From NCBI GenBank assembly GCA_015660995.1, contig JACTUC010000010.1:1-61436 (forward strand): 61,436 nt of DNA, in the 5' to 3' direction. The DNA is from Candidatus Methanomethylicaceae archaeon (GTDB lineage: Archaea > Thermoproteota > Methanomethylicia > Methanomethylicales > Methanomethylicaceae). Shown in pieces: positions 1 through 61,436 of this stretch. Within the stretch, counting starts at the first letter, position 1. Every line of letters starts with the position of its first letter. A program made the translations under genes and the position numbers. Below the pieces are notes generated by a model. The model had not been told where the DNA came from, made no database searches, and saw nothing but the letters and a program-made list of their open reading frames with translations.

Positions 1-16
1 CGCCATATCGCTGTGA

Positions 17-970
17 CTAGGGCGTGCTCCACCACCTGCCATCCCTTCTCTCCACCTGCGATTTGCCCTCAAGGTAGCGGAGATAAGATATGGCCTGCCT
101 TAGAGGTACTAGCCTCTTGGCAAAGTTCTTCTCGGTGATCTCCCCATAGAGGCCGTCCACAACCTCGTGGAGCGTCTTCCCATCCTTCACCATCCTAAGG
201 ACCTCCTGGGAACGTTCCAACAGATGCACCTCAACCTGCTCGATGTCGCTCTTATTCAGCGGGAGCCTTTTGTGTCCCGGGTATATCCGCTGGAAACCCT
301 TCAGTTTCGCCAAGGAGGAGAGCTCATTGCTGAGATGGATTACATTGGCCTTCCCCTCCAGGGCAGCGTCACCGCAAAATATGATGTCATCTATAGCGTA
401 GCCCACGGTACCCATGGTATGACCTGGCAGATTGACAGCCCTCAAGGATCTGCCATCGATCTCAACCTCCAGGTCTCTGAAGGCTGTGTACCTCTTCGGC
501 TTCTGGACAAAATCCGCCCCCACGGACAGCATCATCCTGATCTCCTCGAGCTCCTGCCTGTCGTAGCCCCCCTCTACGCCTAACTCGAAGATCTCCTCAA
601 ACCATTGCAGGGAACAAGCGCCATAGTCCCTTAATGCAAGCGATTCTGCCTCGCTGATCATTATCTCCGAGCCTGTCTCCCTCTGTATGTAGGGTGCGAG
701 CCCAAAGTGGTCATGGTGCCCGTGGGTCACCAGGATCATATCCGGTCCCCAGACGCCTGCGCCCTGCAGCATTCTCTTCAAATAAGCTCTGTTTGCCATG
801 CTGTCAACGCCTGAGTCCACGAGGATCGTCCGGTCGCCTTTCAGGAGGTAAGCATTTGTGGCAAGACCGCCCCCAAACTCCTCTGGGTATGGAACTTGGA
901 TGGGGATGATCTCCAAGAGAATAGCCTTCTGTTTATGTTGACCCAATCGCCGATAAAAATTTAGCCTCAA
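17..970 (-). CDS. MBL-fold metallo-hydrolase
   Basis: Metallo-beta-lactamase-fold hydrolase, 317 aa, probably cytosolic. The zinc-binding signature H83-x-H85-x-D87-H88 (THGHHDH) is intact. Later come a PGHTMGT motif near residue 185, the bridging aspartate in FCGDAAL near 200, and a last histidine in YPGHK near 235, so both metal sites look complete. The C-terminal 60 residues resemble the helical tail of glyoxalase II-like or RNase Z-like single-domain members. The substrate cannot be read from the sequence. The first 20 residues are basic and poorly conserved in appearance, so the true start may lie inside, near the ILLEIIPIQVPYP stretch. It is separated from the CorA gene upstream by 42 nt and could share its transcript. 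Confidence 0.85.
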   Translation of the reverse strand: MRLNFYRRLGQHKQKAILLEIIPIQVPYPEEFGGGLATNAYLLKGDRTILVDSGVDSMANRAYLKRMLQGAGVWGPDMILVTHGHHDHFGLAPYIQRETGSEIMISEAESLALRDYGACSLQWFEEIFELGVEGGYDRQELEEIRMMLSVGADFVQKPKRYTAFRDLEVEIDGRSLRAVNLPGHTMGTVGYAIDDIIFCGDAALEGKANVIHLSNELSSLAKLKGFQRIYPGHKRLPLNKSDIEQVEVHLLERSQEVLRMVKDGKTLHEVVDGLYGEITEKNFAKRLVPLRQAISYLRYLEGKSQVERRDGRWWSTP

Positions 971-1012
971 ATTTCGGCTAGTGCACGCTGGACGCTTTAT
1001 CCTAGGTTCCTT

Positions 1013-2026
1013 CTACAGCCACCCCTTCGCCCTGAAGATCGCTATCAGGGACACGGTGATAATGACCATGGCCACAATCATGCCGTAGAAGCCATAGGGG
1101 GTGCCACTACCCGGTTGGAAAAACCCAGGGGCGAAGTTGGTCCCGTATACCTCCGCGATGAATGCAATAGGCAGAAAGATTGCGGATATGATTGTAAGTA
1201 CCCTGATTATGTTGTTGGTCGTTACGGTGAGGGCGTTCATCAGCAGGTTACTTACCTCGGTTGCATAATCCCGATTAGAGTCCACAATGTCCATCAACTC
1301 GACTGACCTGTCGTAGGCGTCCATGAACCGTGGCAGGTTCTTGGCTAAGATCTGTGGGAACTCACCCCTGGTGAATCTTTCGATCATCTCTCGGATTGAG
1401 ACGATGGACTGCTTGACGCTATGCAGCTGGTCCCTCAGGCCGCCGAGGGCTAAGCCAATGCTACGAGTCTCCGACTGGCTCCTAGCGACCCTGAACCCCT
1501 TGGCTGTCTCCTTCCTCAGCTCTTCGAATTTTGTCTCGGTGAAGACAAAGAAGGGATGGTAGGAATCCAGCACAAGGTCAAGGACCAGGTAAAAAAGAAT
1601 GTCGGTGGTCGGTATCGGGGAGAGCGAGGCATAACCCTTGAGGCTGATCCTCCTATCGAAGTTACATATCACCTCAGAGTCACCCTCATGGTACGTAATC
1701 AGCCACCAGTTGCCAAGGAAGAGGCCCAGCTTCTCCATATTGAGATGAAAGACGTCCATGCTTTCGCGCTCAGGGTAGGTGAGGTGCGCGAAGAAATAGT
1801 TCTCAAACTCCTCGATCTTAGCGTTCTGGGCTTCCTTCGACAAATCTTTGAGGCTGCTCAGATCGATGGCAAGGCCCTCCTGGAGGAGCTCGACCTCAGC
1901 ATCGACCGGGTCCTTCAGATCGATCCAGAGGGCTTCATCTTTCTCGACCGACTTAGGGAGGGCTGCAACCTTCTCACATTTCCATCCTTCCCTGTCGGAC
2001 TTCCTGACAATATTAATGGTTAGCAC
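1013..2026 (-). CDS. corA: CorA-family divalent cation transporter
   Basis: CorA-type Mg2+/Co2+ channel, 337 aa. A long soluble, helical, charged N-terminal domain is followed by two C-terminal transmembrane helices (near residues 270-300 and 310-332). The signature at the end of TM1 reads YGTNF where the classical family has YGMNF, a substitution seen in divergent CorA/ZntB-like proteins that may alter ion preference. The protein ends in a short basic tail (RAKGWL), normal for the family. It lies just upstream of, and on the same strand as, the MBL hydrolase. Confidence 0.87.
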   Translation of the reverse strand: MLTINIVRKSDREGWKCEKVAALPKSVEKDEALWIDLKDPVDAEVELLQEGLAIDLSSLKDLSKEAQNAKIEEFENYFFAHLTYPERESMDVFHLNMEKLGLFLGNWWLITYHEGDSEVICNFDRRISLKGYASLSPIPTTDILFYLVLDLVLDSYHPFFVFTETKFEELRKETAKGFRVARSQSETRSIGLALGGLRDQLHSVKQSIVSIREMIERFTRGEFPQILAKNLPRFMDAYDRSVELMDIVDSNRDYATEVSNLLMNALTVTTNNIIRVLTIISAIFLPIAFIAEVYGTNFAPGFFQPGSGTPYGFYGMIVAMVIITVSLIAIFRAKGWL

Positions 2027-2159
2027 CTAACACCCTCCGCGAACGCATGACTGGCCAATTAACCATGAATCTTCCATAAAAAATACCTTGATTTTTGTTA
2101 GACTCTTCAAGATTAAAAGAATTTGCCTTGCAGCAAAATTATACTCTTCACTTCTGCTG

Positions 2160-2927
2160 CTAGACCTCTCTCCACCTTGCCTTACTTCTTGCCACCATGA
2201 ATAGCCCCACCGCCACGGCTATCAGTATCAACCAATCAATGGCCACCATCGTGGTTGACAATTTTATGTAACCTGCGATGTCCTGCGCCAGCTCTGCAGC
2301 GTAAGTCGTTGGAGAAAGGTAGGCTAGGTATCTAAAGGGCATAGGAATGTAGGTGATCGGGTAATACACCGGGGGCACAGCTGAAAAAAGCGTGGAAATA
2401 AGCCTAGAAAAGGCGAAACTCTGGACTATGTCACTGGAAAAGGTTGAGAGGGTGAAGCCAATTGCCATTGAAGCAAGGAACATTAAAAGCAGTACAGCCA
2501 AGAGCTCAATGACCCCGGCGAAGCTCAGGGTAAGGTAATAATAAGCAAGTATTGCAAGAACGGTCAGCGCAGGCAGGGAATATACGATCTCAGAGATGGC
2601 GATCCCCAACATGTATGTCTGCCAGCCAGTCGGCGAGCTTACCACCATATCCTGAAGCTTGAAATCGTTCTTCAGGTGCGAGAGATCCGACTGGAGCCCT
2701 ATGCCGCTGGAGAACATGCTCATTATGAGACCCCCTTCAATTGCAACCCCCAGGAGGCTTCCTTGGCTTACGAACACTATCAGGATCAGAAAGGAGAGGG
2801 GCGAAAGGACTGTATTGACCAGGACAACGGGATAGTTCCTCATCTCATAGATGGCGTTAACGAGTACCGCAGCAAGGATCTGGCTAAATCTGCTCCTATT
2901 CGGTCGCTGCTCCAATGGCACTTCCAT
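2160..2927 (-). CDS. ABC-2 type transporter permease
   Basis: Integral membrane subunit of a two-gene ABC exporter, with six predicted hydrophobic segments and the ABC-2 pattern of a long TM block ending in a basic tail. Reading is open from 2975, but the start at 2927 (codon 17 of the longer reading) is preferred. It has AGGAG about 8 nt upstream, and it gives the usual short overlap (32 nt) with the end of the ATPase gene, indicating translational coupling. Substrate unknown. YPITYIPMPFRYLAYLSPTTY resembles the conserved PxxY-rich segment before the last helices of DrrB/NodJ-type permeases. Confidence 0.82.
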   Translation of the reverse strand: MEVPLEQRPNRSRFSQILAAVLVNAIYEMRNYPVVLVNTVLSPLSFLILIVFVSQGSLLGVAIEGGLIMSMFSSGIGLQSDLSHLKNDFKLQDMVVSSPTGWQTYMLGIAISEIVYSLPALTVLAILAYYYLTLSFAGVIELLAVLLLMFLASMAIGFTLSTFSSDIVQSFAFSRLISTLFSAVPPVYYPITYIPMPFRYLAYLSPTTYAAELAQDIAGYIKLSTTMVAIDWLILIAVAVGLFMVARSKARWREV

Positions 2928-3837
2928 CGCCTCTCTCCTGACTCTCCTGGCGAACAAGATAGAAGAAGATGTCATCCAGTGAAACCGGATTGATCGTAAA
3001 CTTCACGCCCTCTTTGGAAAGCTCCCTCGAGATCCGGAAGGCCTCCTCCTCCACGGTGAGGATCCTCGTCTGTCCGTCCTTGCCGGTCAACACCTCCCCA
3101 TCCTTGACTTCGAGATCTGGCGGACGTGAAAGAAGCTTCATGCTGTAGTTGTACCTTATCTTGTGCCTCAACTCATCGAGGGTTCCGATGTTGATTAGTC
3201 TGCCACAATCCAATATGCCAATCCTGTCAGCCAGCTGCTCTGCCTCCTCGAGGTAATGGGTGGTAAGGAAAGTGAAGCGCTTCTTTCCGATCTCGCTGAG
3301 GACATCCCAAAACTCCCTTCTTGAGATCGGATCGAGTCCTGTGGTAGGCTCGTCTAGGAATATTATGTCAGCCTCTGAGGAGAGGACTGTGGCTACCAGC
3401 ACCTTCCTTTTCAGGCCCCCTGAGAGCATGCGATTCAATGTATCGGAGTAATCGCCAAGCTTCAGCTTCTCAAGGGATTCTGTGGCCCTTCGCTTGGCCT
3501 CGCTGACGCTAAAACCACGCCACAGCAGATAGGACAGAACCGTCTGCCTGGGGGTCATCCAGGGTATTGGCCGTGCTTCCTGGGGCACTATGGCTATTTT
3601 CTCCCGAAGCTTTTGGGGCTCCTTCACCACGTCTATGCCATTTATAGTGGCACTTCCGGATGTCGGCTCAAGCTCCGTTGCCAGAATGCGCACCAGCGTG
3701 GTCTTCCCAGAACCGTTTCTGCCTATAAGCACAAATATACCACTGGAAGGGATGGAGAAGCTCACCGAGTCTAGGGCTTTGATCTTGCGATTGCCGTAGA
3801 TTTTTGTAAGTTTTTCGCAAACCAGCTGAACGCTCAT
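2896..3837 (-). CDS. ABC transporter ATP-binding protein
   Basis: ATPase subunit of the exporter encoded with the overlapping permease. Walker A is GRNGSGKTT (about residue 39), the ABC signature is LSGGLKRKV (about 138), and Walker B plus D-loop is FLDEPTTGLDP (about 160). A switch histidine follows in FLTTHYLEEAE. The 90-residue C-terminal extension is typical of DrrA/CcmA-type export ATPases. First gene of a two-gene minus-strand operon; the intergenic stretch 3838-4027 separates it from the divergent Dph6-like gene. Confidence 0.92.
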   Translation of the reverse strand: MSVQLVCEKLTKIYGNRKIKALDSVSFSIPSSGIFVLIGRNGSGKTTLVRILATELEPTSGSATINGIDVVKEPQKLREKIAIVPQEARPIPWMTPRQTVLSYLLWRGFSVSEAKRRATESLEKLKLGDYSDTLNRMLSGGLKRKVLVATVLSSEADIIFLDEPTTGLDPISRREFWDVLSEIGKKRFTFLTTHYLEEAEQLADRIGILDCGRLINIGTLDELRHKIRYNYSMKLLSRPPDLEVKDGEVLTGKDGQTRILTVEEEAFRISRELSKEGVKFTINPVSLDDIFFYLVRQESQERGDGSAIGAATE

Positions 3838-4027
3838 TCTTCTTCCCGTCTGGTGGACTCCTAATGCACGCCATCTTAAACAACTTTCCTGCAGCGAATT
3901 TGTCGGGATAAATGTAAAAAAACGAAAGGAAGGTGCCCTGCGCTAGCCATACTATTTAGCGGATTTGGGAAGAAAACAAAATACTTAAAGTAACATCAAT
4001 GCTTCTTCAACTTGAGGCAAATATCTA

Positions 4028-4711
4028 ATGCGAGTCGCAGTTCTATGGACAGGTGGCAAAGATTCATGCATGGCACTACATAAAATATTGAATCAGGGGC
4101 ATAAAGCTGACTCGCTCATAACTTTTATTGGTGACAGACCGTTCGTCTGCCACCCTGAGAGTTTAATGTCAATGCAGTCTTTGGCCCTGGGCATTGACCA
4201 TTTGAAGATCAAAATCAGCGCGCCTTTTTTTCAAAATTACAGGGAAGCAATTAAAGCAATAGTAAAAGAGCGATCCTTGGAAGGCATTGTGACAGGAGAT
4301 ATCGACGTTGTGGACAGCTTCCACGGCCACTGGATGGACGATGTTTGCAGAGGTTTGGATTTAGAGTTAATGAAACCTCTTTGGCATGTTGATCGAACGC
4401 GCCACTTGAACGATATGTTGAACGAAGGGGTTAAATTCGCTTTCAGTTGTGTCAATAAAAAATTTTTTGATAAGAGTTGGCTAGGGAGAGTTATGGACGA
4501 AAACTGCCTCAATGACCTGATTTACCTTAACCGGAAATTTGGAATCGATCTCGCCGGCGAAGGTGGGGAGTACCACACTATGGTCCTGAACTCGCCAAGA
4601 TTCAAGCGTAGCCTAGAATTAGGACCTTTTGAAGCAAGAGAGACGGAGTCCCTTATTTTCATAAAATCCCCAAGATTAAGCTGGACGAATGGTGAATGCT
4701 CAAGTGCCTAG
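4028..4711 (+). CDS. Dph6-like ATP-pyrophosphatase (diphthine-ammonia ligase family)
   Basis: Adenine-nucleotide alpha-hydrolase-like enzyme, 227 aa. The N-terminal PP-loop WTGGKDSCMALH binds ATP and marks the family that includes diphthine-ammonia ligase (Dph6), which amidates diphthine on translation factor aEF2. The second family hallmark, GEGGEYHTMVLNSPRF, is present near residue 177. The length matches archaeal members (about 220 aa). A TATA-like AAATACTTAAAG about 40 nt upstream gives a short leader. Whether it is the true diphthamide enzyme or a paralogue of the same family cannot be settled from one copy. Confidence 0.8.
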   Translation: MRVAVLWTGGKDSCMALHKILNQGHKADSLITFIGDRPFVCHPESLMSMQSLALGIDHLKIKISAPFFQNYREAIKAIVKERSLEGIVTGDIDVVDSFHGHWMDDVCRGLDLELMKPLWHVDRTRHLNDMLNEGVKFAFSCVNKKFFDKSWLGRVMDENCLNDLIYLNRKFGIDLAGEGGEYHTMVLNSPRFKRSLELGPFEARETESLIFIKSPRLSWTNGECSSA

Positions 4712-4789
4712 AGAACGGGAAGGATATGCTCTTCTGGAGCAGGACGCAATATTGGCGCGTGTTGCTGACCTGAACAAGGTGGGAGTAAA

Positions 4790-5488
4790 ATGAGCAGAAG
4801 AACAATCTATTCTTCTCACAGCATGCTGGTTGTCGTAATCCTTACGTTGATATTGGTCGCTGTCATTGGGTTGGTTTTTGTTGGAGTGGTAGGGATTGCC
4901 TTCGAGGACGTCGGCTTCAGCCCCATCATCATAGTCCTCATCCTTATTGCCACTTTCGTCGGAAGTTTATTCAACATCCCAATTCTGAAACTCAAAACCT
5001 CAGTGCCAATGGTAATGGAAAAACGCGTAAGCTTTTTTGGAGTTACGTACCGAATCCCACAAGTCGAGTATGGTCAAGCTGTTACCGTAGTCGCCATTAA
5101 TGTTGGAGGAGCTTTGATACCTACTGCCGTCTCTATCTACCTGCTCAGTAGAACTACGCCTGTAACAATTGTCTACAGTATAGTCGGTGTAGCCATCGTT
5201 GGATTAATAACTCATGCAGTAGCTAGACCGGTCAAAGGAGTAGGCATAGTTGCTCCATCGTTTATTTCGCCAATAGCCGCAGCTATGATCGCCCTCATTC
5301 TCCAACCAAGTTCAGCACAAACAATCGCATACGTTGCCGGTGTCCTCGGAACCCTAATAGGTGCTGATCTTGCAAACCTCAACGTTATTCCGAAACTTGG
5401 CGCACCTGTAGTCAGCATAGGCGGAGCAGGAACCTTCGACGGCGTCTTCCTAAGCGGAATAATCGCCGTACTACTTGCTGGACTATAA
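4790..5488 (+). CDS. DUF1614 family membrane protein
   Basis: Polytopic membrane protein, 232 aa, with six or seven hydrophobic segments. It matches the DUF1614 pattern, especially the C-terminal signature GGAGTFDGVFLSGIIAVLLA and the mid-protein GTLIGADLANL. The function of the family is unknown; it is common in archaea and some bacteria. The ATG is preceded by GGTGGGAG at good ribosome-binding distance. It follows the Dph6-like gene by 78 nt on the same strand and may be co-transcribed. Confidence 0.82.
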   Translation: MSRRTIYSSHSMLVVVILTLILVAVIGLVFVGVVGIAFEDVGFSPIIIVLILIATFVGSLFNIPILKLKTSVPMVMEKRVSFFGVTYRIPQVEYGQAVTVVAINVGGALIPTAVSIYLLSRTTPVTIVYSIVGVAIVGLITHAVARPVKGVGIVAPSFISPIAAAMIALILQPSSAQTIAYVAGVLGTLIGADLANLNVIPKLGAPVVSIGGAGTFDGVFLSGIIAVLLAGL

Positions 5489-5644
5489 AGATTCCACAAT
5501 AAATAAAATTGGATGGGATGAATGAAAAGAAAAATTGATGCGCACTGCTAATATGCAGGACAAGCTAACCTCTTTCTAACCTCTTAGTTCTCAATGTGCA
5601 AAAGCCTTATTCATTGTTCTATCCAGTCTTAAGTGGTGATTATT

Positions 5645-5728
5645 TTGGGCATGAGAAGTCCTAAGAAGAAACCATTAACCAAGAAAGAACGCGAAGAGAA
5701 AAGAAGAAAACATAAGGAAAAGTACTAA
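5645..5728 (+). CDS. very small Lys/Arg-rich protein
   Basis: A 27-codon reading frame (TTG start, then GGC ATG AGA; ATG at 5651 is the alternative) encoding a highly basic peptide in which more than half the residues are K, R or E. A GGTGAT lies a few bases upstream of the TTG. It resembles the next small gene (5945-6073) in starting M-G and in composition, which is the main reason to list it. No function can be assigned. It could be a small nucleic-acid-associated protein or an accidental frame in AT/purine-rich DNA. Confidence 0.35.
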   Translation: MGMRSPKKKPLTKKEREEKRRKHKEKY

Positions 5729-5944
5729 AGAAGAAGTTCCAGTTATCTCATATTCACTCTTAACGTGCTCTATCGAGCAGACAGCGACTAGCTTCTTCTA
5801 AAACCTCTTTATTCTTGTAATCTCTGCTACGATATCATTGTTCAACCAATACTCTCATTGATTGATTAATCAGTTTCACCATGGCAAAACACGCACAATA
5901 TTAATAGATGCAAGAGCAGAGTCTAATCCTAAGGAGGGTGAATT

Positions 5945-6073
5945 GTGGGCAAAGGCAAGAAAGAAAAAGCTTTGGATCATAACCAGCACGTGAAATTGCA
6001 AAGAGAAAAAGAGATGAAAAGGAAAGAGAAACGGAACGTTGAACTCCCTGCAGGATATAAAAAGAAGAAATAG
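5945..6073 (+). CDS. small basic protein, 42 aa
   Basis: GTG-initiated frame coding for a 42-residue lysine-rich protein beginning MGKGKKEKALDHNQ and ending LPAGYKKKK. A near-perfect Shine-Dalgarno (AAGGAGGG at 5931-5938) sits 6 nt before the GTG, which is strong evidence that it is translated. Composition suggests a single charged helix binding nucleic acid or ribosomes, but no family is recognised. Its 3' end is followed by a palindrome at 6123-6144 that probably ends transcription. Confidence 0.6.
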   Translation: MGKGKKEKALDHNQHVKLQREKEMKRKEKRNVELPAGYKKKK

Positions 6074-6122
6074 TGTGCGAGAATAACGCAACATTCCATC
6101 TATCTTCAGTCTCTTGTGCGTG

Positions 6123-6144
6123 TGGGGATTAAATTTAATCCCCA
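6123..6144. terminator. palindrome between convergent genes, putative bidirectional terminator
   Basis: Perfect 22-bp inverted repeat with core GGGGATTAAATTTAATCCCC. It lies between the stop of the plus-strand small gene (6073) and the stop of the minus-strand small membrane gene (6182). Related palindromes occur at about 40972, 41198, 42359, 59512 and 61317, several again between convergent genes, so a shared role as bidirectional terminator or dispersed repeat is inferred. Confidence 0.5.
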
Positions 6145-6181
6145 TTATTCCAGATGTGCCGTCACAACACCTGCCACAAGA

Positions 6182-6358
6182 TCATAACGCTATATTGCCG
6201 CTATTCTTTTTCTTAGTAATAAAATATGCAGCGGCAGCACCCAGTAAAACAAAGACGGCGATTGCCACCTCTGGCAGGTTGAACATGCTGATGATTATTG
6301 CCCCAACAAAAAGCGATACAAGCATTGTTGATATTATTATGAATACTTGATCAGCCAT
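6182..6358 (-). CDS. small membrane protein, 58 aa
   Basis: A 58-residue protein on the minus strand starting MADQVFIIISTMLVSLFVG. Two hydrophobic helices (about residues 5-26 and 30-48) are joined by a short NLPE turn, and the tail is a basic KKKNSG segment, giving a helical-hairpin topology. AGGTGAA stands about 7 nt before the ATG and serves as ribosome-binding site. Family not recognised. Its end faces the small basic gene across the palindrome at 6123-6144. Confidence 0.6.
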   Translation of the reverse strand: MADQVFIIISTMLVSLFVGAIIISMFNLPEVAIAVFVLLGAAAAYFITKKKNSGNIAL

Positions 6359-6488
6359 AATTTACTTCACCTTTGTCTCCTTCAAAACGCTTTCCCCTTC
6401 TTTTGTGCTTTTCACACAAAAATTGGGAGGTCTCGTTGTTGTAATATCTGGATCTAAATTTAGCCTGACCCCAAACCCACTTTTGCCC

Positions 6489-7265
6489 CTATTCCCCTTC
6501 TCTCTCTTTTCCTCCGGCGCTCATGCTTATCCTATCCAGTACTTTCTTCCATGATTTTGTCGTCAGAAAGCTGCTTTCCATGTTCTCGACCATGGCCGCA
6601 AACTTCCTCATGGGGGCCGAGAAGGTAAGCGTATTCTCAGCCACGAAAGGCCTGGCTGCTATATCGAACATTCCTATCACCCCCCTTGGATGTTTGGACT
6701 CCTTTTCAAGGTAGGGGCGCAGGATTATGGATGAGCAGCCTGCACCCATGGGGGTAAACACTCCATCGGGCTCAGCTACGTCATAGTTAGCGAGCGTGAA
6801 GAGGCCTGATAGAACATCGACCGTTGAAAAGAAGATAACAACCTCCGGCTCGTCTGTCTCCTCGAGCTTATCCCAACGCTTAAATGCAATGAAATCAGCT
6901 GGAGCCTTGAAACCAGATGAGCTTTTGATCATCTCCCTCACGAGCTCTGGTGATTTTTTGTAATGCTCCACGCTGGAGAGGAAATGCTCGAAGTCGGGTC
7001 TCATCTCCTGCGAAAAACCGAGAAATCTCTTTCCACCTTTGCAGGTGATTGAGTCCTGGGAAAAAAGTAGCGATCTTCCTTTCCTCACATCTGACAATGC
7101 TTCCATTATGCATCTAACCGACTGTGGTTCAACCAATTCCATGTTTCTTCTTTCATTAGTATAATAGAAAACAATGGGGAGTTCTGAACCATCAAAGTAT
7201 CTCTCAAAAAGCGTTGAAAATTTGTCTTTAAAACTCATATCCATAGAATTTTCCTCCAAAGGCAA
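6489..7265 (-). CDS. DUF169 family protein
   Basis: Cytosolic protein, 258 aa, of the DUF169 (COG2043) family, widespread in anaerobic archaea and bacteria and without a proven function. Family features visible are the N-terminal substrate-like segment LPIVFYYTNE, the block CKGG(K)RFLGF near residue 78, and the glycine-rich PMGAGCSSIILRPY near 170 with a conserved cysteine. Initiation may be at M8 or M10, because the first seven residues look dispensable. No obvious operon partner. Confidence 0.8.
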   Translation of the reverse strand: MPLEENSMDMSFKDKFSTLFERYFDGSELPIVFYYTNERRNMELVEPQSVRCIMEALSDVRKGRSLLFSQDSITCKGGKRFLGFSQEMRPDFEHFLSSVEHYKKSPELVREMIKSSSGFKAPADFIAFKRWDKLEETDEPEVVIFFSTVDVLSGLFTLANYDVAEPDGVFTPMGAGCSSIILRPYLEKESKHPRGVIGMFDIAARPFVAENTLTFSAPMRKFAAMVENMESSFLTTKSWKKVLDRISMSAGGKEREGE

Positions 7266-7439
7266 TACCTCCAGATTGCGGGATATATTCTTTTTTTGGA
7301 TACTTGCAGGCTCGTACTGAACTGGGATTTTGAACCAAGAGAAATATAAGACCCTGTTCTGACGATGTCTGTATCGGTATGGTCACCTTGATATTACCAA
7401 GGTGAAAAAAAAGAGCATGAACGCCAAGAGCGAATAGCA

Positions 7440-8468
7440 ATGCCCACGACACAAAATGAAGGGATGAATGCATCCAAAATAGTTAAAGTAGAAAACCTGT
7501 CGAAGACCTTCGGCGCTTTGAAGGCCGTCGACAATGTAAGTTTTGAGGTATATGAGGGAGAAATCTTCGGTTTTCTCGGCCCAAACGGCGCAGGCAAAAC
7601 GACTACTATCAACATGCTTACGACTCTGATCAAGCCATCTTCAGGAAAAGCGGAGGTCTGTGGCTATGATGTATTCAAACATGCAAATGAGGTGCGTAGG
7701 AGTGTCGGAGTCGTACCCCAGGAGTACACCGCCGATGAAGACATGACTGGAATAAATAACATCCTTCTCTGTGCAGACCTGTACGGTATGCCCCGAAGTG
7801 ATTCAAAGATCCATGCTGAAGAATTGTTGGAGCTCGTGGAGCTTCAGGACGCTGCCAAGAGGAAAGTCAGTACCTATTCAGGAGGCATGCGCAGGAGATT
7901 GGAGCTTGCATGTGGTTTGATCAATTATCCGAAACTGCTGTTCTTGGATGAACCGACGCTTGGTCTCGATGTTCAGACACGCACAGCAGTCTGGAGATAC
8001 ATCAAAACGTTGAAAGAGGATTACCACATGACCCTTTTTATGACGACTCACTATCTCGAAGAAGCTGATTCGGTGTGCGACAGGATAGCCATAATCGATC
8101 ATGGTCACATCATAAAAACTGGTTCGCCTGAAGAGTTGAAAGAAAGCGTCGGCGGGGACGTAATTGTGGTAAGCGTCAAGGAGTCTGAGCCGGACATTTC
8201 ATCCGATATTGCACAGATCAAATTGGTGACAAGCGTCAGGAAGAATGACAGCACCTATCGCATCAAGGCGGAACTTGGAGAGGAAGCTTCGCCACAAATC
8301 ACGGATCTAATCCGATCTAAAGGGCTTCACGTTACGAAGGTCTCATTGACGAAACCTACCTTGGATGAGGCCTATCTGGAATTTACAGGACGAAGCTTAA
8401 GGGAAGAAGAAGTTGACAAGTTGCAGATGTTTCGTCAACGGGTTACCATGAGGAGAGCGAGATCTTAG
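7440..8468 (+). CDS. ABC transporter ATP-binding protein (DrrA-like)
   Basis: Export-type ABC ATPase, 342 aa, partner of the permease immediately downstream (3-nt gap). Walker A is GPNGAGKTT (about residue 46), the signature is YSGGMRRRLELA (about 145), and Walker B is LLFLDEPTLGLD (about 165); MTTHYLEEAD carries the switch histidine. The long C-terminal domain (residues 230-342) with a LTKPTLDEAYLEFTG box is characteristic of the DrrA/daunorubicin-resistance subfamily. Translation may begin at M9. Substrate unknown. Confidence 0.92.
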   Translation: MPTTQNEGMNASKIVKVENLSKTFGALKAVDNVSFEVYEGEIFGFLGPNGAGKTTTINMLTTLIKPSSGKAEVCGYDVFKHANEVRRSVGVVPQEYTADEDMTGINNILLCADLYGMPRSDSKIHAEELLELVELQDAAKRKVSTYSGGMRRRLELACGLINYPKLLFLDEPTLGLDVQTRTAVWRYIKTLKEDYHMTLFMTTHYLEEADSVCDRIAIIDHGHIIKTGSPEELKESVGGDVIVVSVKESEPDISSDIAQIKLVTSVRKNDSTYRIKAELGEEASPQITDLIRSKGLHVTKVSLTKPTLDEAYLEFTGRSLREEEVDKLQMFRQRVTMRRARS

Positions 8469-8471
8469 GGG

Positions 8472-9425
8472 TTGAAGAAGATGGACACGGACAAAATTAA
8501 CTCGGCGAACGTAGAAACGCCATCGGCAGATTCTGCTGTTGAGCAAAAACAAGAAGCGTCTCCCATGGTGAAGGAAAGAAAATTCAGAACTCCCCCCAAA
8601 CCAAATACAAGTCCTCTGCATGGATTATGGGCTTTAACAAACAGAGACTTGAGAAAGTGGTACCTTAACCCGATACAGCTTTTGATTTCGTTAATTCAAC
8701 CTATAATCTGGCTAGCGTTGTTCGGGAAAGCCCTGAATTTTGGAACTTTTATTGCTGGTTCGGGGGCCACACCAGCGCAGCAAAACGCCATATTGCTGAG
8801 TTTCTTCGGTACAACGAGTTACTTTTCATTCCTGGCCTGCGGAATGCTTGCCTTTATAGTTCTCTTTACTTCTGCCTTCAGCGGAATGTCTGTCGTCTTT
8901 GATCGACGGTTCGGTTTCCTAAACAAGGCTCTGACTACTCCGGTGGCACGGGGATCAATCGTGATGGGCAAGATCCTCCAGAGTGTAGGAAGATCCCTTG
9001 TGCAAGCAGCCATAGTTCTAGTTATTGCAGTTGTGCTTGGAATGGATGCATCCCATTTCACCGTTCTCGGCATTGTTGGCGCATTCTTCGCCATTTTCCT
9101 CATGGGCATAGGACTATCTGCACTCTTCACCATGCTCGCTTTGAGATCGGCTGATTGGCAAACACAGACGGCGATCATCAACCTGATCAACCTTCCTCTG
9201 CTGTTCGCAAGTAACGCATTGTTCCCAACAAAAATAATGCCAACGTGGCTTCAAGACATTGCAAATGTCAACCCAGTCAGCTACGCTAATGATGCAACGA
9301 GGCAACTGTTGATAGGCGCTACGAATATGCCCAATCTACTGGTTGACTTTTCAGTCTTGATTGCATTCGCGGTCATATTATCCACAATCGGAATTGTACT
9401 GTCTTGGAGATTCCTGTCCAAATAG
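8472..9425 (+). CDS. ABC-2 type permease (DrrB-like)
   Basis: Membrane subunit of the DrrAB-type exporter, 317 aa. A hydrophilic N-terminal tail of about 55 residues is followed by six hydrophobic segments. NRDLRKWYLNPIQLLISLIQ at the entry to TM1, FLNKALTTPVARGSIVMGK in the middle, and NLPLLFASNALFP near the C-terminus are standard ABC-2 permease landmarks. A TTG at 8472 or the ATG at 8481 can initiate; the latter is better spaced from AGGGG. Confidence 0.88.
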   Translation: MKKMDTDKINSANVETPSADSAVEQKQEASPMVKERKFRTPPKPNTSPLHGLWALTNRDLRKWYLNPIQLLISLIQPIIWLALFGKALNFGTFIAGSGATPAQQNAILLSFFGTTSYFSFLACGMLAFIVLFTSAFSGMSVVFDRRFGFLNKALTTPVARGSIVMGKILQSVGRSLVQAAIVLVIAVVLGMDASHFTVLGIVGAFFAIFLMGIGLSALFTMLALRSADWQTQTAIINLINLPLLFASNALFPTKIMPTWLQDIANVNPVSYANDATRQLLIGATNMPNLLVDFSVLIAFAVILSTIGIVLSWRFLSK

Positions 9426-9636
9426 CCTGCAGAACAACACGGAATTAGATCTAAATCTGAAAAAGATATTTAAGAAATTGCCTTCTTTGAGGATTCTGAG
9501 GATTTTGGAGATGGCGACAGTGAGGCAGCAAATAAACATGACACCCAGCCCATCTGCTATTCTAAACATTGCAGGGTATCACTCTGATGATCTGAAGAAT
9601 TCAACTAATTGCAAATTATGTTGGAGGTAATATGAG

Positions 9637-10911
9637 ATGGAAAAAGATAAACGAATATCGCCTATCCTGATTCTTTCCATTCTTCTAATATCATTGTACA
9701 TTGCAATTCCGCAGGTATCTGCCCAACTAACAACTCTGTCAGGGTCTTCGGACAACTGGATCATGGCTGGGCACGATCCAAATCATAGTGGTCTCTCAAT
9801 CTCTGCGGCTCCAGCAACTGATCAAGGCCACTGGAGCTACGCCACTGAAGATCATGTGACCTCCTCGCCCGCCATTGTTGATGGTTTAATTTACGTGGGG
9901 TCAGAAGACAAAAATGTCTACTGCCTCAATGCCACCGACGGTACTGTTCTCTGGAGTTATGCCACAGGAGCTTCTGTAGCCTATTCCTCTCCGGCCGTTG
10001 TTAATGGCTACCTCTACATCGGTTCTGAGGATTACAAGGTATACTGCCTCGATGCATCCACCGGAACTTTTGTCTGGAGCTTCACCATGGGCAACTATAC
10101 AGATTCCTCCCCAGCCGTTGCCAATGGCTGCGTCTACATCGGTTCTGGGGACAACAACGTCTACTGCCTCAATGCCACCGACGGGAATGAGATTTGGAGT
10201 TTTGCCACCCAGAGTTCTGTTGACTCTTCCCCAGCCGTTGCCAATGGCTGCGTTTACGTAGGTTCTGACGACAACAATGTCTACTGTATCAACGCCGCAA
10301 ACGGGAATGAGATATGGAGCTTTACTACCGGAAATGCCGTATTATCTTCCCCTTCGGTTTTTGACGGCTGCGTCTGCATTGGGTCCGTAGACGACAACGT
10401 CTACTGTCTCAATGCATCCACCGGCACTTTGATCTGGAATTATACCACTGGGAATTCTATTGACTCCTCGCCTGCTGTCGCCAACGGCTTAGTCTGCATA
10501 GGATCCATTGACGACAACGTCTACTGTCTCAATGCATCCACCGGCACTGAACAATGGAAATATGCAACTGGGAATTCTGTGGAATCTTCTCCTGCCATTG
10601 CAAGTGGTTACGTGTACATAGGGTCTGATGACAATAGTATTTACTGCCTCAATGCTTCAACTGGTTTTAAGATATGGAGCTACGCAACAGGAGACGCCGT
10701 AGAATCTTCACCCGCAGTTGCCAATGGAATTCTGTGTGTCGGCTCTGACGATTCGAGCCTTTACGCCTTTGGGGCAAATCTAGTTGCGCAACCCAATAAT
10801 ACAAGTTTCTACATTGAAATAATTGTAGTTGTCGTGCTTGCGATCATAGCTGTGGCAGTGATATACTTCTTGTTCATCCACTCGCGGAAACCTAAAACCT
10901 ATCACCTATGA
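9637..10911 (+). CDS. eight-bladed PQQ-type beta-propeller surface protein
   Basis: Secreted, membrane-anchored protein, 424 aa. It has an N-terminal signal peptide (ILSILLISLYIAIPQVSAQ), eight consecutive repeats of about 40 residues from roughly residue 70 to 385, and a C-terminal TM helix followed by a basic tail. Each repeat has the pattern SSPAVANG-VYIGS-DDNNVYCLNA-TG-IWSYATG, the tryptophan-docking repeat of PQQ/Kelch-like propellers, so eight repeats would close an eight-bladed disc. The repeats are also highly similar in DNA (120-bp period), suggesting recent internal amplification. A strong GGAGGT precedes the ATG. Probably a cell-surface scaffold or binding protein rather than a PQQ enzyme. 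Confidence 0.85.
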   Translation: MEKDKRISPILILSILLISLYIAIPQVSAQLTTLSGSSDNWIMAGHDPNHSGLSISAAPATDQGHWSYATEDHVTSSPAIVDGLIYVGSEDKNVYCLNATDGTVLWSYATGASVAYSSPAVVNGYLYIGSEDYKVYCLDASTGTFVWSFTMGNYTDSSPAVANGCVYIGSGDNNVYCLNATDGNEIWSFATQSSVDSSPAVANGCVYVGSDDNNVYCINAANGNEIWSFTTGNAVLSSPSVFDGCVCIGSVDDNVYCLNASTGTLIWNYTTGNSIDSSPAVANGLVCIGSIDDNVYCLNASTGTEQWKYATGNSVESSPAIASGYVYIGSDDNSIYCLNASTGFKIWSYATGDAVESSPAVANGILCVGSDDSSLYAFGANLVAQPNNTSFYIEIIVVVVLAIIAVAVIYFLFIHSRKPKTYHL

Positions 10912-10982
10912 ATGATTGTTTATGGAACTAAATTTTAATTTACACCTGAGCAATTGACTATTAGGAGGGAGGGGAACGACCT

Positions 10983-11087
10983 ATGGATGATGTTTATGGT
11001 ACAGTTCTAGGATTTCTGGTCGTCATCATATTGATAGTTGTATTATTTGTCAAACGAATACTCGAAAAACGAAAGGAATCAATTTAA
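10983..11087 (+). CDS. single-span membrane peptide, 34 aa
   Basis: Short frame of 34 residues starting MDDVYGTVLG. It has one hydrophobic helix (FLVVIILIVVLFV) followed by a basic tail rich in K and R, which predicts an N-out/C-in single-span peptide. An AGGAGGGAGGGG purine block lies 8-20 nt upstream of the ATG. It sits 71 nt after the propeller gene. No family recognised. Confidence 0.5.
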   Translation: MDDVYGTVLGFLVVIILIVVLFVKRILEKRKESI

Positions 11088-11249
11088 TCCCAATCTGCTA
11101 TCAATGCTGCCTCATACATTTAGGACAAAGATCAACTATCTTTTCACTCCCTTTCTTCTGGCAAGATTAATTAATCAGCTTTCACGTGCAATGCATACTA
11201 AGGCATGCTGAGATACTCAAATTGATTTTTCGATGGTGGATGGGATACT

Positions 11250-12146
11250 ATGGATGAGGCTATTGTCGTAGGATCTTTGGTGAAGAGGTACGGAAGCTTT
11301 GCCGCCGTTGACGGAATTTCCTTTACCGTCAACAAAGGAGAGATTTTTTCGCTGCTAGGCCCCAACGGGGCGGGGAAAACCACGACAATCGAGATTTTGG
11401 AGTGCATAAGGTCCTATACCTCAGGTGATGCCAGGGTATTGGGCTACGATGTGAGCAAACCCAGAGACGCGCGGGAGATCAAGAAGCTCATAGGAGTGCT
11501 CCCCCAGGATTTTTCCACCTTCGAAAATTTGAAGGTCGGGGAAGTAGTTGGGTTCTTTGCCGGCCTCTATGGCGGGAAACATGAATATGATGATATTCTG
11601 CAATCGTTGGATCTCTCCAATGACAGAAACAAGAAGTTTGACGACCTGTCCGGTGGTATGAAGCAGAAGGTCGGAATTGCCTCGGCCATAGTCCATGAGC
11701 CGGAAATCGTCTTCCTGGATGAGCCCACGACCGGTCTCGATCCCGGTTCTAGGAGAGAGGTGTGGAAGTTCATCACGAGGCTTAAGGAGCGCGGGAAGAC
11801 CATATTTCTGACAACCCACTATATGGAAGAGGCCCAGCTCCTCTCGGACCACATTGGAATAATGAACAGGGGCAAGATTGCCGCCTTGGATACCCCCCAA
11901 AGACTGATCGCCCAGTATGGCGGATGCAAGAAAGTCGAATTGAAATTGAAGGATGAGAGCCTAGCAGCCAAGATCAGCCAGGACTTTGAGACCGTAAGGA
12001 AAAATGACAAGATCACGGTCTACATCAAGAACACTAGGGATCTGAACAGGCTCATGGTGGAAACGGACTACGAGGATATTGAAGTCATGACGCCAACCCT
12101 TGAAGACGTCTTCCTCAAGGTCGTCGGTATCAATCTGGAGGAATGA
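11250..12146 (+). CDS. ABC transporter ATP-binding protein
   Basis: Export ABC ATPase, 298 aa. Walker A is GPNGAGKTT (about residue 40), the Q-loop lies in VLPQDF, the signature is LSGGMKQKVGIA (about 137), Walker B is VFLDEPTTGLDP (about 158), and the switch is TTHYMEEAQ. The C-terminal helper domain ends in PTLEDVFLKVVG, as in CcmA/NatA-like exporters. Its stop codon is immediately followed by the permease start, so the two are translationally coupled. Confidence 0.92.
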   Translation: MDEAIVVGSLVKRYGSFAAVDGISFTVNKGEIFSLLGPNGAGKTTTIEILECIRSYTSGDARVLGYDVSKPRDAREIKKLIGVLPQDFSTFENLKVGEVVGFFAGLYGGKHEYDDILQSLDLSNDRNKKFDDLSGGMKQKVGIASAIVHEPEIVFLDEPTTGLDPGSRREVWKFITRLKERGKTIFLTTHYMEEAQLLSDHIGIMNRGKIAALDTPQRLIAQYGGCKKVELKLKDESLAAKISQDFETVRKNDKITVYIKNTRDLNRLMVETDYEDIEVMTPTLEDVFLKVVGINLEE

Positions 12147-13409
12147 ATGATGAAGTTCCTATCGGTATTCAGCGTGACATTCAAGCAGTGGTTCAGGAGC
12201 CCCGCAACCGTCTTCTTCAGCATACTCTTCCCCTTGGTCCTGCTGCTAATCTTCGGGTTTGTTTTTGCAGGTATAGGCAGCGGAACCACCTCCATCTACA
12301 TTCAGAACCAGGATGTTGTGAATGGGACCTCAACGCCACTCTCCTCGGCCTACATCGATGCGCTAAACCACACCAACGTTCTGGACATAAGCCTTATCCC
12401 AAGTGGCGTCGATGCCCGGTCCTACGCTCAGAACCTGAGTTCAAACCAATTCTTTTCATCCTACCGCATCCTCATCATTCCTCCCGGGTTCCAAAATGAA
12501 ACCCTGGCCAGCGCCTACGCCATCAGGCTAAATACGACCTATGATACTTTGAACTCCACCCTGTCTGACTTTGCCCAGTTCATTCCACCCAACGATACGG
12601 CAATCATACAGGCGGGCTTGGGCGCACTGAAGAGCTATGCTGCAAACGCCACCGTAGGCAACGTCACCCTGACATTCCTCTCCGATCCTTCGGATACGAA
12701 TGCATTGATCGCCAGAGGGATCATCAATAGCGTGGCTATGGCCTTCAACTCCCAGCTGGTTGGCGGTTCCAGTGTCATCAACACCCAGGATCAGTCGCTC
12801 AATGCCAGGAGCCTGACGTCCGTGGACTACTACCTTCCGGGGCTCATAGCTGCCTTTGTCATGACCAACGGAATCTTCGGCCTCACAAACATAACAGCAG
12901 ACCTCCGCAAAAGGGGAGTAATTAGACGCCTCCTCTCGACACCGTTGACAAAGCTCGACTGGATCCTGGGCAATATCTTGACCCAAGTCGTCATAGGGCT
13001 GATGCTGACCCTGGTAATGATCCTCTTTGCCTTCCTAGTCTTCAGGGTGGTAGCAATCCCCGACGCTTTCACCCTCCTGGCAGTTGCCATTGGGGTAGTG
13101 GCATTCTCAGGCCTCGGGATGATCTTCGGGGGGCTGGTTAAGAACGTTGAGACATCGTCAGCCTTGGCCAACGTGGTTGCTTTTCCCATGATGTTCCTCT
13201 CAGGATCTTTCTTCCCAACTGGACTGTACCCTCCCATAATCCAATCCATCTCCTACTTCATACCCCTAACCTACTTCTCCAATGCGCTCCGCAGCACCTT
13301 GATCACTAAGGACATGACCGGCATAGTCTTCAACCTCGGGATCCTGTCGGTGATCGCCATGGTATTCATCGGCATAGGTGTGTGGGCCATACGGTGGAAG
13401 GAGAACTAG
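12147..13409 (+). CDS. ABC-2 type permease with large extracytoplasmic domain
   Basis: Permease partner of the preceding ATPase, 420 aa. TM1 (about residues 20-40) is separated from the five-helix C-terminal core (from about 228) by a soluble loop of about 185 residues. This is the YhgE/NatB/type-V-like ABC-2 topology in which the loop lies outside the membrane. Core motifs include RKRGVIRRLLSTPL, the conserved helix-turn segment before TM3, and FPMMFLSGSFFPTGLYPP before the last helices. Many N-x-S/T sequons lie in the loop, consistent with an exposed, possibly glycosylated domain. Confidence 0.88.
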   Translation: MMKFLSVFSVTFKQWFRSPATVFFSILFPLVLLLIFGFVFAGIGSGTTSIYIQNQDVVNGTSTPLSSAYIDALNHTNVLDISLIPSGVDARSYAQNLSSNQFFSSYRILIIPPGFQNETLASAYAIRLNTTYDTLNSTLSDFAQFIPPNDTAIIQAGLGALKSYAANATVGNVTLTFLSDPSDTNALIARGIINSVAMAFNSQLVGGSSVINTQDQSLNARSLTSVDYYLPGLIAAFVMTNGIFGLTNITADLRKRGVIRRLLSTPLTKLDWILGNILTQVVIGLMLTLVMILFAFLVFRVVAIPDAFTLLAVAIGVVAFSGLGMIFGGLVKNVETSSALANVVAFPMMFLSGSFFPTGLYPPIIQSISYFIPLTYFSNALRSTLITKDMTGIVFNLGILSVIAMVFIGIGVWAIRWKEN

Positions 13410-13501
13410 GACAAATGGCTTCTTTTCCATCACAATATATTGAGGTGGGGCGACCTTACTAATGTGGGAATCACTGGGCAATGTTCCAAATTACTGCCTA
13501 A

Positions 13502-15193
13502 TTATTGCCATGTTTCTTTCAATTCAATCTTACTCTTGGTGAGCTTATTCTCAACGAGATATCTGTGGGCAGTAAGCGCTGCCAAAGCGCCCTGCCCGAC
13601 AGCGATGGATATCTGCTTCTCTCTGACATCAGTAACGTCTCCAGCTGCAAACAGGCCGTTCATAGTGGTAGACTGATCCCTATTCACAGGAACTTCACCC
13701 CACTCGTTCAACTTGATTAGACCATTCAGAGGACTACTATTCGGCGTGAGACCGATCTCTAAGAAAACACCGTCGACATTCAGATCCAATCTATCCTTTC
13801 CATCAACAGACTCAAGCTGAACACCCGTCAATTTGTCCGTACCAAGGAATGAACTGACAATCATTGGCGTGTGTAAAATTATATTTTTGGCTCTCGTAAC
13901 TTCCTGAACCAGAGCTTCATCGGCTCTGAACTCGTTTTGCCTATGAATCAAGTGGACCTCCGAGGCGAAATTAAGGAGATCGCGTGCGGCTGTAAAAGCG
14001 GAATTTCCGCCACCTACAACAGCCACCCGTTTATCTCGATAGAGTGGTGCATCGCAAGTTGCGCAGAATCCAATTCCCTTTCCGACGAAAAGCTCCTCTC
14101 CAGGGACTCCAAGCCTCGAATATTCCTTCCCTGCGCAGTATATTACCGACAGTGCTTTGAACTGTCTGTTGTCATCTGTAACCACGACGAAAGAATTGTC
14201 TTCTCTCTTTACCTGTGATACGTTTGCTCCGAGAGCCTCGGCAATGGGATAGCTTTCGAGGTGGTTGCGAAACTTTTCAGCCATGTCAGCTCCGCTGATA
14301 GGTGGCAGACCAAGGTAGTTCTCAACGCTTGCAGTGTAGGTGATCTGGCCTCCCAGCTTCTTCGCTATCATTGCCACATCAAGTCCCTTGCGAAGAGCAT
14401 AGATGGCAGCAGACATGGCAGCAGGCCCACCACCGACGATTATTACCTCATATTCATGCTTTTCTTCCGCCATTTTTGCCTTAGGAGCTCCCTGAATTTT
14501 ACGGATTTCCTCCTCCAGCTGTCTGTACTTTTCAGGGTTAACAGCCTTCAGAATCTCCATGTATACTGCTGTTTCTGGTAATGCTCCCTCGAAGGAGTAT
14601 GCTTCGTTGATGATGGTCTTGGGGACTCCTGTAACATTGTACTTCAGTGCCAGCCGGGGGAATTCAGCAGACTCCACCATATCAGCTTGGATGTTATCGT
14701 TGACAAAAGCAAACTGATCAGCGATATGCACAATCTTCGGGCAGTAGGGGCAGGTCAATGTCACGAATACCTGCATACGGACCTTTTCTTTTATCTCTCT
14801 TACCAATGTCTCCAAATCTGGATCGAGGCCTGATTGGCCAGTGGAAACCATCATTATGGCTTCTAATAGTGAGGCAAATTCGTAGCCAATGGTGAGACCA
14901 TAGAATCGAATCCCATAATCCTTCTCTCCTGCCACCACTGTAGCTGGTATTCTCTCTATTCTGTAACCTGCAACTTCTTCCCCATGTAGCACAAAGTCAT
15001 AGATCTTGAGCTCAAGCCTATTGGATAGGGAAGCCAGTTGCTGCAAAAGCTCTTGTTGCTGGGCACATGTGGGGCAGGCGTCTTTCTGGGTAAAAAAGAT
15101 CAGCTTCACAGGGGATGGGAGATCACCTAGGATCTTTTGCAGCCCCTCCTTTGTTTCTTCGTTCATTGCTATTGACATGGTCTCTTCCCCCAT
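13502..15193 (-). CDS. thioredoxin reductase fused to tandem thioredoxin folds (AhpF-like)
   Basis: Flavoprotein disulfide reductase, 563 aa. The N-terminal 230 residues are two thioredoxin-fold units with redox pairs CPTC (C40/C43) and CPYC (C148/C151), as in archaeal protein disulfide oxidoreductase. The rest is a thioredoxin-reductase module with the FAD-binding GGGPAAMSA at 254-262, the catalytic CATC at 377-380, the NAD(P)-binding GGGNSA, and the C-terminal FAD motif GLFAAGDVTD. The architecture parallels bacterial AhpF, except that both thioredoxin units keep a CxxC. It is followed upstream on the same strand by a PrxQ-type peroxiredoxin, its likely electron acceptor. Start may be at M6 or M10. 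Confidence 0.9.
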   Translation of the reverse strand: MGEETMSIAMNEETKEGLQKILGDLPSPVKLIFFTQKDACPTCAQQQELLQQLASLSNRLELKIYDFVLHGEEVAGYRIERIPATVVAGEKDYGIRFYGLTIGYEFASLLEAIMMVSTGQSGLDPDLETLVREIKEKVRMQVFVTLTCPYCPKIVHIADQFAFVNDNIQADMVESAEFPRLALKYNVTGVPKTIINEAYSFEGALPETAVYMEILKAVNPEKYRQLEEEIRKIQGAPKAKMAEEKHEYEVIIVGGGPAAMSAAIYALRKGLDVAMIAKKLGGQITYTASVENYLGLPPISGADMAEKFRNHLESYPIAEALGANVSQVKREDNSFVVVTDDNRQFKALSVIYCAGKEYSRLGVPGEELFVGKGIGFCATCDAPLYRDKRVAVVGGGNSAFTAARDLLNFASEVHLIHRQNEFRADEALVQEVTRAKNIILHTPMIVSSFLGTDKLTGVQLESVDGKDRLDLNVDGVFLEIGLTPNSSPLNGLIKLNEWGEVPVNRDQSTTMNGLFAAGDVTDVREKQISIAVGQGALAALTAHRYLVENKLTKSKIELKETWQ

Positions 15194-15246
15194 GGCTCTT
15201 GAGTTTTAATAACGATTGTCGAGGCTAAAGAGTTGAAATCCCCGGC

Positions 15247-15708
15247 TTATGCTTTCTGCAATTCTTCGATGGCCTTCAGAACTTCCTCGGAGTGGTGTTT
15301 CACATCAACCTTAGGAAAGACGTGGGTTATCTTCCCATCCCTATTGATGATGAAGGTCACCCTCTTTGCTAGAAAGCCTCCAACTCCAAGTACACCATAG
15401 GCTTTGGCAACTTCCTTACTGTTATCGCTCAAGATTAAAAATGGCAATTTGTATTCTTGAGAAAACTTCGAGTGCGATTCCACACTGTCCAGACTAACTC
15501 CGATTACCACAGCGCCTTTATCCTGATAGATCTTATAATCGTCCCTGAAACTGCAGGCCTCCGTGGTGCAACCCGACGTGAAGTCCTTTGGATAAAAGTA
15601 CAGAACCACAATACTCTTCCCTAGATAGTCCTTCAGACTGACAGGTAAACCATTCTCATTCAATAGGGAGAAATCGGGTGCAGAGTCGCCAACCTTCAAA
15701 TCAGCCAA
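15247..15708 (-). CDS. peroxiredoxin (Bcp/PrxQ type)
   Basis: Thiol peroxidase, 153 aa, reducing H2O2 and organic peroxides. The active-site block FTSGCTTEACSF holds the peroxidatic C47 and a resolving C52 five residues on, diagnostic of atypical 2-Cys PrxQ/Bcp. The N-terminal VGDSAPDFSLLNENG and the length fit the family. It lies 53 nt upstream of the AhpF-like reductase on the same strand, forming a reductase-peroxidase pair. Confidence 0.92.
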   Translation of the reverse strand: MADLKVGDSAPDFSLLNENGLPVSLKDYLGKSIVVLYFYPKDFTSGCTTEACSFRDDYKIYQDKGAVVIGVSLDSVESHSKFSQEYKLPFLILSDNSKEVAKAYGVLGVGGFLAKRVTFIINRDGKITHVFPKVDVKHHSEEVLKAIEELQKA

Positions 15709-15827
15709 AAGCGATCACCATCAAAGAGTAATCTCCGATGTGGATTTAAGCATTTTGTCATTACTTTTTCGAAAGGCAACCTTATTACCTGCCGTACTTA
15801 ATCATCGCTAATTTTGAGGTTTCGAAT

Positions 15828-16382
15828 ATGGAACTTGATCTTTGCATTAAGGGCAGGAGGAGTGTCAGGGCTTACACCGATGCGCCTGTTTCAAAGGAAC
15901 AAATTGAAGCCGTGCTTGAAGCGGGCACCTGGGCTCCGACAGGCATGAATAGGCAGCCTTGGGGCTTTATAGTCATCGAAGACAGGAAACTAATCAGGTA
16001 TGTCTCCGATGAGACCAAGATTTTGGTCCAGCAAATGATGCCTTCCCGAGCCAAGCGATTCCAGTCTGAGGAAGATTTAATCTGCTATGATGCGCCTGTG
16101 CTTATACTCATATGCACGGAAAAAGACAAACAGTTGGGCCGCTTGAATTTATTGGACAGCGTCCTTGCAGCCCAAAATATGTTTTTGAAAGCCTATGAAC
16201 TTGGCCTTGGGACATGCTATATGGGATTCGTTCAGTACCTAGGCAGCAAGCCGGACGTTCTCAAAAGAATCGGAGTCCCTGAGGGCTATGAGATGATGGT
16301 TCCATTCATAATGGGACACCCGAAGACCAAACAAGGAGCAGAGAAGAGAAACAAACCGAGTGTCCTGAAATGGATCAAGTAA
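15828..16382 (+). CDS. nitroreductase family flavoprotein
   Basis: FMN-dependent nitroreductase-fold oxidoreductase, 184 aa. It starts with the family hallmark KGRRSVRAYTDAPVSKEQIE, followed by APTGMNRQPWGFIVIED, which contacts FMN. It ends in the expected MVPFIMGHPKTK segment preceding a basic tail. No ferredoxin domain is present, unlike some anaerobe members. It is 18 nt from the downstream SDR gene, so the two probably form an operon. Substrate undefined. Confidence 0.88.
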   Translation: MELDLCIKGRRSVRAYTDAPVSKEQIEAVLEAGTWAPTGMNRQPWGFIVIEDRKLIRYVSDETKILVQQMMPSRAKRFQSEEDLICYDAPVLILICTEKDKQLGRLNLLDSVLAAQNMFLKAYELGLGTCYMGFVQYLGSKPDVLKRIGVPEGYEMMVPFIMGHPKTKQGAEKRNKPSVLKWIK

Positions 16383-16400
16383 CGAAAGGAGATTTTTGTC

Positions 16401-17234
16401 ATGAAAGATAAAGTGATCTTAATAACCGGGGGCAGTGATGGCATCGGGGCAGCCGCAGCAAGGATACTGAAGGCTCAGGGCAACCAAGTTGTTATTGTCG
16501 GTAGATCGCTCCAAAAGACCGAAAAGGTGGCGAGTGAGCTCAGTGTCCCCTACTATATGGCTGACTTTGCCAAGTTAGATGATGTGCGAAAGCTGGCTGC
16601 CCAGCTTAAAAAGGACCTCCCGCGGATTGATGTGCTGGCAAACAATGCAGGAGGAATAATGGGTGGCAAACGAATGCTGACCATTGACGGGCACGAAATG
16701 ACTATCCAAGTTAATTATCTTGCACCATTCCTTCTAACAAATCTGCTGCTTGACACACTCATCGCTTCAAAGGCGACCGTCATCGCGACATCGAGCGTCG
16801 GTCACACAGGAGCAGGCAAACTTGATCTGGACGACATCGATATGGCGCATGGATATACGAGAATGAGTGCCTACGGCAAAGCTAAGCTTATGGATATTCT
16901 GTTCACGAAAGAATTGCATAGGCGATACCATGCGCAAGGTATAGCAGCCGCAGCATTCCACCCGGGCGTAGTGAGAACCAGTTTTGCTTCTGAATTCGGT
17001 GGTGGTGGCGTGAGTTTAGTATACGGATCATTCCTCAACCATCTCCTCCTTCCCCCAGCCAAAGGCGCCGATACACTGGTGTGGCTGGCTACATCTGAGC
17101 AGGGTAAAGATTGGCAATCCGGTGAATACTACCAGAAGAGAAAGATCAAGGAACCTAGCGAGCAAGCCCAGGATGCAAAACTCGCACATGATCTCTGGGA
17201 ACTGTCAGCTAAGCTTACTGGACTTAATCATTAG
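16401..17234 (+). CDS. short-chain dehydrogenase/reductase (retinol-dehydrogenase-like)
   Basis: Classical SDR, 277 aa. Its parts are the N-terminal cofactor loop TGGSDGIGAA, NNAGG at about residue 82, a catalytic serine in ATSSVGHTG (about 132), and the YGKAK active site (Y-x3-K at about 158). The variable C-terminus resembles retinol dehydrogenase/WWOX-like SDRs. An arginine after the first strand (VGRSLQ) hints at NADP(H). Co-oriented with the nitroreductase 18 nt upstream. Confidence 0.87.
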   Translation: MKDKVILITGGSDGIGAAAARILKAQGNQVVIVGRSLQKTEKVASELSVPYYMADFAKLDDVRKLAAQLKKDLPRIDVLANNAGGIMGGKRMLTIDGHEMTIQVNYLAPFLLTNLLLDTLIASKATVIATSSVGHTGAGKLDLDDIDMAHGYTRMSAYGKAKLMDILFTKELHRRYHAQGIAAAAFHPGVVRTSFASEFGGGGVSLVYGSFLNHLLLPPAKGADTLVWLATSEQGKDWQSGEYYQKRKIKEPSEQAQDAKLAHDLWELSAKLTGLNH

Positions 17235-17400
17235 TTGAATATTCAAGGAGATAAATTACTACCTCGTTTATCAGCCATGCGCCATGGATCCCTGTGAAAG
17301 ATCATGGGTGTCATGATGGTTAGGAAGGGCATTGGGTGAAGGCGCCTCAATGAAGTCCTTCTTTATAAGAAAATACAACCAAAGCCGGTAACGATAAGGA

Positions 17401-18438
17401 ATGAACAGAAACAAAGTCTACCTGTATCTGGTCCTTCTATTCTTGTTGTCTGCCATAGCTGTCTCCTCGATGGCTCCACCAATAAAGGCCGCCCAAGACT
17501 CCGATCAGTTTCCATCGATAACCATTGAGAGTTACACCTATAATGGTCAAACAACCCAGTACGGTGGAGGCTCTATTCCGGTGGGGGCTATGATACAGTT
17601 CCGGGTATGGGTGGACATCAACAATTACGACCCGGTCAAGATTGCCTACGGCGACGGCGCATCCGATACTTACGCTTTCGGAGGGTCATTCTCCCACGAT
17701 TTCTACCATGCCTACACAAGTGCGAACACCTATGTGGCGGAGGCTTTCATGCCAACCGATCCAAGCGTTTCTGGAGTGGTTTACACCGGCTATTCCGATC
17801 CCATAACCATTAGCGGAGGCGGATCGTCCAACCCAGGCGGCGATCAGATTACATCGTTTTTGGGCAGTCTGAATCCAACTCAGGTCGTGACATTTGCGGT
17901 TATCGGAGTTATTGCAATTGCGTTCATTGCAGGAGGCGTCAGGGCATTGGCAACCAGGAGTGCGAGAGCGAAAGCAGGAGCAGCAGGTCGCAGCTCAATG
18001 GGGAAGATGGCTTTGGGGAAAGCGAGCGGCAGGACAGGCGGGAATGGGCTGACAGGCGGGAAAGGGCCCATCCGGAGTGGACCGACCGTCGGGCAAGGGC
18101 CGACCTACGGAGAGCCAGTTCCGCCACCTGCATCAGCCACAACTCCGGAGCCCCTTATAGGGCCGGGAGGTGGGACTCCTCTGGGCGGCGCAGGAGCCTA
18201 CGCAATGCCAGTGAACCAAGGCAGGTGTGGTGTGCAGGTTGGAGTAAGAAAGTTCGGTGTCGGCGATGTTTGGGGCAATGGCTGCATCGACCAGCCTGAC
18301 GCCAACTATAACGTGACAATTACACCAAGTTGGGTTACAGACTGTCTTCCCCCCCAGACCTATTCGGACCACTTCTTCGTAACCTTTACCAATCCAGCCC
18401 CCTCTTACGCATATTTCGACTGGATCGTATGGCGATGA
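17401..18438 (+). CDS. secreted PKD-like membrane-anchored protein
   Basis: Unrecognised exported protein, 345 aa. An N-terminal signal peptide (about residues 5-28) is followed by an Ig/PKD-like beta domain at about 38-145 containing AYGDGASDTYAF and a HAYTSANTYVAEAF segment, typical of PKD folds. A TM helix lies near 162-182 (VVTFAVIGVIAIAFIAGG). After it comes a Gly/Ala/Lys/Pro-rich low-complexity linker of about 90 residues, and a final roughly 60-residue region with three cysteines. The C-terminal half is cytoplasmic if the topology is conventional. Function unknown; a surface-associated role is inferred. Confidence 0.6.
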   Translation: MNRNKVYLYLVLLFLLSAIAVSSMAPPIKAAQDSDQFPSITIESYTYNGQTTQYGGGSIPVGAMIQFRVWVDINNYDPVKIAYGDGASDTYAFGGSFSHDFYHAYTSANTYVAEAFMPTDPSVSGVVYTGYSDPITISGGGSSNPGGDQITSFLGSLNPTQVVTFAVIGVIAIAFIAGGVRALATRSARAKAGAAGRSSMGKMALGKASGRTGGNGLTGGKGPIRSGPTVGQGPTYGEPVPPPASATTPEPLIGPGGGTPLGGAGAYAMPVNQGRCGVQVGVRKFGVGDVWGNGCIDQPDANYNVTITPSWVTDCLPPQTYSDHFFVTFTNPAPSYAYFDWIVWR

Positions 18439-18536
18439 TCTTTTCCTATGATGAATGATATTTTGCATACAAGCCTGGCATTAAGGCGCGCAAATTAATA
18501 AGAACGAAGAGACTAAACTTCAAAGAGTGGGGTCTC

Positions 18537-20150
18537 TTGGCTAATCGCTTTGCCACTCTGATCTCTAGGAATAAGCTCTTTGCATGCTTTCTTATAGCAA
18601 CCATAGTAGTGGCGACATCAACCTTCGTCCTTACACCAGCACAGAATCCGAACCCCCAACTACCCACCATAGCCGTTCCTGGGAAGGGGAATTTTAATCT
18701 GAACGCCTACCCCGTCCTAGATCGCCGCGTGATCGGGTTGGTCAACCTCTTCCGCGACTACTACCACGTGACCGACCTTTCCAACGCCAGCGTCAATGAC
18801 CTGAGCATGCTCCCGCCCTTCTTCACCCAGTATTTCCTGGCATTCACCACCTATGGCATGGCCATGATAGCCGACTCGACCCCGAGCTACCGGACGAATT
18901 ATTATCAGGACATATTCATCAAGCTCATCGCCATGATGAACAGCTCTGCCATGGAGCAGCACGAATGGATTACGCCGGACTTCACCAATGCCAGCTATGC
19001 CGAATTGGGCAATGGCTTCAGGGGACCGACCAACATCATGTGGACTGGCCACTACACGCTGATGGAGCTCCTCTACTATTCCCTATTCAGGGACAGCCGC
19101 TACAACGGCGAGATACTAAGCTACATAAATCAGTGGAACAGCTCGCTGACATCGAACACCACCTGGAACGGAAACTCGTCAGGGGGGCTCGGCGAGTGGG
19201 GGACTGGGCTGATCCCCTGCGAACCCTTCATAGTCTTTGTCCAGTGCAACAGCATACCGTTTTACACCATGAGGCTCTACGACAACCTCTACGGCACCGA
19301 TTACCAGCAGGCAAGCCTGCCAGGGATCGCCTGGTGGCAGGCAAACACGATGGACGCCAAGGGAATTCCGGTCGATGGCTATTACGTGGCGCAGCCCCTC
19401 CCTGAGCACGAGGGCGAGGGTTACTTGCTCCAGACCTATCCCGGAGTAGCGCTAACCCAGGGACTGGACGAACCCAAAGTCTCTGCCTATGGATCGGCCT
19501 GGGCCATAATGTTCTACGATGCCATGGGGTATACTACCCTCGCTGACACCCTCTACGCCAACTGGAAGGATGCGTTTGTGCACTACAGCACCGATGACAC
19601 AGCCTACGTCGTCGAGTCCTACCACTTCCCCAGCTCCTTCGGAGTGGACGACTATGTGGCAAACGTCTTCGCCTACTTCTGCTCCCGGGAGATGGGCGAC
19701 ACCACCCTCAACAGCAAGCTACAGAATTGGTTCTACAGCCCCTTTGAGGGCAAGTGGGTCGGCAATGAGTATGAGTTCGACACCAGCGCCCTTGGAAATT
19801 TGAGCTCCTTCGTATTCCCTGTTGTCAACTTTGCCTGGGCATGGAACCACGCCAACGCGACCCTTTCCAATTTGATGACACCGAGGAGCGATAGCTTCTT
19901 CACAGAACCCTACATCTCGAATCAGTCTACTACTGATGGACTGTTCGTCTACCAGGCCACATACGACCAGGCCAGGGGCGCATTCATCCTGGCTGTAGAG
20001 ACGGCGCACAGCGTTGTACTTACCTTCGATAACTTCCCTGGCGTCCAAGGAGTCTACGGGGTGAATGGTGCCTACACAAACTGGACCCAGAACGGCATCC
20101 AGATGCTGCTGACGCTCAGCCCTGGCACATACTCATTTGTGATTGTATAG
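18537..20150 (+). CDS. secreted linalool dehydratase/isomerase-like protein
   Basis: Exported 537-residue protein with a signal peptide in the first 40 residues (ACFLIATIVVATSTFVLTP). The mature part matches the alpha/alpha-barrel linalool dehydratase/isomerase (Ldi) family. It has WTGHYTLMELLYYSL around residue 165, carrying the conserved histidine, and then CEPFIVFVQCN. The two cysteines there are nine positions apart, as recalled for the catalytic C171/C180 pair of Ldi. Bacterial Ldi acts on monoterpenols; the archaeal substrate is unknown. N-x-S/T sequons suggest an exposed enzyme. The downstream ECF-type S component starts 9 nt after the stop, hinting that product or substrate is taken up. 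Confidence 0.65.
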   Translation: MANRFATLISRNKLFACFLIATIVVATSTFVLTPAQNPNPQLPTIAVPGKGNFNLNAYPVLDRRVIGLVNLFRDYYHVTDLSNASVNDLSMLPPFFTQYFLAFTTYGMAMIADSTPSYRTNYYQDIFIKLIAMMNSSAMEQHEWITPDFTNASYAELGNGFRGPTNIMWTGHYTLMELLYYSLFRDSRYNGEILSYINQWNSSLTSNTTWNGNSSGGLGEWGTGLIPCEPFIVFVQCNSIPFYTMRLYDNLYGTDYQQASLPGIAWWQANTMDAKGIPVDGYYVAQPLPEHEGEGYLLQTYPGVALTQGLDEPKVSAYGSAWAIMFYDAMGYTTLADTLYANWKDAFVHYSTDDTAYVVESYHFPSSFGVDDYVANVFAYFCSREMGDTTLNSKLQNWFYSPFEGKWVGNEYEFDTSALGNLSSFVFPVVNFAWAWNHANATLSNLMTPRSDSFFTEPYISNQSTTDGLFVYQATYDQARGAFILAVETAHSVVLTFDNFPGVQGVYGVNGAYTNWTQNGIQMLLTLSPGTYSFVIV

Positions 20151-20159
20151 GGGACTAGA

Positions 20160-20768
20160 ATGGGCAAAACTGAAGATAAGGAGAGCAGAAGGGAAAGAGC
20201 CCTGCGCTTCCTCCGCCTCGAATCGCGAGGGAAGATCCAGAGGGCGATCCTTGGCATTATCATAGGAGTAATAGGTTACATCCTCCTTTACCAGCTGACC
20301 CTGCCGAGCTACAAGCTCCTGAGCATGATTACTATACAGTTCAATCTGGCCATCCTTGTCATTCCAGTCATCGGAGTTTTCTTTGGGCCGCTGGCAGGTC
20401 TTCTTGTAGGGATAATCGGGGCAACCGGGGGAGATGCCCTCTTCACCCAGCAGATCATCGCCTTTGGATTGATCAACCTCTCCTATGGCCTTCTGGGATT
20501 CATTGCAGGTATTCCCCACTACAAGGGCTTCTCATCCGGAAGGACGCTGGCTAAGGTAATCCTCTTCACAATAGGTGGTCTCCTCGTAATGGCTGCTATC
20601 TATTTAGTCGCCCTGATTGAGGTTGCAGGCCAGAACATGCTGGTCACGCTGCTCTACAACTTTCTGCCGTTTATCAACGTCTCGTTTATCACGCTCTTCT
20701 TAATGACTCCAACCGCAGTGCGTCTTATTGACGCCCTCACCAGCTATGCTCGAAAAAGGATATCATAA
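20160..20768 (+). CDS. ECF-type transporter S component-like membrane protein
   Basis: Membrane protein of 202 aa with six hydrophobic segments after a basic N-terminal tail. The core LAILVIPVIGVFFGPLAG, together with VGIIGATGGDALF, is typical of energy-coupling-factor S components, which bind a small ligand such as a vitamin. No EcfA or EcfT gene is adjacent, so it would have to share a general ECF module or work alone. The 9-nt spacing from the Ldi-like gene strongly suggests one operon. Confidence 0.65.
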   Translation: MGKTEDKESRRERALRFLRLESRGKIQRAILGIIIGVIGYILLYQLTLPSYKLLSMITIQFNLAILVIPVIGVFFGPLAGLLVGIIGATGGDALFTQQIIAFGLINLSYGLLGFIAGIPHYKGFSSGRTLAKVILFTIGGLLVMAAIYLVALIEVAGQNMLVTLLYNFLPFINVSFITLFLMTPTAVRLIDALTSYARKRIS

Positions 20769-20976
20769 TGTTTAGTATAAATTTCATTTCGACATCTAGT
20801 ACGTACTTCGGAAGTAGGGCGAATTGGACGATTTAGATTAGCTGAATTTCCAAAGCCATTATCTTTGGCAATATGAGAATCTCCAAAATCGCTAATGATG
20901 TTTATTTCGTTTATTTTCTTAACACATTTGGATAATTTGCAATGCCCATTGGTAAGTAAGTTGCATTATATTTTTC

Positions 20977-22074
20977 TTAGACCACCTGAATCCAGATCTC
21001 TGAAGCTTCGCCTTGAGTAATCGCTATAGATTCTTGGATCAACACCAATTTTCCAGCAACTGGCGTAGCTGGAGAAGTGGTGTCATTCCGGTCATCATTT
21101 TGCGTTCTATCTTTCCAGTGCATCGTTAGCTTGTAAATTCCGATATCTGCGTTGGCTTTCCAAATCCAGTTGTAATCATCAAAGTATCTTAATTCTAGAC
21201 CGGGTTTTTTGTCACTACTATAAGTCGGGAGCTTTTTGTTTTCGGGGGATGTTATTTCCCAATCGAGGTCAAATATTCCAGGCTTCTTTTGCTTATCTTT
21301 AGGTTTCTTTGCATCTTCAGGTTTTGCATCTTCCTTGTAATTTAGATTGGTAAATGTGATCCTCAGAGAATCACCTTGGGTCAATACCTTTTTGTCCACA
21401 CTCCAGTCACCAAATGGCATTTTTTCACGCTCACTAGCGACAAGACGAATTGCTATAACGAATACTATAAAAGCAAATACGAGACCGCCAACCTCATAGT
21501 AATTGGGCCAACATAACACTATACCCAGCGAAGATGCAAGTAATAGGAGCAGATAGTACATGTAGTTCGCATATTTTATCCAATGTCCTTTGCTGTGAAG
21601 GATAGCTATGTCATTAGTTATGTCAAGGTTTAGGCGGTTTTCAAGGAGTCTAGCACGAATCGTTGCAGCCCTCTGGAAACGACGGTATAATGTGTCTAAG
21701 AATGTAACAGCCACAATCAACCCCATGATAACGATCAACACTATTGCAATGATGCTAGTTGGAACGGTTGCTTTCGCAATAGCAATGGTTGTGGTATTTG
21801 AGAAGGTACCATTTGTAAGGGCATTGCCTGAGATTGTACTGTTCAAAAATGTAGCATTGGAGCTGATAGCATTACTGTTACCTGTAAAAACAATTTGATT
21901 GGTATTAGTAATGGTTGTAGACCCAAGAAAACCGCTCAAGGCCAGAAGGCCTGTTATGAAGGGGAAGCTGAACTTTCGCAGGTCATTCAGGTAACCATCG
22001 TATCTGGCAAGGATGCTTCGTGCCTCTGTCCATTCAGCAAGGCTCTTGCTATCTCCCCCAGCGCTATCAGACAC
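20977..22074 (-). CDS. membrane protein of unknown function with Ig-like C-terminal domain
   Basis: Not assigned to a known family; 365 aa. Four hydrophobic segments are visible: residues about 38-55, 105-125, 168-188 and 192-210. A Ser/Thr/Asn-rich external loop lies between the first two, and a Lys/Asp-rich region with a beta-sandwich-like tail covers about 225-365. The sequence ends with ITQGEASEIWIQVV. It is AT-rich relative to the neighbours and lies downstream of the peptide-maturation cluster on the same strand, so it may be an accessory gene of that locus. Confidence 0.55.
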   Translation of the reverse strand: MSDSAGGDSKSLAEWTEARSILARYDGYLNDLRKFSFPFITGLLALSGFLGSTTITNTNQIVFTGNSNAISSNATFLNSTISGNALTNGTFSNTTTIAIAKATVPTSIIAIVLIVIMGLIVAVTFLDTLYRRFQRAATIRARLLENRLNLDITNDIAILHSKGHWIKYANYMYYLLLLLASSLGIVLCWPNYYEVGGLVFAFIVFVIAIRLVASEREKMPFGDWSVDKKVLTQGDSLRITFTNLNYKEDAKPEDAKKPKDKQKKPGIFDLDWEITSPENKKLPTYSSDKKPGLELRYFDDYNWIWKANADIGIYKLTMHWKDRTQNDDRNDTTSPATPVAGKLVLIQESIAITQGEASEIWIQVV

Positions 22075-22223
22075 TTGGGCACGCCCTTGGTCTTTTTATT
22101 ATTTTCGTAGGATTTATTCTAATTCTGATTTGTAGGCTAGTTGGAATTAAAGTTTATCACGTTTTATTATTCCATAATAAAAAATGCTTTCCATCCTAAG
22201 AGGGATATTTTGCGTTCTAGCGA

Positions 22224-22604
22224 CTATTGTTGTACTTCTGTATCGTCGGTTATTGGAGGTTTTCCGGTTTCATCCGCCTCTCGAGTAGAGGTTTCTGTTT
22301 TAGACTTAACTTCAACTATGGTTTTTGTCGGTTTGGTAGTTTTTTCGACTGGTTTAAGATCGATTTCGAGTCCACCTTTTCCCAAAGAAATTACTATGTA
22401 TAGAGTTTTATCACTTTCCAATATAGTCTCAGCAGTCAGCTTTATTGCATCAACTTTGAAATCTTTGAAATATTTGACCAGTTGACGTGGCTTTATTTTA
22501 TTAGTTTTAGCTTCAGAAGTTATATTTTCTGTAGTTAAATTTGCAACCTTTGCACTTGGCAAGAAAACGAGTTCGACTTCTTTTTGATTCTCTTCTGCCA
22601 ACAA
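22224..22604 (-). CDS. hypothetical acidic/lysine-rich protein
   Basis: A 126-residue soluble protein of unknown function. It has a compact N-terminal region (about residues 8-80, strands and helices including PRQLVKYFKDFKVDAIKL) and a disordered Thr/Lys/Glu-rich tail of about 45 residues ending TDDTEVQQ. Reading is open from 22610, but an AGGAG immediately before it makes the third or fourth TTG codon (22604 or 22601) the better start. It is the 3'-side neighbour of the truncated radical SAM gene and may belong to the same transcript. Confidence 0.45.
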   Translation of the reverse strand: MLAEENQKEVELVFLPSAKVANLTTENITSEAKTNKIKPRQLVKYFKDFKVDAIKLTAETILESDKTLYIVISLGKGGLEIDLKPVEKTTKPTKTIVEVKSKTETSTREADETGKPPITDDTEVQQ

Positions 22605-22700
22605 TAACAACTCCTAGTTCTTATTTGAAAGTAAGTTTGAATTAAGGATTCTCACGGTTTGTTCATACCTGAGTATATGTTTCATTGACGTTGTAATTGT

Positions 22701-23018
22701 TCAAAGGAGCGAGTAAATGAAGAGGCCGAAGTAGAGGAGGACAAGGCTCATTATCACTGCCAGCTCGATCCTTACGCCCTTGGAGAGGGAGATCGACGGC
22801 TTGATCCCAACTCCTGCTTTAACCTCAGCATAGCAGTGGATGCAGCGGAGGTTGCAGCTCGAGGTGAGTTTGATCCAGAGGGAGTCTAGCTTGGGTGGGG
22901 CTATCTCTTTTGCTTGATATTGCCCGCAATCTGATCCTTGGACAGTCAAAAAGACACAAGAACATTCTGGAGTGGTCTCTACCGCATTGAGATGCTGGCG
23001 ACTTTTTCCATAATCCAA
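22701..23018 (-). CDS. truncated radical SAM N-terminus joined to a C-terminal TM helix
   Basis: A 105-residue frame. Its middle, PPKLDSLWIKLTSSCNLRC, closely matches the radical SAM entry of the upstream enzyme at 25545-26825 (PPKLDFIWCEVTARCNLKC), including the whole CNLRCIHCYAE cluster-binding motif. Homology stops there. The rest is a short linker and one hydrophobic helix (IELAVIMSLVLLYFGLFIY) to the stop. Three or four further cysteines lie in the N-terminal 45 residues. Its 5' end overlaps the end of the ATPase gene by 40 nt. It may be a deletion remnant of a second maturase or a small membrane-anchored Fe-S protein. Confidence 0.5.
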   Translation of the reverse strand: MDYGKSRQHLNAVETTPECSCVFLTVQGSDCGQYQAKEIAPPKLDSLWIKLTSSCNLRCIHCYAEVKAGVGIKPSISLSKGVRIELAVIMSLVLLYFGLFIYSLL

Positions 23019-25537
23019 TTCTCTTGGCTTGAATTGCCCATTCTTTTGTAGAGCTCTGCCGCCTTTAGATATTGCTCAATGGCCTTCGCCTTTGATCCCT
23101 GCTTGCCCAGGTACTCAGCATACCAGCCCCTGGCGATAGCTCCGTACAAAACCCCATAGTTTCCCCTGCTCAGCAGCTCGATCCCGTACTCGAACATCCT
23201 GTTCGATCGTGGCCAATCTCCCTGGTCAGCAAAGATCTCCCCCCTTACGATTTCTATGAATCCCCTGCTGAATGTATGGACATCCCACTCATCGGTCTTG
23301 GAGTTACTAATGGTCTTGAGGCATTCGCTCTCGATCTTATCTTCCCTTCCTGATCGCTTCAGTGCATGAATCATAAGCGTACAGGCGGTGATTCTATTAT
23401 ACCCTGATTCTACCCTCTTGCTCAATTCTAAGGCCTTGAGTGCCTCGTCAAACATCCCATTGAAATTGCTTCTGATGTCAAATATTAATACTCTTAAGAG
23501 ATGGCACGTGAACAGAAAGCCATATTCACCCACCTTTGTTGCCATCTCCGAAGTCCTATCGAAGCAAGCTAACCCCTCTTCGAGATCCCCCCTATGGAAG
23601 TGCTTCATTCCTTGGGTGAAGGTGATATCTATGTCTGCACTCACGCTTGGATTCATGCTGTTTATGATCTTGGCTTTTTCGAGCATCGTGGAGGCATTAT
23701 CCACAAGACCCTGACTTAGGTAGCATGCCGCATGGTTCGTATATTCGGTTGCAAGCTTGCTTGAAGCATTGGCCTCCTCAAACAACTTCTCAGCCTCAAA
23801 AGAGAGGTGGCTCGATTCCTCGAATCGCCCCTCGAGATAATTGAGTTCTCCATGAAAGCTTATGATCTCAGCTCTCTCAATCGGTTCGATATCACTGCAC
23901 CTCTCAGCCTCTGCCAAAAGCTCCCTCGCCTTCGAAGAGTTCCCCTTACCTAGACCATATGGTGCCCAGCACAAGGCCGACTTGCGCAGGATCCTCGCGC
24001 TGCTCTGTTGTCCTTCGGCTTCGCTGAGGCATGCATTATAGAAATTAATAGCCGTAGCAGCGTTGTATAGCCCCCGATATGCATCCCCAAGTCCCTCCAA
24101 TGCTTGGAGCCTCTCTTTCTGTTTGGAAGAGTCCGCTTTTGCCGTCTCCAAAGCTCTCTCGAAATAGGGAACTGCCTCGATCATCGCAAGCCTCCTCAGA
24201 CACGCTTCCCCTGCCATTAAAGAATATTTCATGCACTTGTCGGTGACATTGGAGTTGTAGAAATGAAAGGAGAGCTCGCCCAGCACACTATCATTGGGTA
24301 GCATGCTTTCCAAGGTGTTACCAATGACCCTATGCAGTTCCTTTCGTCTTGGAACTGAAATCTGCTCGTAGGTTACCCGCCTCAAGAGCTCGTGGTCGAA
24401 CCTAAAATCATCATCTGAAGGGACCACCAGCTGGTGGCTCCTGTCCAACCTATCTAAGACCTCCAATGTCTCCAACCGTTCGAGCCTGAGGACGTCCGAG
24501 ACTACGCCTGCGCCAAAATAGGTTCCTATGGCCGAGGCGCATTCAAGAACCCTCTTCTCGTCCCTAGAGAGCCTCTCAATCCTTCGAAGTATGACCTCCT
24601 TTACCGTGGGTGGGATATCCAACTCTCCTCCGTCCTTCAGTACCCAGATCCCATCCTTTGGAACAATTGAGTTTGCATCGCTAAGGTACCTGAGTATCTC
24701 TCCCGCGAAAAGCGGATTTCCCCCGCTCTCAGAGGCAATTCTTTGGGTGATGGTGCTGTCTGCAGGCATCCCCAGCATGCCTTCAATCGCCCCTTTAATC
24801 TCCTCAGGCTTCAGAGAGGTCAGCGCTATCTCCTTGCAGATGCCCTCCCGCCTCATGATCCTGATATTCTCAAGAAGGGGATGGATGCCCCCCGTGATGG
24901 CATTGACCATCTCCTCCGTTCTATAGGTGCCGACCATAAGTACTCTCAGTCCTGTGGAATTGCGCGCAAAGAAATGAACCATCTGGATGCTGGCCGAGTC
25001 TGCCCATTGCAGGTCTTCGATCCTCAACAGAAGAGGCTGTTTAGCGGAGATCCTCTTCAGGAGATCGAGCATGGAGAATAGGGTTCTCTCAGACTCGGTC
25101 TTAGGGTCTGTTATGCTCTTGTAATCCACGGAGAGCGAATATTCCTTATAGATCGAAGCAGAAGCCCTGAGGTAAGGCCCAATCATTGGCGTTGCCGCAA
25201 CAATATCTGGCGCAGCCTTCCTGATAGTCGTGATCAGCCTGGAGCCGCTCTTCGAGTCGGTGCTCCCCTCATCGGTTACTCTCTTGAACGCATCAAGGAA
25301 GGGGAAGTATGGAGTCGGAGTGCCAGGCACACACCTCCCAACCATAACTGTGAAGCTTCGCCCGACGGCCTCCTTCTCAAATTCCTCTGCTAGACGGGTC
25401 TTGCCAATACCCGCTTCACCAGAGATGAGAACAAGCACACCTCTTCCAGAAACTGCCTCCTCGGAATATCCTCTCAGCTTCCTCAAGGCGTCCTCTCGGC
25501 CCACCATTGGTGATATGAGCAAAGTCCGCGTCCTCAA
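22979..25537 (-). CDS. STAND/AAA ATPase with TPR repeats
   Basis: Signal-transduction-type ATPase, 852 aa. MVGREDALRKL opens the AAA_16-like module. Walker A is SGEAGIGKTR (about residue 40), and Walker B plus sensor is RIEDLQWADSASI (about 170), as in MalT/LAL regulators and class III cyclase-associated ATPases. After a winged-helix-like spacer (about 320-420), the C-terminal 400 residues are tetratricopeptide-like helical pairs. No LuxR-type HTH or cyclase domain is visible, so the output is unclear. It begins 7 nt after the radical SAM gene ends, indicating one operon. A sensor or regulator of the peptide pathway is a reasonable inference. Confidence 0.8.
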   Translation of the reverse strand: MRTRTLLISPMVGREDALRKLRGYSEEAVSGRGVLVLISGEAGIGKTRLAEEFEKEAVGRSFTVMVGRCVPGTPTPYFPFLDAFKRVTDEGSTDSKSGSRLITTIRKAAPDIVAATPMIGPYLRASASIYKEYSLSVDYKSITDPKTESERTLFSMLDLLKRISAKQPLLLRIEDLQWADSASIQMVHFFARNSTGLRVLMVGTYRTEEMVNAITGGIHPLLENIRIMRREGICKEIALTSLKPEEIKGAIEGMLGMPADSTITQRIASESGGNPLFAGEILRYLSDANSIVPKDGIWVLKDGGELDIPPTVKEVILRRIERLSRDEKRVLECASAIGTYFGAGVVSDVLRLERLETLEVLDRLDRSHQLVVPSDDDFRFDHELLRRVTYEQISVPRRKELHRVIGNTLESMLPNDSVLGELSFHFYNSNVTDKCMKYSLMAGEACLRRLAMIEAVPYFERALETAKADSSKQKERLQALEGLGDAYRGLYNAATAINFYNACLSEAEGQQSSARILRKSALCWAPYGLGKGNSSKARELLAEAERCSDIEPIERAEIISFHGELNYLEGRFEESSHLSFEAEKLFEEANASSKLATEYTNHAACYLSQGLVDNASTMLEKAKIINSMNPSVSADIDITFTQGMKHFHRGDLEEGLACFDRTSEMATKVGEYGFLFTCHLLRVLIFDIRSNFNGMFDEALKALELSKRVESGYNRITACTLMIHALKRSGREDKIESECLKTISNSKTDEWDVHTFSRGFIEIVRGEIFADQGDWPRSNRMFEYGIELLSRGNYGVLYGAIARGWYAEYLGKQGSKAKAIEQYLKAAELYKRMGNSSQENWIMEKVASISMR

Positions 25538-25544
25538 TCATATT

Positions 25545-26825
25545 CTAACATACATACTGTAATAGTTTACAGTCCCCTCCCCACTTCCCCGTTTCTGGAA
25601 TGTAGGTGCATTTGGGATTCTTCGCCAGAAGGTTTCCTGTCAACCCATAGCTCCATGGGCGGCAATCATGGCAGATGTATCTAAATTCACAGCCTTGGCA
25701 GACTTCGATCTTGTCGGCATTCAACCCCCAATATTCGAGCATCCTACCATGGATGATATCCTTCAACGGCTCTTTGAGAAGGTTGCCTGCGACCTGTTCT
25801 CTCGCAAAGACGCAGGGAATCACATCACCGCTGCTCGTTACTGCTGCTTTACCAAACCAACAATCGTTCCATGCTTTGTTTGTCCTGTACATCTCCTCAT
25901 CAAATTCGCAGGGAGGTTCCTCAATGAGCACCCTCCTGCTATATTTCTTGGGCCAGTAACCCCCCTCCTTCCCTCCTCCAACCGGCCTCACGGGGTCTGG
26001 TGTTCTTGCGTTCAAGCCTATTGCTGACAGAATATCGGAAGTTCTTTCGATCTCTTCCTCGTTCTGCCTCATTGCGATAAGAGAGCACCTCGTCTTTATA
26101 CCGTAGTCAAGCAGCATTTTGAGTCCCTTCAGGGTCTTACTATGGCTCCCAGGAACTCCTGTAATGGAATCATGGGTCCCCTCTAGGTAGGAGTACAATG
26201 ATACTGCAACGCTTACAGACCTTTCTGAGAGAAAGCGGACCATAGGCTCTCGCAATAAAGTGCCGTTGGTGAAGATCTCGATCTCGTCGAACTTGCATTC
26301 CTTTGCGTAGTCGACCAACTCCATTATATCTTTCCTGAGAAAAGCCTCTCCGCCAGTCAGCTGAATCCGCCTACATCCCTCTTGGGCGGCCTCCTCCATG
26401 ACTCTCTTTAAAAACTGCGTCGAAGGATCCTCCTGCTTTATTTCACTATTGTGAGTCTTGGCGTAGCAGTGTACACATTTCAAATTGCATCTAGCTGTCA
26501 CCTCGCACCATATGAAATCCAGCTTTGGAGGCCTAGGGCGATGTGATCTTTTTCTTATTGGCCTTGTGGAGGTTTTCAACAGCCTCCGGTTAACCAATTC
26601 CTCAAGGAACTCTTGGATTTCTTCTTCTTCGAGATCCCTTTTCATCTCTCTAGCTACTTCGCCTATTCCCCGACCCCTCTCCAGAAGGTTGAGGATCTCA
26701 CTTGCAGTCTCATTCAAGTGGTATACTTTGTGCTTTTTTAGATCAACTAGGCTTGAGTATTTGACGCCTCTGCAAAGTACCTCTTTGGGGGTGAGCGTGT
26801 AAAATACTCCTTTGCTAACCCCCAT
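25545..26825 (-). CDS. RRE (PqqD-like)-radical SAM-SPASM peptide maturase
   Basis: Radical SAM enzyme, 426 aa, of the type that modifies ribosomally made peptides. Residues 1-90 form a PqqD-like RiPP-recognition element (YHLNETASEILNLLERGRGI and a helical continuation). CNLKCVHCYAK near residue 113 binds the catalytic [4Fe-4S] cluster and SAM, and the GGE motif appears as LTGGEAFLR. The C-terminal SPASM region carries CWFGKAAVTSSGDVIPC and CQGCEFRYICHDC, ligands for auxiliary clusters. GAGGAAGGG precedes the ATG. Two small precursor-like genes lie directly upstream, and the ATPase is coupled downstream. The modification (thioether, C-C or epimerisation) cannot be inferred. Confidence 0.85.
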   Translation of the reverse strand: MGVSKGVFYTLTPKEVLCRGVKYSSLVDLKKHKVYHLNETASEILNLLERGRGIGEVAREMKRDLEEEEIQEFLEELVNRRLLKTSTRPIRKRSHRPRPPKLDFIWCEVTARCNLKCVHCYAKTHNSEIKQEDPSTQFLKRVMEEAAQEGCRRIQLTGGEAFLRKDIMELVDYAKECKFDEIEIFTNGTLLREPMVRFLSERSVSVAVSLYSYLEGTHDSITGVPGSHSKTLKGLKMLLDYGIKTRCSLIAMRQNEEEIERTSDILSAIGLNARTPDPVRPVGGGKEGGYWPKKYSRRVLIEEPPCEFDEEMYRTNKAWNDCWFGKAAVTSSGDVIPCVFAREQVAGNLLKEPLKDIIHGRMLEYWGLNADKIEVCQGCEFRYICHDCRPWSYGLTGNLLAKNPKCTYIPETGKWGGDCKLLQYVC

Positions 26826-26887
26826 AGCCCTTCCTCGCTTGAACGGTGAGGCGCCACTTCAAAGGAAGTGTTTATCTAAGCTAGTTG

Positions 26888-27109
26888 TTAATGGGTCCTT
26901 GGAGTACACAGAGCCTTCGCAACTGGTGCCCCAAGAGTTAATGGCAATTCACCCTGGAATGAATACTTTTCACCCTTAACAACTACTGTGCCTTCTATGT
27001 GGATCATCGGCGGGCTTACTTCTTTAGCTTCGGGTTTAGGTTTGACATGGGGTACGGGAGGAAAACACGTTGAGTCCAATGATATTTTTGGCTTTTCTTT
27101 CTTTGACAT
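26888..27109 (-). CDS. putative RiPP precursor peptide 1
   Basis: A 73-residue protein 62 nt upstream of the radical SAM maturase. The N-terminus MSKKEKPKISLDSTCFPP shares its first eight residues with precursor 2. Between lies a Pro/Lys-rich spacer and a small beta-like stretch (HIEGTVVVKGEKYSFQGEL). The tail LGAPVAKALCTPRTH carries the CTP motif also found at the end of precursor 2. A GGTGA stands 6 nt before the ATG. The position next to an RRE-bearing maturase, the shared leader and the cysteine-containing C-terminus are the grounds for calling it a precursor; no family is recognised. Confidence 0.6.
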   Translation of the reverse strand: MSKKEKPKISLDSTCFPPVPHVKPKPEAKEVSPPMIHIEGTVVVKGEKYSFQGELPLTLGAPVAKALCTPRTH

Positions 27110-27190
27110 TTTTTCACCGTTTATCTATTTTATTGAATTAGTTAATTAGAGTAATGTTTTTTTTTAGAATAGTTGATAAAAAAATAACCG
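27086..27190 (-). repeat. duplicated 5' region and leader, copy 1
   Basis: About 105 bp covering the AT-rich promoter/leader and first eight codons of precursor 1. It is repeated at 27470-27574 in the same orientation, 384 bp away, with roughly 85 percent identity by eye. Shared blocks include TCTAATTAACTAATT, a run of nine or ten A residues, and a TTTTTTTATC element. Duplication of promoter plus leader with divergent core is typical of RiPP precursor families. A TATA-like AATAAAATAG lies about 25 nt upstream of the ATG. Confidence 0.65.
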
Positions 27191-27391
27191 TCGTTCCCAA
27201 TTCATCTATTTTCTTATCAAGCATTCATTTAGTCTTTCCAGATGCTTCGTGCGAAAGAGCTATCCAACATGAAAATGACGGACGTTATATTCTTACTCAA
27301 AATAAGCAGATGCTCTTGAATAGCAAAACACAAACTCGCCTAGCAAAGTAGCTGGCCGGGATGAACGCAAGGGCCTTTGTCTTTGATTTGC

Positions 27392-27493
27392 CTATGTGCG
27401 AACTGGAGTACACGCAGGTGCACAACGTGGTTTAGTACCTGTTTTTTTCTTTGGAATCACTTTTTTGACTTTCGGCTTTTCCTTCTTAGACAT
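27392..27493 (-). CDS. putative RiPP precursor peptide 2
   Basis: A 33-residue peptide starting MSKKEKPKVKKVIPKKK and ending CAPACTPVRT. The first eight residues are identical to precursor 1. The CTP near the C-terminus is conserved even in DNA (TGTACTCCA in both). Lysine-rich leader, two cysteines four apart in the tail, and no hydrophobic segment. It has its own copy of the duplicated 5' region and lies between the flavodoxin gene and precursor 1. It is short, but the paired leader, tail and promoter similarity make chance unlikely. Confidence 0.6.
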   Translation of the reverse strand: MSKKEKPKVKKVIPKKKTGTKPRCAPACTPVRT

Positions 27494-27574
27494 TTATTTC
27501 GCCATTTGGCTATTCTATTAAATTAGTTAATTAGAGTTATGTTTTTTTTTGGAATAATCGATAAAAAAAGAACT
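27470..27574 (-). repeat. duplicated 5' region and leader, copy 2
   Basis: Second copy of the precursor 5' region, here upstream of precursor 2 and immediately downstream of the flavodoxin stop codon. It shares TCTAATTAACTAATT, the poly-A block and the first codons with copy 1. The ribosome-binding element is weaker (GGCGA in place of GGTGA), which may make the two peptides differ in yield. Confidence 0.62.
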
Positions 27575-27588
27575 TCTTTTCATTTATG

Positions 27589-28056
27589 CTATCCAGAAAG
27601 CGTACTGGCTGCCTCTTGGGCCCAATTCTTCGCCTTTTCCAGCTCGCCATCCTTGAACTGATACATGTTCTTACCTAGACCTTGTACGTAGACCTCCAGC
27701 GGAGGCTTGAATATGGTAAAGCCCAGGCCCTTGAGCTTCTTTTCTATCCCTTTGGAGGCATCTCCGTTTATGGCCATTTTCACCTTCGTGTCAAAGGCAG
27801 CTGCCCGTTTTCCATTGAACTCATTCTTCGGAAGACTGTCAAGGAACTGTGCTATGCCCTTTGAGGGTCGAAAAGCCATCGTTGGCCCCCCGACGATCGC
27901 ACAATCATAGTTCTTAATGGCTGACTTGTCAACCTCTGCAAAATAGCGCGTGTCGGCCTCGATTCCTTTTTCCCCCAGGACCTCTCCTATGGTTTGAGCA
28001 ACCGCCTTGGTCATCTTGTTGGGAGATACCGAATCGTAAACGATCAAAACTTTCAT
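27589..28056 (-). CDS. flavodoxin-family protein
   Basis: FMN-binding flavodoxin-like protein, 155 aa. The phosphate loop VYDSVSPNKMTKAVAQ at the N-terminus and AIVGGPTMAFRPSKGI near residue 55 frame the FMN site; KRAAAFDTKV near 85 is the third loop. Its position directly upstream of two small peptides and a radical SAM enzyme suggests it may deliver the electron needed for SAM cleavage. It could also be a general flavodoxin; the pairing is inference. Confidence 0.82.
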   Translation of the reverse strand: MKVLIVYDSVSPNKMTKAVAQTIGEVLGEKGIEADTRYFAEVDKSAIKNYDCAIVGGPTMAFRPSKGIAQFLDSLPKNEFNGKRAAAFDTKVKMAINGDASKGIEKKLKGLGFTIFKPPLEVYVQGLGKNMYQFKDGELEKAKNWAQEAASTLSG

Positions 28057-28163
28057 ACAACCAAACCCCTTTTATCCCTAAAGAACCCTGACCGCTCTGC
28101 AGGTTCATAAAGCTTCGCGCCCCATATCATGCTGGCGCTAATAGACGCTCATGTTTCCTTAGA

Positions 28164-28895
28164 TCAAAAGTTGATTATGATTAGGGCGCTTGCTGCCATT
28201 AGGAACAGTGATAGAAGAGCGATCTTCCATGAAAGAGGCTTGCTCTGCTTTTCAACTATCAGATCAGAGATCACTCCAACGCCAATGAATAATGGGAAAA
28301 TAGCGAGAGCAGAGTTGAAAATTCTGAAAGTGGCGGAATACATCAGACCTACGAAGAAGAGTTTTATCAACTCCCGAGCAGGCGTTGTGCCCTTCATCTG
28401 TTCCTCCAAGCCAATGTGATGCAGGCTATAGAATACTGAAGTCAGCAGAAGCGCTGGGATTATGCCAAAGGTCTGCTCAAAAAGCTCTCTCAAGAAGCCA
28501 TAGAAGAACAGAGTTTCAAAAAGCACTCCTATCATCAAATAAAAGATCGTTCCATATTTGCCAGAGAAACTAGGTCTCTGACCTTTCTTCTTCGCTTCAG
28601 AATAGAAGATCGCGGCCAACGAAAGCGCCAATATTATGTCTGCAAATATGGCCCATAGCCAATTTTCTCCAGGCAACCCGAAGTCATTGAAAGAGAGACC
28701 ATTCACCTTTACCCACAGTACCGGCAATATGACACCTAAACCAACAATGGTTATCATATCGCGGAAGACAAGTCGAGCAATTCGTTTCTTTCTGAAGATT
28801 ACAAGCAGATAGCTTAGGAGCACGCATAAGATGCCTGCCGAAAAGGCGACTAATGTTCCCTCACCTAGAGACAGGCTGAATAATGAATCGATCAT
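28164..28895 (-). CDS. CPBP-type intramembrane protease-like protein
   Basis: Polytopic membrane protein, 243 aa, with about seven hydrophobic helices. It matches the CPBP/Rce1 (ABI) family through FETLFFYGFLREL (the E-x-x-x-R-like motif 1 region, imperfect here as the usual EE pair is FE) and SVFYSLHHIG (motif 2 histidine region). Family members include CAAX proteases and proteins that mature, or give immunity to, bacteriocins. The location upstream of the precursor peptides makes leader removal or self-immunity plausible. Loss of one glutamate may weaken catalysis. Confidence 0.65.
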   Translation of the reverse strand: MIDSLFSLSLGEGTLVAFSAGILCVLLSYLLVIFRKKRIARLVFRDMITIVGLGVILPVLWVKVNGLSFNDFGLPGENWLWAIFADIILALSLAAIFYSEAKKKGQRPSFSGKYGTIFYLMIGVLFETLFFYGFLRELFEQTFGIIPALLLTSVFYSLHHIGLEEQMKGTTPARELIKLFFVGLMYSATFRIFNSALAIFPLFIGVGVISDLIVEKQSKPLSWKIALLSLFLMAASALIIINF

Positions 28896-29159
28896 TGTCT
28901 TCTCACCTGATTGTCAAAGGGAACTCTCCTGTCATTTTTGCAGCTTCTCATTTTCACTCGTTTCATCTGCTCCTTTGTTTTACGCGGGCCAACAACGGTC
29001 TCTTTGCTCTGTCTTCACTGCATTGTATAGGAGTGATCCCTCCACTTAGTTGTACTGTAAAAAAGGATCATTTTTCTGATCGCGCTAGATCCTTCAATCG
29101 GCACCTGTAAATTTCGCCATCGATATTTAAGAACCCCTCCCACTTTTTTAAGAAAATAT

Positions 29160-29168
29160 TTTTATATA
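29160..29168 (+). promoter_or_regulatory. TATA box of the fourth ABC exporter; intergenic stretch 28896-29239
   Basis: TTTATATAA at 29160-29168 lies in the 344-nt space between the divergent CPBP and ABC ATPase genes. Transcription would begin about 25 nt downstream, near 29192, which is why the ATPase start is placed at 29240 and not at the upstream ATG (29174). The rest of this stretch holds no convincing gene, only T-rich sequence and the divergent promoter for the CPBP gene. Confidence 0.5.
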
Positions 29169-29239
29169 ACTCAATGCACCTCAGAAGGCGATTACCTTTT
29201 AAGCTAGGCGACAATTTCCCACAGAAGGCGCAACAGGAA

Positions 29240-30181
29240 ATGCCATCAGTTGAAACAGTTAATCTGTCAAAAAGATACGGCTCCTTCACAGCCGTTTCAG
29301 ATTTAAATCTTAAAATTGAGGGAGCGAAGTGCGTAGGTTTTCTTGGACCCAACGGTGCGGGAAAGACAACCACCTTAAAAATGTTGACCGATTTAATCAT
29401 ACCATCATCGGGAGAGGCATTAATCAATGGCGTTAACGTGCACGCCCAGAAGAAAAAAGCCTTAGCATCTGTTAGCGCACTCATTGAGGCCCCTGAAATT
29501 TATGCGTCACTTACCCCCCGAGAAGCATTGACGATGATCGCGGAAATCCGAGGTGTGCCCAGTGAAGAGCGAAAGAAACAGGTGGAAGACGCTGTCGCCG
29601 AGGTGCGCATGGAAGAATGGATTGACAAGCGCGTGGGCAAGTTTTCGAAAGGCATGAAGCAGAGAATCTGCGTTGCCTCGGCGTTGCTCGGCAACCCTAC
29701 GATTGTCTTCTTGGATGAGCCCACAATGGGACTTGATCCCCGAGGCATGAGCGAAGTTCGCGAAATCATAAAATCGCTCAGGGGTAAAGACAGGCTCATC
29801 TTCATGAGCTCCCATATTCTCAGCGAGGTTTCCGATGTCTGCGATGAAGTCGCCATGATAAACCATGGCAAACTAATCGTTTATGACACTCTACCCAACG
29901 TTACTGCAAAGTTCTCAGGCGTAAACAACGTTGTTGAAGTTGGGCTGGCGCATTCAATCGATAGTAAAATCGTAACCCAAACCATTGCAGCTTTGCCAGG
30001 CGTGGTTAGTGCAGAAAAAGTTGATGATAAAAACCTGAAGATAAGCTTCAGCGGGGGTTTAGATGTGCAAGAACGTCTGCTCAATGACATAGTCAATTTG
30101 AATATTGGTGTAATCAGCTACAAAGCTGCGTCATCTGAACTTGAAGAGGCGTATCTCAAACTCATAACAGCTACGTTGTGA
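29240..30181 (+). CDS. ABC transporter ATP-binding protein
   Basis: Export ABC ATPase, 313 aa from the start at 29240 (MPSVETVNLSKRYGS). Walker A is GPNGAGKTT, the signature is FSKGMKQRICVAS (K replacing the second G of LSGGQ, common in this subfamily), Walker B is IVFLDEPTMGLDP, and the switch is MSSHILSE. Reading is open from 29174, but those extra 22 residues precede the expected transcription start. It partners with the overlapping permease and lies divergent from the RiPP-like cluster, so it could export the mature peptide or confer immunity. Confidence 0.88.
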   Translation: MPSVETVNLSKRYGSFTAVSDLNLKIEGAKCVGFLGPNGAGKTTTLKMLTDLIIPSSGEALINGVNVHAQKKKALASVSALIEAPEIYASLTPREALTMIAEIRGVPSEERKKQVEDAVAEVRMEEWIDKRVGKFSKGMKQRICVASALLGNPTIVFLDEPTMGLDPRGMSEVREIIKSLRGKDRLIFMSSHILSEVSDVCDEVAMINHGKLIVYDTLPNVTAKFSGVNNVVEVGLAHSIDSKIVTQTIAALPGVVSAEKVDDKNLKISFSGGLDVQERLLNDIVNLNIGVISYKAASSELEEAYLKLITATL

Positions 30182-31026
30182 TAAACATGGCCCAAACAGA
30201 CTTTGAATCAAAAAATAAAGTTCCCAGCAGTATGGCCCAAGTGGGTACAATCACGAAGTACGCCCTACTCGACTACGTAAGGTCCCGCAGGTTCTTCATA
30301 ATGCTGACCATAGCCCTATTGATAAGCGCACTTCTCACTATCCTTGTCGGATACTACCGTCCAGAAAGCTTTCTCTCGTCTGAACTTACATTCTACAATA
30401 GGTGGTGGGGAACTTCCGTCACCTTTGTGGTTGTGCTTTCAGGAATTTTCTTCGGCGGTGACGCAATATCAAGTGAATTCCAAAACAAAACAGGCTACTT
30501 CGGCGTTCCAAACCCCATCAGACGGTCATCCATATACGTGGGGAAATGGTTAGCCGCCTTCATAGCATCCACTGTCATACTGGTCATATTCACGGCAATC
30601 ACGGTAGGTAACGGCTTTTACTACTTCTCAGGTGTGCCCTATGAATTCGTCGAGTCTCTGTTGTTCGCCCTGTTCTATCTGGTTGCGGTTCTTGGATTCA
30701 CGTTCTTCTTCAGCTCGTTGTTTAAGAGCAGTTCCATATCCATCCTCGTTACAGCTATACTCTTCCTCTTCGCCTTCACACTGATTCAGGAACTAGTAGC
30801 AGACCTTGTTCAAATTGAACCTTGGTTCATAATCACCTACGGCGCGCAAATAGTAGGAAACGTTCTAACATCGCCTTACCCACAACACCAAATCACAACT
30901 ACAGTAGCTCGATTTACATTCACCTCATTCAATGCTACAATACCCGAAGGCCTCGCAATCCTGGGCATATACTTCATAGTTACAGCAGTCTTGGGACTGA
31001 TACTCTTCGAGAGAAAAGAATTCTAA
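30178..31026 (+). CDS. ABC-2 type permease
   Basis: Six-helix ABC-2 permease, 282 aa, overlapping the ATPase stop by 4 nt (GTG start; the ATG at 30187 is an alternative). The N-terminal cytoplasmic segment precedes YALLDYVRSRRFFIMLTIAL, the usual entry to TM1. GGDAISSEFQNKTGYFGVPNP corresponds to the conserved EFQ/KTLG-type coupling loop of Nod/YhaP-like permeases. It ends in FERKEF just inside the membrane. A strong hairpin terminator follows. Confidence 0.86.
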   Translation: MINMAQTDFESKNKVPSSMAQVGTITKYALLDYVRSRRFFIMLTIALLISALLTILVGYYRPESFLSSELTFYNRWWGTSVTFVVVLSGIFFGGDAISSEFQNKTGYFGVPNPIRRSSIYVGKWLAAFIASTVILVIFTAITVGNGFYYFSGVPYEFVESLLFALFYLVAVLGFTFFFSSLFKSSSISILVTAILFLFAFTLIQELVADLVQIEPWFIITYGAQIVGNVLTSPYPQHQITTTVARFTFTSFNATIPEGLAILGIYFIVTAVLGLILFERKEF

Positions 31027-31044
31027 ACTTTGCTTAGGGTTTTT

Positions 31045-31084
31045 GGGGAGATTTGGGAAACCCTTTTTTAAAATCTCCCCTTTT
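31045..31084 (+). terminator. hairpin terminator after ABC permease
   Basis: Stem GGGGAGATTT (31045-31054) pairs with AAATCTCCCC (31071-31080), with an inner GGG/CCC, followed by TTTT. It lies 18 nt after the permease stop. Confidence 0.6.
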
Positions 31085-31196
31085 AAGAGAAAGAAATTAC
31101 CTTCAATTCTCTGGCTGATTAGAACATAGCTCTCAAGAAGAATGGGCAAATGCCTAATAAATAGCGCATTAGGAGTATATTCTTAGAAGTTTATTC

Positions 31197-31631
31197 TTGA
31201 TCCCCGCTATTCTCAGTGTGTCACTGCAGAGCCTGACATTAGTGGATTTGATAACGATACTTGTGGGTTACATCATCTTCTGGATTATGATCTCGATTCC
31301 AGTCTACGTGGCAGGGAAGATCCTGACGGCCGGAAAAGCGACCTTCGGCGAGGCAATGCTGTCTACCCTGCTTGGCCCAGTCGTCTATGTCATTGTGTTG
31401 CTGCTGGTTAATTACTTCCTGGGAGCCATTGCTGGCCTGTCGGCATCAATCTGGGCCTACATTCTGGCATTCATTGCTTGGATTTGGGTCTTCAAAGCAA
31501 GTTTCAAAACAAACTGGCTAGCTGGGTTAGGCATTGCGATCCTTGCCGTGGTCATACTTGTTGTCTTGAATATCCCCCTTGGAAGCCTCTTCGGAACAGC
31601 AATCCCTGGTTCTTTCTTCCCATCAGTCTAA
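31197..31631 (+). CDS. four-helix membrane protein, unknown
   Basis: Hydrophobic 144-residue protein starting at a TTG (no closer ATG). A TATA-like TAATAAATA about 35 nt upstream implies a very short leader. Four transmembrane segments are seen at about residues 14-38, 55-78, 82-100 and 108-130, with short polar loops, one containing AGKATFGEAML. No family recognised with confidence. It stands alone between the ABC exporter and another tiny membrane gene. Confidence 0.6.
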   Translation: MIPAILSVSLQSLTLVDLITILVGYIIFWIMISIPVYVAGKILTAGKATFGEAMLSTLLGPVVYVIVLLLVNYFLGAIAGLSASIWAYILAFIAWIWVFKASFKTNWLAGLGIAILAVVILVVLNIPLGSLFGTAIPGSFFPSV

Positions 31632-31787
31632 AGGAAGAGCCAGGGCTCACAGCTCCAGCAGTCTGAGCGAGTCAGCGCGTTTATTACTGTTCAAATTGAG
31701 TTCTGCTTAGGCAGCAATTTCGAAAGGTGTAGTCGACAAAGATATATTGCGAAATAGCTGCTATAAAGAAGAGAAAGGTAAGTCCAA

Positions 31788-31994
31788 ATGAGCCTGTTCA
31801 AAGCAGCAGTTTGTTTTATAGCGGCTGTGCCCATCCTGTATATTGGCATAATGATGATAGCACTTTCAATCATGACATCAGATACTGCAGTCGTAGCCTA
31901 CATGATAATAGCTGGCTTGCCGTTGTTCATTGGGATAAGTCTTCTTTTCAACGGAGCAGATGAAATGAATAAATATTGGATAAAAAAGCAATGA
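31788..31994 (+). CDS. two-helix small membrane protein
   Basis: A 68-residue protein with two hydrophobic helices (about residues 5-30 and 33-54) and a charged tail NGADEMNKYWIKKQ. The start MSLFKAAVCFIAAVPILYIG has AAGGTAAG upstream as a weak ribosome-binding site. No family recognised. It is the last gene before the tRNA-Phe-derived repeat at 32109, so it marks the chromosomal side of the island. Confidence 0.5.
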   Translation: MSLFKAAVCFIAAVPILYIGIMMIALSIMTSDTAVVAYMIIAGLPLFIGISLLFNGADEMNKYWIKKQ

Positions 31995-32108
31995 TCCGCG
32001 CCAGTTTGAGGATTAATGCTTCTCTCACCAGCGGTCTTGCACGCATACAGATTCTAATTGGCTAGTGTTGTTCAGGGAGCCTAGGCGAAAGAGATCAGGG
32101 TTTAAAAA

Positions 32109-32140
32109 TGGTGCCCGAGGCCGGACTTGAACCAGCGACA
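32109..32140 (-). repeat. displaced 3' end of tRNA-Phe (distal att-like site)
   Basis: Thirty-two bases identical to the 3' part of the intact tRNA-Phe (42424-42455), covering CCA, acceptor 3' strand and T-arm, on the same strand. The 5' half of the tRNA is absent; immediately beyond lies a hairpin shared with the copy at 40899. This is the arrangement left by integration into a tRNA gene, where the intact tRNA is rebuilt at one end and the duplicated 3' segment marks the other. Confidence 0.75.
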
Positions 32141-32142
32141 AA

Positions 32143-32181
32143 TGGAGATATTACCCGCATATCTCCACTATTCTTTTTTTA
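32143..32181 (+). terminator. conserved hairpin with T-run beside att-like site
   Basis: TGGAGATA (32143-32150) pairs with TATCTCCA (32160-32167) around the loop TTACCCGCA, followed by a T-rich run. The matching hairpin at 40933 keeps the pairing although the stem differs (TGGAGACA/TGTCTCCA), a compensatory change. The loop ACCCGC is conserved. Confidence 0.55.
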
Positions 32182-32210
32182 TTAGCTATCATATGGTGGA
32201 CCGGACTAGG

Positions 32211-32234
32211 TCAGAACTCGAATGGGTGTGGAAC
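32211..32234 (+). repeat. island-end repeat, left copy
   Basis: Twenty-four bases ending GAATGGGTGTGGAAC, matching 40847-40870 with one mismatch; weaker similarity continues about 15 bp upstream. The repeat lies inside each att-like end of the 8.8-kb segment but in a different order relative to the tRNA fragment, so it may be part of element termini or of an earlier rearrangement. Confidence 0.55.
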
Positions 32235-32348
32235 CCGATAATTAGCATACAATTTTAATGCCAGTCAACGTTCAGACATCTGTGCTGTAGGCTGTGGCCA
32301 CAAATTACACTTATAACCCAAGGGGTTATCCTCTATTTAGGGAACAGA

Positions 32349-32732
32349 ATGGTTTCAATTGACAGAGTGTTCGGGAAAACTGTCGACCTGTCAGACACGA
32401 ATTTCGAAGCTGAAATGGCTTCATCAAAATATACGGTCATCGACTTTTGGAATGGAGGCTGCATGCCATGCAGGACAATGCTACCAATATTCGAGGAGCT
32501 AGCAGAAAAACATAGTACAATCTTGTTTGGTAAGGTGAACACAGTCAACAATATAGTGATACCCCGGAAATACAATGTATTTTCATCCCCAACCTTTCTC
32601 TTCTTCAGGGATGGCAAGAAAGTCGCACGGATCTTAGGAGCTAAGCCGATCGAAGTCCTAGAGGAGGCTATAGTGAGATATTTCTTTTCTGAGAAAGTCT
32701 TCGAACCGGGCTTATATGACGAAATCGAGTGA
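32349..32732 (+). CDS. thioredoxin-like protein
   Basis: Thioredoxin-fold protein, 127 aa. The active site is in VIDFWNGGCMPCRTMLPIFEEL, giving a CMPC dithiol in place of the usual CGPC, and a cis-proline follows in NVFSSPTFLFF. The family length is normal. As first gene inside the tRNA-Phe-bounded island, 220 nt upstream of mtaB but with a separate promoter between, it could keep corrinoid or zinc-thiolate proteins reduced. That link is inference. Confidence 0.82.
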   Translation: MVSIDRVFGKTVDLSDTNFEAEMASSKYTVIDFWNGGCMPCRTMLPIFEELAEKHSTILFGKVNTVNNIVIPRKYNVFSSPTFLFFRDGKKVARILGAKPIEVLEEAIVRYFFSEKVFEPGLYDEIE

Positions 32733-32911
32733 ACTATTTTTGCTACCTGCACATAATTTACCAAAGTTCACAAATCTGGCAAAGATTTTCTATTTCTGCA
32801 AGTTGGCTTCTCAATAGTTTTTAAAAAACTCGTAAAAACAACCATATCCCTATGTTCCTTTGAGCGAGTATTCAGTAACTGTCAAAATTCCTCTCAGATT
32901 TTTTGATCAGG

Positions 32912-32919
32912 CTATATAA
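32912..32919 (+). promoter_or_regulatory. TATA box of mtaB operon
   Basis: CTATATAA lies 36-43 nt upstream of the mtaB ATG (32955). Initiation about 25 nt downstream gives a leader of roughly 12 nt containing GGGGAAAA as ribosome-binding site. Confidence 0.55.
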
Positions 32920-32954
32920 GTAACACTGTTATATTAAACAAACGGGGAAAAATC

Positions 32955-34343
32955 ATGGGAATTTTTAGATACACTAAATTGGCTTACAGAGAACCCGACG
33001 AAATGCTTTTTGGCCATGCAAAATTTCCAGTGAGCGCCCATTGGGGCCTACAATTCGGTGCTGGCTATGTGGTGCCTGAGGTTAAAGTGGCACCCGAAGC
33101 TGGATCGGAGCGATCAAAAGAAGTTATGGTTAAAGAGTGCGAATCCATTGCAGAACAAGCAGCCGGAAGGGCCGTGGACATTGGTCTGCCAGCCTTCTTA
33201 CTAGAGCAAGAGCATGTATACCAACAGACACACTTCCCAGACTGGGGCGGAGCTTGTACAAGAGCTCAAGCCGATGTCCTGGAAAGATTCCACAATGAAT
33301 ATGGAATAAAGTGCGGTCTAAGGCAAACTGTTGGAGACACAAGGCTCGAGGAGCGCGGCGGACTAAGGGGCACGGACTATGATAATGAAATTGCCGAGTC
33401 AATCGAGCAGTGCGCTAAGAACGGAGCTTCGGACATTGCAGCTGAAACCATGGGTGGTAAATCAGTACTTGACTATGGATCCATGAGAGGCGACATCAGG
33501 GCAATCCTGTTTGGCATAGGCGTCCTTGGAAGCATAGACATGGAATACTTCTGGAAGAGGGCTGTCAGAATATGCAGCCATTACAACTGCAACCCGGCAG
33601 GAGACACAAACTGCTCAGGAGCCAACTCAGTCATGTATATCGCTGGTGGCCTCTTGGGTAAGGACTTCTCCCACACAGGTGCTGCCCTTGCTAGGGCAAT
33701 ATCTGCAGCGAGGAGCCTTGTGGCTGTCGAGTGCGGAGCAACAGGGCCACTCAAGGACTGTGGCTATGAGAACACCATCGTGAAGGCCATATGCGGAGTA
33801 CCAATTGCTCAAGAAGGCAAGAATGCAGTCTGCGCCCATGCCGATGTGATGGGCAACCTGACATGTCAGGTGGCAGACGTGTGGAGCAATGAGTCGGTAT
33901 TCCACCGTGAGGAGATGGGAGGACCAACTCCAGGCGTTTGGCTACAAGCGACGGGATACGAAGCAGCGCTTATGAATACAGCTATCCAGACCGGCAATGC
34001 AAAGATTCTGCGAGATCTATACACACTAACTGACAAGTATAGGGACCCACAGGGTACCCTGCTGGCATATGATAATGCTTTCAGAGTTGCTGGAGCAATA
34101 GTCGAGTATGGCAAGGATCCATACCTAAGAGCCAGAGCAGCTGCTCTAGAATGCTCCAAGGTAATCACGGAAGCTTATGATGCGAAGAAGCTAATGCTGA
34201 CAAGATTCGAACTAGACTCTCTGAACAAATACACAAGCGTTCTCGAAGGCCTGCCAATGGAATCTGAGAGGTTCATCGACGAATGCATGAAGGAGTATCC
34301 AAAGAGGATTCCAACATTCGATCCTAAGAGCTATGGACTGTGA
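32955..34343 (+). CDS. mtaB: methanol:corrinoid methyltransferase MtaB
   Basis: Zinc-dependent subunit that transfers the methyl group of methanol to the cob(I)amide on MtaC. It is 462 aa, matching known MtaB. The zinc ligands fall at E164 (AAETMGGK), C220 (GDTNCSGAN) and C269 (LKDCGYEN), the same numbers as recalled for Methanosarcina barkeri MtaB. Long family blocks such as GIKCGLRQTVGD, VLGSIDMEYFWK and CAHADVMGNL are present. A clear TATA box precedes it, and mtaC begins 11 nt after its stop. Methanol is therefore the most likely substrate, rather than betaine or methylamines. Confidence 0.95.
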   Translation: MGIFRYTKLAYREPDEMLFGHAKFPVSAHWGLQFGAGYVVPEVKVAPEAGSERSKEVMVKECESIAEQAAGRAVDIGLPAFLLEQEHVYQQTHFPDWGGACTRAQADVLERFHNEYGIKCGLRQTVGDTRLEERGGLRGTDYDNEIAESIEQCAKNGASDIAAETMGGKSVLDYGSMRGDIRAILFGIGVLGSIDMEYFWKRAVRICSHYNCNPAGDTNCSGANSVMYIAGGLLGKDFSHTGAALARAISAARSLVAVECGATGPLKDCGYENTIVKAICGVPIAQEGKNAVCAHADVMGNLTCQVADVWSNESVFHREEMGGPTPGVWLQATGYEAALMNTAIQTGNAKILRDLYTLTDKYRDPQGTLLAYDNAFRVAGAIVEYGKDPYLRARAAALECSKVITEAYDAKKLMLTRFELDSLNKYTSVLEGLPMESERFIDECMKEYPKRIPTFDPKSYGL

Positions 34344-34354
34344 GGTGCTAGAAA

Positions 34355-35179
34355 ATGACATTAGATTGGGAAAGTAGAGAGAATACGGACTTCGTTTACA
34401 GAAGATATAACGTAATCGTAGAAGGGCCTGCAATCAAGCCAGAGGATGACAAGGACGTCAAGAAGAACATGCCGCCAAAGGAACCATTCCGCGAGCTCGC
34501 ACTTGCGGTAATTCATGGAGACTCCGACAGGGCTAGGGAAGCAACCAAAACAGCACTTGCAAGCACACCGCCACTTGATGTAATCGAGAAAGGGCTATCA
34601 AAGGGCATGGATGCAGTGAGTGCTTTATATGCAAAAGGCGCGTACTTCCTCCCAGACGTTATGCTATCCGCAGACGCAATGATGGTAGGCATGAATATGG
34701 CGGATGCCAAGCTTGGCAAAGCCAGGGAGAAGAAAGGCACCGTTGTATCCTTCGTTGCTGAGGGGGATCCTCATGACATTGGAAAGAACCTTGTCGTGAT
34801 GTTCCTCAGGTCAAATGGCTATGAGGTCGTCGACCTTGGAAGGGACGTTCCAAATGCTGACGTTGTGAGCGCGGTGAAGAAAGCGAAGCCTGTTATGTTG
34901 ACAGGGACAGCACTCATGACAACTACCATGACCAACTTCCACCACGTATCGGACATGCTAAAGAAGGAAGGAATTTCGCTTCCGATATTTGGTTGTGGAG
35001 GCGGAGCGGTCAAGAGGGACTTCGTCGAGTCGTACGACATGGGCGTATATGGAGTGAAGGCATTCCATGCGACCAAGCTCGCAGACGCAGCCGTAGCAGG
35101 GAAGACCTGGAAAGATATGCGGAAGGAATATCCAAAAATAGTTGGAGAGTTTGTCGGCGAATACGCAGACAGGCTATAG
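34355..35179 (+). CDS. mtaC: methanol corrinoid protein MtaC
   Basis: Corrinoid carrier that accepts the methyl group from MtaB and hands it to MtaA. It is 274 aa. The N-terminal helical cap domain covers about residues 45-125. The Rossmann B12-binding domain follows, with EGDPHDIGKN containing the lower-ligand histidine H140, then VDLGRDVPN and the GTALMTTTM and GCGGGAV loops that hold the nucleotide tail. A T-run after the stop (about 35197-35206) could end the mtaBC message, since mtaA has its own TATA-like element and leader. Confidence 0.95.
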   Translation: MTLDWESRENTDFVYRRYNVIVEGPAIKPEDDKDVKKNMPPKEPFRELALAVIHGDSDRAREATKTALASTPPLDVIEKGLSKGMDAVSALYAKGAYFLPDVMLSADAMMVGMNMADAKLGKAREKKGTVVSFVAEGDPHDIGKNLVVMFLRSNGYEVVDLGRDVPNADVVSAVKKAKPVMLTGTALMTTTMTNFHHVSDMLKKEGISLPIFGCGGGAVKRDFVESYDMGVYGVKAFHATKLADAAVAGKTWKDMRKEYPKIVGEFVGEYADRL

Positions 35180-35196
35180 AATTAGCCTAAAATCCT

Positions 35197-35206
35197 TCTT
35201 TTTTTT
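35197..35206 (+). terminator. T-rich terminator after mtaC
   Basis: CTTCTTTTTTTT 18 nt after the mtaC stop, without a strong hairpin, is a typical archaeal U-tract terminator. Confidence 0.4.
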
Positions 35207-35292
35207 AATTTAAGAGACAAGGGTTCTTTCTTAATTTCTAAGACGATAAAATAAAACATTTAAGATAGTGAAATGGTTTGTTAATGAGGTAA

Positions 35293-36339
35293 TTGATCAT
35301 GAACCCTAGAGAAAGAGTTCTGAGTGTACTGAATAATGAAACACCAGATAAGGTCCCTGTTACTTGCTTCACCCAAGTTGGCATTGTTGAGGCAATGGAA
35401 AAGCTGGACTGTGCATGGCCCGAGGCACACAGCGATCCAACCAAGATGGTTAAACTTGGTACATCCCTGAATAAGCTTGCAGGTTTGGAATCTGCAAGGA
35501 TCCCATTCTGTCTCACCGTTGAGGCAGAAGCCATTGGGTGCAGGGTGGAGATGGGCAGGATAGATCGACAGCCCTCCGTTAGACAGGCTGCTTTCCAATC
35601 CGCTGGAGAGGTGAATATACCCTCGGACTTTGTGGAGAAAGGGAGAATACCAGCAGTGCTGGAAGCCACAAGGATGCTCAAGAAGAATTTTCCAGAGTTA
35701 CCCGCCATTGTGGGCATTACCGGCCCATTTACCCTATCAGGCCACCTTATCGAGATAGAGCGACTGGTCAAATTGATGAGGTTGAAGCCTATGGAAGTTG
35801 AGGATCTGCTGGACAAGGTTACAGATGCCTGTACAGCTTATGCCCAAGAGATCGTCAAGGCCGGTGCTGATGTGATCGTTGTCAATGACCCATCCGCTGC
35901 CCCGGAACTTATAGATCCGCTAAGCTTCAAATCGACTATCAAGCCTCGATTGAAATTCTTTACCCAGGGTATCAAGGCCAAGAAGGTCCTTCACATATGC
36001 GGAGGCGCAACACCCATAATCAGTGACATGGCTGACTGCGGCTTTGAGGCCATTAGCGTGGAGGATAAGGTGGACATCGCCAAGGCCAAGGAATTGATGA
36101 AAGGTGGGGCTAGATCCATGTTTGTAGCTGGAAGGATGACAACCACCCAGGCGAGGATTGTAAAGATCGCAGGGAACGTCTCCACCGCCAAGACACTTTT
36201 CACCGGCAAGCCGGAAGAGGTAAGGGATGAAGCCAAGAAAGCCCTTCAGGCCGGTACAGATCTTCTTGCACCAGCGTGTGGGATAGCACCTCGGAGTCCT
36301 CTGGCCAACATAAAGGCATTGGTTGAAGCACGGGGCTAA
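35293..36339 (+). CDS. mtaA: methylcobamide:coenzyme M methyltransferase MtaA
   Basis: Uroporphyrinogen-decarboxylase-fold zinc enzyme, 348 aa (ATG at 35299 also possible), transferring the methyl group from MtaC to coenzyme M. The zinc motif H234-x-C236 (LHICGG) and a distal C329 (LLAPACGIAPRSP) reproduce the His-x-Cys...Cys pattern of MtaA/MtbA. GPFTLSGHLI and ADCGFEAISVEDKVD are standard family blocks. GAGGT is the ribosome-binding site. Its presence implies methyl-CoM formation and so a methyl-coenzyme M reductase elsewhere in the genome. Confidence 0.88.
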   Translation: MIMNPRERVLSVLNNETPDKVPVTCFTQVGIVEAMEKLDCAWPEAHSDPTKMVKLGTSLNKLAGLESARIPFCLTVEAEAIGCRVEMGRIDRQPSVRQAAFQSAGEVNIPSDFVEKGRIPAVLEATRMLKKNFPELPAIVGITGPFTLSGHLIEIERLVKLMRLKPMEVEDLLDKVTDACTAYAQEIVKAGADVIVVNDPSAAPELIDPLSFKSTIKPRLKFFTQGIKAKKVLHICGGATPIISDMADCGFEAISVEDKVDIAKAKELMKGGARSMFVAGRMTTTQARIVKIAGNVSTAKTLFTGKPEEVRDEAKKALQAGTDLLAPACGIAPRSPLANIKALVEARG

Positions 36340-36342
36340 TGT

Positions 36343-36378
36343 GCGGGAAACGGAGAGATTTACCCGCTATCTTTTTTT
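36343..36378 (+). terminator. hairpin terminator after mtaA
   Basis: GCGGG (36343-36347) pairs with CCCGC (36363-36367), flanked by A/T pairs, and is followed by CTTTTTTT. The segment TTACCCGC then T-run resembles the hairpins at the att-like sites. Confidence 0.5.
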
Positions 36379-36424
36379 ATTAACGCTCATGGAAATCTTT
36401 GAAGGGTAATTTGGAGAGATACAT

Positions 36425-37474
36425 ATGGTTCTCATAGTTCAGATCTCCGGGTTTTTGGGAAGTGGAAAGACCACCACGATAATCAAGCTTGCTACTGCGA
36501 TCCACGAAAAGACTGCAGCGCGGGTCGCGGTAATAGTGAATGAGATCGGCGACGTGGATGTCGATGGGGAGCTGGTAAAGAGTTCAGGACTCTATTCAAA
36601 GAGGCTACTGGGAGGATGCATATGCTGTTCATTGGGCAAAGATCTTGTTTCCACCATAAAGTTAGTAATTGAGGAGTTCAACCCTGAGATTTTGTTTGTG
36701 GAACCAACGGGGGTGGCCCTACCATCCCAAGTAAAGTCTTACTTCGTCCAGGCTTCCTACATTCTGTCAGGGCTTGAGTTTTCACCCATTGTGACCCTGG
36801 TCGACGGTCCGAGATTTAAGTTTCTTCTGCGGGACTTCAGGAGTTTCTTCACAAAGCAGATGCGTGATGCGGACATACTGGTAGTAACTAAGATTGACAA
36901 GCTTGATAAGAAATTTGAACTGCCACTCATCATCTCTTCCCTTCGGGAGATGCATCCCGTCGAGAGGATAATCAGCATCTCATCTGTTACAGGCGAAGGA
37001 TTTGATGAGCTTATGCAGAGCGTGATCTCAGGCAGGATCTCCCTGGCTATGGAACTGAATGATATGGCAGAGAAGGCAGATTCTCTCGAGGGTTCAGAAG
37101 TTGGCAGTGCAGATTTTTATGGCAACTTCAGATCTGAAAAGCTCATGGATGGAAATGAGATAAGGTCCCTTGTGGGGGAGCTCCTGGCAAAAATAGGTTC
37201 GAGCTGCAAGAGATCGAATGGTAATTTCATTGGGCATATAAAGTCATACGTTAGCACAAAAGGTTCTGGCTTTAAAGCCAGCCTGGTTGATGTCTCGTCT
37301 GGTGTTGAGTTTACCAGAGACGTTCCACCGAATACGGATGAGTTTAAAGTTTCAATATTTCTGGCCATCAGTGGCTTCAATTCTAAAGATTTAGAGAATA
37401 TTTTGAAAAAGAAGATCAAAAAAATTGGGAAGAAATATGATTTATTGATAGAGGATCTCCACCATCCGAATTAA
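36425..37474 (+). CDS. CobW/CobP47K-family GTPase
   Basis: G3E-family P-loop GTPase, 349 aa. Walker A is SGFLGSGKTT near residue 10, the metal-binding GGCICCSLG lies near residue 65, FVEPTGVALPS is the switch region, and TKIDKLD is the guanine-specificity motif. The C-terminal roughly 120 residues are a CobW_C-like domain. Members insert metals (Zn, Co) into target enzymes. Its position between mtaA and ramA suggests delivery of zinc to MtaA/MtaB or handling of cobamide. A TATA-like element in the preceding gap may give it its own promoter. Confidence 0.85.
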   Translation: MVLIVQISGFLGSGKTTTIIKLATAIHEKTAARVAVIVNEIGDVDVDGELVKSSGLYSKRLLGGCICCSLGKDLVSTIKLVIEEFNPEILFVEPTGVALPSQVKSYFVQASYILSGLEFSPIVTLVDGPRFKFLLRDFRSFFTKQMRDADILVVTKIDKLDKKFELPLIISSLREMHPVERIISISSVTGEGFDELMQSVISGRISLAMELNDMAEKADSLEGSEVGSADFYGNFRSEKLMDGNEIRSLVGELLAKIGSSCKRSNGNFIGHIKSYVSTKGSGFKASLVDVSSGVEFTRDVPPNTDEFKVSIFLAISGFNSKDLENILKKKIKKIGKKYDLLIEDLHHPN

Positions 37475-37491
37475 TTTTCAAGCGAATGTAA

Positions 37492-38502
37492 TCATCCCAT
37501 ATTTTGGGCTAAGAATTGTTTGTACCTTGCAAGCTCCCCGACATTTTCGTCCGTGAGTACAAAAGGGGAAGACCCCTCTGTGCTGAGTATCAGTCCTGTA
37601 CCAAAGTTCAGGGTTTTTATTCTGAGCAGGAGTCTTTGCAGGTCTTCGAGGCTACGGCTCAAGGGCAGATTGCCAGCCACGCAGATGGACCCCCTCAACT
37701 GCTCCGATGCCTTCTCCAACTCCGAACCGTTGTTGATGTGGAGTAAACATTTTCTTGGCGGGAGTTCCTTCAGGAACCTATAGTCCTCTATTGGCTCATC
37801 AAACTGTAAAATGGGGGTTATGCCTTTAGCAACGAGAGTTTTGATCATGAATTTTGCTGGCGGCCAGACGTACCTCTCGAAGTAGTACTTCCCTGCTGTC
37901 ATTGGGCTCGAGTAGGCAAAGGATATCCATGCCCTCAGAATCCCGGTAATCTTGGCATATTCCTCCAAGAAGTCGGGATAACGTTGAGCTATGTCCATGG
38001 AGACCGAGAGGAACCTGCTTGAATCTCTACCCATGTCCTTGAGCACCTCGCTTATTCCTCGGTAGTAGGATAAATAGCCCATGGGAGTGATCGCCATCAC
38101 GCCACAGTAGGAAGATACCCCTCTTTCTTCCCAAATCTCATTGAATTTCTTTATCTGATCAGCGCTCTGCTGCATCCTTTCATAGAGGTCATTAATGAGT
38201 CCAGCCTCTCGATGTGCTTTAAGGGCAAAGTCCAATGGCCCTAGAGCTGAGAGATCGTCATATTCATCCATGGATCTTATGAGAGGTATAGGCTCAGGGA
38301 GCGATGGTTTTGAAGGGGCGTACACATATGCGGAGTCGAATACTTTAGGGTGCAGTATGAAACCATCAAATTCGCCAATCAAACCTTCATACTTCTGAAT
38401 TAGACCCTCGAAGGCTTTGCGGTGGCCAGTTATGACCGGAGCTACTGGAAGACGATCAAGATCCTCCAGACCTATGGCCTGTTGAAGCCTTTTACCCGAC
38501 AA
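37492..38502 (-). CDS. UroD-fold protein lacking the HxC zinc motif
   Basis: Uroporphyrinogen-decarboxylase-like TIM barrel, 336 aa, related to MtaA-type methyltransferases. Where MtaA has LHICGG, this protein reads LLHINNGSE, so the zinc cysteine is missing. The substrate-entry block PVAPVITGHRKAF and the FDEPI segment typical of the superfamily remain. It may be a methyltransferase with other ligands, a decarboxylase, or a non-catalytic partner. It is 4 nt downstream of the unknown gene at 38507-39100, an operon convergent with mtaBCA-cobW. Confidence 0.68.
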   Translation of the reverse strand: MSGKRLQQAIGLEDLDRLPVAPVITGHRKAFEGLIQKYEGLIGEFDGFILHPKVFDSAYVYAPSKPSLPEPIPLIRSMDEYDDLSALGPLDFALKAHREAGLINDLYERMQQSADQIKKFNEIWEERGVSSYCGVMAITPMGYLSYYRGISEVLKDMGRDSSRFLSVSMDIAQRYPDFLEEYAKITGILRAWISFAYSSPMTAGKYYFERYVWPPAKFMIKTLVAKGITPILQFDEPIEDYRFLKELPPRKCLLHINNGSELEKASEQLRGSICVAGNLPLSRSLEDLQRLLLRIKTLNFGTGLILSTEGSSPFVLTDENVGELARYKQFLAQNMG

Positions 38503-38506
38503 TCCC

Positions 38507-39100
38507 TCACCCCATTATGTTAAAGCCCACTAGAATGACGCCATACCGCTCATTTGACAAGTCGACTCCCTGGCATTTCAACCAGCTCTTCAAGAAGATG
38601 TCGGTATGGGTTGAAGGCATGCCAAGAACGAGCCCATAGACACCCTTTACATCCTTAACCCCCACACTCATGGGTGGCAAAAATATTTTGATCTCGCCCA
38701 ATTGGGCTTTCCTCAAACTACTCCTTGGTAATTTATCCTTAAAAATGACAAAGCTGTCTCCAAGAATCATGTTGTTTGGATCCTTGGCAAATTGTTTCAA
38801 CTGTTCTTTGTCCTTAATCTCTTCGCCTACGGTCTCCCCAAGACAGACCAGCTCCATGGGCTCTGGAGGGTATTTGTAAAGGTCGTTTGTAAGAATGGCA
38901 ACCATGTGCTCCCGTTTTAATACTTCCCTGAGACCGGCATTGTATTTGGTAAAGAAGCCACCTGCTTCGCACTCCTCCTTGGTTTCACTGGCCAAGATCT
39001 CTTTCCTCAAATCCCGGGGAAGTAGGATCACATCCACTATCCCAGGAACCTTCAGGAACTCCTCCATAAGCCCAGCAAACGATGCGTCATGCTGTGACAT
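38507..39100 (-). CDS. unknown protein of methyltransferase island
   Basis: A 197-residue soluble alpha/beta protein not recognised. It has no membrane segment. Three or four cysteines are scattered and form no clear cluster motif. Features that may help identification are IVDVILLPRDLRKEIL near the N-terminus, ELVCLGETVGEE in the middle, and GVYGLVLGMPSTHTDIFLKSW near the C-terminus. It starts the two-gene minus-strand operon with the UroD-like protein and shares a 105-nt divergent promoter region with ramA, so a role in corrinoid methyl transfer is likely but unproven. Confidence 0.65.
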   Translation of the reverse strand: MSQHDASFAGLMEEFLKVPGIVDVILLPRDLRKEILASETKEECEAGGFFTKYNAGLREVLKREHMVAILTNDLYKYPPEPMELVCLGETVGEEIKDKEQLKQFAKDPNNMILGDSFVIFKDKLPRSSLRKAQLGEIKIFLPPMSVGVKDVKGVYGLVLGMPSTHTDIFLKSWLKCQGVDLSNERYGVILVGFNIMG

Positions 39101-39205
39101 TCTTTGCTTTCCCCCAGACTGTTCCTATACAGTCACCGCTTTTTATATGAGCGACCGCGCGACAGTACAATAATGCCTAATCCCAGATAGTGATGTGGCT
39201 GAGCT

Positions 39206-40825
39206 ATGTACGGAATCGCAATTGACATAGGAACCAGTGGCATAAGGGCACAAGCATTGGACTTATCAAAGGGAGAGGTACAGGCAACAGTGATTACACT
39301 TAGGCATCCACTACCTGGAGCCAATGTGATTGACCACCTGCACTTTGCCATCGAAGTGGGCACGCCTGTAGCCCACCAGTTAATAATAGACACGATAAAC
39401 AAGTTGTTGGATCTCATGGAGATTGATCTCTCCAAGGTTGAGCGAGTTGCTGTAGATGGAAATCCAACACAGCTGTCCCTATTCCAGAATATAGAGATCC
39501 GCGACCTTGCCTACTGGGGGGAGCATGCCATGTCGGATATGGGTATAAAACCCCCGGAGAGGAATGCTGCAGTGATTAAGGCTGGAGGGCTAGGCTTAAA
39601 GGTTAACCCCGAGGCCGACGTCTTAATTCCGCCAGGCGTGAAGCACGAGATCGGTGCAGATGCACTCGCTATGCTGGTCAGATCGGGCGTTCTTGACAAG
39701 AAAGGAATCTCCTTGGTTACAGACTTCGGTACAAATGCAGAAATCGCCTTGGTCATCGATGGTGAGGTCTATGCCTGTTCGGCTGCTGCTGGACCGGCCA
39801 TAGAAGGACAGAGAATTGAGAGAGGCATGCTGGCTTCACCGGGAGCCATCTGCGACCTCAACGAAGTAGCAGGCGGATGGCAGAATATGGTACTCAATGA
39901 CCAGCTATTTGCGAAAGAAGGCAATACCGTCGATCCCACAAATGGTGGCCTTGCTATCAATGGTTCCATGGATAAGAAAGCCCTTGGCATAACGGGTACA
40001 GGAGTCATAGCACTAATTGCCTTGGGGCTCAGGCGGGGCTTCATAAAGCTGCCAAAAATTCAAACAGATGATGGCCGGTTGCATCTGCAGGATGGTATAT
40101 ACTTCACCAAGAAGGATTTGGTAGAGGCAGGCAAGGCCATAGGGGCTTTCCGCGCGGGTCATATCTCGCTCTGCGAGGAGGCGGGCATATCCATGCGTGA
40201 CATCGAGACCTCCTATATGGCTGGAGCGTCTGGGTTCTATGTTGATGCGATGAAGTCCATAGAGGTTGGCCAGATCCCAGCTTGCTCCAAAAAGGTCTTC
40301 CAGATCGGCAACACCTCACTGGGAATGGCCAAAGAAATTGTTCTAAATCCTGGGCTATTGGATGAACTTCAAAATATGGCAGATGGAATTCGGGGACATC
40401 ACATCATGCTTGCAACCTCGAAGGTGTTTGAGAAGGTTTACACACTAGAGTTATCTTACTGGGATGAAGGAATGCCCCTTTCCATTTACAATGAGTATCT
40501 GAGGCGCTATGGCTACGCACCCCTGCCACCAAGGATGAAGACTGTGGATGTAGAGAGGATACACTCCAGAGATATCCCCGACATAGGTAAGAAGGGTCTA
40601 AAAGTCCTAAGAGAGATTGGGATGATTCTGAGGGCAGAGTTCGATGGCTGTACAGGGTGCGAGACCTGTATAGCAAGCTGTAATGAGAAAGCTATCAGTC
40701 TCGAAAAGATTGGCGACCATTTCAAGATTATAATACGGTCGGAAATGTGCGATGGCATGGCATGTCTTCGGTGCCAGCAGTCCTGTAGCCAACAAGTCTT
40801 CAAATTTGAGAAACTTTTGCATTAG
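39206..40825 (+). CDS. ramA: RamA-type reductive activator of corrinoid proteins
   Basis: ATP-dependent activase, 539 aa, that re-reduces inactive cob(II)amide on MtaC to cob(I). The N-terminal two thirds form the ASKHA-like (DUF4445) fold, beginning IAIDIGTSGIRAQALDL and including LVTDFGTNAEIAL. The C-terminus carries two cysteine groups, CTGCETCIASC and CDGMACLRCQQSC, for two [4Fe-4S] clusters, the organisation of methanogen RamA and not the N-terminal [2Fe-2S] of bacterial activases. It completes a self-contained methanol:CoM methyltransferase set. Confidence 0.9.
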   Translation: MYGIAIDIGTSGIRAQALDLSKGEVQATVITLRHPLPGANVIDHLHFAIEVGTPVAHQLIIDTINKLLDLMEIDLSKVERVAVDGNPTQLSLFQNIEIRDLAYWGEHAMSDMGIKPPERNAAVIKAGGLGLKVNPEADVLIPPGVKHEIGADALAMLVRSGVLDKKGISLVTDFGTNAEIALVIDGEVYACSAAAGPAIEGQRIERGMLASPGAICDLNEVAGGWQNMVLNDQLFAKEGNTVDPTNGGLAINGSMDKKALGITGTGVIALIALGLRRGFIKLPKIQTDDGRLHLQDGIYFTKKDLVEAGKAIGAFRAGHISLCEEAGISMRDIETSYMAGASGFYVDAMKSIEVGQIPACSKKVFQIGNTSLGMAKEIVLNPGLLDELQNMADGIRGHHIMLATSKVFEKVYTLELSYWDEGMPLSIYNEYLRRYGYAPLPPRMKTVDVERIHSRDIPDIGKKGLKVLREIGMILRAEFDGCTGCETCIASCNEKAISLEKIGDHFKIIIRSEMCDGMACLRCQQSCSQQVFKFEKLLH

Positions 40826-40846
40826 AGGAATGTGGACAGTGCTAGT

Positions 40847-40870
40847 TCAGAACCCGAATGGGTGTGGAAC
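40847..40870 (+). repeat. island-end repeat, right copy
   Basis: Twenty-four bases ending GAATGGGTGTGGAAC, 22 nt after the ramA stop, matching 32211-32234 with one mismatch. Confidence 0.55.
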
Positions 40871-40898
40871 TGTTGTGGACATCTTATAAATGAGGGGG

Positions 40899-40930
40899 TG
40901 GTGCCCGAGGCCGGACTTGAGCCAGCGACA
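40899..40930 (-). repeat. displaced 3' end of tRNA-Phe (internal att-like site)
   Basis: Second partial copy of the tRNA-Phe 3' end, 31 of 32 bases identical to 42424-42455 (one A to G change in the T-loop part). It is followed by the same hairpin as at 32143. It separates the 8.8-kb methanol segment from the 1.5-kb segment next to the intact tRNA, so it reads as the junction of two tandem insertions. Confidence 0.72.
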
Positions 40931-40932
40931 AA

Positions 40933-40971
40933 TGGAGACACAGACCCGCATGTCTCCACATTACTTTTTTT
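40933..40971 (+). terminator. conserved hairpin with T-run, internal copy
   Basis: TGGAGACA (40933-40940) pairs with TGTCTCCA (40951-40958) around a loop containing ACCCGC, followed by a T-run. It is the counterpart of 32143-32181 with compensatory stem change. Confidence 0.55.
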
Positions 40972-40990
40972 CGGGTTAAATTTTAACCCC
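40972..40990. repeat. palindrome of the GGGATTAAATTT family
   Basis: CGGGTTAAATTTTAACCCC, an inverted repeat between convergent ramA and the gene at 41258; same family as 6123-6144. Confidence 0.45.
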
Positions 40991-41197
40991 CTACTCCTAG
41001 ACCACATTCATGAAAACGAATCTCATGGTGCTTTCTTATTTATTCTTTTTTGGTTCCTCAGCATTTTATTTTTCTTCTTTTGGCTTCTTGCCATCCTTAC
41101 TCACCTCAGACATAATTCCTATGCTAATTTTCTTCCACACCAAGGACAGTAATGACTTATCTTATTAAACAAGTATGGTGCGATAAATCGCCTAATG

Positions 41198-41225
41198 GTG
41201 GGTTTGGGGGGGTTAAAATTTAATC
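41198..41225. repeat. inverted flanking repeat, left
   Basis: GTGGGTTTGGGGGGTTAAAA followed by TTTAATC; related in opposite orientation to 42359-42384, so the two flank the gene at 41258-42241 like short terminal inverted repeats. Confidence 0.4.
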
Positions 41226-41257
41226 TCTCTTCTCCTTTTTTCTAACCTTGCATAGGC

Positions 41258-42241
41258 TCATCTGCCCTTCAAGTATTTCTCCGGTATGGTGATGGCGAAG
41301 CGGCACCTCCCGTCCCCCGCGAGGACGCTCTCCAGGACCTCCGCCTCAACCTCCTCCCCGAAGACCACGTCGAAGAGCAGCTTCTCGAAGCCCGCGCTGC
41401 AGTAGCACCACGTCCCCGACACCCTCTCCCTGCCAGAGATAATAGACTCCCTCGCCAGCGGGCAGTGGCACGCTAGGTACCTCCTCCTCAGAGGGTCCTT
41501 CTCCACCAGCCAGTCCTTCGGCGCATACGGAATCTTCGTCATGTAGATCCTATCACCCTGACGCACCCCCGAAAGGAGTTCCTGGTTCCCCCTCACGAGC
41601 GCGAGGACCTCCGGGGTGATCTCCTGCTCATACCAGAGCCTCCCAGCCTTCATGAACGACTCGATCTCCGCGACCGACCTCTCGTGTATCTTCTTAAGGA
41701 AGTCGTCAATGCCCCTGGATTTTGCGAAAAGCTCCTTCTGCTCCCTGAACGCGGACAAAGGCACCCTGTGGAGGTTGCCAGCCAGCGCCTTCCTGCAGAC
41801 CGGCGCGGGCAGCTGCCTCTCCAGCCTCTCGACGACACGCTTTGTCATACCGGACCAAGCTTCGGGAGGCGACCCCAATTGAGGCTCCCGGATCCCCTGA
41901 AAGACTCTCGCCCTCGCCTCCTCTCCGGCGATGGAAGCCACCCTCTTTTCGAGCGCCGGAAGGATCCCCCTCGGGCCTATGAGTGAGACCAGGTAGATGT
42001 AGGCAGGGTTGTTCCCGACGACATGGAAGTACCGCGCTATTGCTACCAAGCGCCTCTCAGAATTCCTCTTCCGGGTGATGAGCGACTCGATGTAAACCCC
42101 GAGATCCGCCACCGCTACTGTATTTAGCAATTTCCACGTGAGGGTGCCCTCGAGCTCCCGGACCGCCCCCACGGAATATTTTATAACCTTATCGCTGAAG
42201 CCCCTCTTCCTCAAGTACGCCTCGAACTCCGCCTTCCTCAT
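41258..42241 (-). CDS. integrase-like N-terminus fused to DUF6144-like C-terminal domain
   Basis: A 327-residue protein. Residues 1-80 (FEAYLRKRGFSDKVIKYSVG and following helices) resemble the SAM-like core-binding domain of tyrosine recombinases. The catalytic R-H-R-Y domain is absent. The C-terminal 120 residues contain a cysteine/histidine block, YLACHCPLARESI and GTWCYCSAGFEKLLFD, then GDGRCRFAITIPE, which looks like the DUF6144/V4R-type ligand-binding fold. It is GC-rich relative to flanking intergenic DNA. It sits alone between a tRNA-Phe fragment and the intact tRNA-Phe. A relic integrase fusion or a regulator using a recruited DNA-binding domain are both possible. Confidence 0.5.
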   Translation of the reverse strand: MRKAEFEAYLRKRGFSDKVIKYSVGAVRELEGTLTWKLLNTVAVADLGVYIESLITRKRNSERRLVAIARYFHVVGNNPAYIYLVSLIGPRGILPALEKRVASIAGEEARARVFQGIREPQLGSPPEAWSGMTKRVVERLERQLPAPVCRKALAGNLHRVPLSAFREQKELFAKSRGIDDFLKKIHERSVAEIESFMKAGRLWYEQEITPEVLALVRGNQELLSGVRQGDRIYMTKIPYAPKDWLVEKDPLRRRYLACHCPLARESIISGRERVSGTWCYCSAGFEKLLFDVVFGEEVEAEVLESVLAGDGRCRFAITIPEKYLKGR

Positions 42242-42358
42242 GCCTGTTCCTCGCCTTAGCTTTGTATTGGGAGAAAAAAAGGCTACCGGGGGTGGCTGGA
42301 GATCCCCCGCGCCCGAAGCAGAAGTGGGAAAAAGAGAAAAAGGAGCGCCAAGAGAGAG

Positions 42359-42384
42359 AGGTTAAAATTTAATCCCCAAACCCA
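42359..42384. repeat. inverted flanking repeat, right
   Basis: GAGGTTAAAATTTAATCCCC followed by AAACCC, downstream of tRNA-Phe and upstream of the gene at 41258-42241; inverse counterpart of 41198-41225. Confidence 0.4.
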
Positions 42385-42423
42385 AAAATTGAAGAAATCT
42401 AGCCCATTTCGCGTATACGGTGA

Positions 42424-42500
42424 TGGTGCCCGAGGCCGGACTTGAACCAGCGACACTCCGGTCTTCAGCCGGATGCTCTCCCAGTCTGAGCTACTCGGGC
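42424..42500 (-). tRNA. tRNA-Phe (GAA)
   Basis: Complete cloverleaf on the minus strand. Acceptor GCCCGAG pairs with CTCGGGC, the anticodon arm is TCCGG-CTGAAGA-CCGGA with GAA at 34-36, and the T-arm is standard. CCA is encoded. No intron is needed to fold it. Its 3' 32 bases are repeated at 40899 and 32109, marking it as an integration target. Confidence 0.93.
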
Positions 42501-42707
42501 TTCCGTTGGTCTATACAAGCATGGGTTCTATAAGTTTTTTCGTCTCTAGGTCAGCAAACTTTTATCTTGTCTGCAATCAGGGTATAACGGGGCAATGATC
42601 GCTCAGAGTTAAGACGACCAGCAGGGATGACTTGAAGGCGTTTGCGATAGCCCCCTTCTCGCAAGACGAACTTTTTAAATACCTCCTTTACAAATTGTCT
42701 CAAGGTT

Positions 42708-42805
42708 GCGGCCGTAGTCTAGCCTGGTCTAGGACGTTAGCCTGCCAAAGGCTATGGTCCTGTAGAACGCTAAGGACCCGGGTTCAAATCCCGGCGGCCG
42801 CACCA
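42708..42805 (+). tRNA. tRNA-Gly (GCC) with 20-nt intron
   Basis: The acceptor GCGGCCG/CGGCCGC, D-arm, T-arm and encoded CCA are clear. The anticodon stem TTAGC (42737-42741) pairs only with GCTAA at 42769-42773, once 20 nt (about 42749-42768) are removed. This leaves the loop CTGCCAA with anticodon GCC. The intervening AGGCTATGGTCC segment pairs with the exon to give a bulge-helix-bulge-like fold, as for archaeal tRNA introns near position 37/38. TTTTTAAAT at 42672-42680 is a likely TATA box. Confidence 0.9.
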
Positions 42806-42940
42806 AACTGTTTTATCGTCAATTTCCGTATACACTTAAACCGAATCAGGCGCCGATAGAGCGCCTAGGCTCAGGTCTATAATGCCATCAACCCATGGTG
42901 TTAAACAAATAAACAGTTGATAGAACAATAAGGCGTTAGC

Positions 42941-42948
42941 TATATAAA
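42941..42948 (+). promoter_or_regulatory. TATA box of leaderless Lsm gene
   Basis: TATATAAA about 24 nt before the ATG at 42968 places the transcription start at or next to the start codon, so the message is probably leaderless. Confidence 0.55.
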
Positions 42949-42967
42949 CCACTAACTGTAATAACAG

Positions 42968-43441
42968 ATGTTGCGCTGGTGTTCCCAACTGCACGCACAA
43001 GATAAAACATCGGTTCTTGACAGGCTAAGGCGATATATCGATAGCATGATCGAAGTGCATCTCATTGATGAGAAGGTCATCAAGGGAAGGCTGGTCCAGG
43101 TAGACAACGAACTCGTGAACATCTTCTTGGAAGACTGCATGGATGCTAGCGGGAAGGCATCACCCGCAGCGGTTGTCATGGGAACCTCAATATCCTTCAT
43201 CAACATCATCTCCCTGCCCGTCGAAGAGACCCTGGACGAACAGGTCTTCATGCTGATTCAAAGAAATGGCGACATGCCTGTTAAAGAGATCTCAAAGATG
43301 CTTGATGTCAAGCCAAAAAGCGTGAACTCTGCCATCAAGCGGCTGAAGAGGATCGGGCTGCTTACAGTTCACTTGGAGCGCGCACCTAAGAAGAAGCGCC
43401 AGGTGAGCAAACAGCAAATTGAAAAGAGAGCACGCCGCTGA
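42968..43441 (+). CDS. Lsm/Sm-like protein with C-terminal winged helix
   Basis: RNA-binding Lsm domain at about residues 18-85 (MIEVHLIDEKVIKGRLVQVD then NIFLEDC, the Sm1 and Sm2 strands). It is fused to a helix-turn-helix at about 95-135 (DMPVKEISKMLDVKPKSVNS AIKRLKRIG) and a very basic tail. Archaeal Sm proteins are usually about 80 aa, so this 157-residue Lsm-HTH form is extended. It may link RNA binding with DNA or RNA regulation. The TATA box placement suggests a leaderless message. Confidence 0.83.
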   Translation: MLRWCSQLHAQDKTSVLDRLRRYIDSMIEVHLIDEKVIKGRLVQVDNELVNIFLEDCMDASGKASPAAVVMGTSISFINIISLPVEETLDEQVFMLIQRNGDMPVKEISKMLDVKPKSVNSAIKRLKRIGLLTVHLERAPKKKRQVSKQQIEKRARR

Positions 43442-43488
43442 AACCTTCAGGATGAAATCTTTTTATCCGGACGTTATCATCCTTAATC

Positions 43489-43563
43489 GTGGCAGGCGAT
43501 GATGAAGAGTCCCAAAGACGCAAGGATGATTTGGATCTTGAGTACAAGGAGCCTGCCTCCTAA
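43489..43563 (+). CDS. possible leaderless micro-gene, 24 aa
   Basis: GTG-initiated frame MAGDDEESQRRKDDLDLEYK ending EPAS. A TATA-like CTTTTTATCC lies about 26 nt upstream of the GTG, as expected for a leaderless archaeal message. A T-rich stretch (TTTTATTTTTT) follows the stop like a terminator. The peptide is acidic and hydrophilic with no known family. The evidence is promoter and terminator position only, so it could also be a small RNA. Confidence 0.35.
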   Translation: MAGDDEESQRRKDDLDLEYKEPAS

Positions 43564-43642
43564 TTTTATTTTTTAGACCCCGCTTACCGCAATGCCCGTT
43601 CAGTGAAAAGGATAAATCTCGGGTGACATTGAGGTAGGGGCT

Positions 43643-44119
43643 GTGACAATTATGCCCAAAGCTTCAGTCAAGTGGGTAGGCGACCTCAAGTTCCAGGGCA
43701 ACGACGGGTATGGCCATACAACGTTCATGGACGCGCTGAAGAAGCACGGCGGTAAGGGCAGCGAGTTCACCCCGATGGACCTCTTCCTTTCCGCTTTGGG
43801 TGGTTGCGCGGGCATTGATATAATAACCATGCTCAATGCCAGGGGGCAGCACCTCACATTCTTCGAGGTGGAGATGGACGCAATCAAGCGCGAAGAGTAT
43901 CCGAAGTTTTTCAAAAAGATCTCGCTCAAGTTCATGCTGAAGGGGGAACTTGACGACAAGGTCGTGGAGCGAACCATCCGCCTTACAATGACCAAGCTCT
44001 GCCCCATTGCGGCAATGCTGGGGGAGATCGCCCAGCTGAAATGGGGGTACGAGATCGCCAAAGAATCGGAGAACAATTTGAACGGGCATTCTTACAGTGG
44101 ATCTGGCAAGAATCCGTAA
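43643..44119 (+). CDS. OsmC-family protein
   Basis: OsmC/Ohr-fold thiol protein, 158 aa (ATG at 43652 is an alternative start). The two conserved cysteines appear in ALGGCAGIDI (about residue 55) and MTKLCPIAAML (about 117), as in OsmC-like peroxide or persulfide-handling proteins. A GAGGTAGGGG lies upstream. It stands 39 nt before the glycosyltransferase gene. Confidence 0.87.
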   Translation: MTIMPKASVKWVGDLKFQGNDGYGHTTFMDALKKHGGKGSEFTPMDLFLSALGGCAGIDIITMLNARGQHLTFFEVEMDAIKREEYPKFFKKISLKFMLKGELDDKVVERTIRLTMTKLCPIAAMLGEIAQLKWGYEIAKESENNLNGHSYSGSGKNP

Positions 44120-44158
44120 TCTCAACCTTAATAAACCCATATAGATGAAAGAAGTCTC

Positions 44159-45421
44159 TTGGTGCAACCATTGAACATTGCGCTATTTACCTGGGAATAC
44201 CCGCCGAAGATTATAGGCGGGCTCGGCACCTATGCCCACGAGCTCACAAGGCAGCTGGTGAAGATGGAGAACAATGTCGTCGTCTTTACTATGAACGACG
44301 GCACTCTGAAGACGCGCGAGCTGATGAACGGCGTGGAGGTCCACAGGCCGAGGCTCATAGACATCTCGGAGATCTTCCCTGAGGTGGTGGCCGAGGAGAT
44401 CCGCAGGTGGGGCCCGGGGATGAACTCCTTCTCCAATGTTTTTCTCTACAACCTGCTTGTCAGTTCGAAGATCGTCAACGATCTGATCCCCCTGGAGAAG
44501 AAGACCTTCGACATACTCTCGGTCCATGACTGGCTCTCCTCGATGGCGGGGATTACCCTCACCAAGGCTACCGGCATACCCATGGTCCTTCACCTCCATT
44601 CCACCGAGAAAGGTAGGAGCCTCGGGGATGGATCTAAGATCATAAATGAGCTGGAGAAGAAGGCAGCAAACATGGCTGATAAGGTTATTACGGTCTCCAA
44701 TGCCATGAAGGGAGAGCTGATCGCCTATGGCTTCCCGTCAGACAAGATAGAGGTCGTCTGGAACGGAGTCGACTACAAAAAATACTCCCCGGACCGTGTC
44801 CCGCTAGAGAAGGTGCAAGAGATCAGGTCGAGATACGGCGTCACCCAAGAGTCAAAGCTGATACTCTTCATAGGGAGGCTCACAGGCGTAAAGGGGGTCG
44901 ACAGGCTCATAATGGCCATGAGCCAGGTTCTGTCAAGGTTCCCAAGAACTAAGCTGCTGGTAATCGGAAAGGGGGAGATGGAGGGCGAGCTTGTGCGGCT
45001 AGCAACCAGCCTAGGCATAAGCAACAACGTCATATTCAACTTCAACATGCTCCCCGAGGACGAAAGGATAGCCCACTACGCAGCCTGTGATCTCGCTGTC
45101 TTCCCGAGTCTCTACGAGCCATTCGGAATCGTCGCCCTGGAGGCTATGGCTATGAAGAAACCCATAGTTGTGGGTGCGCGGGGCGTAAGCGGGCTCAGGG
45201 AGATAGTCATCTCCTCCGGGGAGAAGCAGACTGGTTATCATGTAAATCCTTACGATCCGAACGACATCGCCTGGGGCATAGACAGCCTCCTTGCCGACGA
45301 GGATAAAATGAGGCGCCTGGGCGAGAATGGCAGGAACCGCGTGATCGCCGAGTTCTCATGGGAGACAGTAGCCCAGAACGTATTCAGAGTTTACGAGAAA
45401 GTTGTTGCCGGAAGAAGCTGA
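44159..45421 (+). CDS. glycogen synthase-like glycosyltransferase
   Basis: GT-B glycosyltransferase (GT4/GT5 type), 420 aa, most like archaeal ADP/UDP-glucose glycogen synthases. TWEYPPKIIGGLGTYAHELT is the nucleotide-sugar/acceptor GGLG motif. HVHDW appears as SVHDWLSSMAG. The C-terminal E-x7-E motif is EPFGIVALE. Start choice among TTG 44159, GTG 44162 and TTG 44171 is open; a TATA-like element near 44128 favours a leaderless start. It is convergent with the debranching enzyme and heads the glycogen block. Confidence 0.85.
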   Translation: MVQPLNIALFTWEYPPKIIGGLGTYAHELTRQLVKMENNVVVFTMNDGTLKTRELMNGVEVHRPRLIDISEIFPEVVAEEIRRWGPGMNSFSNVFLYNLLVSSKIVNDLIPLEKKTFDILSVHDWLSSMAGITLTKATGIPMVLHLHSTEKGRSLGDGSKIINELEKKAANMADKVITVSNAMKGELIAYGFPSDKIEVVWNGVDYKKYSPDRVPLEKVQEIRSRYGVTQESKLILFIGRLTGVKGVDRLIMAMSQVLSRFPRTKLLVIGKGEMEGELVRLATSLGISNNVIFNFNMLPEDERIAHYAACDLAVFPSLYEPFGIVALEAMAMKKPIVVGARGVSGLREIVISSGEKQTGYHVNPYDPNDIAWGIDSLLADEDKMRRLGENGRNRVIAEFSWETVAQNVFRVYEKVVAGRS

Positions 45422-45428
45422 TCACCGG

Positions 45429-47369
45429 TTATAGGATCCTGAAGAACCTGTCCACATAGGGGTCGCACCAGTGGCTCCAGTACTGGGCGGGGTTCTTGAG
45501 GGGTATAGGATTCATGCTCCCCTCAGAGGGGTTCGGGTTTCTGCCCACCGGAAGGCCAAATATCTCACTCGTATAGAGGAGTGCTGACTCTGAGACCGTC
45601 TGGTCAAGCGTGTTCATCAGAAGTTCGTTGATAGTATCTGCAAGCCCAAGCCTGCTCATGAATTCTATGAGGTAGGGTGTGTCCCTGGGCCAAATCACGG
45701 ACCTGTGGTACTCGGGGTCGCCGAGGTAGGGCGAGACCTGCCTGGTGATCGCCATGCCGAACGGCATGGACTCGTCCCCAAGGTGCCTGAGCCTCCTATT
45801 GACTATGAGCTTCCTTGCGTGCAGGTTCGCGCTCTGCAGCTCTTGGTCCGTAAAGAGGTGGTGTGCCGCAGCCAGGCCCACGATCCCCATGGACGTCGCC
45901 TCCTGGTCAGACCTTCCAGTCTTGGCATCGAGGATGCTGGCAAGGCAGTGACCGTCCCACATCCTGCCCTTGAATGCCTCCTCCATCTTGGCGAGCGAAT
46001 CCTCGAGAACGCTCGGATAGAGATAGCCCATCCTTTCCGTCCTCCCTTTGAGCGACTTTAGGGATCTGATCCAGAGGCCATTCACCTCCGGCAGATAGTA
46101 CTTGGGTAGCTCCCATTCGTCCCTGCTCGTATTCCATCCGTCGGGGAGCCTTCTGGGCCTTCCATCCTCCCCCGCCCTAGAATCTGTCCAGGACTGGAAG
46201 GGCGCGCACGCCACCAGCCCGCTCGTTATTACTGGAGGCCCGAGCGGTTCAATCTCCCTACTGCTCATCGTCTCTACTAGGCTAGCTGCTGTGTGGATAC
46301 TCGTCTCCGCAGTCGCGCTATCGAGCTTGCTGCAGAGCGACAAGAGGAGCGGTGGGGCATCAGCCGAGTGATCGCCACTGCCAAGGATGGTGGGAAGAGT
46401 CATCCCCTCCTCGAGCTCCCTCAGAAGCATCGAGGCAAGCGATCTGATCCTCACCTCCCAGCCAAAGAGCTCTGTGTAAACCTTGAAGTTGCTGAGAACC
46501 CCCTCCAACGCATCCCTGACCCACGGCTTCCTGAACCACCAGCAGCCTGCCTCGGGGAACCACTCCCCGCCTATCTCCAGCCCGAAGGTCCTGAGGCTGT
46601 TCAGCCTCATCAGGATCAGCTTCCTCAGAGTTGGCTCGTAGACCAGCACCCTTTCGACCCAGGAGTGATCGATCGCAGGGGTCTTTGCGGTCACGCCCTC
46701 CAGAGACACGTTCATCGTCTTTCCCCTGACCGTGAAAATGCCAGGGCCGAAGACCCTCCTCGTCTCACTCGCGAACCGCACGTAGCCGTTCTGATCCCGG
46801 AGCCTGAAGCCGCTGCCGAGCTTGTAGGTCCATTCGGTAACCATCTCTGCCTGCTCCATGCCGTCAAATGGGCCCATGCTGAGGACTAGCCCGCCCTTCC
46901 TTACCTGGAGCCAGTCGTTGACTAATTCACAGATGTGCCCATGAGGATCGGAGGTGCTGTTCATTTCCCGCAGGTCCAAGAGTGGCAGGACCCTGACCCC
47001 CTGCCTGTCAAGGTCGATGCTGAACCTTGATCCGTCGAACCTGAAACTCGCATCGAGCCCGTCGTAGTGGTAGACCGACTGGAAAGGGTCCAGCCTCACT
47101 GCCTCACCCTTCCTGCCGACATCCCCAAAGAGAAACGTATCAACAACCTTGAAGACATCAGGACCCCTTGAGAAGAGTAGCCCTTGGTGCGTGTAGTCCC
47201 TATTTGGGCCAAGGAAGAACTCGTTGCCTACGCCCAGACCTGCCGAATAGACCGAAGAGGACCACTCCCCGACTGGCGACTTGAGCAGTACCTGCATGGT
47301 CCGTGCATAGTCCCAGTCATCATTCTCATTGGGAGCGACCTCGACGGAGAGATCCTCATCAATCACCAA
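45429..47369 (-). CDS. glycogen debranching enzyme (amylo-alpha-1,6-glucosidase)
   Basis: Archaeal-type glycogen debranching enzyme, 646 aa. The N-terminal roughly 270 residues are a beta-sandwich domain (GDE_N-like). The rest is an (alpha/alpha)6 barrel of the GDE_C type with WFRKPWVRDALEG (about 370), LYPSVLEDSLAKME and the late RSVIWPRDTPYLIEFM carrying an active-site Asp. It hydrolyses alpha-1,6 branches of glycogen. It faces the glycogen synthase gene across an 8-nt gap and is divergent from the small wHTH gene. Confidence 0.83.
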   Translation of the reverse strand: MVIDEDLSVEVAPNENDDWDYARTMQVLLKSPVGEWSSSVYSAGLGVGNEFFLGPNRDYTHQGLLFSRGPDVFKVVDTFLFGDVGRKGEAVRLDPFQSVYHYDGLDASFRFDGSRFSIDLDRQGVRVLPLLDLREMNSTSDPHGHICELVNDWLQVRKGGLVLSMGPFDGMEQAEMVTEWTYKLGSGFRLRDQNGYVRFASETRRVFGPGIFTVRGKTMNVSLEGVTAKTPAIDHSWVERVLVYEPTLRKLILMRLNSLRTFGLEIGGEWFPEAGCWWFRKPWVRDALEGVLSNFKVYTELFGWEVRIRSLASMLLRELEEGMTLPTILGSGDHSADAPPLLLSLCSKLDSATAETSIHTAASLVETMSSREIEPLGPPVITSGLVACAPFQSWTDSRAGEDGRPRRLPDGWNTSRDEWELPKYYLPEVNGLWIRSLKSLKGRTERMGYLYPSVLEDSLAKMEEAFKGRMWDGHCLASILDAKTGRSDQEATSMGIVGLAAAHHLFTDQELQSANLHARKLIVNRRLRHLGDESMPFGMAITRQVSPYLGDPEYHRSVIWPRDTPYLIEFMSRLGLADTINELLMNTLDQTVSESALLYTSEIFGLPVGRNPNPSEGSMNPIPLKNPAQYWSHWCDPYVDRFFRIL

Positions 47370-47491
47370 CAGTGAAGCACCGAGTCCCCTCTCTCGCTGG
47401 AGCTATTTTAGTTTGGTCTCTCGATCTGCGATCAGCGCAGCTATGGTAAAGGTTATCTTCGCTAGCGCAGAATAATAGGAAGGGACCAGCC

Positions 47492-47734
47492 GTGTATGAT
47501 ATTTATGAGCTTACGCCCTCGATGCGCGTCCTCCTCTGCATGCACAATATGTCCGCAGTAGACGCAAACAACGCCAAGAAAGCCGAAGACCTAACTGGTC
47601 ACTGCGACATGGACTACAACGATCTGGAGAAAGCACTCTGCGAGCTTGTCGATTTCGGCTACATCGTCAAGAAGGACCACATCTACTACCTTAGCAGTTT
47701 AGGAATTTCCGTGGTAAGAAGTGTCTTCACATAG
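47492..47734 (+). CDS. small winged-helix-like protein
   Basis: An 80-residue protein with a predicted helix-turn-helix (KKAEDLTGHCDMDYNDLEKAL) followed by a beta wing (FGYIVKKDHIYYLSSLG), the pattern of short archaeal wHTH regulators. GTG start with GGAAGGGA upstream. It precedes the glycosyltransferase pair by a few bases and may regulate the glycogen genes; family not identified. Confidence 0.6.
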   Translation: MYDIYELTPSMRVLLCMHNMSAVDANNAKKAEDLTGHCDMDYNDLEKALCELVDFGYIVKKDHIYYLSSLGISVVRSVFT

Positions 47735-47746
47735 TAGGTGCACCCC

Positions 47747-48328
47747 TTGAAGCCCGTCCTGCACATAACTTGGGAGTATCCCCCATACGTAGTGGGTTCA
47801 CTCTCGATGGAGCTCCGCAATACGCTCGTGCCCCTGGCGCAGCAGGTACCAGTGAACCTCGTTGTAAGGGCAGACTCTGACGAGACCGCCGAAATAGATG
47901 GGATGAAAATCTTCAAAGTGTCCCAGTCCATAAAGTCCTCGCCCCATGTCTTGGCCTATGCCCACGTGCTCAATATCGATCTGGTCAGGGGTGCTAGCAG
48001 GGCTATCTATGAGTCAGGGGGGGCTTCACTTGTCCACTGCCACGACTGGATAAGCTCCCTGGCGGGCGTCTACATCAGCTCCAACTTCTGCCTCCCCCTA
48101 GTGATCTCCGTCTACAGCACGGAATTGGCCAGGTCGCGCAGCCTCAGCACTCTCCTGAGCATGGGCATCTTTGATCTGGAGAAGCACTGCCTAAGGAGGG
48201 CGGACGTCGTTGTGGCAGACATGAGCTTGGCTGAGAGCCTCTCGAAAGACTATGGCGTGGATCCTGGGAGAATCTTCCCCCGCGGTGGCGATCTGCTCAA
48301 GGTCTACAATAGGTGGGCGATGAGATAG
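47747..48328 (+). CDS. stand-alone N-terminal domain of a glycogen synthase-like GT
   Basis: A 193-residue protein covering only the first Rossmann domain of a GT-B enzyme. It matches the neighbours through ITWEYPPYVVG and SLVHCHDWISSLAGVYI, but the donor-binding GGLG is replaced by GSLS and the whole nucleotide-binding C-domain with E-x7-E is absent. It ends abruptly and the full-length GT starts at the next base. Catalysis is not expected; a regulatory or heteromeric partner role, or a decaying duplicate, is inferred. The TTG at 47747 with GGTG upstream is preferred over the GTG at 47738. Confidence 0.7.
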   Translation: MKPVLHITWEYPPYVVGSLSMELRNTLVPLAQQVPVNLVVRADSDETAEIDGMKIFKVSQSIKSSPHVLAYAHVLNIDLVRGASRAIYESGGASLVHCHDWISSLAGVYISSNFCLPLVISVYSTELARSRSLSTLLSMGIFDLEKHCLRRADVVVADMSLAESLSKDYGVDPGRIFPRGGDLLKVYNRWAMR

Positions 48329-49501
48329 ATGAAGGTCCTCATGATTAGCTGGGAGTATCCGCCCTACATTGTCGGAGGTCTAGGCAGGCATGTATTCCAC
48401 ATTTCAAAGTCCCTAGTGCAGAAGGACATTGATGTAACTATCCTGACTTTTACCGACGGCTCCTCACCCTCCCAGGAGGAGGTAAACGGGGTGCATGTTG
48501 TCCGGATAAACCCCTACAGCCTAAGGTACCCGGATTTCATATCCTGGTCCCACGGTCTGAACATGCTGATGGTAGAGGCCGCGTCTGCAATAGACGACTT
48601 CGACCTTATTCACGTTCATGATTGGCTCACAGCCTACGCTGGCATAGCGCTGAAGCATATCAAGAGGAAGCCACTGGTCGCTACGATCCACTCAACCGAG
48701 CTCGGCAGGAGGGGCAGCCTCAGGAATGACTACGAGCGCCATATCCATGAGCTTGAGTGGTGGCTGACCTACGAGGCATGGAATGTCATATGCTGCAGCA
48801 ACTATATGCTCCGTGAGGTTTCGGGGAACATGAGCTGCCCCCGCGAGAAGATGTCGGTCATAACCAATGGCTACGAGGGAGGCTCGATGGGTCCGCCCGC
48901 GCCACTGGTCCGGAAGAACTACGCCCAGAACGGGGAGAAGCTGGTCCTCTACGTAGGCCGCCTCGTCTACGAGAAGGGGCCACACATACTCCTTGAGGCA
49001 GCCAGCAAGCTGAAGCACCTCGACCTCAAGTACCTTATAGTCGGGGACGGGTCCATGAGGCCCTACCTGGTCGACCTTTCGAAGAGGCTAGGCATCTCGG
49101 AGAGGGTCTACTTCCTTGGCCATGTCACCGACTCGGAGCTGGCGACCTTCTACAATTGGTCTTCAGCAGCCGTCTTCCCGAGCCTCTACGAGCCATTCGG
49201 AATCGTCGCTCTGGAGGCTATGGGGGCGGGGATTCCTGTTGTCGTCTCCGCTACCGGGGGGCTGGACGAGATCGTCCAGGACGGTTACAATGGGCTGAAG
49301 TTCATGCCAGGCTCGTCGGACTCGTTGACATATCAGCTGAACCGGGTGATCACCGACAAAGCCCTGAGCGATTGGCTTGTGGGCAATGCGCGGCAGTCAG
49401 TGGAGAAGTACTCATGGGACAGCGCCGCATCCGAGACCGAAGCGGTCTATCACAAAGTTCTTGATCAATACGAGAAAAGCTCTTGGAAACCCGCTGTATG
49501 A
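48329..49501 (+). CDS. glycogen synthase-like glycosyltransferase
   Basis: Full-length GT-B enzyme, 390 aa. ISWEYPPYIVGGLGRHVFH carries the GGLG acceptor/donor motif, LIHVHDWLTAYAGI follows, LYVGRLVYEKGP opens the C-domain, and EPFGIVALEAMG is the E-x7-E catalytic block. It is closely related to the enzyme at 44159. It starts immediately after the dead N-domain protein, so the two are translationally coupled, and is followed by the ROK kinase. Confidence 0.86.
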   Translation: MKVLMISWEYPPYIVGGLGRHVFHISKSLVQKDIDVTILTFTDGSSPSQEEVNGVHVVRINPYSLRYPDFISWSHGLNMLMVEAASAIDDFDLIHVHDWLTAYAGIALKHIKRKPLVATIHSTELGRRGSLRNDYERHIHELEWWLTYEAWNVICCSNYMLREVSGNMSCPREKMSVITNGYEGGSMGPPAPLVRKNYAQNGEKLVLYVGRLVYEKGPHILLEAASKLKHLDLKYLIVGDGSMRPYLVDLSKRLGISERVYFLGHVTDSELATFYNWSSAAVFPSLYEPFGIVALEAMGAGIPVVVSATGGLDEIVQDGYNGLKFMPGSSDSLTYQLNRVITDKALSDWLVGNARQSVEKYSWDSAASETEAVYHKVLDQYEKSSWKPAV

Positions 49502-49516
49502 TTGGAGACATGTAAA

Positions 49517-50467
49517 ATGGAATTGGGAATAGGCGTTGATGTTGGGGGAACCTGGGTAAGGGCAGCACTGGGGGACAGGAATGGCAAAATCCTTAGGAAG
49601 GAATCAAAATTCGTCAACGCGAGGGGTAACGAGCTCTTCCTTGGCCAGCTCGAGGAGATGATCCGCCAAGTTGGGGGTGAAGACCTACCCCAGGTGACTG
49701 GCATAGGGATCGGCCTGGCTGGGCGGCTCGATCTAGGGAAGGGTAAGCTTGTCTTCTCGCCCCACTCGTCGCTCAGGGACATTGAAGTCTGCGAACCCCT
49801 GGAGAGGCGTTTGGGAAAGAGCGTCACACTGCTCAACGACAACGTGGCTGCCGCCCTAGCTGAGAGCGTCATAGGGGGAGGGGTGGGCCAGCGCAACCTC
49901 GTCTATGTAGGGATCGGGACCGGCATAGGGGGTGGTGCAATCATCGACGGGCGCATCCTCCTAGGAAAGGATGGCAACGCCCACGAAATGGGTCATATGA
50001 CCATTGACCCGGAAGGAAAGCTTGAGTGCGCCTGCGGAGGGCGTGGTCACTGGGAAGCTTATACCTCAGGCAGTGGCCTCCCCAATTTCGCAAAGCTCCT
50101 CGCCCAGGAGTACCGGGAGCGCACGCTCCTGCTCGACCAGCTGAAGGATCGCGGCATAGTCGCCAAGGACATCTTCACAGCTGCTCGTCTCGGTGACGAG
50201 TTCGCTGCGCTGGTGGTGGAGGAATCTGCAAAGCTGAACGCCATAGCATTTGCCAATCTCACGAACCTGTACGACCCGAGCGTCATTATTGTGGGAGGGT
50301 CAGTGGCAATAAACAACAAGGAATTCGTTGTGGATCCAATGGAAGATCGCCTGGCAAAACTCTCATTCAACTCCCCCCCCAAGGTCAAGATAACACCCTT
50401 GGGGGAAGAGTCATCCCTCCTTGGAGCCATACTCTCCAACTTCTCGGACATACACATCCGCGTTTAA
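49517..50467 (+). CDS. ROK-family sugar kinase (glucokinase-like)
   Basis: ATP-dependent hexose kinase of the ROK family, about 316 aa from the ATG at 49517, which has GGAGA 8 nt upstream. The ATP motif is GVDVGGTWVRAA, the GHM-type substrate helix is EMGHMTIDP, and the ROK zinc-type motif is CACGGRGHWEAY. DPSVIIVGGSVA closes the nucleotide site. It likely phosphorylates the glucose freed by debranching and GH57 activity. Operon with the two preceding GT genes. Confidence 0.88.
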   Translation: MELGIGVDVGGTWVRAALGDRNGKILRKESKFVNARGNELFLGQLEEMIRQVGGEDLPQVTGIGIGLAGRLDLGKGKLVFSPHSSLRDIEVCEPLERRLGKSVTLLNDNVAAALAESVIGGGVGQRNLVYVGIGTGIGGGAIIDGRILLGKDGNAHEMGHMTIDPEGKLECACGGRGHWEAYTSGSGLPNFAKLLAQEYRERTLLLDQLKDRGIVAKDIFTAARLGDEFAALVVEESAKLNAIAFANLTNLYDPSVIIVGGSVAINNKEFVVDPMEDRLAKLSFNSPPKVKITPLGEESSLLGAILSNFSDIHIRV

Positions 50468-50473
50468 ACGTCC

Positions 50474-51469
50474 TCAAAATCTCTCTTTCATCGACTTCGC
50501 GTACTCCTCTGGGAGCGTGGTCACGCCCACCTCCCCGCCATAGAGCTCAAGAAGCGCCCTGTCCGAGATGGCGCCGCTTGGTCTGCCCATGATCCTCACC
50601 TGCACCCTAAAGCTTCCCTCCCCCTCATCCCTCGGCATCGAATAAAGCCCCATATTGACTGAGGTGACGCCCAGGCTCCACAGGCCAGCAAGCACTTTCG
50701 TTATGCCCGATGCTAGGCCACGCATCTCCTCCGCGTTAAGTGTCAGCAAAGAACTCTTCCTGCCTATCCCGTTCACTTCGTAGGCGCCCATGGGTGCCCA
50801 CGGAGCAAGCCACGTGAAGCCGGGCGTCTCCCCGATGAACCTTGCCGATCCCATCTCCACCTCGGTGAGCTCCGACCAGTAGCACATGCCTTCCCTCCTA
50901 GCATAGGTCTCGGAGGTCTCGAAGAGGCTGGCCGGACCGAGCAGTGCCTTCTCAGTGACGAGCGCCTGAAAGTGAGGGTGCAGCAATGAGGCGCCAGCTG
51001 GCGGGAGGTGGTTCCAGCCAAGGAAATGGCTGCGCAGCCCCCACATCTCGCCCGCCTCGAAGAGTTTCCTGCAGCAGGCCAGCCCGTCGAGCAGCTCCTC
51101 TGTTGTGAAACTGTCTATATCCAGCTTGTGCGCCGGCGTGAAGGCGCATATGGCATGCACTCCCGAGAGTGGGAATAAATTGGGGAATATGGTCGCTCCA
51201 CCAGACCTGATCCTGCCTTCGGGCACCAGATCCGGGGGGAACTTCGGCGTCTCCCTCTCGATGTTCTCAGGGCAGAAGGGGCACTTCTGGGGTGCGCCCT
51301 CCTCGGCCCTCTTCAGAGCCTGCTTGGGCCTTGAGGTCCTCGAGATGTTGATCCTGGCTCTGGCGCCAGTAAGCGGGTCTATCCTGACCTCGACCTCGCT
51401 CAGGGCTTGGGCAAAACCATTCCTGGGGTCTAGAACCCTGGCCTGCTCCCTAAGCCTTTTCAGCTTCAA
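50474..51469 (-). CDS. galactose-1-phosphate uridylyltransferase-like protein
   Basis: HIT-superfamily nucleotidyltransferase, 331 aa, of the GalT family. The zinc/structural segment CPFCPENIERETPKFP, FPLSGVHAICAFTP, and the catalytic HPHFQALVTE histidine triad are all present. It exchanges UMP (or AMP in some members) between UDP-sugar and sugar-1-phosphate, linking glycogen-derived glucose-1-P with nucleotide sugars. It starts (TTG) 20 nt inside the end of the GH57 gene, with GGAG upstream, implying coupling. Confidence 0.82.
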   Translation of the reverse strand: MKLKRLREQARVLDPRNGFAQALSEVEVRIDPLTGARARINISRTSRPKQALKRAEEGAPQKCPFCPENIERETPKFPPDLVPEGRIRSGGATIFPNLFPLSGVHAICAFTPAHKLDIDSFTTEELLDGLACCRKLFEAGEMWGLRSHFLGWNHLPPAGASLLHPHFQALVTEKALLGPASLFETSETYARREGMCYWSELTEVEMGSARFIGETPGFTWLAPWAPMGAYEVNGIGRKSSLLTLNAEEMRGLASGITKVLAGLWSLGVTSVNMGLYSMPRDEGEGSFRVQVRIMGRPSGAISDRALLELYGGEVGVTTLPEEYAKSMKERF

Positions 51470-53000
51470 GGCTCTTTGTCTCCTTCACGTAGAGGTGCGC
51501 TTCGGCATCCTTGATGGCGCTCTCGACATTGGCAAGGATCTCCGCCCTTAGGTCCTCGGGCAGCTGCTTCTGCCTTATCCCGTCCAGCGACTGTGACAGC
51601 GCGGCGCACCCAAGGACCTCTCTCGTCCAGCGGCTGAGGTCCCCCCTCAGGACGTGGAACTCCAGCGACGCGATATCAACGGTCTTCGCCGTCTCCCTCA
51701 GCTCGATGAGGTTCTTGACGCTCACCCCTATGGGCTTCGCGAAGCCCGTGTAGAAGTGGAACGAGTGGCTGTCGGGCAGGTCGCCGTGGAGCATCCTGTA
51801 GTACCTTGACTTATCACCCATCGCCGCATAGACTTTGTAGCGGTAGTCCGTAAGGACCCACGTGAAGGTGAGGAATCCCTCCACGGGGCTATTATAGTGG
51901 CTGAAGTAGGAGTGAACCGCACCAGCACCACCCCCCTTTGTACTCATGTAGTGGAAGTTGTCGCTCGTTGTGAAGAGCCTCCATGTCCTCACATACCTCC
52001 CGCCCACGCTCTTCGCCATGGGTTCCAGGTACCTGACCACATCAAAGCAGTGCCTCTGCATCTCGTTGGAGAGCCACGCCGATGTGTCCCTCTCAAGGTC
52101 TGCCCAGGATATCGTCTCCTTCACATCTATCTCGTCGACTGGCTTGATCTTCTCTGCTGCCTCGCTTGGCGTTATGAACTCGAGGTTGCTGTACTTCCGC
52201 ACCTCCCTCGGCAGGAGGCTCAGGAAGTTATGAATGCCGCTCTCCGGCCAGTGGTGCTCACCGAAGGTCTCGAAGTCCAGAGCTAGGAAGACGAGATCCC
52301 CCTCGACCTTCGACAGCCAGGATGCATACTTCTCTGCAGTCAGCGGCCACTCGGACCAGTCCCTGCTGGTAAACCTGAAACCTATGTCGTCCGAGAGCCT
52401 GTAGTTCCTCATCAGCACAGAGATCTCCGCATCCTTCGCCTTGTACATGAAATTTGGCGACCTCCATCCGAGGACAGAGTCCACCCCCTCGGTCATCACT
52501 ACCTTGAATCCCATGCCATGAAACATCTTGGCTATGTCATTATTATACATGAATTCAGTATTCTCCACCGCTGTTGGCGTTGCCTTGAAGACGTCCTTCA
52601 GGATCTTTCTCTGCTCGTCAACCTGCTCACCGAACTCCTGGACATTCATCAAGCCTGCCAGGGAGTGGTAATAGGTCTGCGCAGTAAGCTCGCAATTGCC
52701 TGTATCCATCAGCTCATGGATAAGCATCAGGACCTCCTCATTCCACCAGCTTGCCTGCTCAAGGAAGAGTCCTGACATGCCAAGGGCGCACTTGAACCCG
52801 CCCTCCTTGGCATTCTGGACTAGGGTCCTCAACGCTGGGACGTAGCACTTCCTGGCGACCCTATCGAAGACCTCCCTGTTCAGGTCGTCGTCGAAGTAAA
52901 CCTCTTCAAGCTTCTCGGAGTTGAAGGGAAGTGTCTTTCCGAAGGATCGCCTAAACCTCCTCGGCTGGTGCAGTTCAAAGAAGAATATGATCTCTGCCAA
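51450..53000 (-). CDS. GH57 family glycoside hydrolase
   Basis: Glycoside hydrolase family 57 enzyme, 516 aa. FELHQPRRFRR is conserved region 1, CALGMSGLFLEQ region 2, VVMTEGVDSVLG holds the nucleophile glutamate (region 3), and FLALDFETFGEHHW carries the acid/base aspartate (region 4). It acts on alpha-glucans (amylase or 4-alpha-glucanotransferase; the sequence alone cannot distinguish these). No signal peptide, so it is intracellular and suited to glycogen turnover. First gene of a two-gene operon with GalT-like. Confidence 0.88.
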   Translation of the reverse strand: MAEIIFFFELHQPRRFRRSFGKTLPFNSEKLEEVYFDDDLNREVFDRVARKCYVPALRTLVQNAKEGGFKCALGMSGLFLEQASWWNEEVLMLIHELMDTGNCELTAQTYYHSLAGLMNVQEFGEQVDEQRKILKDVFKATPTAVENTEFMYNNDIAKMFHGMGFKVVMTEGVDSVLGWRSPNFMYKAKDAEISVLMRNYRLSDDIGFRFTSRDWSEWPLTAEKYASWLSKVEGDLVFLALDFETFGEHHWPESGIHNFLSLLPREVRKYSNLEFITPSEAAEKIKPVDEIDVKETISWADLERDTSAWLSNEMQRHCFDVVRYLEPMAKSVGGRYVRTWRLFTTSDNFHYMSTKGGGAGAVHSYFSHYNSPVEGFLTFTWVLTDYRYKVYAAMGDKSRYYRMLHGDLPDSHSFHFYTGFAKPIGVSVKNLIELRETAKTVDIASLEFHVLRGDLSRWTREVLGCAALSQSLDGIRQKQLPEDLRAEILANVESAIKDAEAHLYVKETKSLEAEKA

Positions 53001-53108
53001 TTTGACCCACTAAGGACTGATTGACATAGGTGATATTTCAATCTTGACTCCAAACCTAGTTTTGAAAAAGCCTATTACCTGTGGCTGAGAATATTCCACT
53101 GACAGCCT

Positions 53109-54182
53109 ATGGAAGTCTTTCAGCGGGCTAGATGGTGGACCAGGGACGGCAACTACGTGAAGTGCGATCTCTGCCCCCACCTCTGCTGGCTGGAGGACCA
53201 CGACCTTGGCATCTGCGGCGTACGCAAGAACATTGGGATGCAGCTCTTCACGCTCAACTACGGGAAGGTCTGCGTCGCCACCCTAGACAGCATAGAGAAG
53301 AAACCCATCTTCCACTACCGCCCGGGCTCAAAGCTATACTCTGTAGGGACCGCTGGCTGCAACCTTGAATGCGCCAGCTGCCAGAACTATGAGCTAGCAA
53401 AAGGAGTAATCGGGCATATTCCCTACACCTCCATGACCCCCGAGGCCATTGTGGGGGAGGCCGTAGCCAAAGGAGCCAACGGCTTGGGATGGACATTCAA
53501 CGAGCCAGTAGTCTGGTCTGAGTTCGTAGTGGACGCCTCCGTTGAAGCGAAGAAGAAAGGGCTCTACTCCATGATCAATACCAACGGCTTCATCCAGAAG
53601 GGAGCCCGCGAGGATCTGCTCTCTGCCATTGACGTAATGAAGATTGACGTAAAAGCCTTCTCAGACGAGTTTTACAGGAGCATCTGCAACGGGATGCTCG
53701 ATCCCGTTCTCGAGACCTGCACCGTAGCCAGAGAGCGCGGTGTGCACGTTGAGCTAGCATACCTCATGGTGCCGGGCATGAATGACTCGGACGTTGAGCT
53801 GAAGGCTTTCGCCACTTGGGCACGCGACTCCATGGGACCAGATGTCCCCGTGCACCTCTTCAGGTTCTCCCCAGAGTACAAGCTCCTGCAGCTTCCCAAG
53901 GAGAGCATGGAAAGGATGAGGCAGGCGAGGGAGATCACCAAGAGTGCAGGTATCCACTATGTATATATTGGAGGCGTAATCGCAGCGGAGGAGCAGAACA
54001 CCTACTGCCCCAGCTGCGGTGAGCTCATTGTCTCAAGGAAGGGCGAAGAGCCCTCTGAGAAGCTCTTTGTAAAGGGAGACCAGATGAGCAAGTTCTGCCC
54101 CAGTTTCTCCGACATCGTTGTGAGGGCGAAACGCGGCAGGTGCCCCAAGTGCGGAGAGGCGATAAAGATAAAATTCGCGTAG
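53109..54182 (+). CDS. AmmeMemoRadiSam-system radical SAM enzyme
   Basis: Radical SAM protein, 357 aa, of the pyruvate-formate-lyase-activase-like type associated with the AmmeMemoRadiSam gene set. The N-terminal cysteine region CDLCPHLCWLEDHDLGICGV is typical of this group. AGCNLECASCQNYELA is the CxxxCxxC cluster motif. The C-terminus has a rubredoxin-like pair of CxxC units (YCPSCGEL and RCPKCGEA). The biochemical substrate of the family is unsettled. Divergent from the GH57 gene. Confidence 0.85.
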   Translation: MEVFQRARWWTRDGNYVKCDLCPHLCWLEDHDLGICGVRKNIGMQLFTLNYGKVCVATLDSIEKKPIFHYRPGSKLYSVGTAGCNLECASCQNYELAKGVIGHIPYTSMTPEAIVGEAVAKGANGLGWTFNEPVVWSEFVVDASVEAKKKGLYSMINTNGFIQKGAREDLLSAIDVMKIDVKAFSDEFYRSICNGMLDPVLETCTVARERGVHVELAYLMVPGMNDSDVELKAFATWARDSMGPDVPVHLFRFSPEYKLLQLPKESMERMRQAREITKSAGIHYVYIGGVIAAEEQNTYCPSCGELIVSRKGEEPSEKLFVKGDQMSKFCPSFSDIVVRAKRGRCPKCGEAIKIKFA

Positions 54183-54208
54183 CCTTTTACTGAAGGAGAT
54201 TGATTGAT

Positions 54209-55234
54209 ATGAAGATCAATATTGCATTCATAGGATTTGGCACCGTGGGAAGGGGGCTGGGGGATCTGCTCCTGGAGAAGAGGGAGGAGCTGGCTAGGGA
54301 TTACGGTGTGGAGTACAAGGTCGTTGCGGTCTCCGACATCAAGGCGGGGTCGATCTTGGACGAGAGGGGAATCGATCTGGAGGAGGCTCTGAAGCTTGCA
54401 GACGCAGGGACAAGCCTCGAGACAATGCCTGCCCAGAAGAAAGGCCTCTCGGCCTTGGATACGATAAAGTCATCCGGAGCGGATGCCTTTGTGGAGGTTA
54501 CGTGGACAAACCTTACAGATGGGGAGCCTGGTTACTCGCACATCAAGGCAGCGCTCTCCCTAGGAAGACACGTCGTCACCACAAACAAGGGGCCCATGGC
54601 GTTGCATTACCGCGAACTTTTGAGGCTGGCGCAGGATAACGGTGCCAAACTCAAGTTCAAAGGAACTGTGCTCAGCGGGACGCCCGCCTTCAACCTCTTC
54701 GACGGCCCCCTTGCGGGCTGCTCCGTCCGCTCGATCAGAGGTATAGTCAATGGCACGACTAACCTGATCCTCTCCGAGATGGAGAAAGGGAGGGGATATG
54801 AAGAGGTCTTGAAGGAAGCTCAGCGCGCAGGCTATGCCGAGGCCGACCCAACCATGGACGTGGAGGGGTGGGACGCAACTGCCAAAGCCACGATCCTTGC
54901 CAATTACTTCTACGGAACCGACATTAAGCCGAGCCAGGTCAAGCGGAAGGGGATCTCCTCAATCACTCTGGACCAAGTAATCAAGGCTAAGAATCGCGGC
55001 GAGAGGATCAAGCTCATAGCAAGAGCCGACAGGACTGAGGGCGGAGCTGAAGTCAGCGTCTCGCCAGTTGCCCTGCCCATGGCCGATCCCCTAGCGAACA
55101 TAATGGGCGTCACCAATGCCCTGACCTTCGCAACCGACTGCCTTGGAGATATAACGATCGTCGGGCCAGGTGCTGGCAGGAGAGCCACAGGCTACTCCCT
55201 GCTCACGGACCTCCTCTCAATTGCTAGGGGCTGA
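54209..55234 (+). CDS. hom: homoserine dehydrogenase
   Basis: NAD(P)H-dependent reduction of aspartate semialdehyde to homoserine, 341 aa. GFGTVGRGLGDLL is the nucleotide fold at the N-terminus; VTTNKGPMAL and GTVLSGTPAFNL follow; RGIVNGTTNLILSEM and AEADPTMDVEGWDATAK are the catalytic-domain signatures, with the conserved lysine present. The ATG at 54209 has GGAG 10 nt upstream; the TTG at 54200 is too close to it. No ACT or kinase domain is fused, as usual in archaea. Confidence 0.9.
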   Translation: MKINIAFIGFGTVGRGLGDLLLEKREELARDYGVEYKVVAVSDIKAGSILDERGIDLEEALKLADAGTSLETMPAQKKGLSALDTIKSSGADAFVEVTWTNLTDGEPGYSHIKAALSLGRHVVTTNKGPMALHYRELLRLAQDNGAKLKFKGTVLSGTPAFNLFDGPLAGCSVRSIRGIVNGTTNLILSEMEKGRGYEEVLKEAQRAGYAEADPTMDVEGWDATAKATILANYFYGTDIKPSQVKRKGISSITLDQVIKAKNRGERIKLIARADRTEGGAEVSVSPVALPMADPLANIMGVTNALTFATDCLGDITIVGPGAGRRATGYSLLTDLLSIARG

Positions 55235-55292
55235 TTAGACTTTTTTCAAGTCAATGAAATAAAAACAGGTTATTAGTCAAAACCTAACATAT

Positions 55293-56720
55293 GTGATCAG
55301 GGTCCACTCCATGCCAGAAGACGAGCGGAAAGATATCGCAGAGGGAGAAGAAAAGGGAGAAGCCGGAGGAAATGAGACTGGAGCGCCGGAATCGGAGGAG
55401 GACCAGGATCAAAATCAGGAGAAGCTTCTCCTGGAGTCGCCCCTCATCTATTCCCTCGCATCCGATGGGAACGTAACGTCGGAGGGCGAAGGCGCAGGTC
55501 AGCTCTATGAGGAAAAGATGACAGTACTACCGAAATTCGGGCAGATCCTTCCATTCCCGTTGAGGAGCATACTGGAGTATCAGGCTCGTGACTACAAAAT
55601 CCGTATTATCTTCAGCTCAAATGATCAGCTCACCCTCTCCAACCTTGGCCTGCGTTACGAAGACTTCGTGAGGAAGATGGCTCAACTCAGGAACCAGCTC
55701 ATACTGAAAGACGTGCTCATGGAAGAGAAACTCAGGCAGCCAACAGCGAGGGGGTCGGTCATATTTACGGGCTCTTCAGGGACTGCGAGACTGGCTGCTG
55801 AATGCGAACTGCGACTCTACGAGACCGCGCTCGTCATCGTCCCCGACATAGGCGACCTCATCCGCATCCCGTACAGCGACATCACTGGAATAAGTGCGCA
55901 AGACTACAGGTTGGAGATAACCACAGAGTTTGGAGATAAGCTGGTGGCATCGCAGATGGGCAGGCTCTTCGATCCCTTCGCCAGAGCGCTCGCAGAAGCG
56001 AACTCTGCCCTCCAGCTCAAGGTAAACAGCGTGCTGATGAAGCTCCTCCCTCTGGCTGATCCCGCAGAGTTAAGGAAGGTTGCACACCTGATGAAGGAAG
56101 GGCGCGCAGCAAGGAAATCCGACATAGACTCCGTTTCGCCAGCAGTCTGGAGCCAGCTCGAGAAGAGGCTTGTATCCGTGGGGATCGCCGAGGAGTACCC
56201 CTTTCTAAAGGGGTTGTCGCAGGCTGACAGGATCTGCATCGGAATCAAGCAGGGGCTGAGGGGCGACTTGACAAGCGAGTACCTTTGGTTCCTCGTGCCG
56301 ATCTACAGTTCAAGCCCCGATACCCCCGGCAACGCCATCGCGATGGAGGCATCCTCCAACGAAGGATCTGGCAGGGCTACTTACTTCTTCAGGATAACCG
56401 GAAGGAAGGAGTACAAGGAGATGGGCCTGGACAAGCTCAGCGCGGAATGCGACAAGCTGACAGGTTCAATCAACCGGGCAATGATCGAGATAAACTTCAG
56501 GAGGGAGCCTATATACCTTGAAGACGGGAAACTGAATGAACCCCCGTACCAGAAATACCTCTTCGCAGCGAAGAGGTTGCCCTCGCTCCAGACCCTTCGA
56601 AGCCTATTCATAGGAAGGGTGATCCACTCGACGCCCGAGCAGTGGCAAGCGGATGTTCTCGCCCTCCTGAAGTTCAACGTCGTAGCAGAGGACGACGGAG
56701 TCAAGTGGTCCAAATCTTGA
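55293..56720 (+). CDS. unknown protein with duplicated PH-like modules
   Basis: A 475-residue soluble protein not assigned to a family. After an acidic, disordered N-terminus (about 1-55) there are two related modules. LRSILEYQARDYKIRIIFSS with the following helix (about 85-145) resembles YSDITGISAQDYRLEITTEF with its helix (about 190-245), suggesting tandem PH-like domains. A mixed C-terminal domain ends in a helix. A TATA-like AATAAAAAC 30 nt upstream fits a leaderless GTG start at 55293. It precedes two zinc-ribbon genes in the same orientation, so the three may form a unit. Confidence 0.6.
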   Translation: MIRVHSMPEDERKDIAEGEEKGEAGGNETGAPESEEDQDQNQEKLLLESPLIYSLASDGNVTSEGEGAGQLYEEKMTVLPKFGQILPFPLRSILEYQARDYKIRIIFSSNDQLTLSNLGLRYEDFVRKMAQLRNQLILKDVLMEEKLRQPTARGSVIFTGSSGTARLAAECELRLYETALVIVPDIGDLIRIPYSDITGISAQDYRLEITTEFGDKLVASQMGRLFDPFARALAEANSALQLKVNSVLMKLLPLADPAELRKVAHLMKEGRAARKSDIDSVSPAVWSQLEKRLVSVGIAEEYPFLKGLSQADRICIGIKQGLRGDLTSEYLWFLVPIYSSSPDTPGNAIAMEASSNEGSGRATYFFRITGRKEYKEMGLDKLSAECDKLTGSINRAMIEINFRREPIYLEDGKLNEPPYQKYLFAAKRLPSLQTLRSLFIGRVIHSTPEQWQADVLALLKFNVVAEDDGVKWSKS

Positions 56721-56800
56721 TAAACGAACAAGCGGATGTGGAACCCCGCAAAGGAGATTAAAAGGCTGAGCCAATTATACAGATTCAGGAGCCTAACCCT

Positions 56801-57127
56801 ATGGTAGGATACATGCACCCGTGCCGTTACTGTAGCGCTCTGATACCACCGGACTCGAAGGTATGCCCGATGTGCGGAAAAGTGAACCCTCTCGGCCCTC
56901 TCCGGTGCCCAAGGTGCCGTGCGCCAATTGAGAAGGGATACGTGAAGTGCAGCTCCTGTGGTCTCTCCCTTGAGATCGCCTGCCCAGCGTGCAAGAACAC
57001 GACCTTCTTCGGCGACTACTGCAGCCACTGTGGCGCTCGCTTGGTGGTCATATGCCCGAAGTGCAAGACCGAGCAGATGCCAATCAATGAGAAATGTATA
57101 AAATGTGGCACACAGCTAATAAAGTGA
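56801..57127 (+). CDS. multi-zinc-ribbon protein
   Basis: A 108-residue protein composed almost wholly of CxxC knuckles: PCRYC, CPMCGK, CPRCRA, CSSCGL, CPACKN, CSHCGA, CPKCKT and CIKCGT, enough for four zinc ribbons. No other domain. Zinc-ribbon strings like this are common in archaea and serve in protein or nucleic-acid contacts. Followed 9 nt later by another zinc-ribbon gene. Confidence 0.75.
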   Translation: MVGYMHPCRYCSALIPPDSKVCPMCGKVNPLGPLRCPRCRAPIEKGYVKCSSCGLSLEIACPACKNTTFFGDYCSHCGARLVVICPKCKTEQMPINEKCIKCGTQLIK

Positions 57128-57136
57128 GGCTTTAAT

Positions 57137-57808
57137 TTGGGTCTACAACCATTTACGCGCAATTTTGATGATAACAGCACCGACGCAGGCTTCCAGTTCA
57201 CCTTCCACTGCGACATATGCTCTGACGGCTACAAGACGCAATTTGTCCAATCCAAGACTTACAGGAAGGCAGGTCTACTGCGCGGATTAGGATCCGCTGC
57301 TAGCATTGCGGGCTCGCTTGCAGGCGGTCGTTTGGGAAGCGCCGGCTCTGCTGGCCAAAGTACCTCCAACGTGCTCTCCGAACGTTTCCAGGGAATGTCG
57401 CCCGAATGGCACAAGGAGCATGAAAGCGCTTTTGCCTTGGCGCAGAACGAAGCGATGGGCCACTTCAAGCGTTGCCCTAAGTGCCACAGGTACGTCTGCG
57501 AGAACGATTGGAACGAGGAGGAGGGGCTCTGTGTCGAGGATGCGCCTCGTCTGAACGTTGAAGTAGCAGCTGCTAAATCACAGGTGCAGGCAGAACAGGC
57601 TTGGGACAAGGCGCGCAATACCCAGATATTCAGCGGCGAGATCGAGAGCAAGCAGACAATCTGCCCTATGTGCGGGAAACCGGCTGGGCAGGGCAAGTTC
57701 TGCAACAACTGCGGCGCACCCTTGAGCCTAGGCAAGTGCCTGAAATGCGGCGCCACGAACCCAGCAGGTGCGAGCTTCTGCAGCGAGTGCGGAAACAAGC
57801 TGACCTAA
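57137..57808 (+). CDS. zinc-ribbon protein with glycine-rich middle region
   Basis: A 223-residue protein. The N-terminal beta-like part contains FTFHCDICSDGYKTQF (a possible half zinc site). A Gly/Ala/Ser-rich segment lies near residues 44-75, a CPKCHRYVCENDWNEEEG zinc site near 113, and C-terminal tandem zinc ribbons follow (CPMCGKPAGQGKFCNNCGA and CLKCGATNPAGASFCSECG). It starts at a TTG with GAGG upstream. It resembles the SPFH-associated or double-zinc-ribbon proteins of archaea and bacteria; the exact role is unknown. Confidence 0.65.
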   Translation: MGLQPFTRNFDDNSTDAGFQFTFHCDICSDGYKTQFVQSKTYRKAGLLRGLGSAASIAGSLAGGRLGSAGSAGQSTSNVLSERFQGMSPEWHKEHESAFALAQNEAMGHFKRCPKCHRYVCENDWNEEEGLCVEDAPRLNVEVAAAKSQVQAEQAWDKARNTQIFSGEIESKQTICPMCGKPAGQGKFCNNCGAPLSLGKCLKCGATNPAGASFCSECGNKLT

Positions 57809-57884
57809 AAATCAAAAATTCCCCTTTTTATAATTTTAATTGCCACGAAACGCATAAAAATACCTTCAACTTCTCTATGCCCAA

Positions 57885-57959
57885 GGGCCGGTAGATTAGC
57901 GGCAGATCACCTGCCTTGCACGCAGGGAGTCGTGGGTTCAAATCCCACCCGGTCCACCA
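57885..57959 (+). tRNA. tRNA-Ala (UGC)
   Basis: Complete cloverleaf. Acceptor GGGCCGG pairs with CCGGTCC (one G-U), and the anticodon arm CCTGC-CTTGCAC-GCAGG has TGC at 34-36. CCA is encoded. CATAAAAATA at 57853-57862 is the likely TATA box. It borders the repeat-separated accessory region that follows. Confidence 0.93.
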
Positions 57960-58015
57960 TCAAATATGCGCAAAATAGCATCGTTTTCGACAATCTACAA
58001 CATAAAAAAAGGCAT

Positions 58016-58064
58016 TCAACTATGCGATAAAGGTCTTCTGGGCCATGTCTTTGCCCGTGGTTTG
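58016..58064 (+). repeat. dispersed 45-bp repeat, copy 1
   Basis: First of five direct copies (58016, 58745, 60151, 60652, 61271) sharing TCAACTAT, then CGATAAAGGTCTTCTGGGCC, then ATGTCTTTGCCCGTGGTTT. It lies 57 nt after tRNA-Ala and 17 nt before the TATA box of the next gene. Confidence 0.7.
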
Positions 58065-58129
58065 ATCACCCAGACATCTATTATATAAAAGAATTTACCG
58101 AAGCACTACATATTATTCCATAGATAAAA

Positions 58130-58726
58130 ATGACTTCTTCACTTGTCTTCACCTCTAACAACGCCCTCATAGGTTTCGTTATCGTATTCATTTGTTTTTT
58201 TGTGGCAGAACAAATTGGGGGTGTAATTATTCCAGCAAAGAGAAGGGGTGGTGCCAGGGTGAAGCGAAGCCATGTGCTCTCAAATATAATAATTTATTTC
58301 TCTTGGCCTGTAATCTTATTCTTAATATTCATCTTTGCAGCGATTGACATCGTTCCATTGCCTGATTGGGCATATTACATCGGCCTCGCTGTTATGATTA
58401 CAGGAATTGTGTTTAGGCAATGGGCCATTGCTGTACTTGGCCGCTACTTCTCTCGTGCAATTGGCGTTCAGAAGGAACATAAGATTGTGGAATCTGGACC
58501 CTACCACTTGATAAGACATCCCTCATATGCAGGCGTTCTCATTTTTTGGGTTGGAATGGGATTGGCAGTACAGTCCATAAGCGCAGTGCTCATAGCCCTC
58601 GCAGTCTTTTGTTTAGTCTATGGATACAGAATTTATGTAGAAGAAAAGGTTCTCATTAATGAATTGGGTGACAGTTATGTTGAGTATATGAAGCGAACAA
58701 AGCGAGTAATTCCTTACATAATATAG
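58130..58726 (+). CDS. isoprenylcysteine carboxyl methyltransferase-like membrane protein
   Basis: ICMT/phospholipid methyltransferase-like enzyme, 198 aa with five hydrophobic segments. The C-terminal SAM-binding signature is present: GPYHLIRHPSYAGVLIFW (the RHPxY motif) and VYGYRIYVEEKVL (the E-E pair). TTATATAAAA about 45 nt upstream gives a short leader. It is the first gene of the repeat-separated region and is AT-rich compared with the zinc-ribbon genes before tRNA-Ala. Confidence 0.83.
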   Translation: MTSSLVFTSNNALIGFVIVFICFFVAEQIGGVIIPAKRRGGARVKRSHVLSNIIIYFSWPVILFLIFIFAAIDIVPLPDWAYYIGLAVMITGIVFRQWAIAVLGRYFSRAIGVQKEHKIVESGPYHLIRHPSYAGVLIFWVGMGLAVQSISAVLIALAVFCLVYGYRIYVEEKVLINELGDSYVEYMKRTKRVIPYII

Positions 58727-58744
58727 ACTGATCTGTGGCCTGTT

Positions 58745-58780
58745 TCCACTGTACGATAAAGGTCTTGGACCATGTCTTTG
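58745..58780 (+). repeat. dispersed 45-bp repeat, copy 2
   Basis: Divergent copy (CGATAAAGGTCTTGGACCAT with two bases missing in the middle) 19 nt after the ICMT-like stop and about 35 nt before a TTTATAAT box of the flavodoxin gene. Confidence 0.62.
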
Positions 58781-58892
58781 TTCTGCGCGCGTTGGTAGCG
58801 TGCACTGAGATCATTTATAATAGCCATAGGTTTAGCAATCATTAGGTGATTTGTCATGTCGACAAAACGACAAGGCAAGGAGTTGTTAATGA

Positions 58893-59459
58893 ATGACTAA
58901 AGCCTTGATTGTTTATGGAACTCGATATGGAGCAACGGCCAGCACATCAGCAGAGATCGCAAACACATTCCGGCAACAAGGCTTGGAGGTTCGAGTAGTT
59001 GATGCAAAACAGGAGAGAATCAGTGAGATAGATGAGTATGATCTTGTCATTGTCGGCAGTGGCATCGAGAGAGATATGTGGACCAGTGAACCAGAGGAAT
59101 TCCTGAAAACATTCCAGGAGGAGCTGGCAAAAAAGAAAGTGGCACTATTCGTCTCCTGCGGTCATGGCAGCCAGGCACTAAATGAAGGAAAACCCGACGT
59201 GATTGCTAAATTCAGAGGAGTTTATCTTGAAGAAAAAGCCGCTAAGTATAATCTGCAACCTTTAGCTTTGGGCTTATTCGGTGGCATCTACGACTACAAT
59301 AAAATATCAAGGTTTATGCAAATGGCTCCCCCAGTTCAGGCAACAAGGAGAAAGCTGGAAGCAGCCTGTAAGGAAACACAGCCTGGAATCTATGATTTGA
59401 GAGACTTGGACGCTATAAGGATCTGGGCAAAAGAACTCTCCCAAAAGGTTCTCAGTTAG
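58893..59459 (+). CDS. flavodoxin-domain protein (HemG-like)
   Basis: FMN-binding protein, 188 aa, of the flavodoxin_5/protoporphyrinogen-dehydrogenase-like family. VYGTRYGATASTSAEIA is the phosphate-binding loop, DLVIVGSGIERDMW the second loop, and ALFVSCGHGSQ the third. The extra C-terminal helices fit HemG-like rather than small electron-carrier flavodoxins. AAGGAG lies upstream of the ATG. Real substrate unknown. Confidence 0.82.
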   Translation: MTKALIVYGTRYGATASTSAEIANTFRQQGLEVRVVDAKQERISEIDEYDLVIVGSGIERDMWTSEPEEFLKTFQEELAKKKVALFVSCGHGSQALNEGKPDVIAKFRGVYLEEKAAKYNLQPLALGLFGGIYDYNKISRFMQMAPPVQATRRKLEAACKETQPGIYDLRDLDAIRIWAKELSQKVLS

Positions 59460-59511
59460 GTAAAAATGCTCACCAAAAATATACCGCAGGCTGAGTGCTC
59501 GATATATTTTG

Positions 59512-59540
59512 AGGTTTGGGGATTAAAACTTAAAACCCCG
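59512..59540. terminator. palindromic element between convergent genes
   Basis: GAGGTTTGGGGATTAAAACT continuing into TAAAACCCC; same family as 6123-6144, between the stops of the flavodoxin and SnoaL-like genes. Confidence 0.45.
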
Positions 59541-59654
59541 AAATAACATTAATTAAAAATTAATCTTATCTTTGGCTGTGTTTGCCCTTATCTAGAAACT
59601 ATCTAAATACTCGAACCTAAGGACTATCCAGCGTAATTGCCTGAATTGAAAACA

Positions 59655-60083
59655 TTATGGAGGTTTAGGTATAACGCCGAGCTGCTGCATCATGCCCAGA
59701 GTATCGAACCTTTCCCATTCTTCCACGATCTTGCCGTCAACCAACCGGTCGATGGTGATAAACCAAATGGTAATCTTTTTATGGGTAGGTGGGATGCCGC
59801 GATATATGCCCTTTTGTGTACCAGTCATTGTCCAGCGAATTGCTCCCTTATCTCCTTCGACGACCATGTCATCTATGGTAAAATGAAGGTCGGAAAACGC
59901 CTCGTAAAGATTGCTGAAGGATTGTTTGTAGTTCATGAGACCGTGGATTTCCTGACCAGTGCCAGCGTGATAGACGATGTCAGTAGCATATAACTCGTCT
60001 AATGCTGCCAAGCAAGCCGCTTTGCCCTTGTTGCTCTCTTCAAATAAATGATGGGCTGCCACTTTCATTTCCGCTACTTCCAT
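59655..60083 (-). CDS. SnoaL-like ester cyclase/NTF2-fold protein
   Basis: NTF2-fold protein of the SnoaL family, 142 aa. The helical N-terminus precedes VYHAGTGQEIHG, MNYKQSFSNLYEAFSDLHF, and the sheet segments GAIRWTMTGTQKG, ending WERFDTLGMMQQLGVIP. That last block is characteristic of the archaeal/bacterial ester-cyclase group (COG5485). Small-molecule binding or turnover is likely but undefined. On the strand opposite its neighbours. Confidence 0.82.
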   Translation of the reverse strand: MEVAEMKVAAHHLFEESNKGKAACLAALDELYATDIVYHAGTGQEIHGLMNYKQSFSNLYEAFSDLHFTIDDMVVEGDKGAIRWTMTGTQKGIYRGIPPTHKKITIWFITIDRLVDGKIVEEWERFDTLGMMQQLGVIPKPP

Positions 60084-60150
60084 GACAAAAACCCCACTTG
60101 CTTTTACCTATGTTTTTAGATCGTTTTTAGTTTTTGGGAATTAATCTGCT

Positions 60151-60200
60151 GGTCAACTATCCGATAAATGTCTTCTAGGCCATTTCTTTTGCCCTGAGGC
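60151..60200 (+). repeat. dispersed 45-bp repeat, copy 3
   Basis: GGTCAACTATCCGATAAATG then TCTTCTAGGCCATTTCTTTT; a slightly diverged copy just before the TATA-like TTATAATT of the next gene. Confidence 0.66.
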
Positions 60201-60249
60201 TAATAGGCTTATAATTTGTAAAGACACAAGTAACTTGGAGGTTGATTTC

Positions 60250-60543
60250 TTGTCTCAAGGTGAAGAATCGCCCTTGCCTTCCACGTCCAAGCCAACAGCC
60301 TCAATAAAGGAGGAAGTGAATACTCATTCAACTGGATTTTTTACAATCGCTTTTTTACTTTCTTTTTTATGGTTTAGAGTCAATTTGACTCCTATTCTTC
60401 CTCTTGGACTTATTGGAGGAGTACTCATTATCGTTTGGATATCTGATATCGATTTAGCGCTTGGAAAGCATACGGACAATAGAGGATTCTTCGTGTTATG
60501 TATCATAGCCACTATCTTGGGCTTTTTCATTAACTCGATGTAA
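60250..60543 (+). CDS. small membrane protein
   Basis: A 97-residue protein from a TTG at 60250, with GGAGGT at 60237-60242 fixing the start seven bases away (reading is open from 60235). A polar Ser/Pro-rich N-terminus of about 28 residues precedes three hydrophobic segments, the first two separated by a short NLTPILP turn; the second is GLIGGVLIIVWIS and the last FVLCIIATILGFFINSM. Family not recognised. It lies between two copies of the dispersed repeat. Confidence 0.5.
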   Translation: MSQGEESPLPSTSKPTASIKEEVNTHSTGFFTIAFLLSFLWFRVNLTPILPLGLIGGVLIIVWISDIDLALGKHTDNRGFFVLCIIATILGFFINSM

Positions 60544-60651
60544 CTGGCCATTTCATAATTACTATATGACAAAATAGAAGGCTGTGCAGTCTTCGTTTGT
60601 TTCCTTATGGCGTGTAAAATCGGTTAGTAAGCGCCACACTATTCTGGGCTA

Positions 60652-60694
60652 GTCAACTATACGATAAAGGTCTTCTGGGCCATGTCTATTTCTT
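60652..60694 (+). repeat. dispersed 45-bp repeat, copy 4
   Basis: GTCAACTATACGATAAAGGT then CTTCTGGGCCATGTCT; best match to copies 1 and 5. It ends 13 nt before the stop of the minus-strand DUF4760-like gene. Confidence 0.68.
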
Positions 60695-60707
60695 GAAGAT
60701 TGCCGGA

Positions 60708-61190
60708 TCAAGAGCCAAGCGCTTGCTGCTGTCTCTTCTTCAGTTCACCGTAGAGATATTCCCAAAACGCAAATGTCTTTGCATCGCCAGAATCCTTTCG
60801 CATCCCGTCTACCAGGAGCTTATTCCCTTCCCATGCTGAAATGATAATATCGCCCCAGAAGTCATAAACGATGTCTGTGTCCACCAGTTTCCTATGGACA
60901 AGGATGCCAATACCTTCAAAATAGTTGCCAAGTACCTTAAACGTCACTTGCTCTGGTTTCCCAGAGTATTCTTGAAGATAATCCTCATAATTCTCATATT
61001 CCATGGAACAGACTTGGGATATTGCCTCCTGAACTTCTTTGGCACTCATATTGAACCACGGTGAGAGCCTTATCAGGCTCTCTGTTTGCCTTAACCTACT
61101 CCGATGCCAAATGTCTAGAAAGTAATATACGACCGCTGCCAGGACACCAATGGAAGCAATAACAATGGAAATGGTAGTTATGTCCACCAT
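60708..61190 (-). CDS. DUF4760-like membrane-anchored protein
   Basis: A 160-residue protein with one N-terminal TM helix (TISIVIASIGVLAAVVYYFLD) followed by a cytosolic helical domain beginning RLRQTESLIRLSPWFN. This resembles the DUF4760 group, often found in accessory regions. Function unknown. It is flanked by copies 4 and 5 of the dispersed repeat and is opposite in direction to most of the genes in this stretch. Confidence 0.6.
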   Translation of the reverse strand: MVDITTISIVIASIGVLAAVVYYFLDIWHRSRLRQTESLIRLSPWFNMSAKEVQEAISQVCSMEYENYEDYLQEYSGKPEQVTFKVLGNYFEGIGILVHRKLVDTDIVYDFWGDIIISAWEGNKLLVDGMRKDSGDAKTFAFWEYLYGELKKRQQQALGS

Positions 61191-61270
61191 TGTTGACGCC
61201 CCGCACTAGGACAAGATAATGGTGGTTTGTTCAGCTATAACTGTTGTGTCGGAAACTAACACTTTTACCC

Positions 61271-61320
61271 GTCAACTATACGATAAAGGTCTTCTGGGCT
61301 AGGTATTTGCCCGTGGTTTG
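61271..61320 (+). repeat. dispersed 45-bp repeat, copy 5
   Basis: GTCAACTATACGATAAAGGT continuing CTTCTGGGCTAGGTATTTG; runs directly into the palindromic element at 61317. The remaining bases to the window end (61350-61436) hold no gene that can be supported. Confidence 0.66.
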
Positions 61321-61349
61321 GGTTTGGGTTGGGGATTAAATTTTATCCA
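61317..61349. repeat. GGGGATTAAATTTTATCC palindromic element
   Basis: GTTTGGGTTGGGGATTAAAT followed by TTTATCC, a member of the palindromic family, fused to the end of repeat copy 5. Confidence 0.42.
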
Positions 61350-61436
61350 ACGAACCTTGAGTGCGTGCATGCTGGCACACATCAGAGAAAAGTGGGAGTT
61401 GCGGTTGACATCTCCATTGTGGTGGGGGTTAAGTCC

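Follow-up and report, generated by a model that had tools for sequence, protein, structure and literature searches.

How is a pair of very small genes with a common start, lying directly beside a radical SAM enzyme in an archaeal genome, to be understood, and is this enzyme likely to act on their products? The window, that is the whole stretch of 61,436 nucleotides analysed here, belongs to a genome of 1.63 Mb in 28 contigs that encodes McrA, and its host, taken for an archaeon in the initial annotation of the bare sequence, is indeed a methanogen or a related archaeon. Because methanol-methyltransferase-like genes, by our reading of the sequence, also occur within the window, this host is in all likelihood a methylotrophic methanogen. 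The features at the center of the question, all on the minus strand, are:

27494..27573, minus strand: duplicated 5' region of pepA, a promoter/5' UTR candidate (a sigma-70 scan is uninformative for an archaeon)
27493-27392, minus strand: pepA, ORF call, putative precursor of 33 amino acids, MSKKEKPKVKKVIPKKKTGTKPRCAPACTPVRT
27109..27188, minus strand: duplicated 5' region of pepB
27109-26888, minus strand: pepB, ORF call, putative precursor of 73 amino acids, MSKKEKPKISLDSTCFPPVPHVKPKPEAKEVSPPMIHIEGTVVVKGEKYSFQGELPLTLGAPVAKALCTPRTH
26825-25545, minus strand: putative maturase of 426 amino acids with an N-terminal PqqD-like RRE, a radical SAM domain (CNLKCVHC) and a SPASM domain (Pfam, PDB sequence, AlphaFold2, Foldseek)

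The two ORFs lie exactly where the initial annotation had put genes of 33 and 73 codons with a common MSKKEKPK start and CTP-containing ends. PepA consists of a lysine-rich leader (MSKKEKPK...) and a core ending in RCAPACTPVRT, while pepB begins with the same leader, which the two peptides share with no amino acid changes, and then carries a CFP near residue 15, a long middle devoid of C-x-P that pepA lacks, and a CTP at the C-terminus, so that the cores of the two differ. Every cysteine of the pair (4/4; two of two in each peptide) sits in a C-x-P unit, namely CAP and CTP in pepA and CFP and CTP in pepB. The enzyme gene follows the end of pepB after 62 nt, and pepA is located just upstream. 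We hold it to be highly probable that pepA and pepB are RiPP-type precursors, bound and modified at Cys-x-Pro by the RRE-radical SAM enzyme, and that they are members of a wider Cys-x-Pro family; leader binding, catalysis and the product of the archaeal locus are what we infer from sequence.

The PqqD-like RRE and the radical SAM/SPASM regions noticed in the enzyme at the outset all score above their Pfam cut-offs (PqqD-like, E=8e-8; Radical_SAM, 1e-23; SPASM, 2e-7). The RRE, the CxxxCxxC radical SAM motif and the SPASM cysteines are all present, the last being conserved in the alignment of homologues. AlphaFold2 predicted for the N-terminus a beta-beta-beta-beta-alpha-alpha-alpha arrangement typical of RREs, within a model of modest confidence (pLDDT 67.9) that is poor in the SPASM part. 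The top Foldseek matches of this model are SkfB, a sactipeptide maturase, SuiB, which forms a C-C bond, and CteB, the SCIFF/ranthipeptide enzyme; the solved structures nearest to the archaeal enzyme are all RiPP maturases. SkfB (sporulation killing factor, PDB 6efn) likewise combines an N-terminal RRE, a radical SAM core and a C-terminal auxiliary cluster domain, and is the top PDB match both by sequence (E=9.5e-17, RRE included) and by fold (E=3e-14). However, the identity in the fold alignment is about 22%, no match comes near the curated cut-off of the SkfB family, and the precursors here are of the C-x-P kind. SuiB (streptide) and CteB (SCIFF ranthipeptide), at Foldseek ranks 2-9, share the RRE-radical SAM-SPASM architecture but have substrates that differ from those found here, and as their chemistries also differ from each other the fold match is silent on the bond made by the archaeal enzyme.

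Single-sequence searches recovered no orthologue of the enzyme from 397 other genomes of the phylum, from 101 relatives, from the family, order or class, or from the genome_contigs and viral_contigs sets; as it was not found in the 397 genomes, selection on pepA and pepB cannot be read from close relatives. Radical SAM proteins of 500 amino acids in genus g3 (L009-L011), of which two have a TetR-like gene as their neighbor, were considered as orthologues and rejected as being of a different type. Relatives came from a starting alignment of bacterial plasmid matches followed by a profile-guided scan of species genomes; the distribution given here is drawn from the matches listed and is a lower bound. 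Among these matches, three full-length homologues aligning across the RRE at 32-34% identity occur in Pelosinus (L020), Sporomusa ovata (L021) and a Marinilabiliaceae MAG (L022). Directly downstream of each there is a small ORF whose cysteines all lie in C-x-P (11/11, 10/10 and 5/5, respectively); the Sporomusa precursor is 92 amino acids long. In the order of Sporomusa ovata the enzyme is present in 27 of 28 genomes; a search through 393 genomes of the order of the Marinilabiliaceae MAG turned up no further member. Of the 27 main-type loci (those from the scan of the Sporomusa order together with the ones of Sporomusa ovata and Pelosinus), 22 have in their vicinity a peptide containing at least five C-x-P units. 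The five lacking a clear peptide are L132, L141 (where a fragment is present), L143, L155 and L156, the last being truncated at a contig end. In 21 precursors from main-type loci 296 of 301 cysteines fall in C-x-P, and most of these precursors have a leader resembling KYKxPKWExPEMxEWD. The middle residue of the unit takes at least 16 identities in the main-type precursors, leaving Cys and Pro as its only two near-invariant positions.

The initial annotation had proposed a RiPP with a Cys- or Pro-containing C-terminal core beside an RRE-radical SAM enzyme, and both the nearest structures (SkfB, SuiB and CteB) and the pairing of relatives with C-x-P peptides bear this out. Its expectation of similar small genes next to homologous maturases holds if C-x-P is taken as the feature and fails for MSKKEKPK, a leader with no counterpart outside the host genome among the sequences searched. 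The CTP tail, singled out before any relative was known, turns out to be one case of the more general family motif C-x-P. Neither a curated model nor a paper on such a Cys-x-Pro peptide/radical SAM family was found in the model and open literature libraries searched, and the consulted section of a systematic radical SAM-SPASM survey highlights motifs other than C-x-P (PMC9062424); the Cys-x-Pro RiPP family is apparently undescribed.

The alternative that fares best is that this is a known sactipeptide or ranthipeptide pathway, with the cysteine sulphur bonded to the alpha-, beta- or gamma-carbon of another residue and C-x-P being the sequence preference of one branch. We rate this as a serious possibility somewhat short of an even chance: the cores are rich in cysteine and the best solved relatives include SkfB and CteB, but SuiB, a C-C bond former, is equally close in fold, and no curated sactipeptide or ranthipeptide model reaches its cut-off. 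The AlbA/StsB-type sactipeptide models fail on the enzyme (NF045574, 96.7 bits versus 625; NF012164, 86.8 versus 850; TIGR04403, 64.6 versus 300). Moreover, proline stands at position +2 of nearly every core cysteine, a pattern that goes unmentioned in the consulted passages of a review, where the word "proline" does not occur (PMC8326336). The C-terminal SPASM region of the archaeal enzyme also matches the Grasp-with-SPASM maturase model TIGR04193 (E=6.5e-22; 2.7e-30 for the Sporomusa homologue), but its 78.4 bits lie under the cut-off of 175 and no ATP-grasp partner was recognized on reading the ORFs around pepA and pepB. We know of no C-x-P motif in Grasp-with-SPASM systems.

Two further arrangements of radical SAM enzymes with C-x-P segments were recovered. 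1) Three divergent RRE-type loci of Sporomusa-order genomes (L157-L159; wider views L160-L162) carry tandem precursors, up to eight, upstream of the divergent RRE-radical SAM gene. The leaders of these precursors end in ...VEKLTDEKLDKVSGG, with a terminal VSGG; the leader residues are invariant, the cores are variable and contain C-x-P, and 17 GG-leader precursors show the invariant pattern, with 72 of 81 core cysteines in C-x-P. Their leaders resemble those of double-glycine-leader RiPPs, unlike the MSKKEKPK leader of pepA and pepB, which has a different sequence and no GG. As these loci have a textbook RiPP layout, they furnish the strongest support for regarding the family, and so the archaeal locus, as RiPP-like. 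2) RRE-less radical SAM enzymes (L012-L014, L023-L028, L100, L121, L123, L125), encoded in Actinomycetota, Pseudomonadota, Acidobacteriota, a Deltaproteobacteria MAG and a prophage contig and including the Dyella and Microvirga types, lack the CxxCxxxxxCxxC part of SPASM and have a C-x-P-rich tail in place of this second half of the domain; L026 contains near-identical PCDPDLVPV repeats. This fusion recalls the layout of borosins, backbone N-methyltransferases in which the precursor is fused to the modifying enzyme, but here the enzyme is a radical SAM protein and self-modification is a conjecture. In Streptomyces anulatus (L123 3933-5063) a gene for a protein-L-isoaspartate O-methyltransferase directly follows the fused radical SAM gene, and in Embleya (L125, downstream of 3990) a methyltransferase-like ORF does so; these are possible second modifying enzymes. 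A related radical SAM protein of a Mycobacterium abscessus prophage (L124 2071-2862) ends without a C-x-P tail.

Among the matches listed, a C-x-P peptide or tail was found at all 12 family loci (3 separate, 9 fused) versus 1 of 70 control loci, the latter being other radical SAM loci from the same genome scan. The one control locus that shows this (L063) has a C-x-P tail and family-like motifs, by which it looks like a family member. In a tree of the radical SAM core a branch (93/86) sets the C-x-P-linked enzymes and the archaeal enzyme apart from the controls, which group with each other in 97% of bootstraps; the fused forms constitute a clade (97/97). The archaeal enzyme is a deep branch of this tree, with core identities of at most 40%. 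The enzyme of a Photobacterium toruni plasmid (L122 3608-5841), preceded just upstream by a 33-residue ORF ending in SCAPGDCNPVN and encoded in a run of two consecutive radical SAM genes, has a very long branch, and its placement is unsure. The best explanation for these observations is a wider Cys-x-Pro family with three layouts: an RRE enzyme with a separate peptide, an RRE enzyme with tandem GG-type leader precursors, and an RRE-less enzyme with a fused tail.

The C-x-P segments might instead be metal- or cluster-binding polypeptides, or structural ones of the spore or envelope, with the enzyme serving normal physiology rather than the making of a secreted natural product. The near-universal presence of the enzyme in the Sporomusa order speaks for this, as do housekeeping genes such as clpX/clpP/tig alongside the Sporomusa-order loci read, where no dedicated exporters were seen, long repeats such as CWPRQQQ, and the replacement of the CxxCxxxxxCxxC part of SPASM by the RRE-less tail. 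On the other hand, GG-leader tandem precursors with hypervariable cores resemble secreted peptides, and pepA and pepB are short and have few cysteines; on balance we think this rather unlikely.

Are pepA and pepB genuine substrates at all? The common 5' DNA of about 80 bp reported initially is a direct repeat (27109-27188 versus 27494-27573) of 80 nt with 85% identity, which extends to 103 nt and 86% (E=1e-27) when the leader codons are included and has no third copy in the genome. Just before the ATG of pepB a GGTGA (GGCGA in pepA) resembles, on reading the sequence, an archaeal Shine-Dalgarno site. The 8 common leader codons differ by 3 synonymous and 0 nonsynonymous changes, and the genes diverge after codon 8, in keeping with the cores having been called unrelated. 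Because the leader codons differ only synonymously, the peptide leader appears to have been kept and not just the DNA, which suggests a constraint beyond the DNA alone, albeit from the small sample of 8 codons; the duplication would agree with a leader that was copied and then constrained as protein, the cores being free to change. Among the 245 window ORFs of 25-110 amino acids with at least two cysteines, all cysteines lie in C-x-P in 3, including pepA and pepB, each of which taken singly reaches only weak significance (shuffle p about 0.02); as the C-x-P criterion was defined after the relatives had been seen, these counts, like those for the family and control loci, describe strength and are no pre-registered test. 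A comparison of pepB with plasmids gave chance matches only. Codon-usage scores are negative for both genes, unlike those of the long neighbor genes, so that their coding status rests on comparative evidence and not on composition. These scores, a leader that is not conserved elsewhere and the AT-richness of the duplicated 5' region would agree with unrelated small proteins or non-coding duplicated DNA, yet both ORFs bear C-x-P, an independent mark of the enzyme's relatives, and with the purely synonymous leader differences this makes such a reading improbable. A viperin-like antiviral role of the enzyme can practically be dismissed, since the weak PADLOC viperin matches are limited to the generic radical SAM core, viperins have no RRE and SPASM domains while the enzyme has both, and its matches to RiPP maturases are better in sequence as well as in fold.

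If pepA and pepB are precursors, the RRE of the enzyme would hold their MSKKEKPK leader, a 5'-deoxyadenosyl radical would abstract a hydrogen from the C-x-P unit or its immediate vicinity, and the cysteine sulphur would then close a bond, possibly while bound to an auxiliary cluster. Binding of the cysteine sulphur to an auxiliary cluster has been proposed for sactisynthases (PMC8326336). Given that only Cys and Pro are near-invariant, with at least 16 different residues at the position between them, the most likely chemistry, though unproven, is a thioether or another bond centered on Cys and/or Pro; with x being nearly free, the cysteine would probably react with the proline or with a backbone carbon. 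The fused tail of the RRE-less enzymes may be self-modified, or its cysteines might act as cluster ligands, which is conceivable in proteins devoid of the CxxCxxxxxCxxC part of SPASM. More tentatively, and with the odds slightly against it, Cys-x-Pro peptides could constitute a new RiPP class with its own Cys/Pro crosslink and three layouts (separate, tandem GG-leader and self-modifying fused), near-universal in one bacterial order with a conserved physiological role there; a methanogenic archaeon would then have acquired them and would make a version with two peptides.

The minus-strand gene order pepA, pepB, RRE-radical SAM-SPASM enzyme continues with the first two features below, and the other three are found on the far side of pepA:

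22979..25537, minus strand: AAA_16 STAND-type NTPase with TPRs, starting 7 nt past the stop codon of the enzyme
22701..23018, minus strand: truncated radical SAM remnant PPKLDSLWIKLTSSCNLRCIHCYAE with a transmembrane-like tail, weak radical SAM matches
28056-27589: flavodoxin
28895-28164: CPBP (Rce1-like) membrane protease-like gene
29174-31026, plus strand: ABC transporter, divergent ATPase/permease pair beside the flavodoxin

The STAND-type NTPase is a possible regulator or sensor; it was not seen beside those Cys-x-Pro family members that were examined, and its top NCBIfam match is the TOMM system kinase/cyclase (E=2.8e-41, under the cut-off). The radical SAM start segment PPKLDSLWIKLTSSCNLRCIHCYAE of the 22701-23018 ORF is 52% identical to the enzyme over 29 amino acids, and this ORF is probably what decay has left of another such maturase. 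By position alone, the flavodoxin, the CPBP protease-like gene and the ABC transporter are plausible helpers. The protease and the ABC pair could serve in processing or export, position being the sole evidence, and no protease or exporter in the surroundings was shown to be dedicated to the archaeal locus. The flavodoxin, tried as a cluster-specific reductant, is not claimable for the cluster because copies 55-62% identical to it occur, out of synteny, in relatives that lack the enzyme.

What began as a two-gene archaeal oddity becomes a testable family of radical SAM enzymes with substrates readable from a simple motif, and the association of C-x-P peptides with these enzymes in many bacteria suggests that modified peptides of this family are widespread. 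The family spans culturable bacteria (Sporomusa and Pelosinus relatives) and a methanogen, and its occurrence in nearly all genomes of the Sporomusa order hints at a basic function there and not an accessory one. In the fused form, a radical SAM enzyme would modify itself with no need of a leader or an RRE, which would be useful for working out the chemistry.
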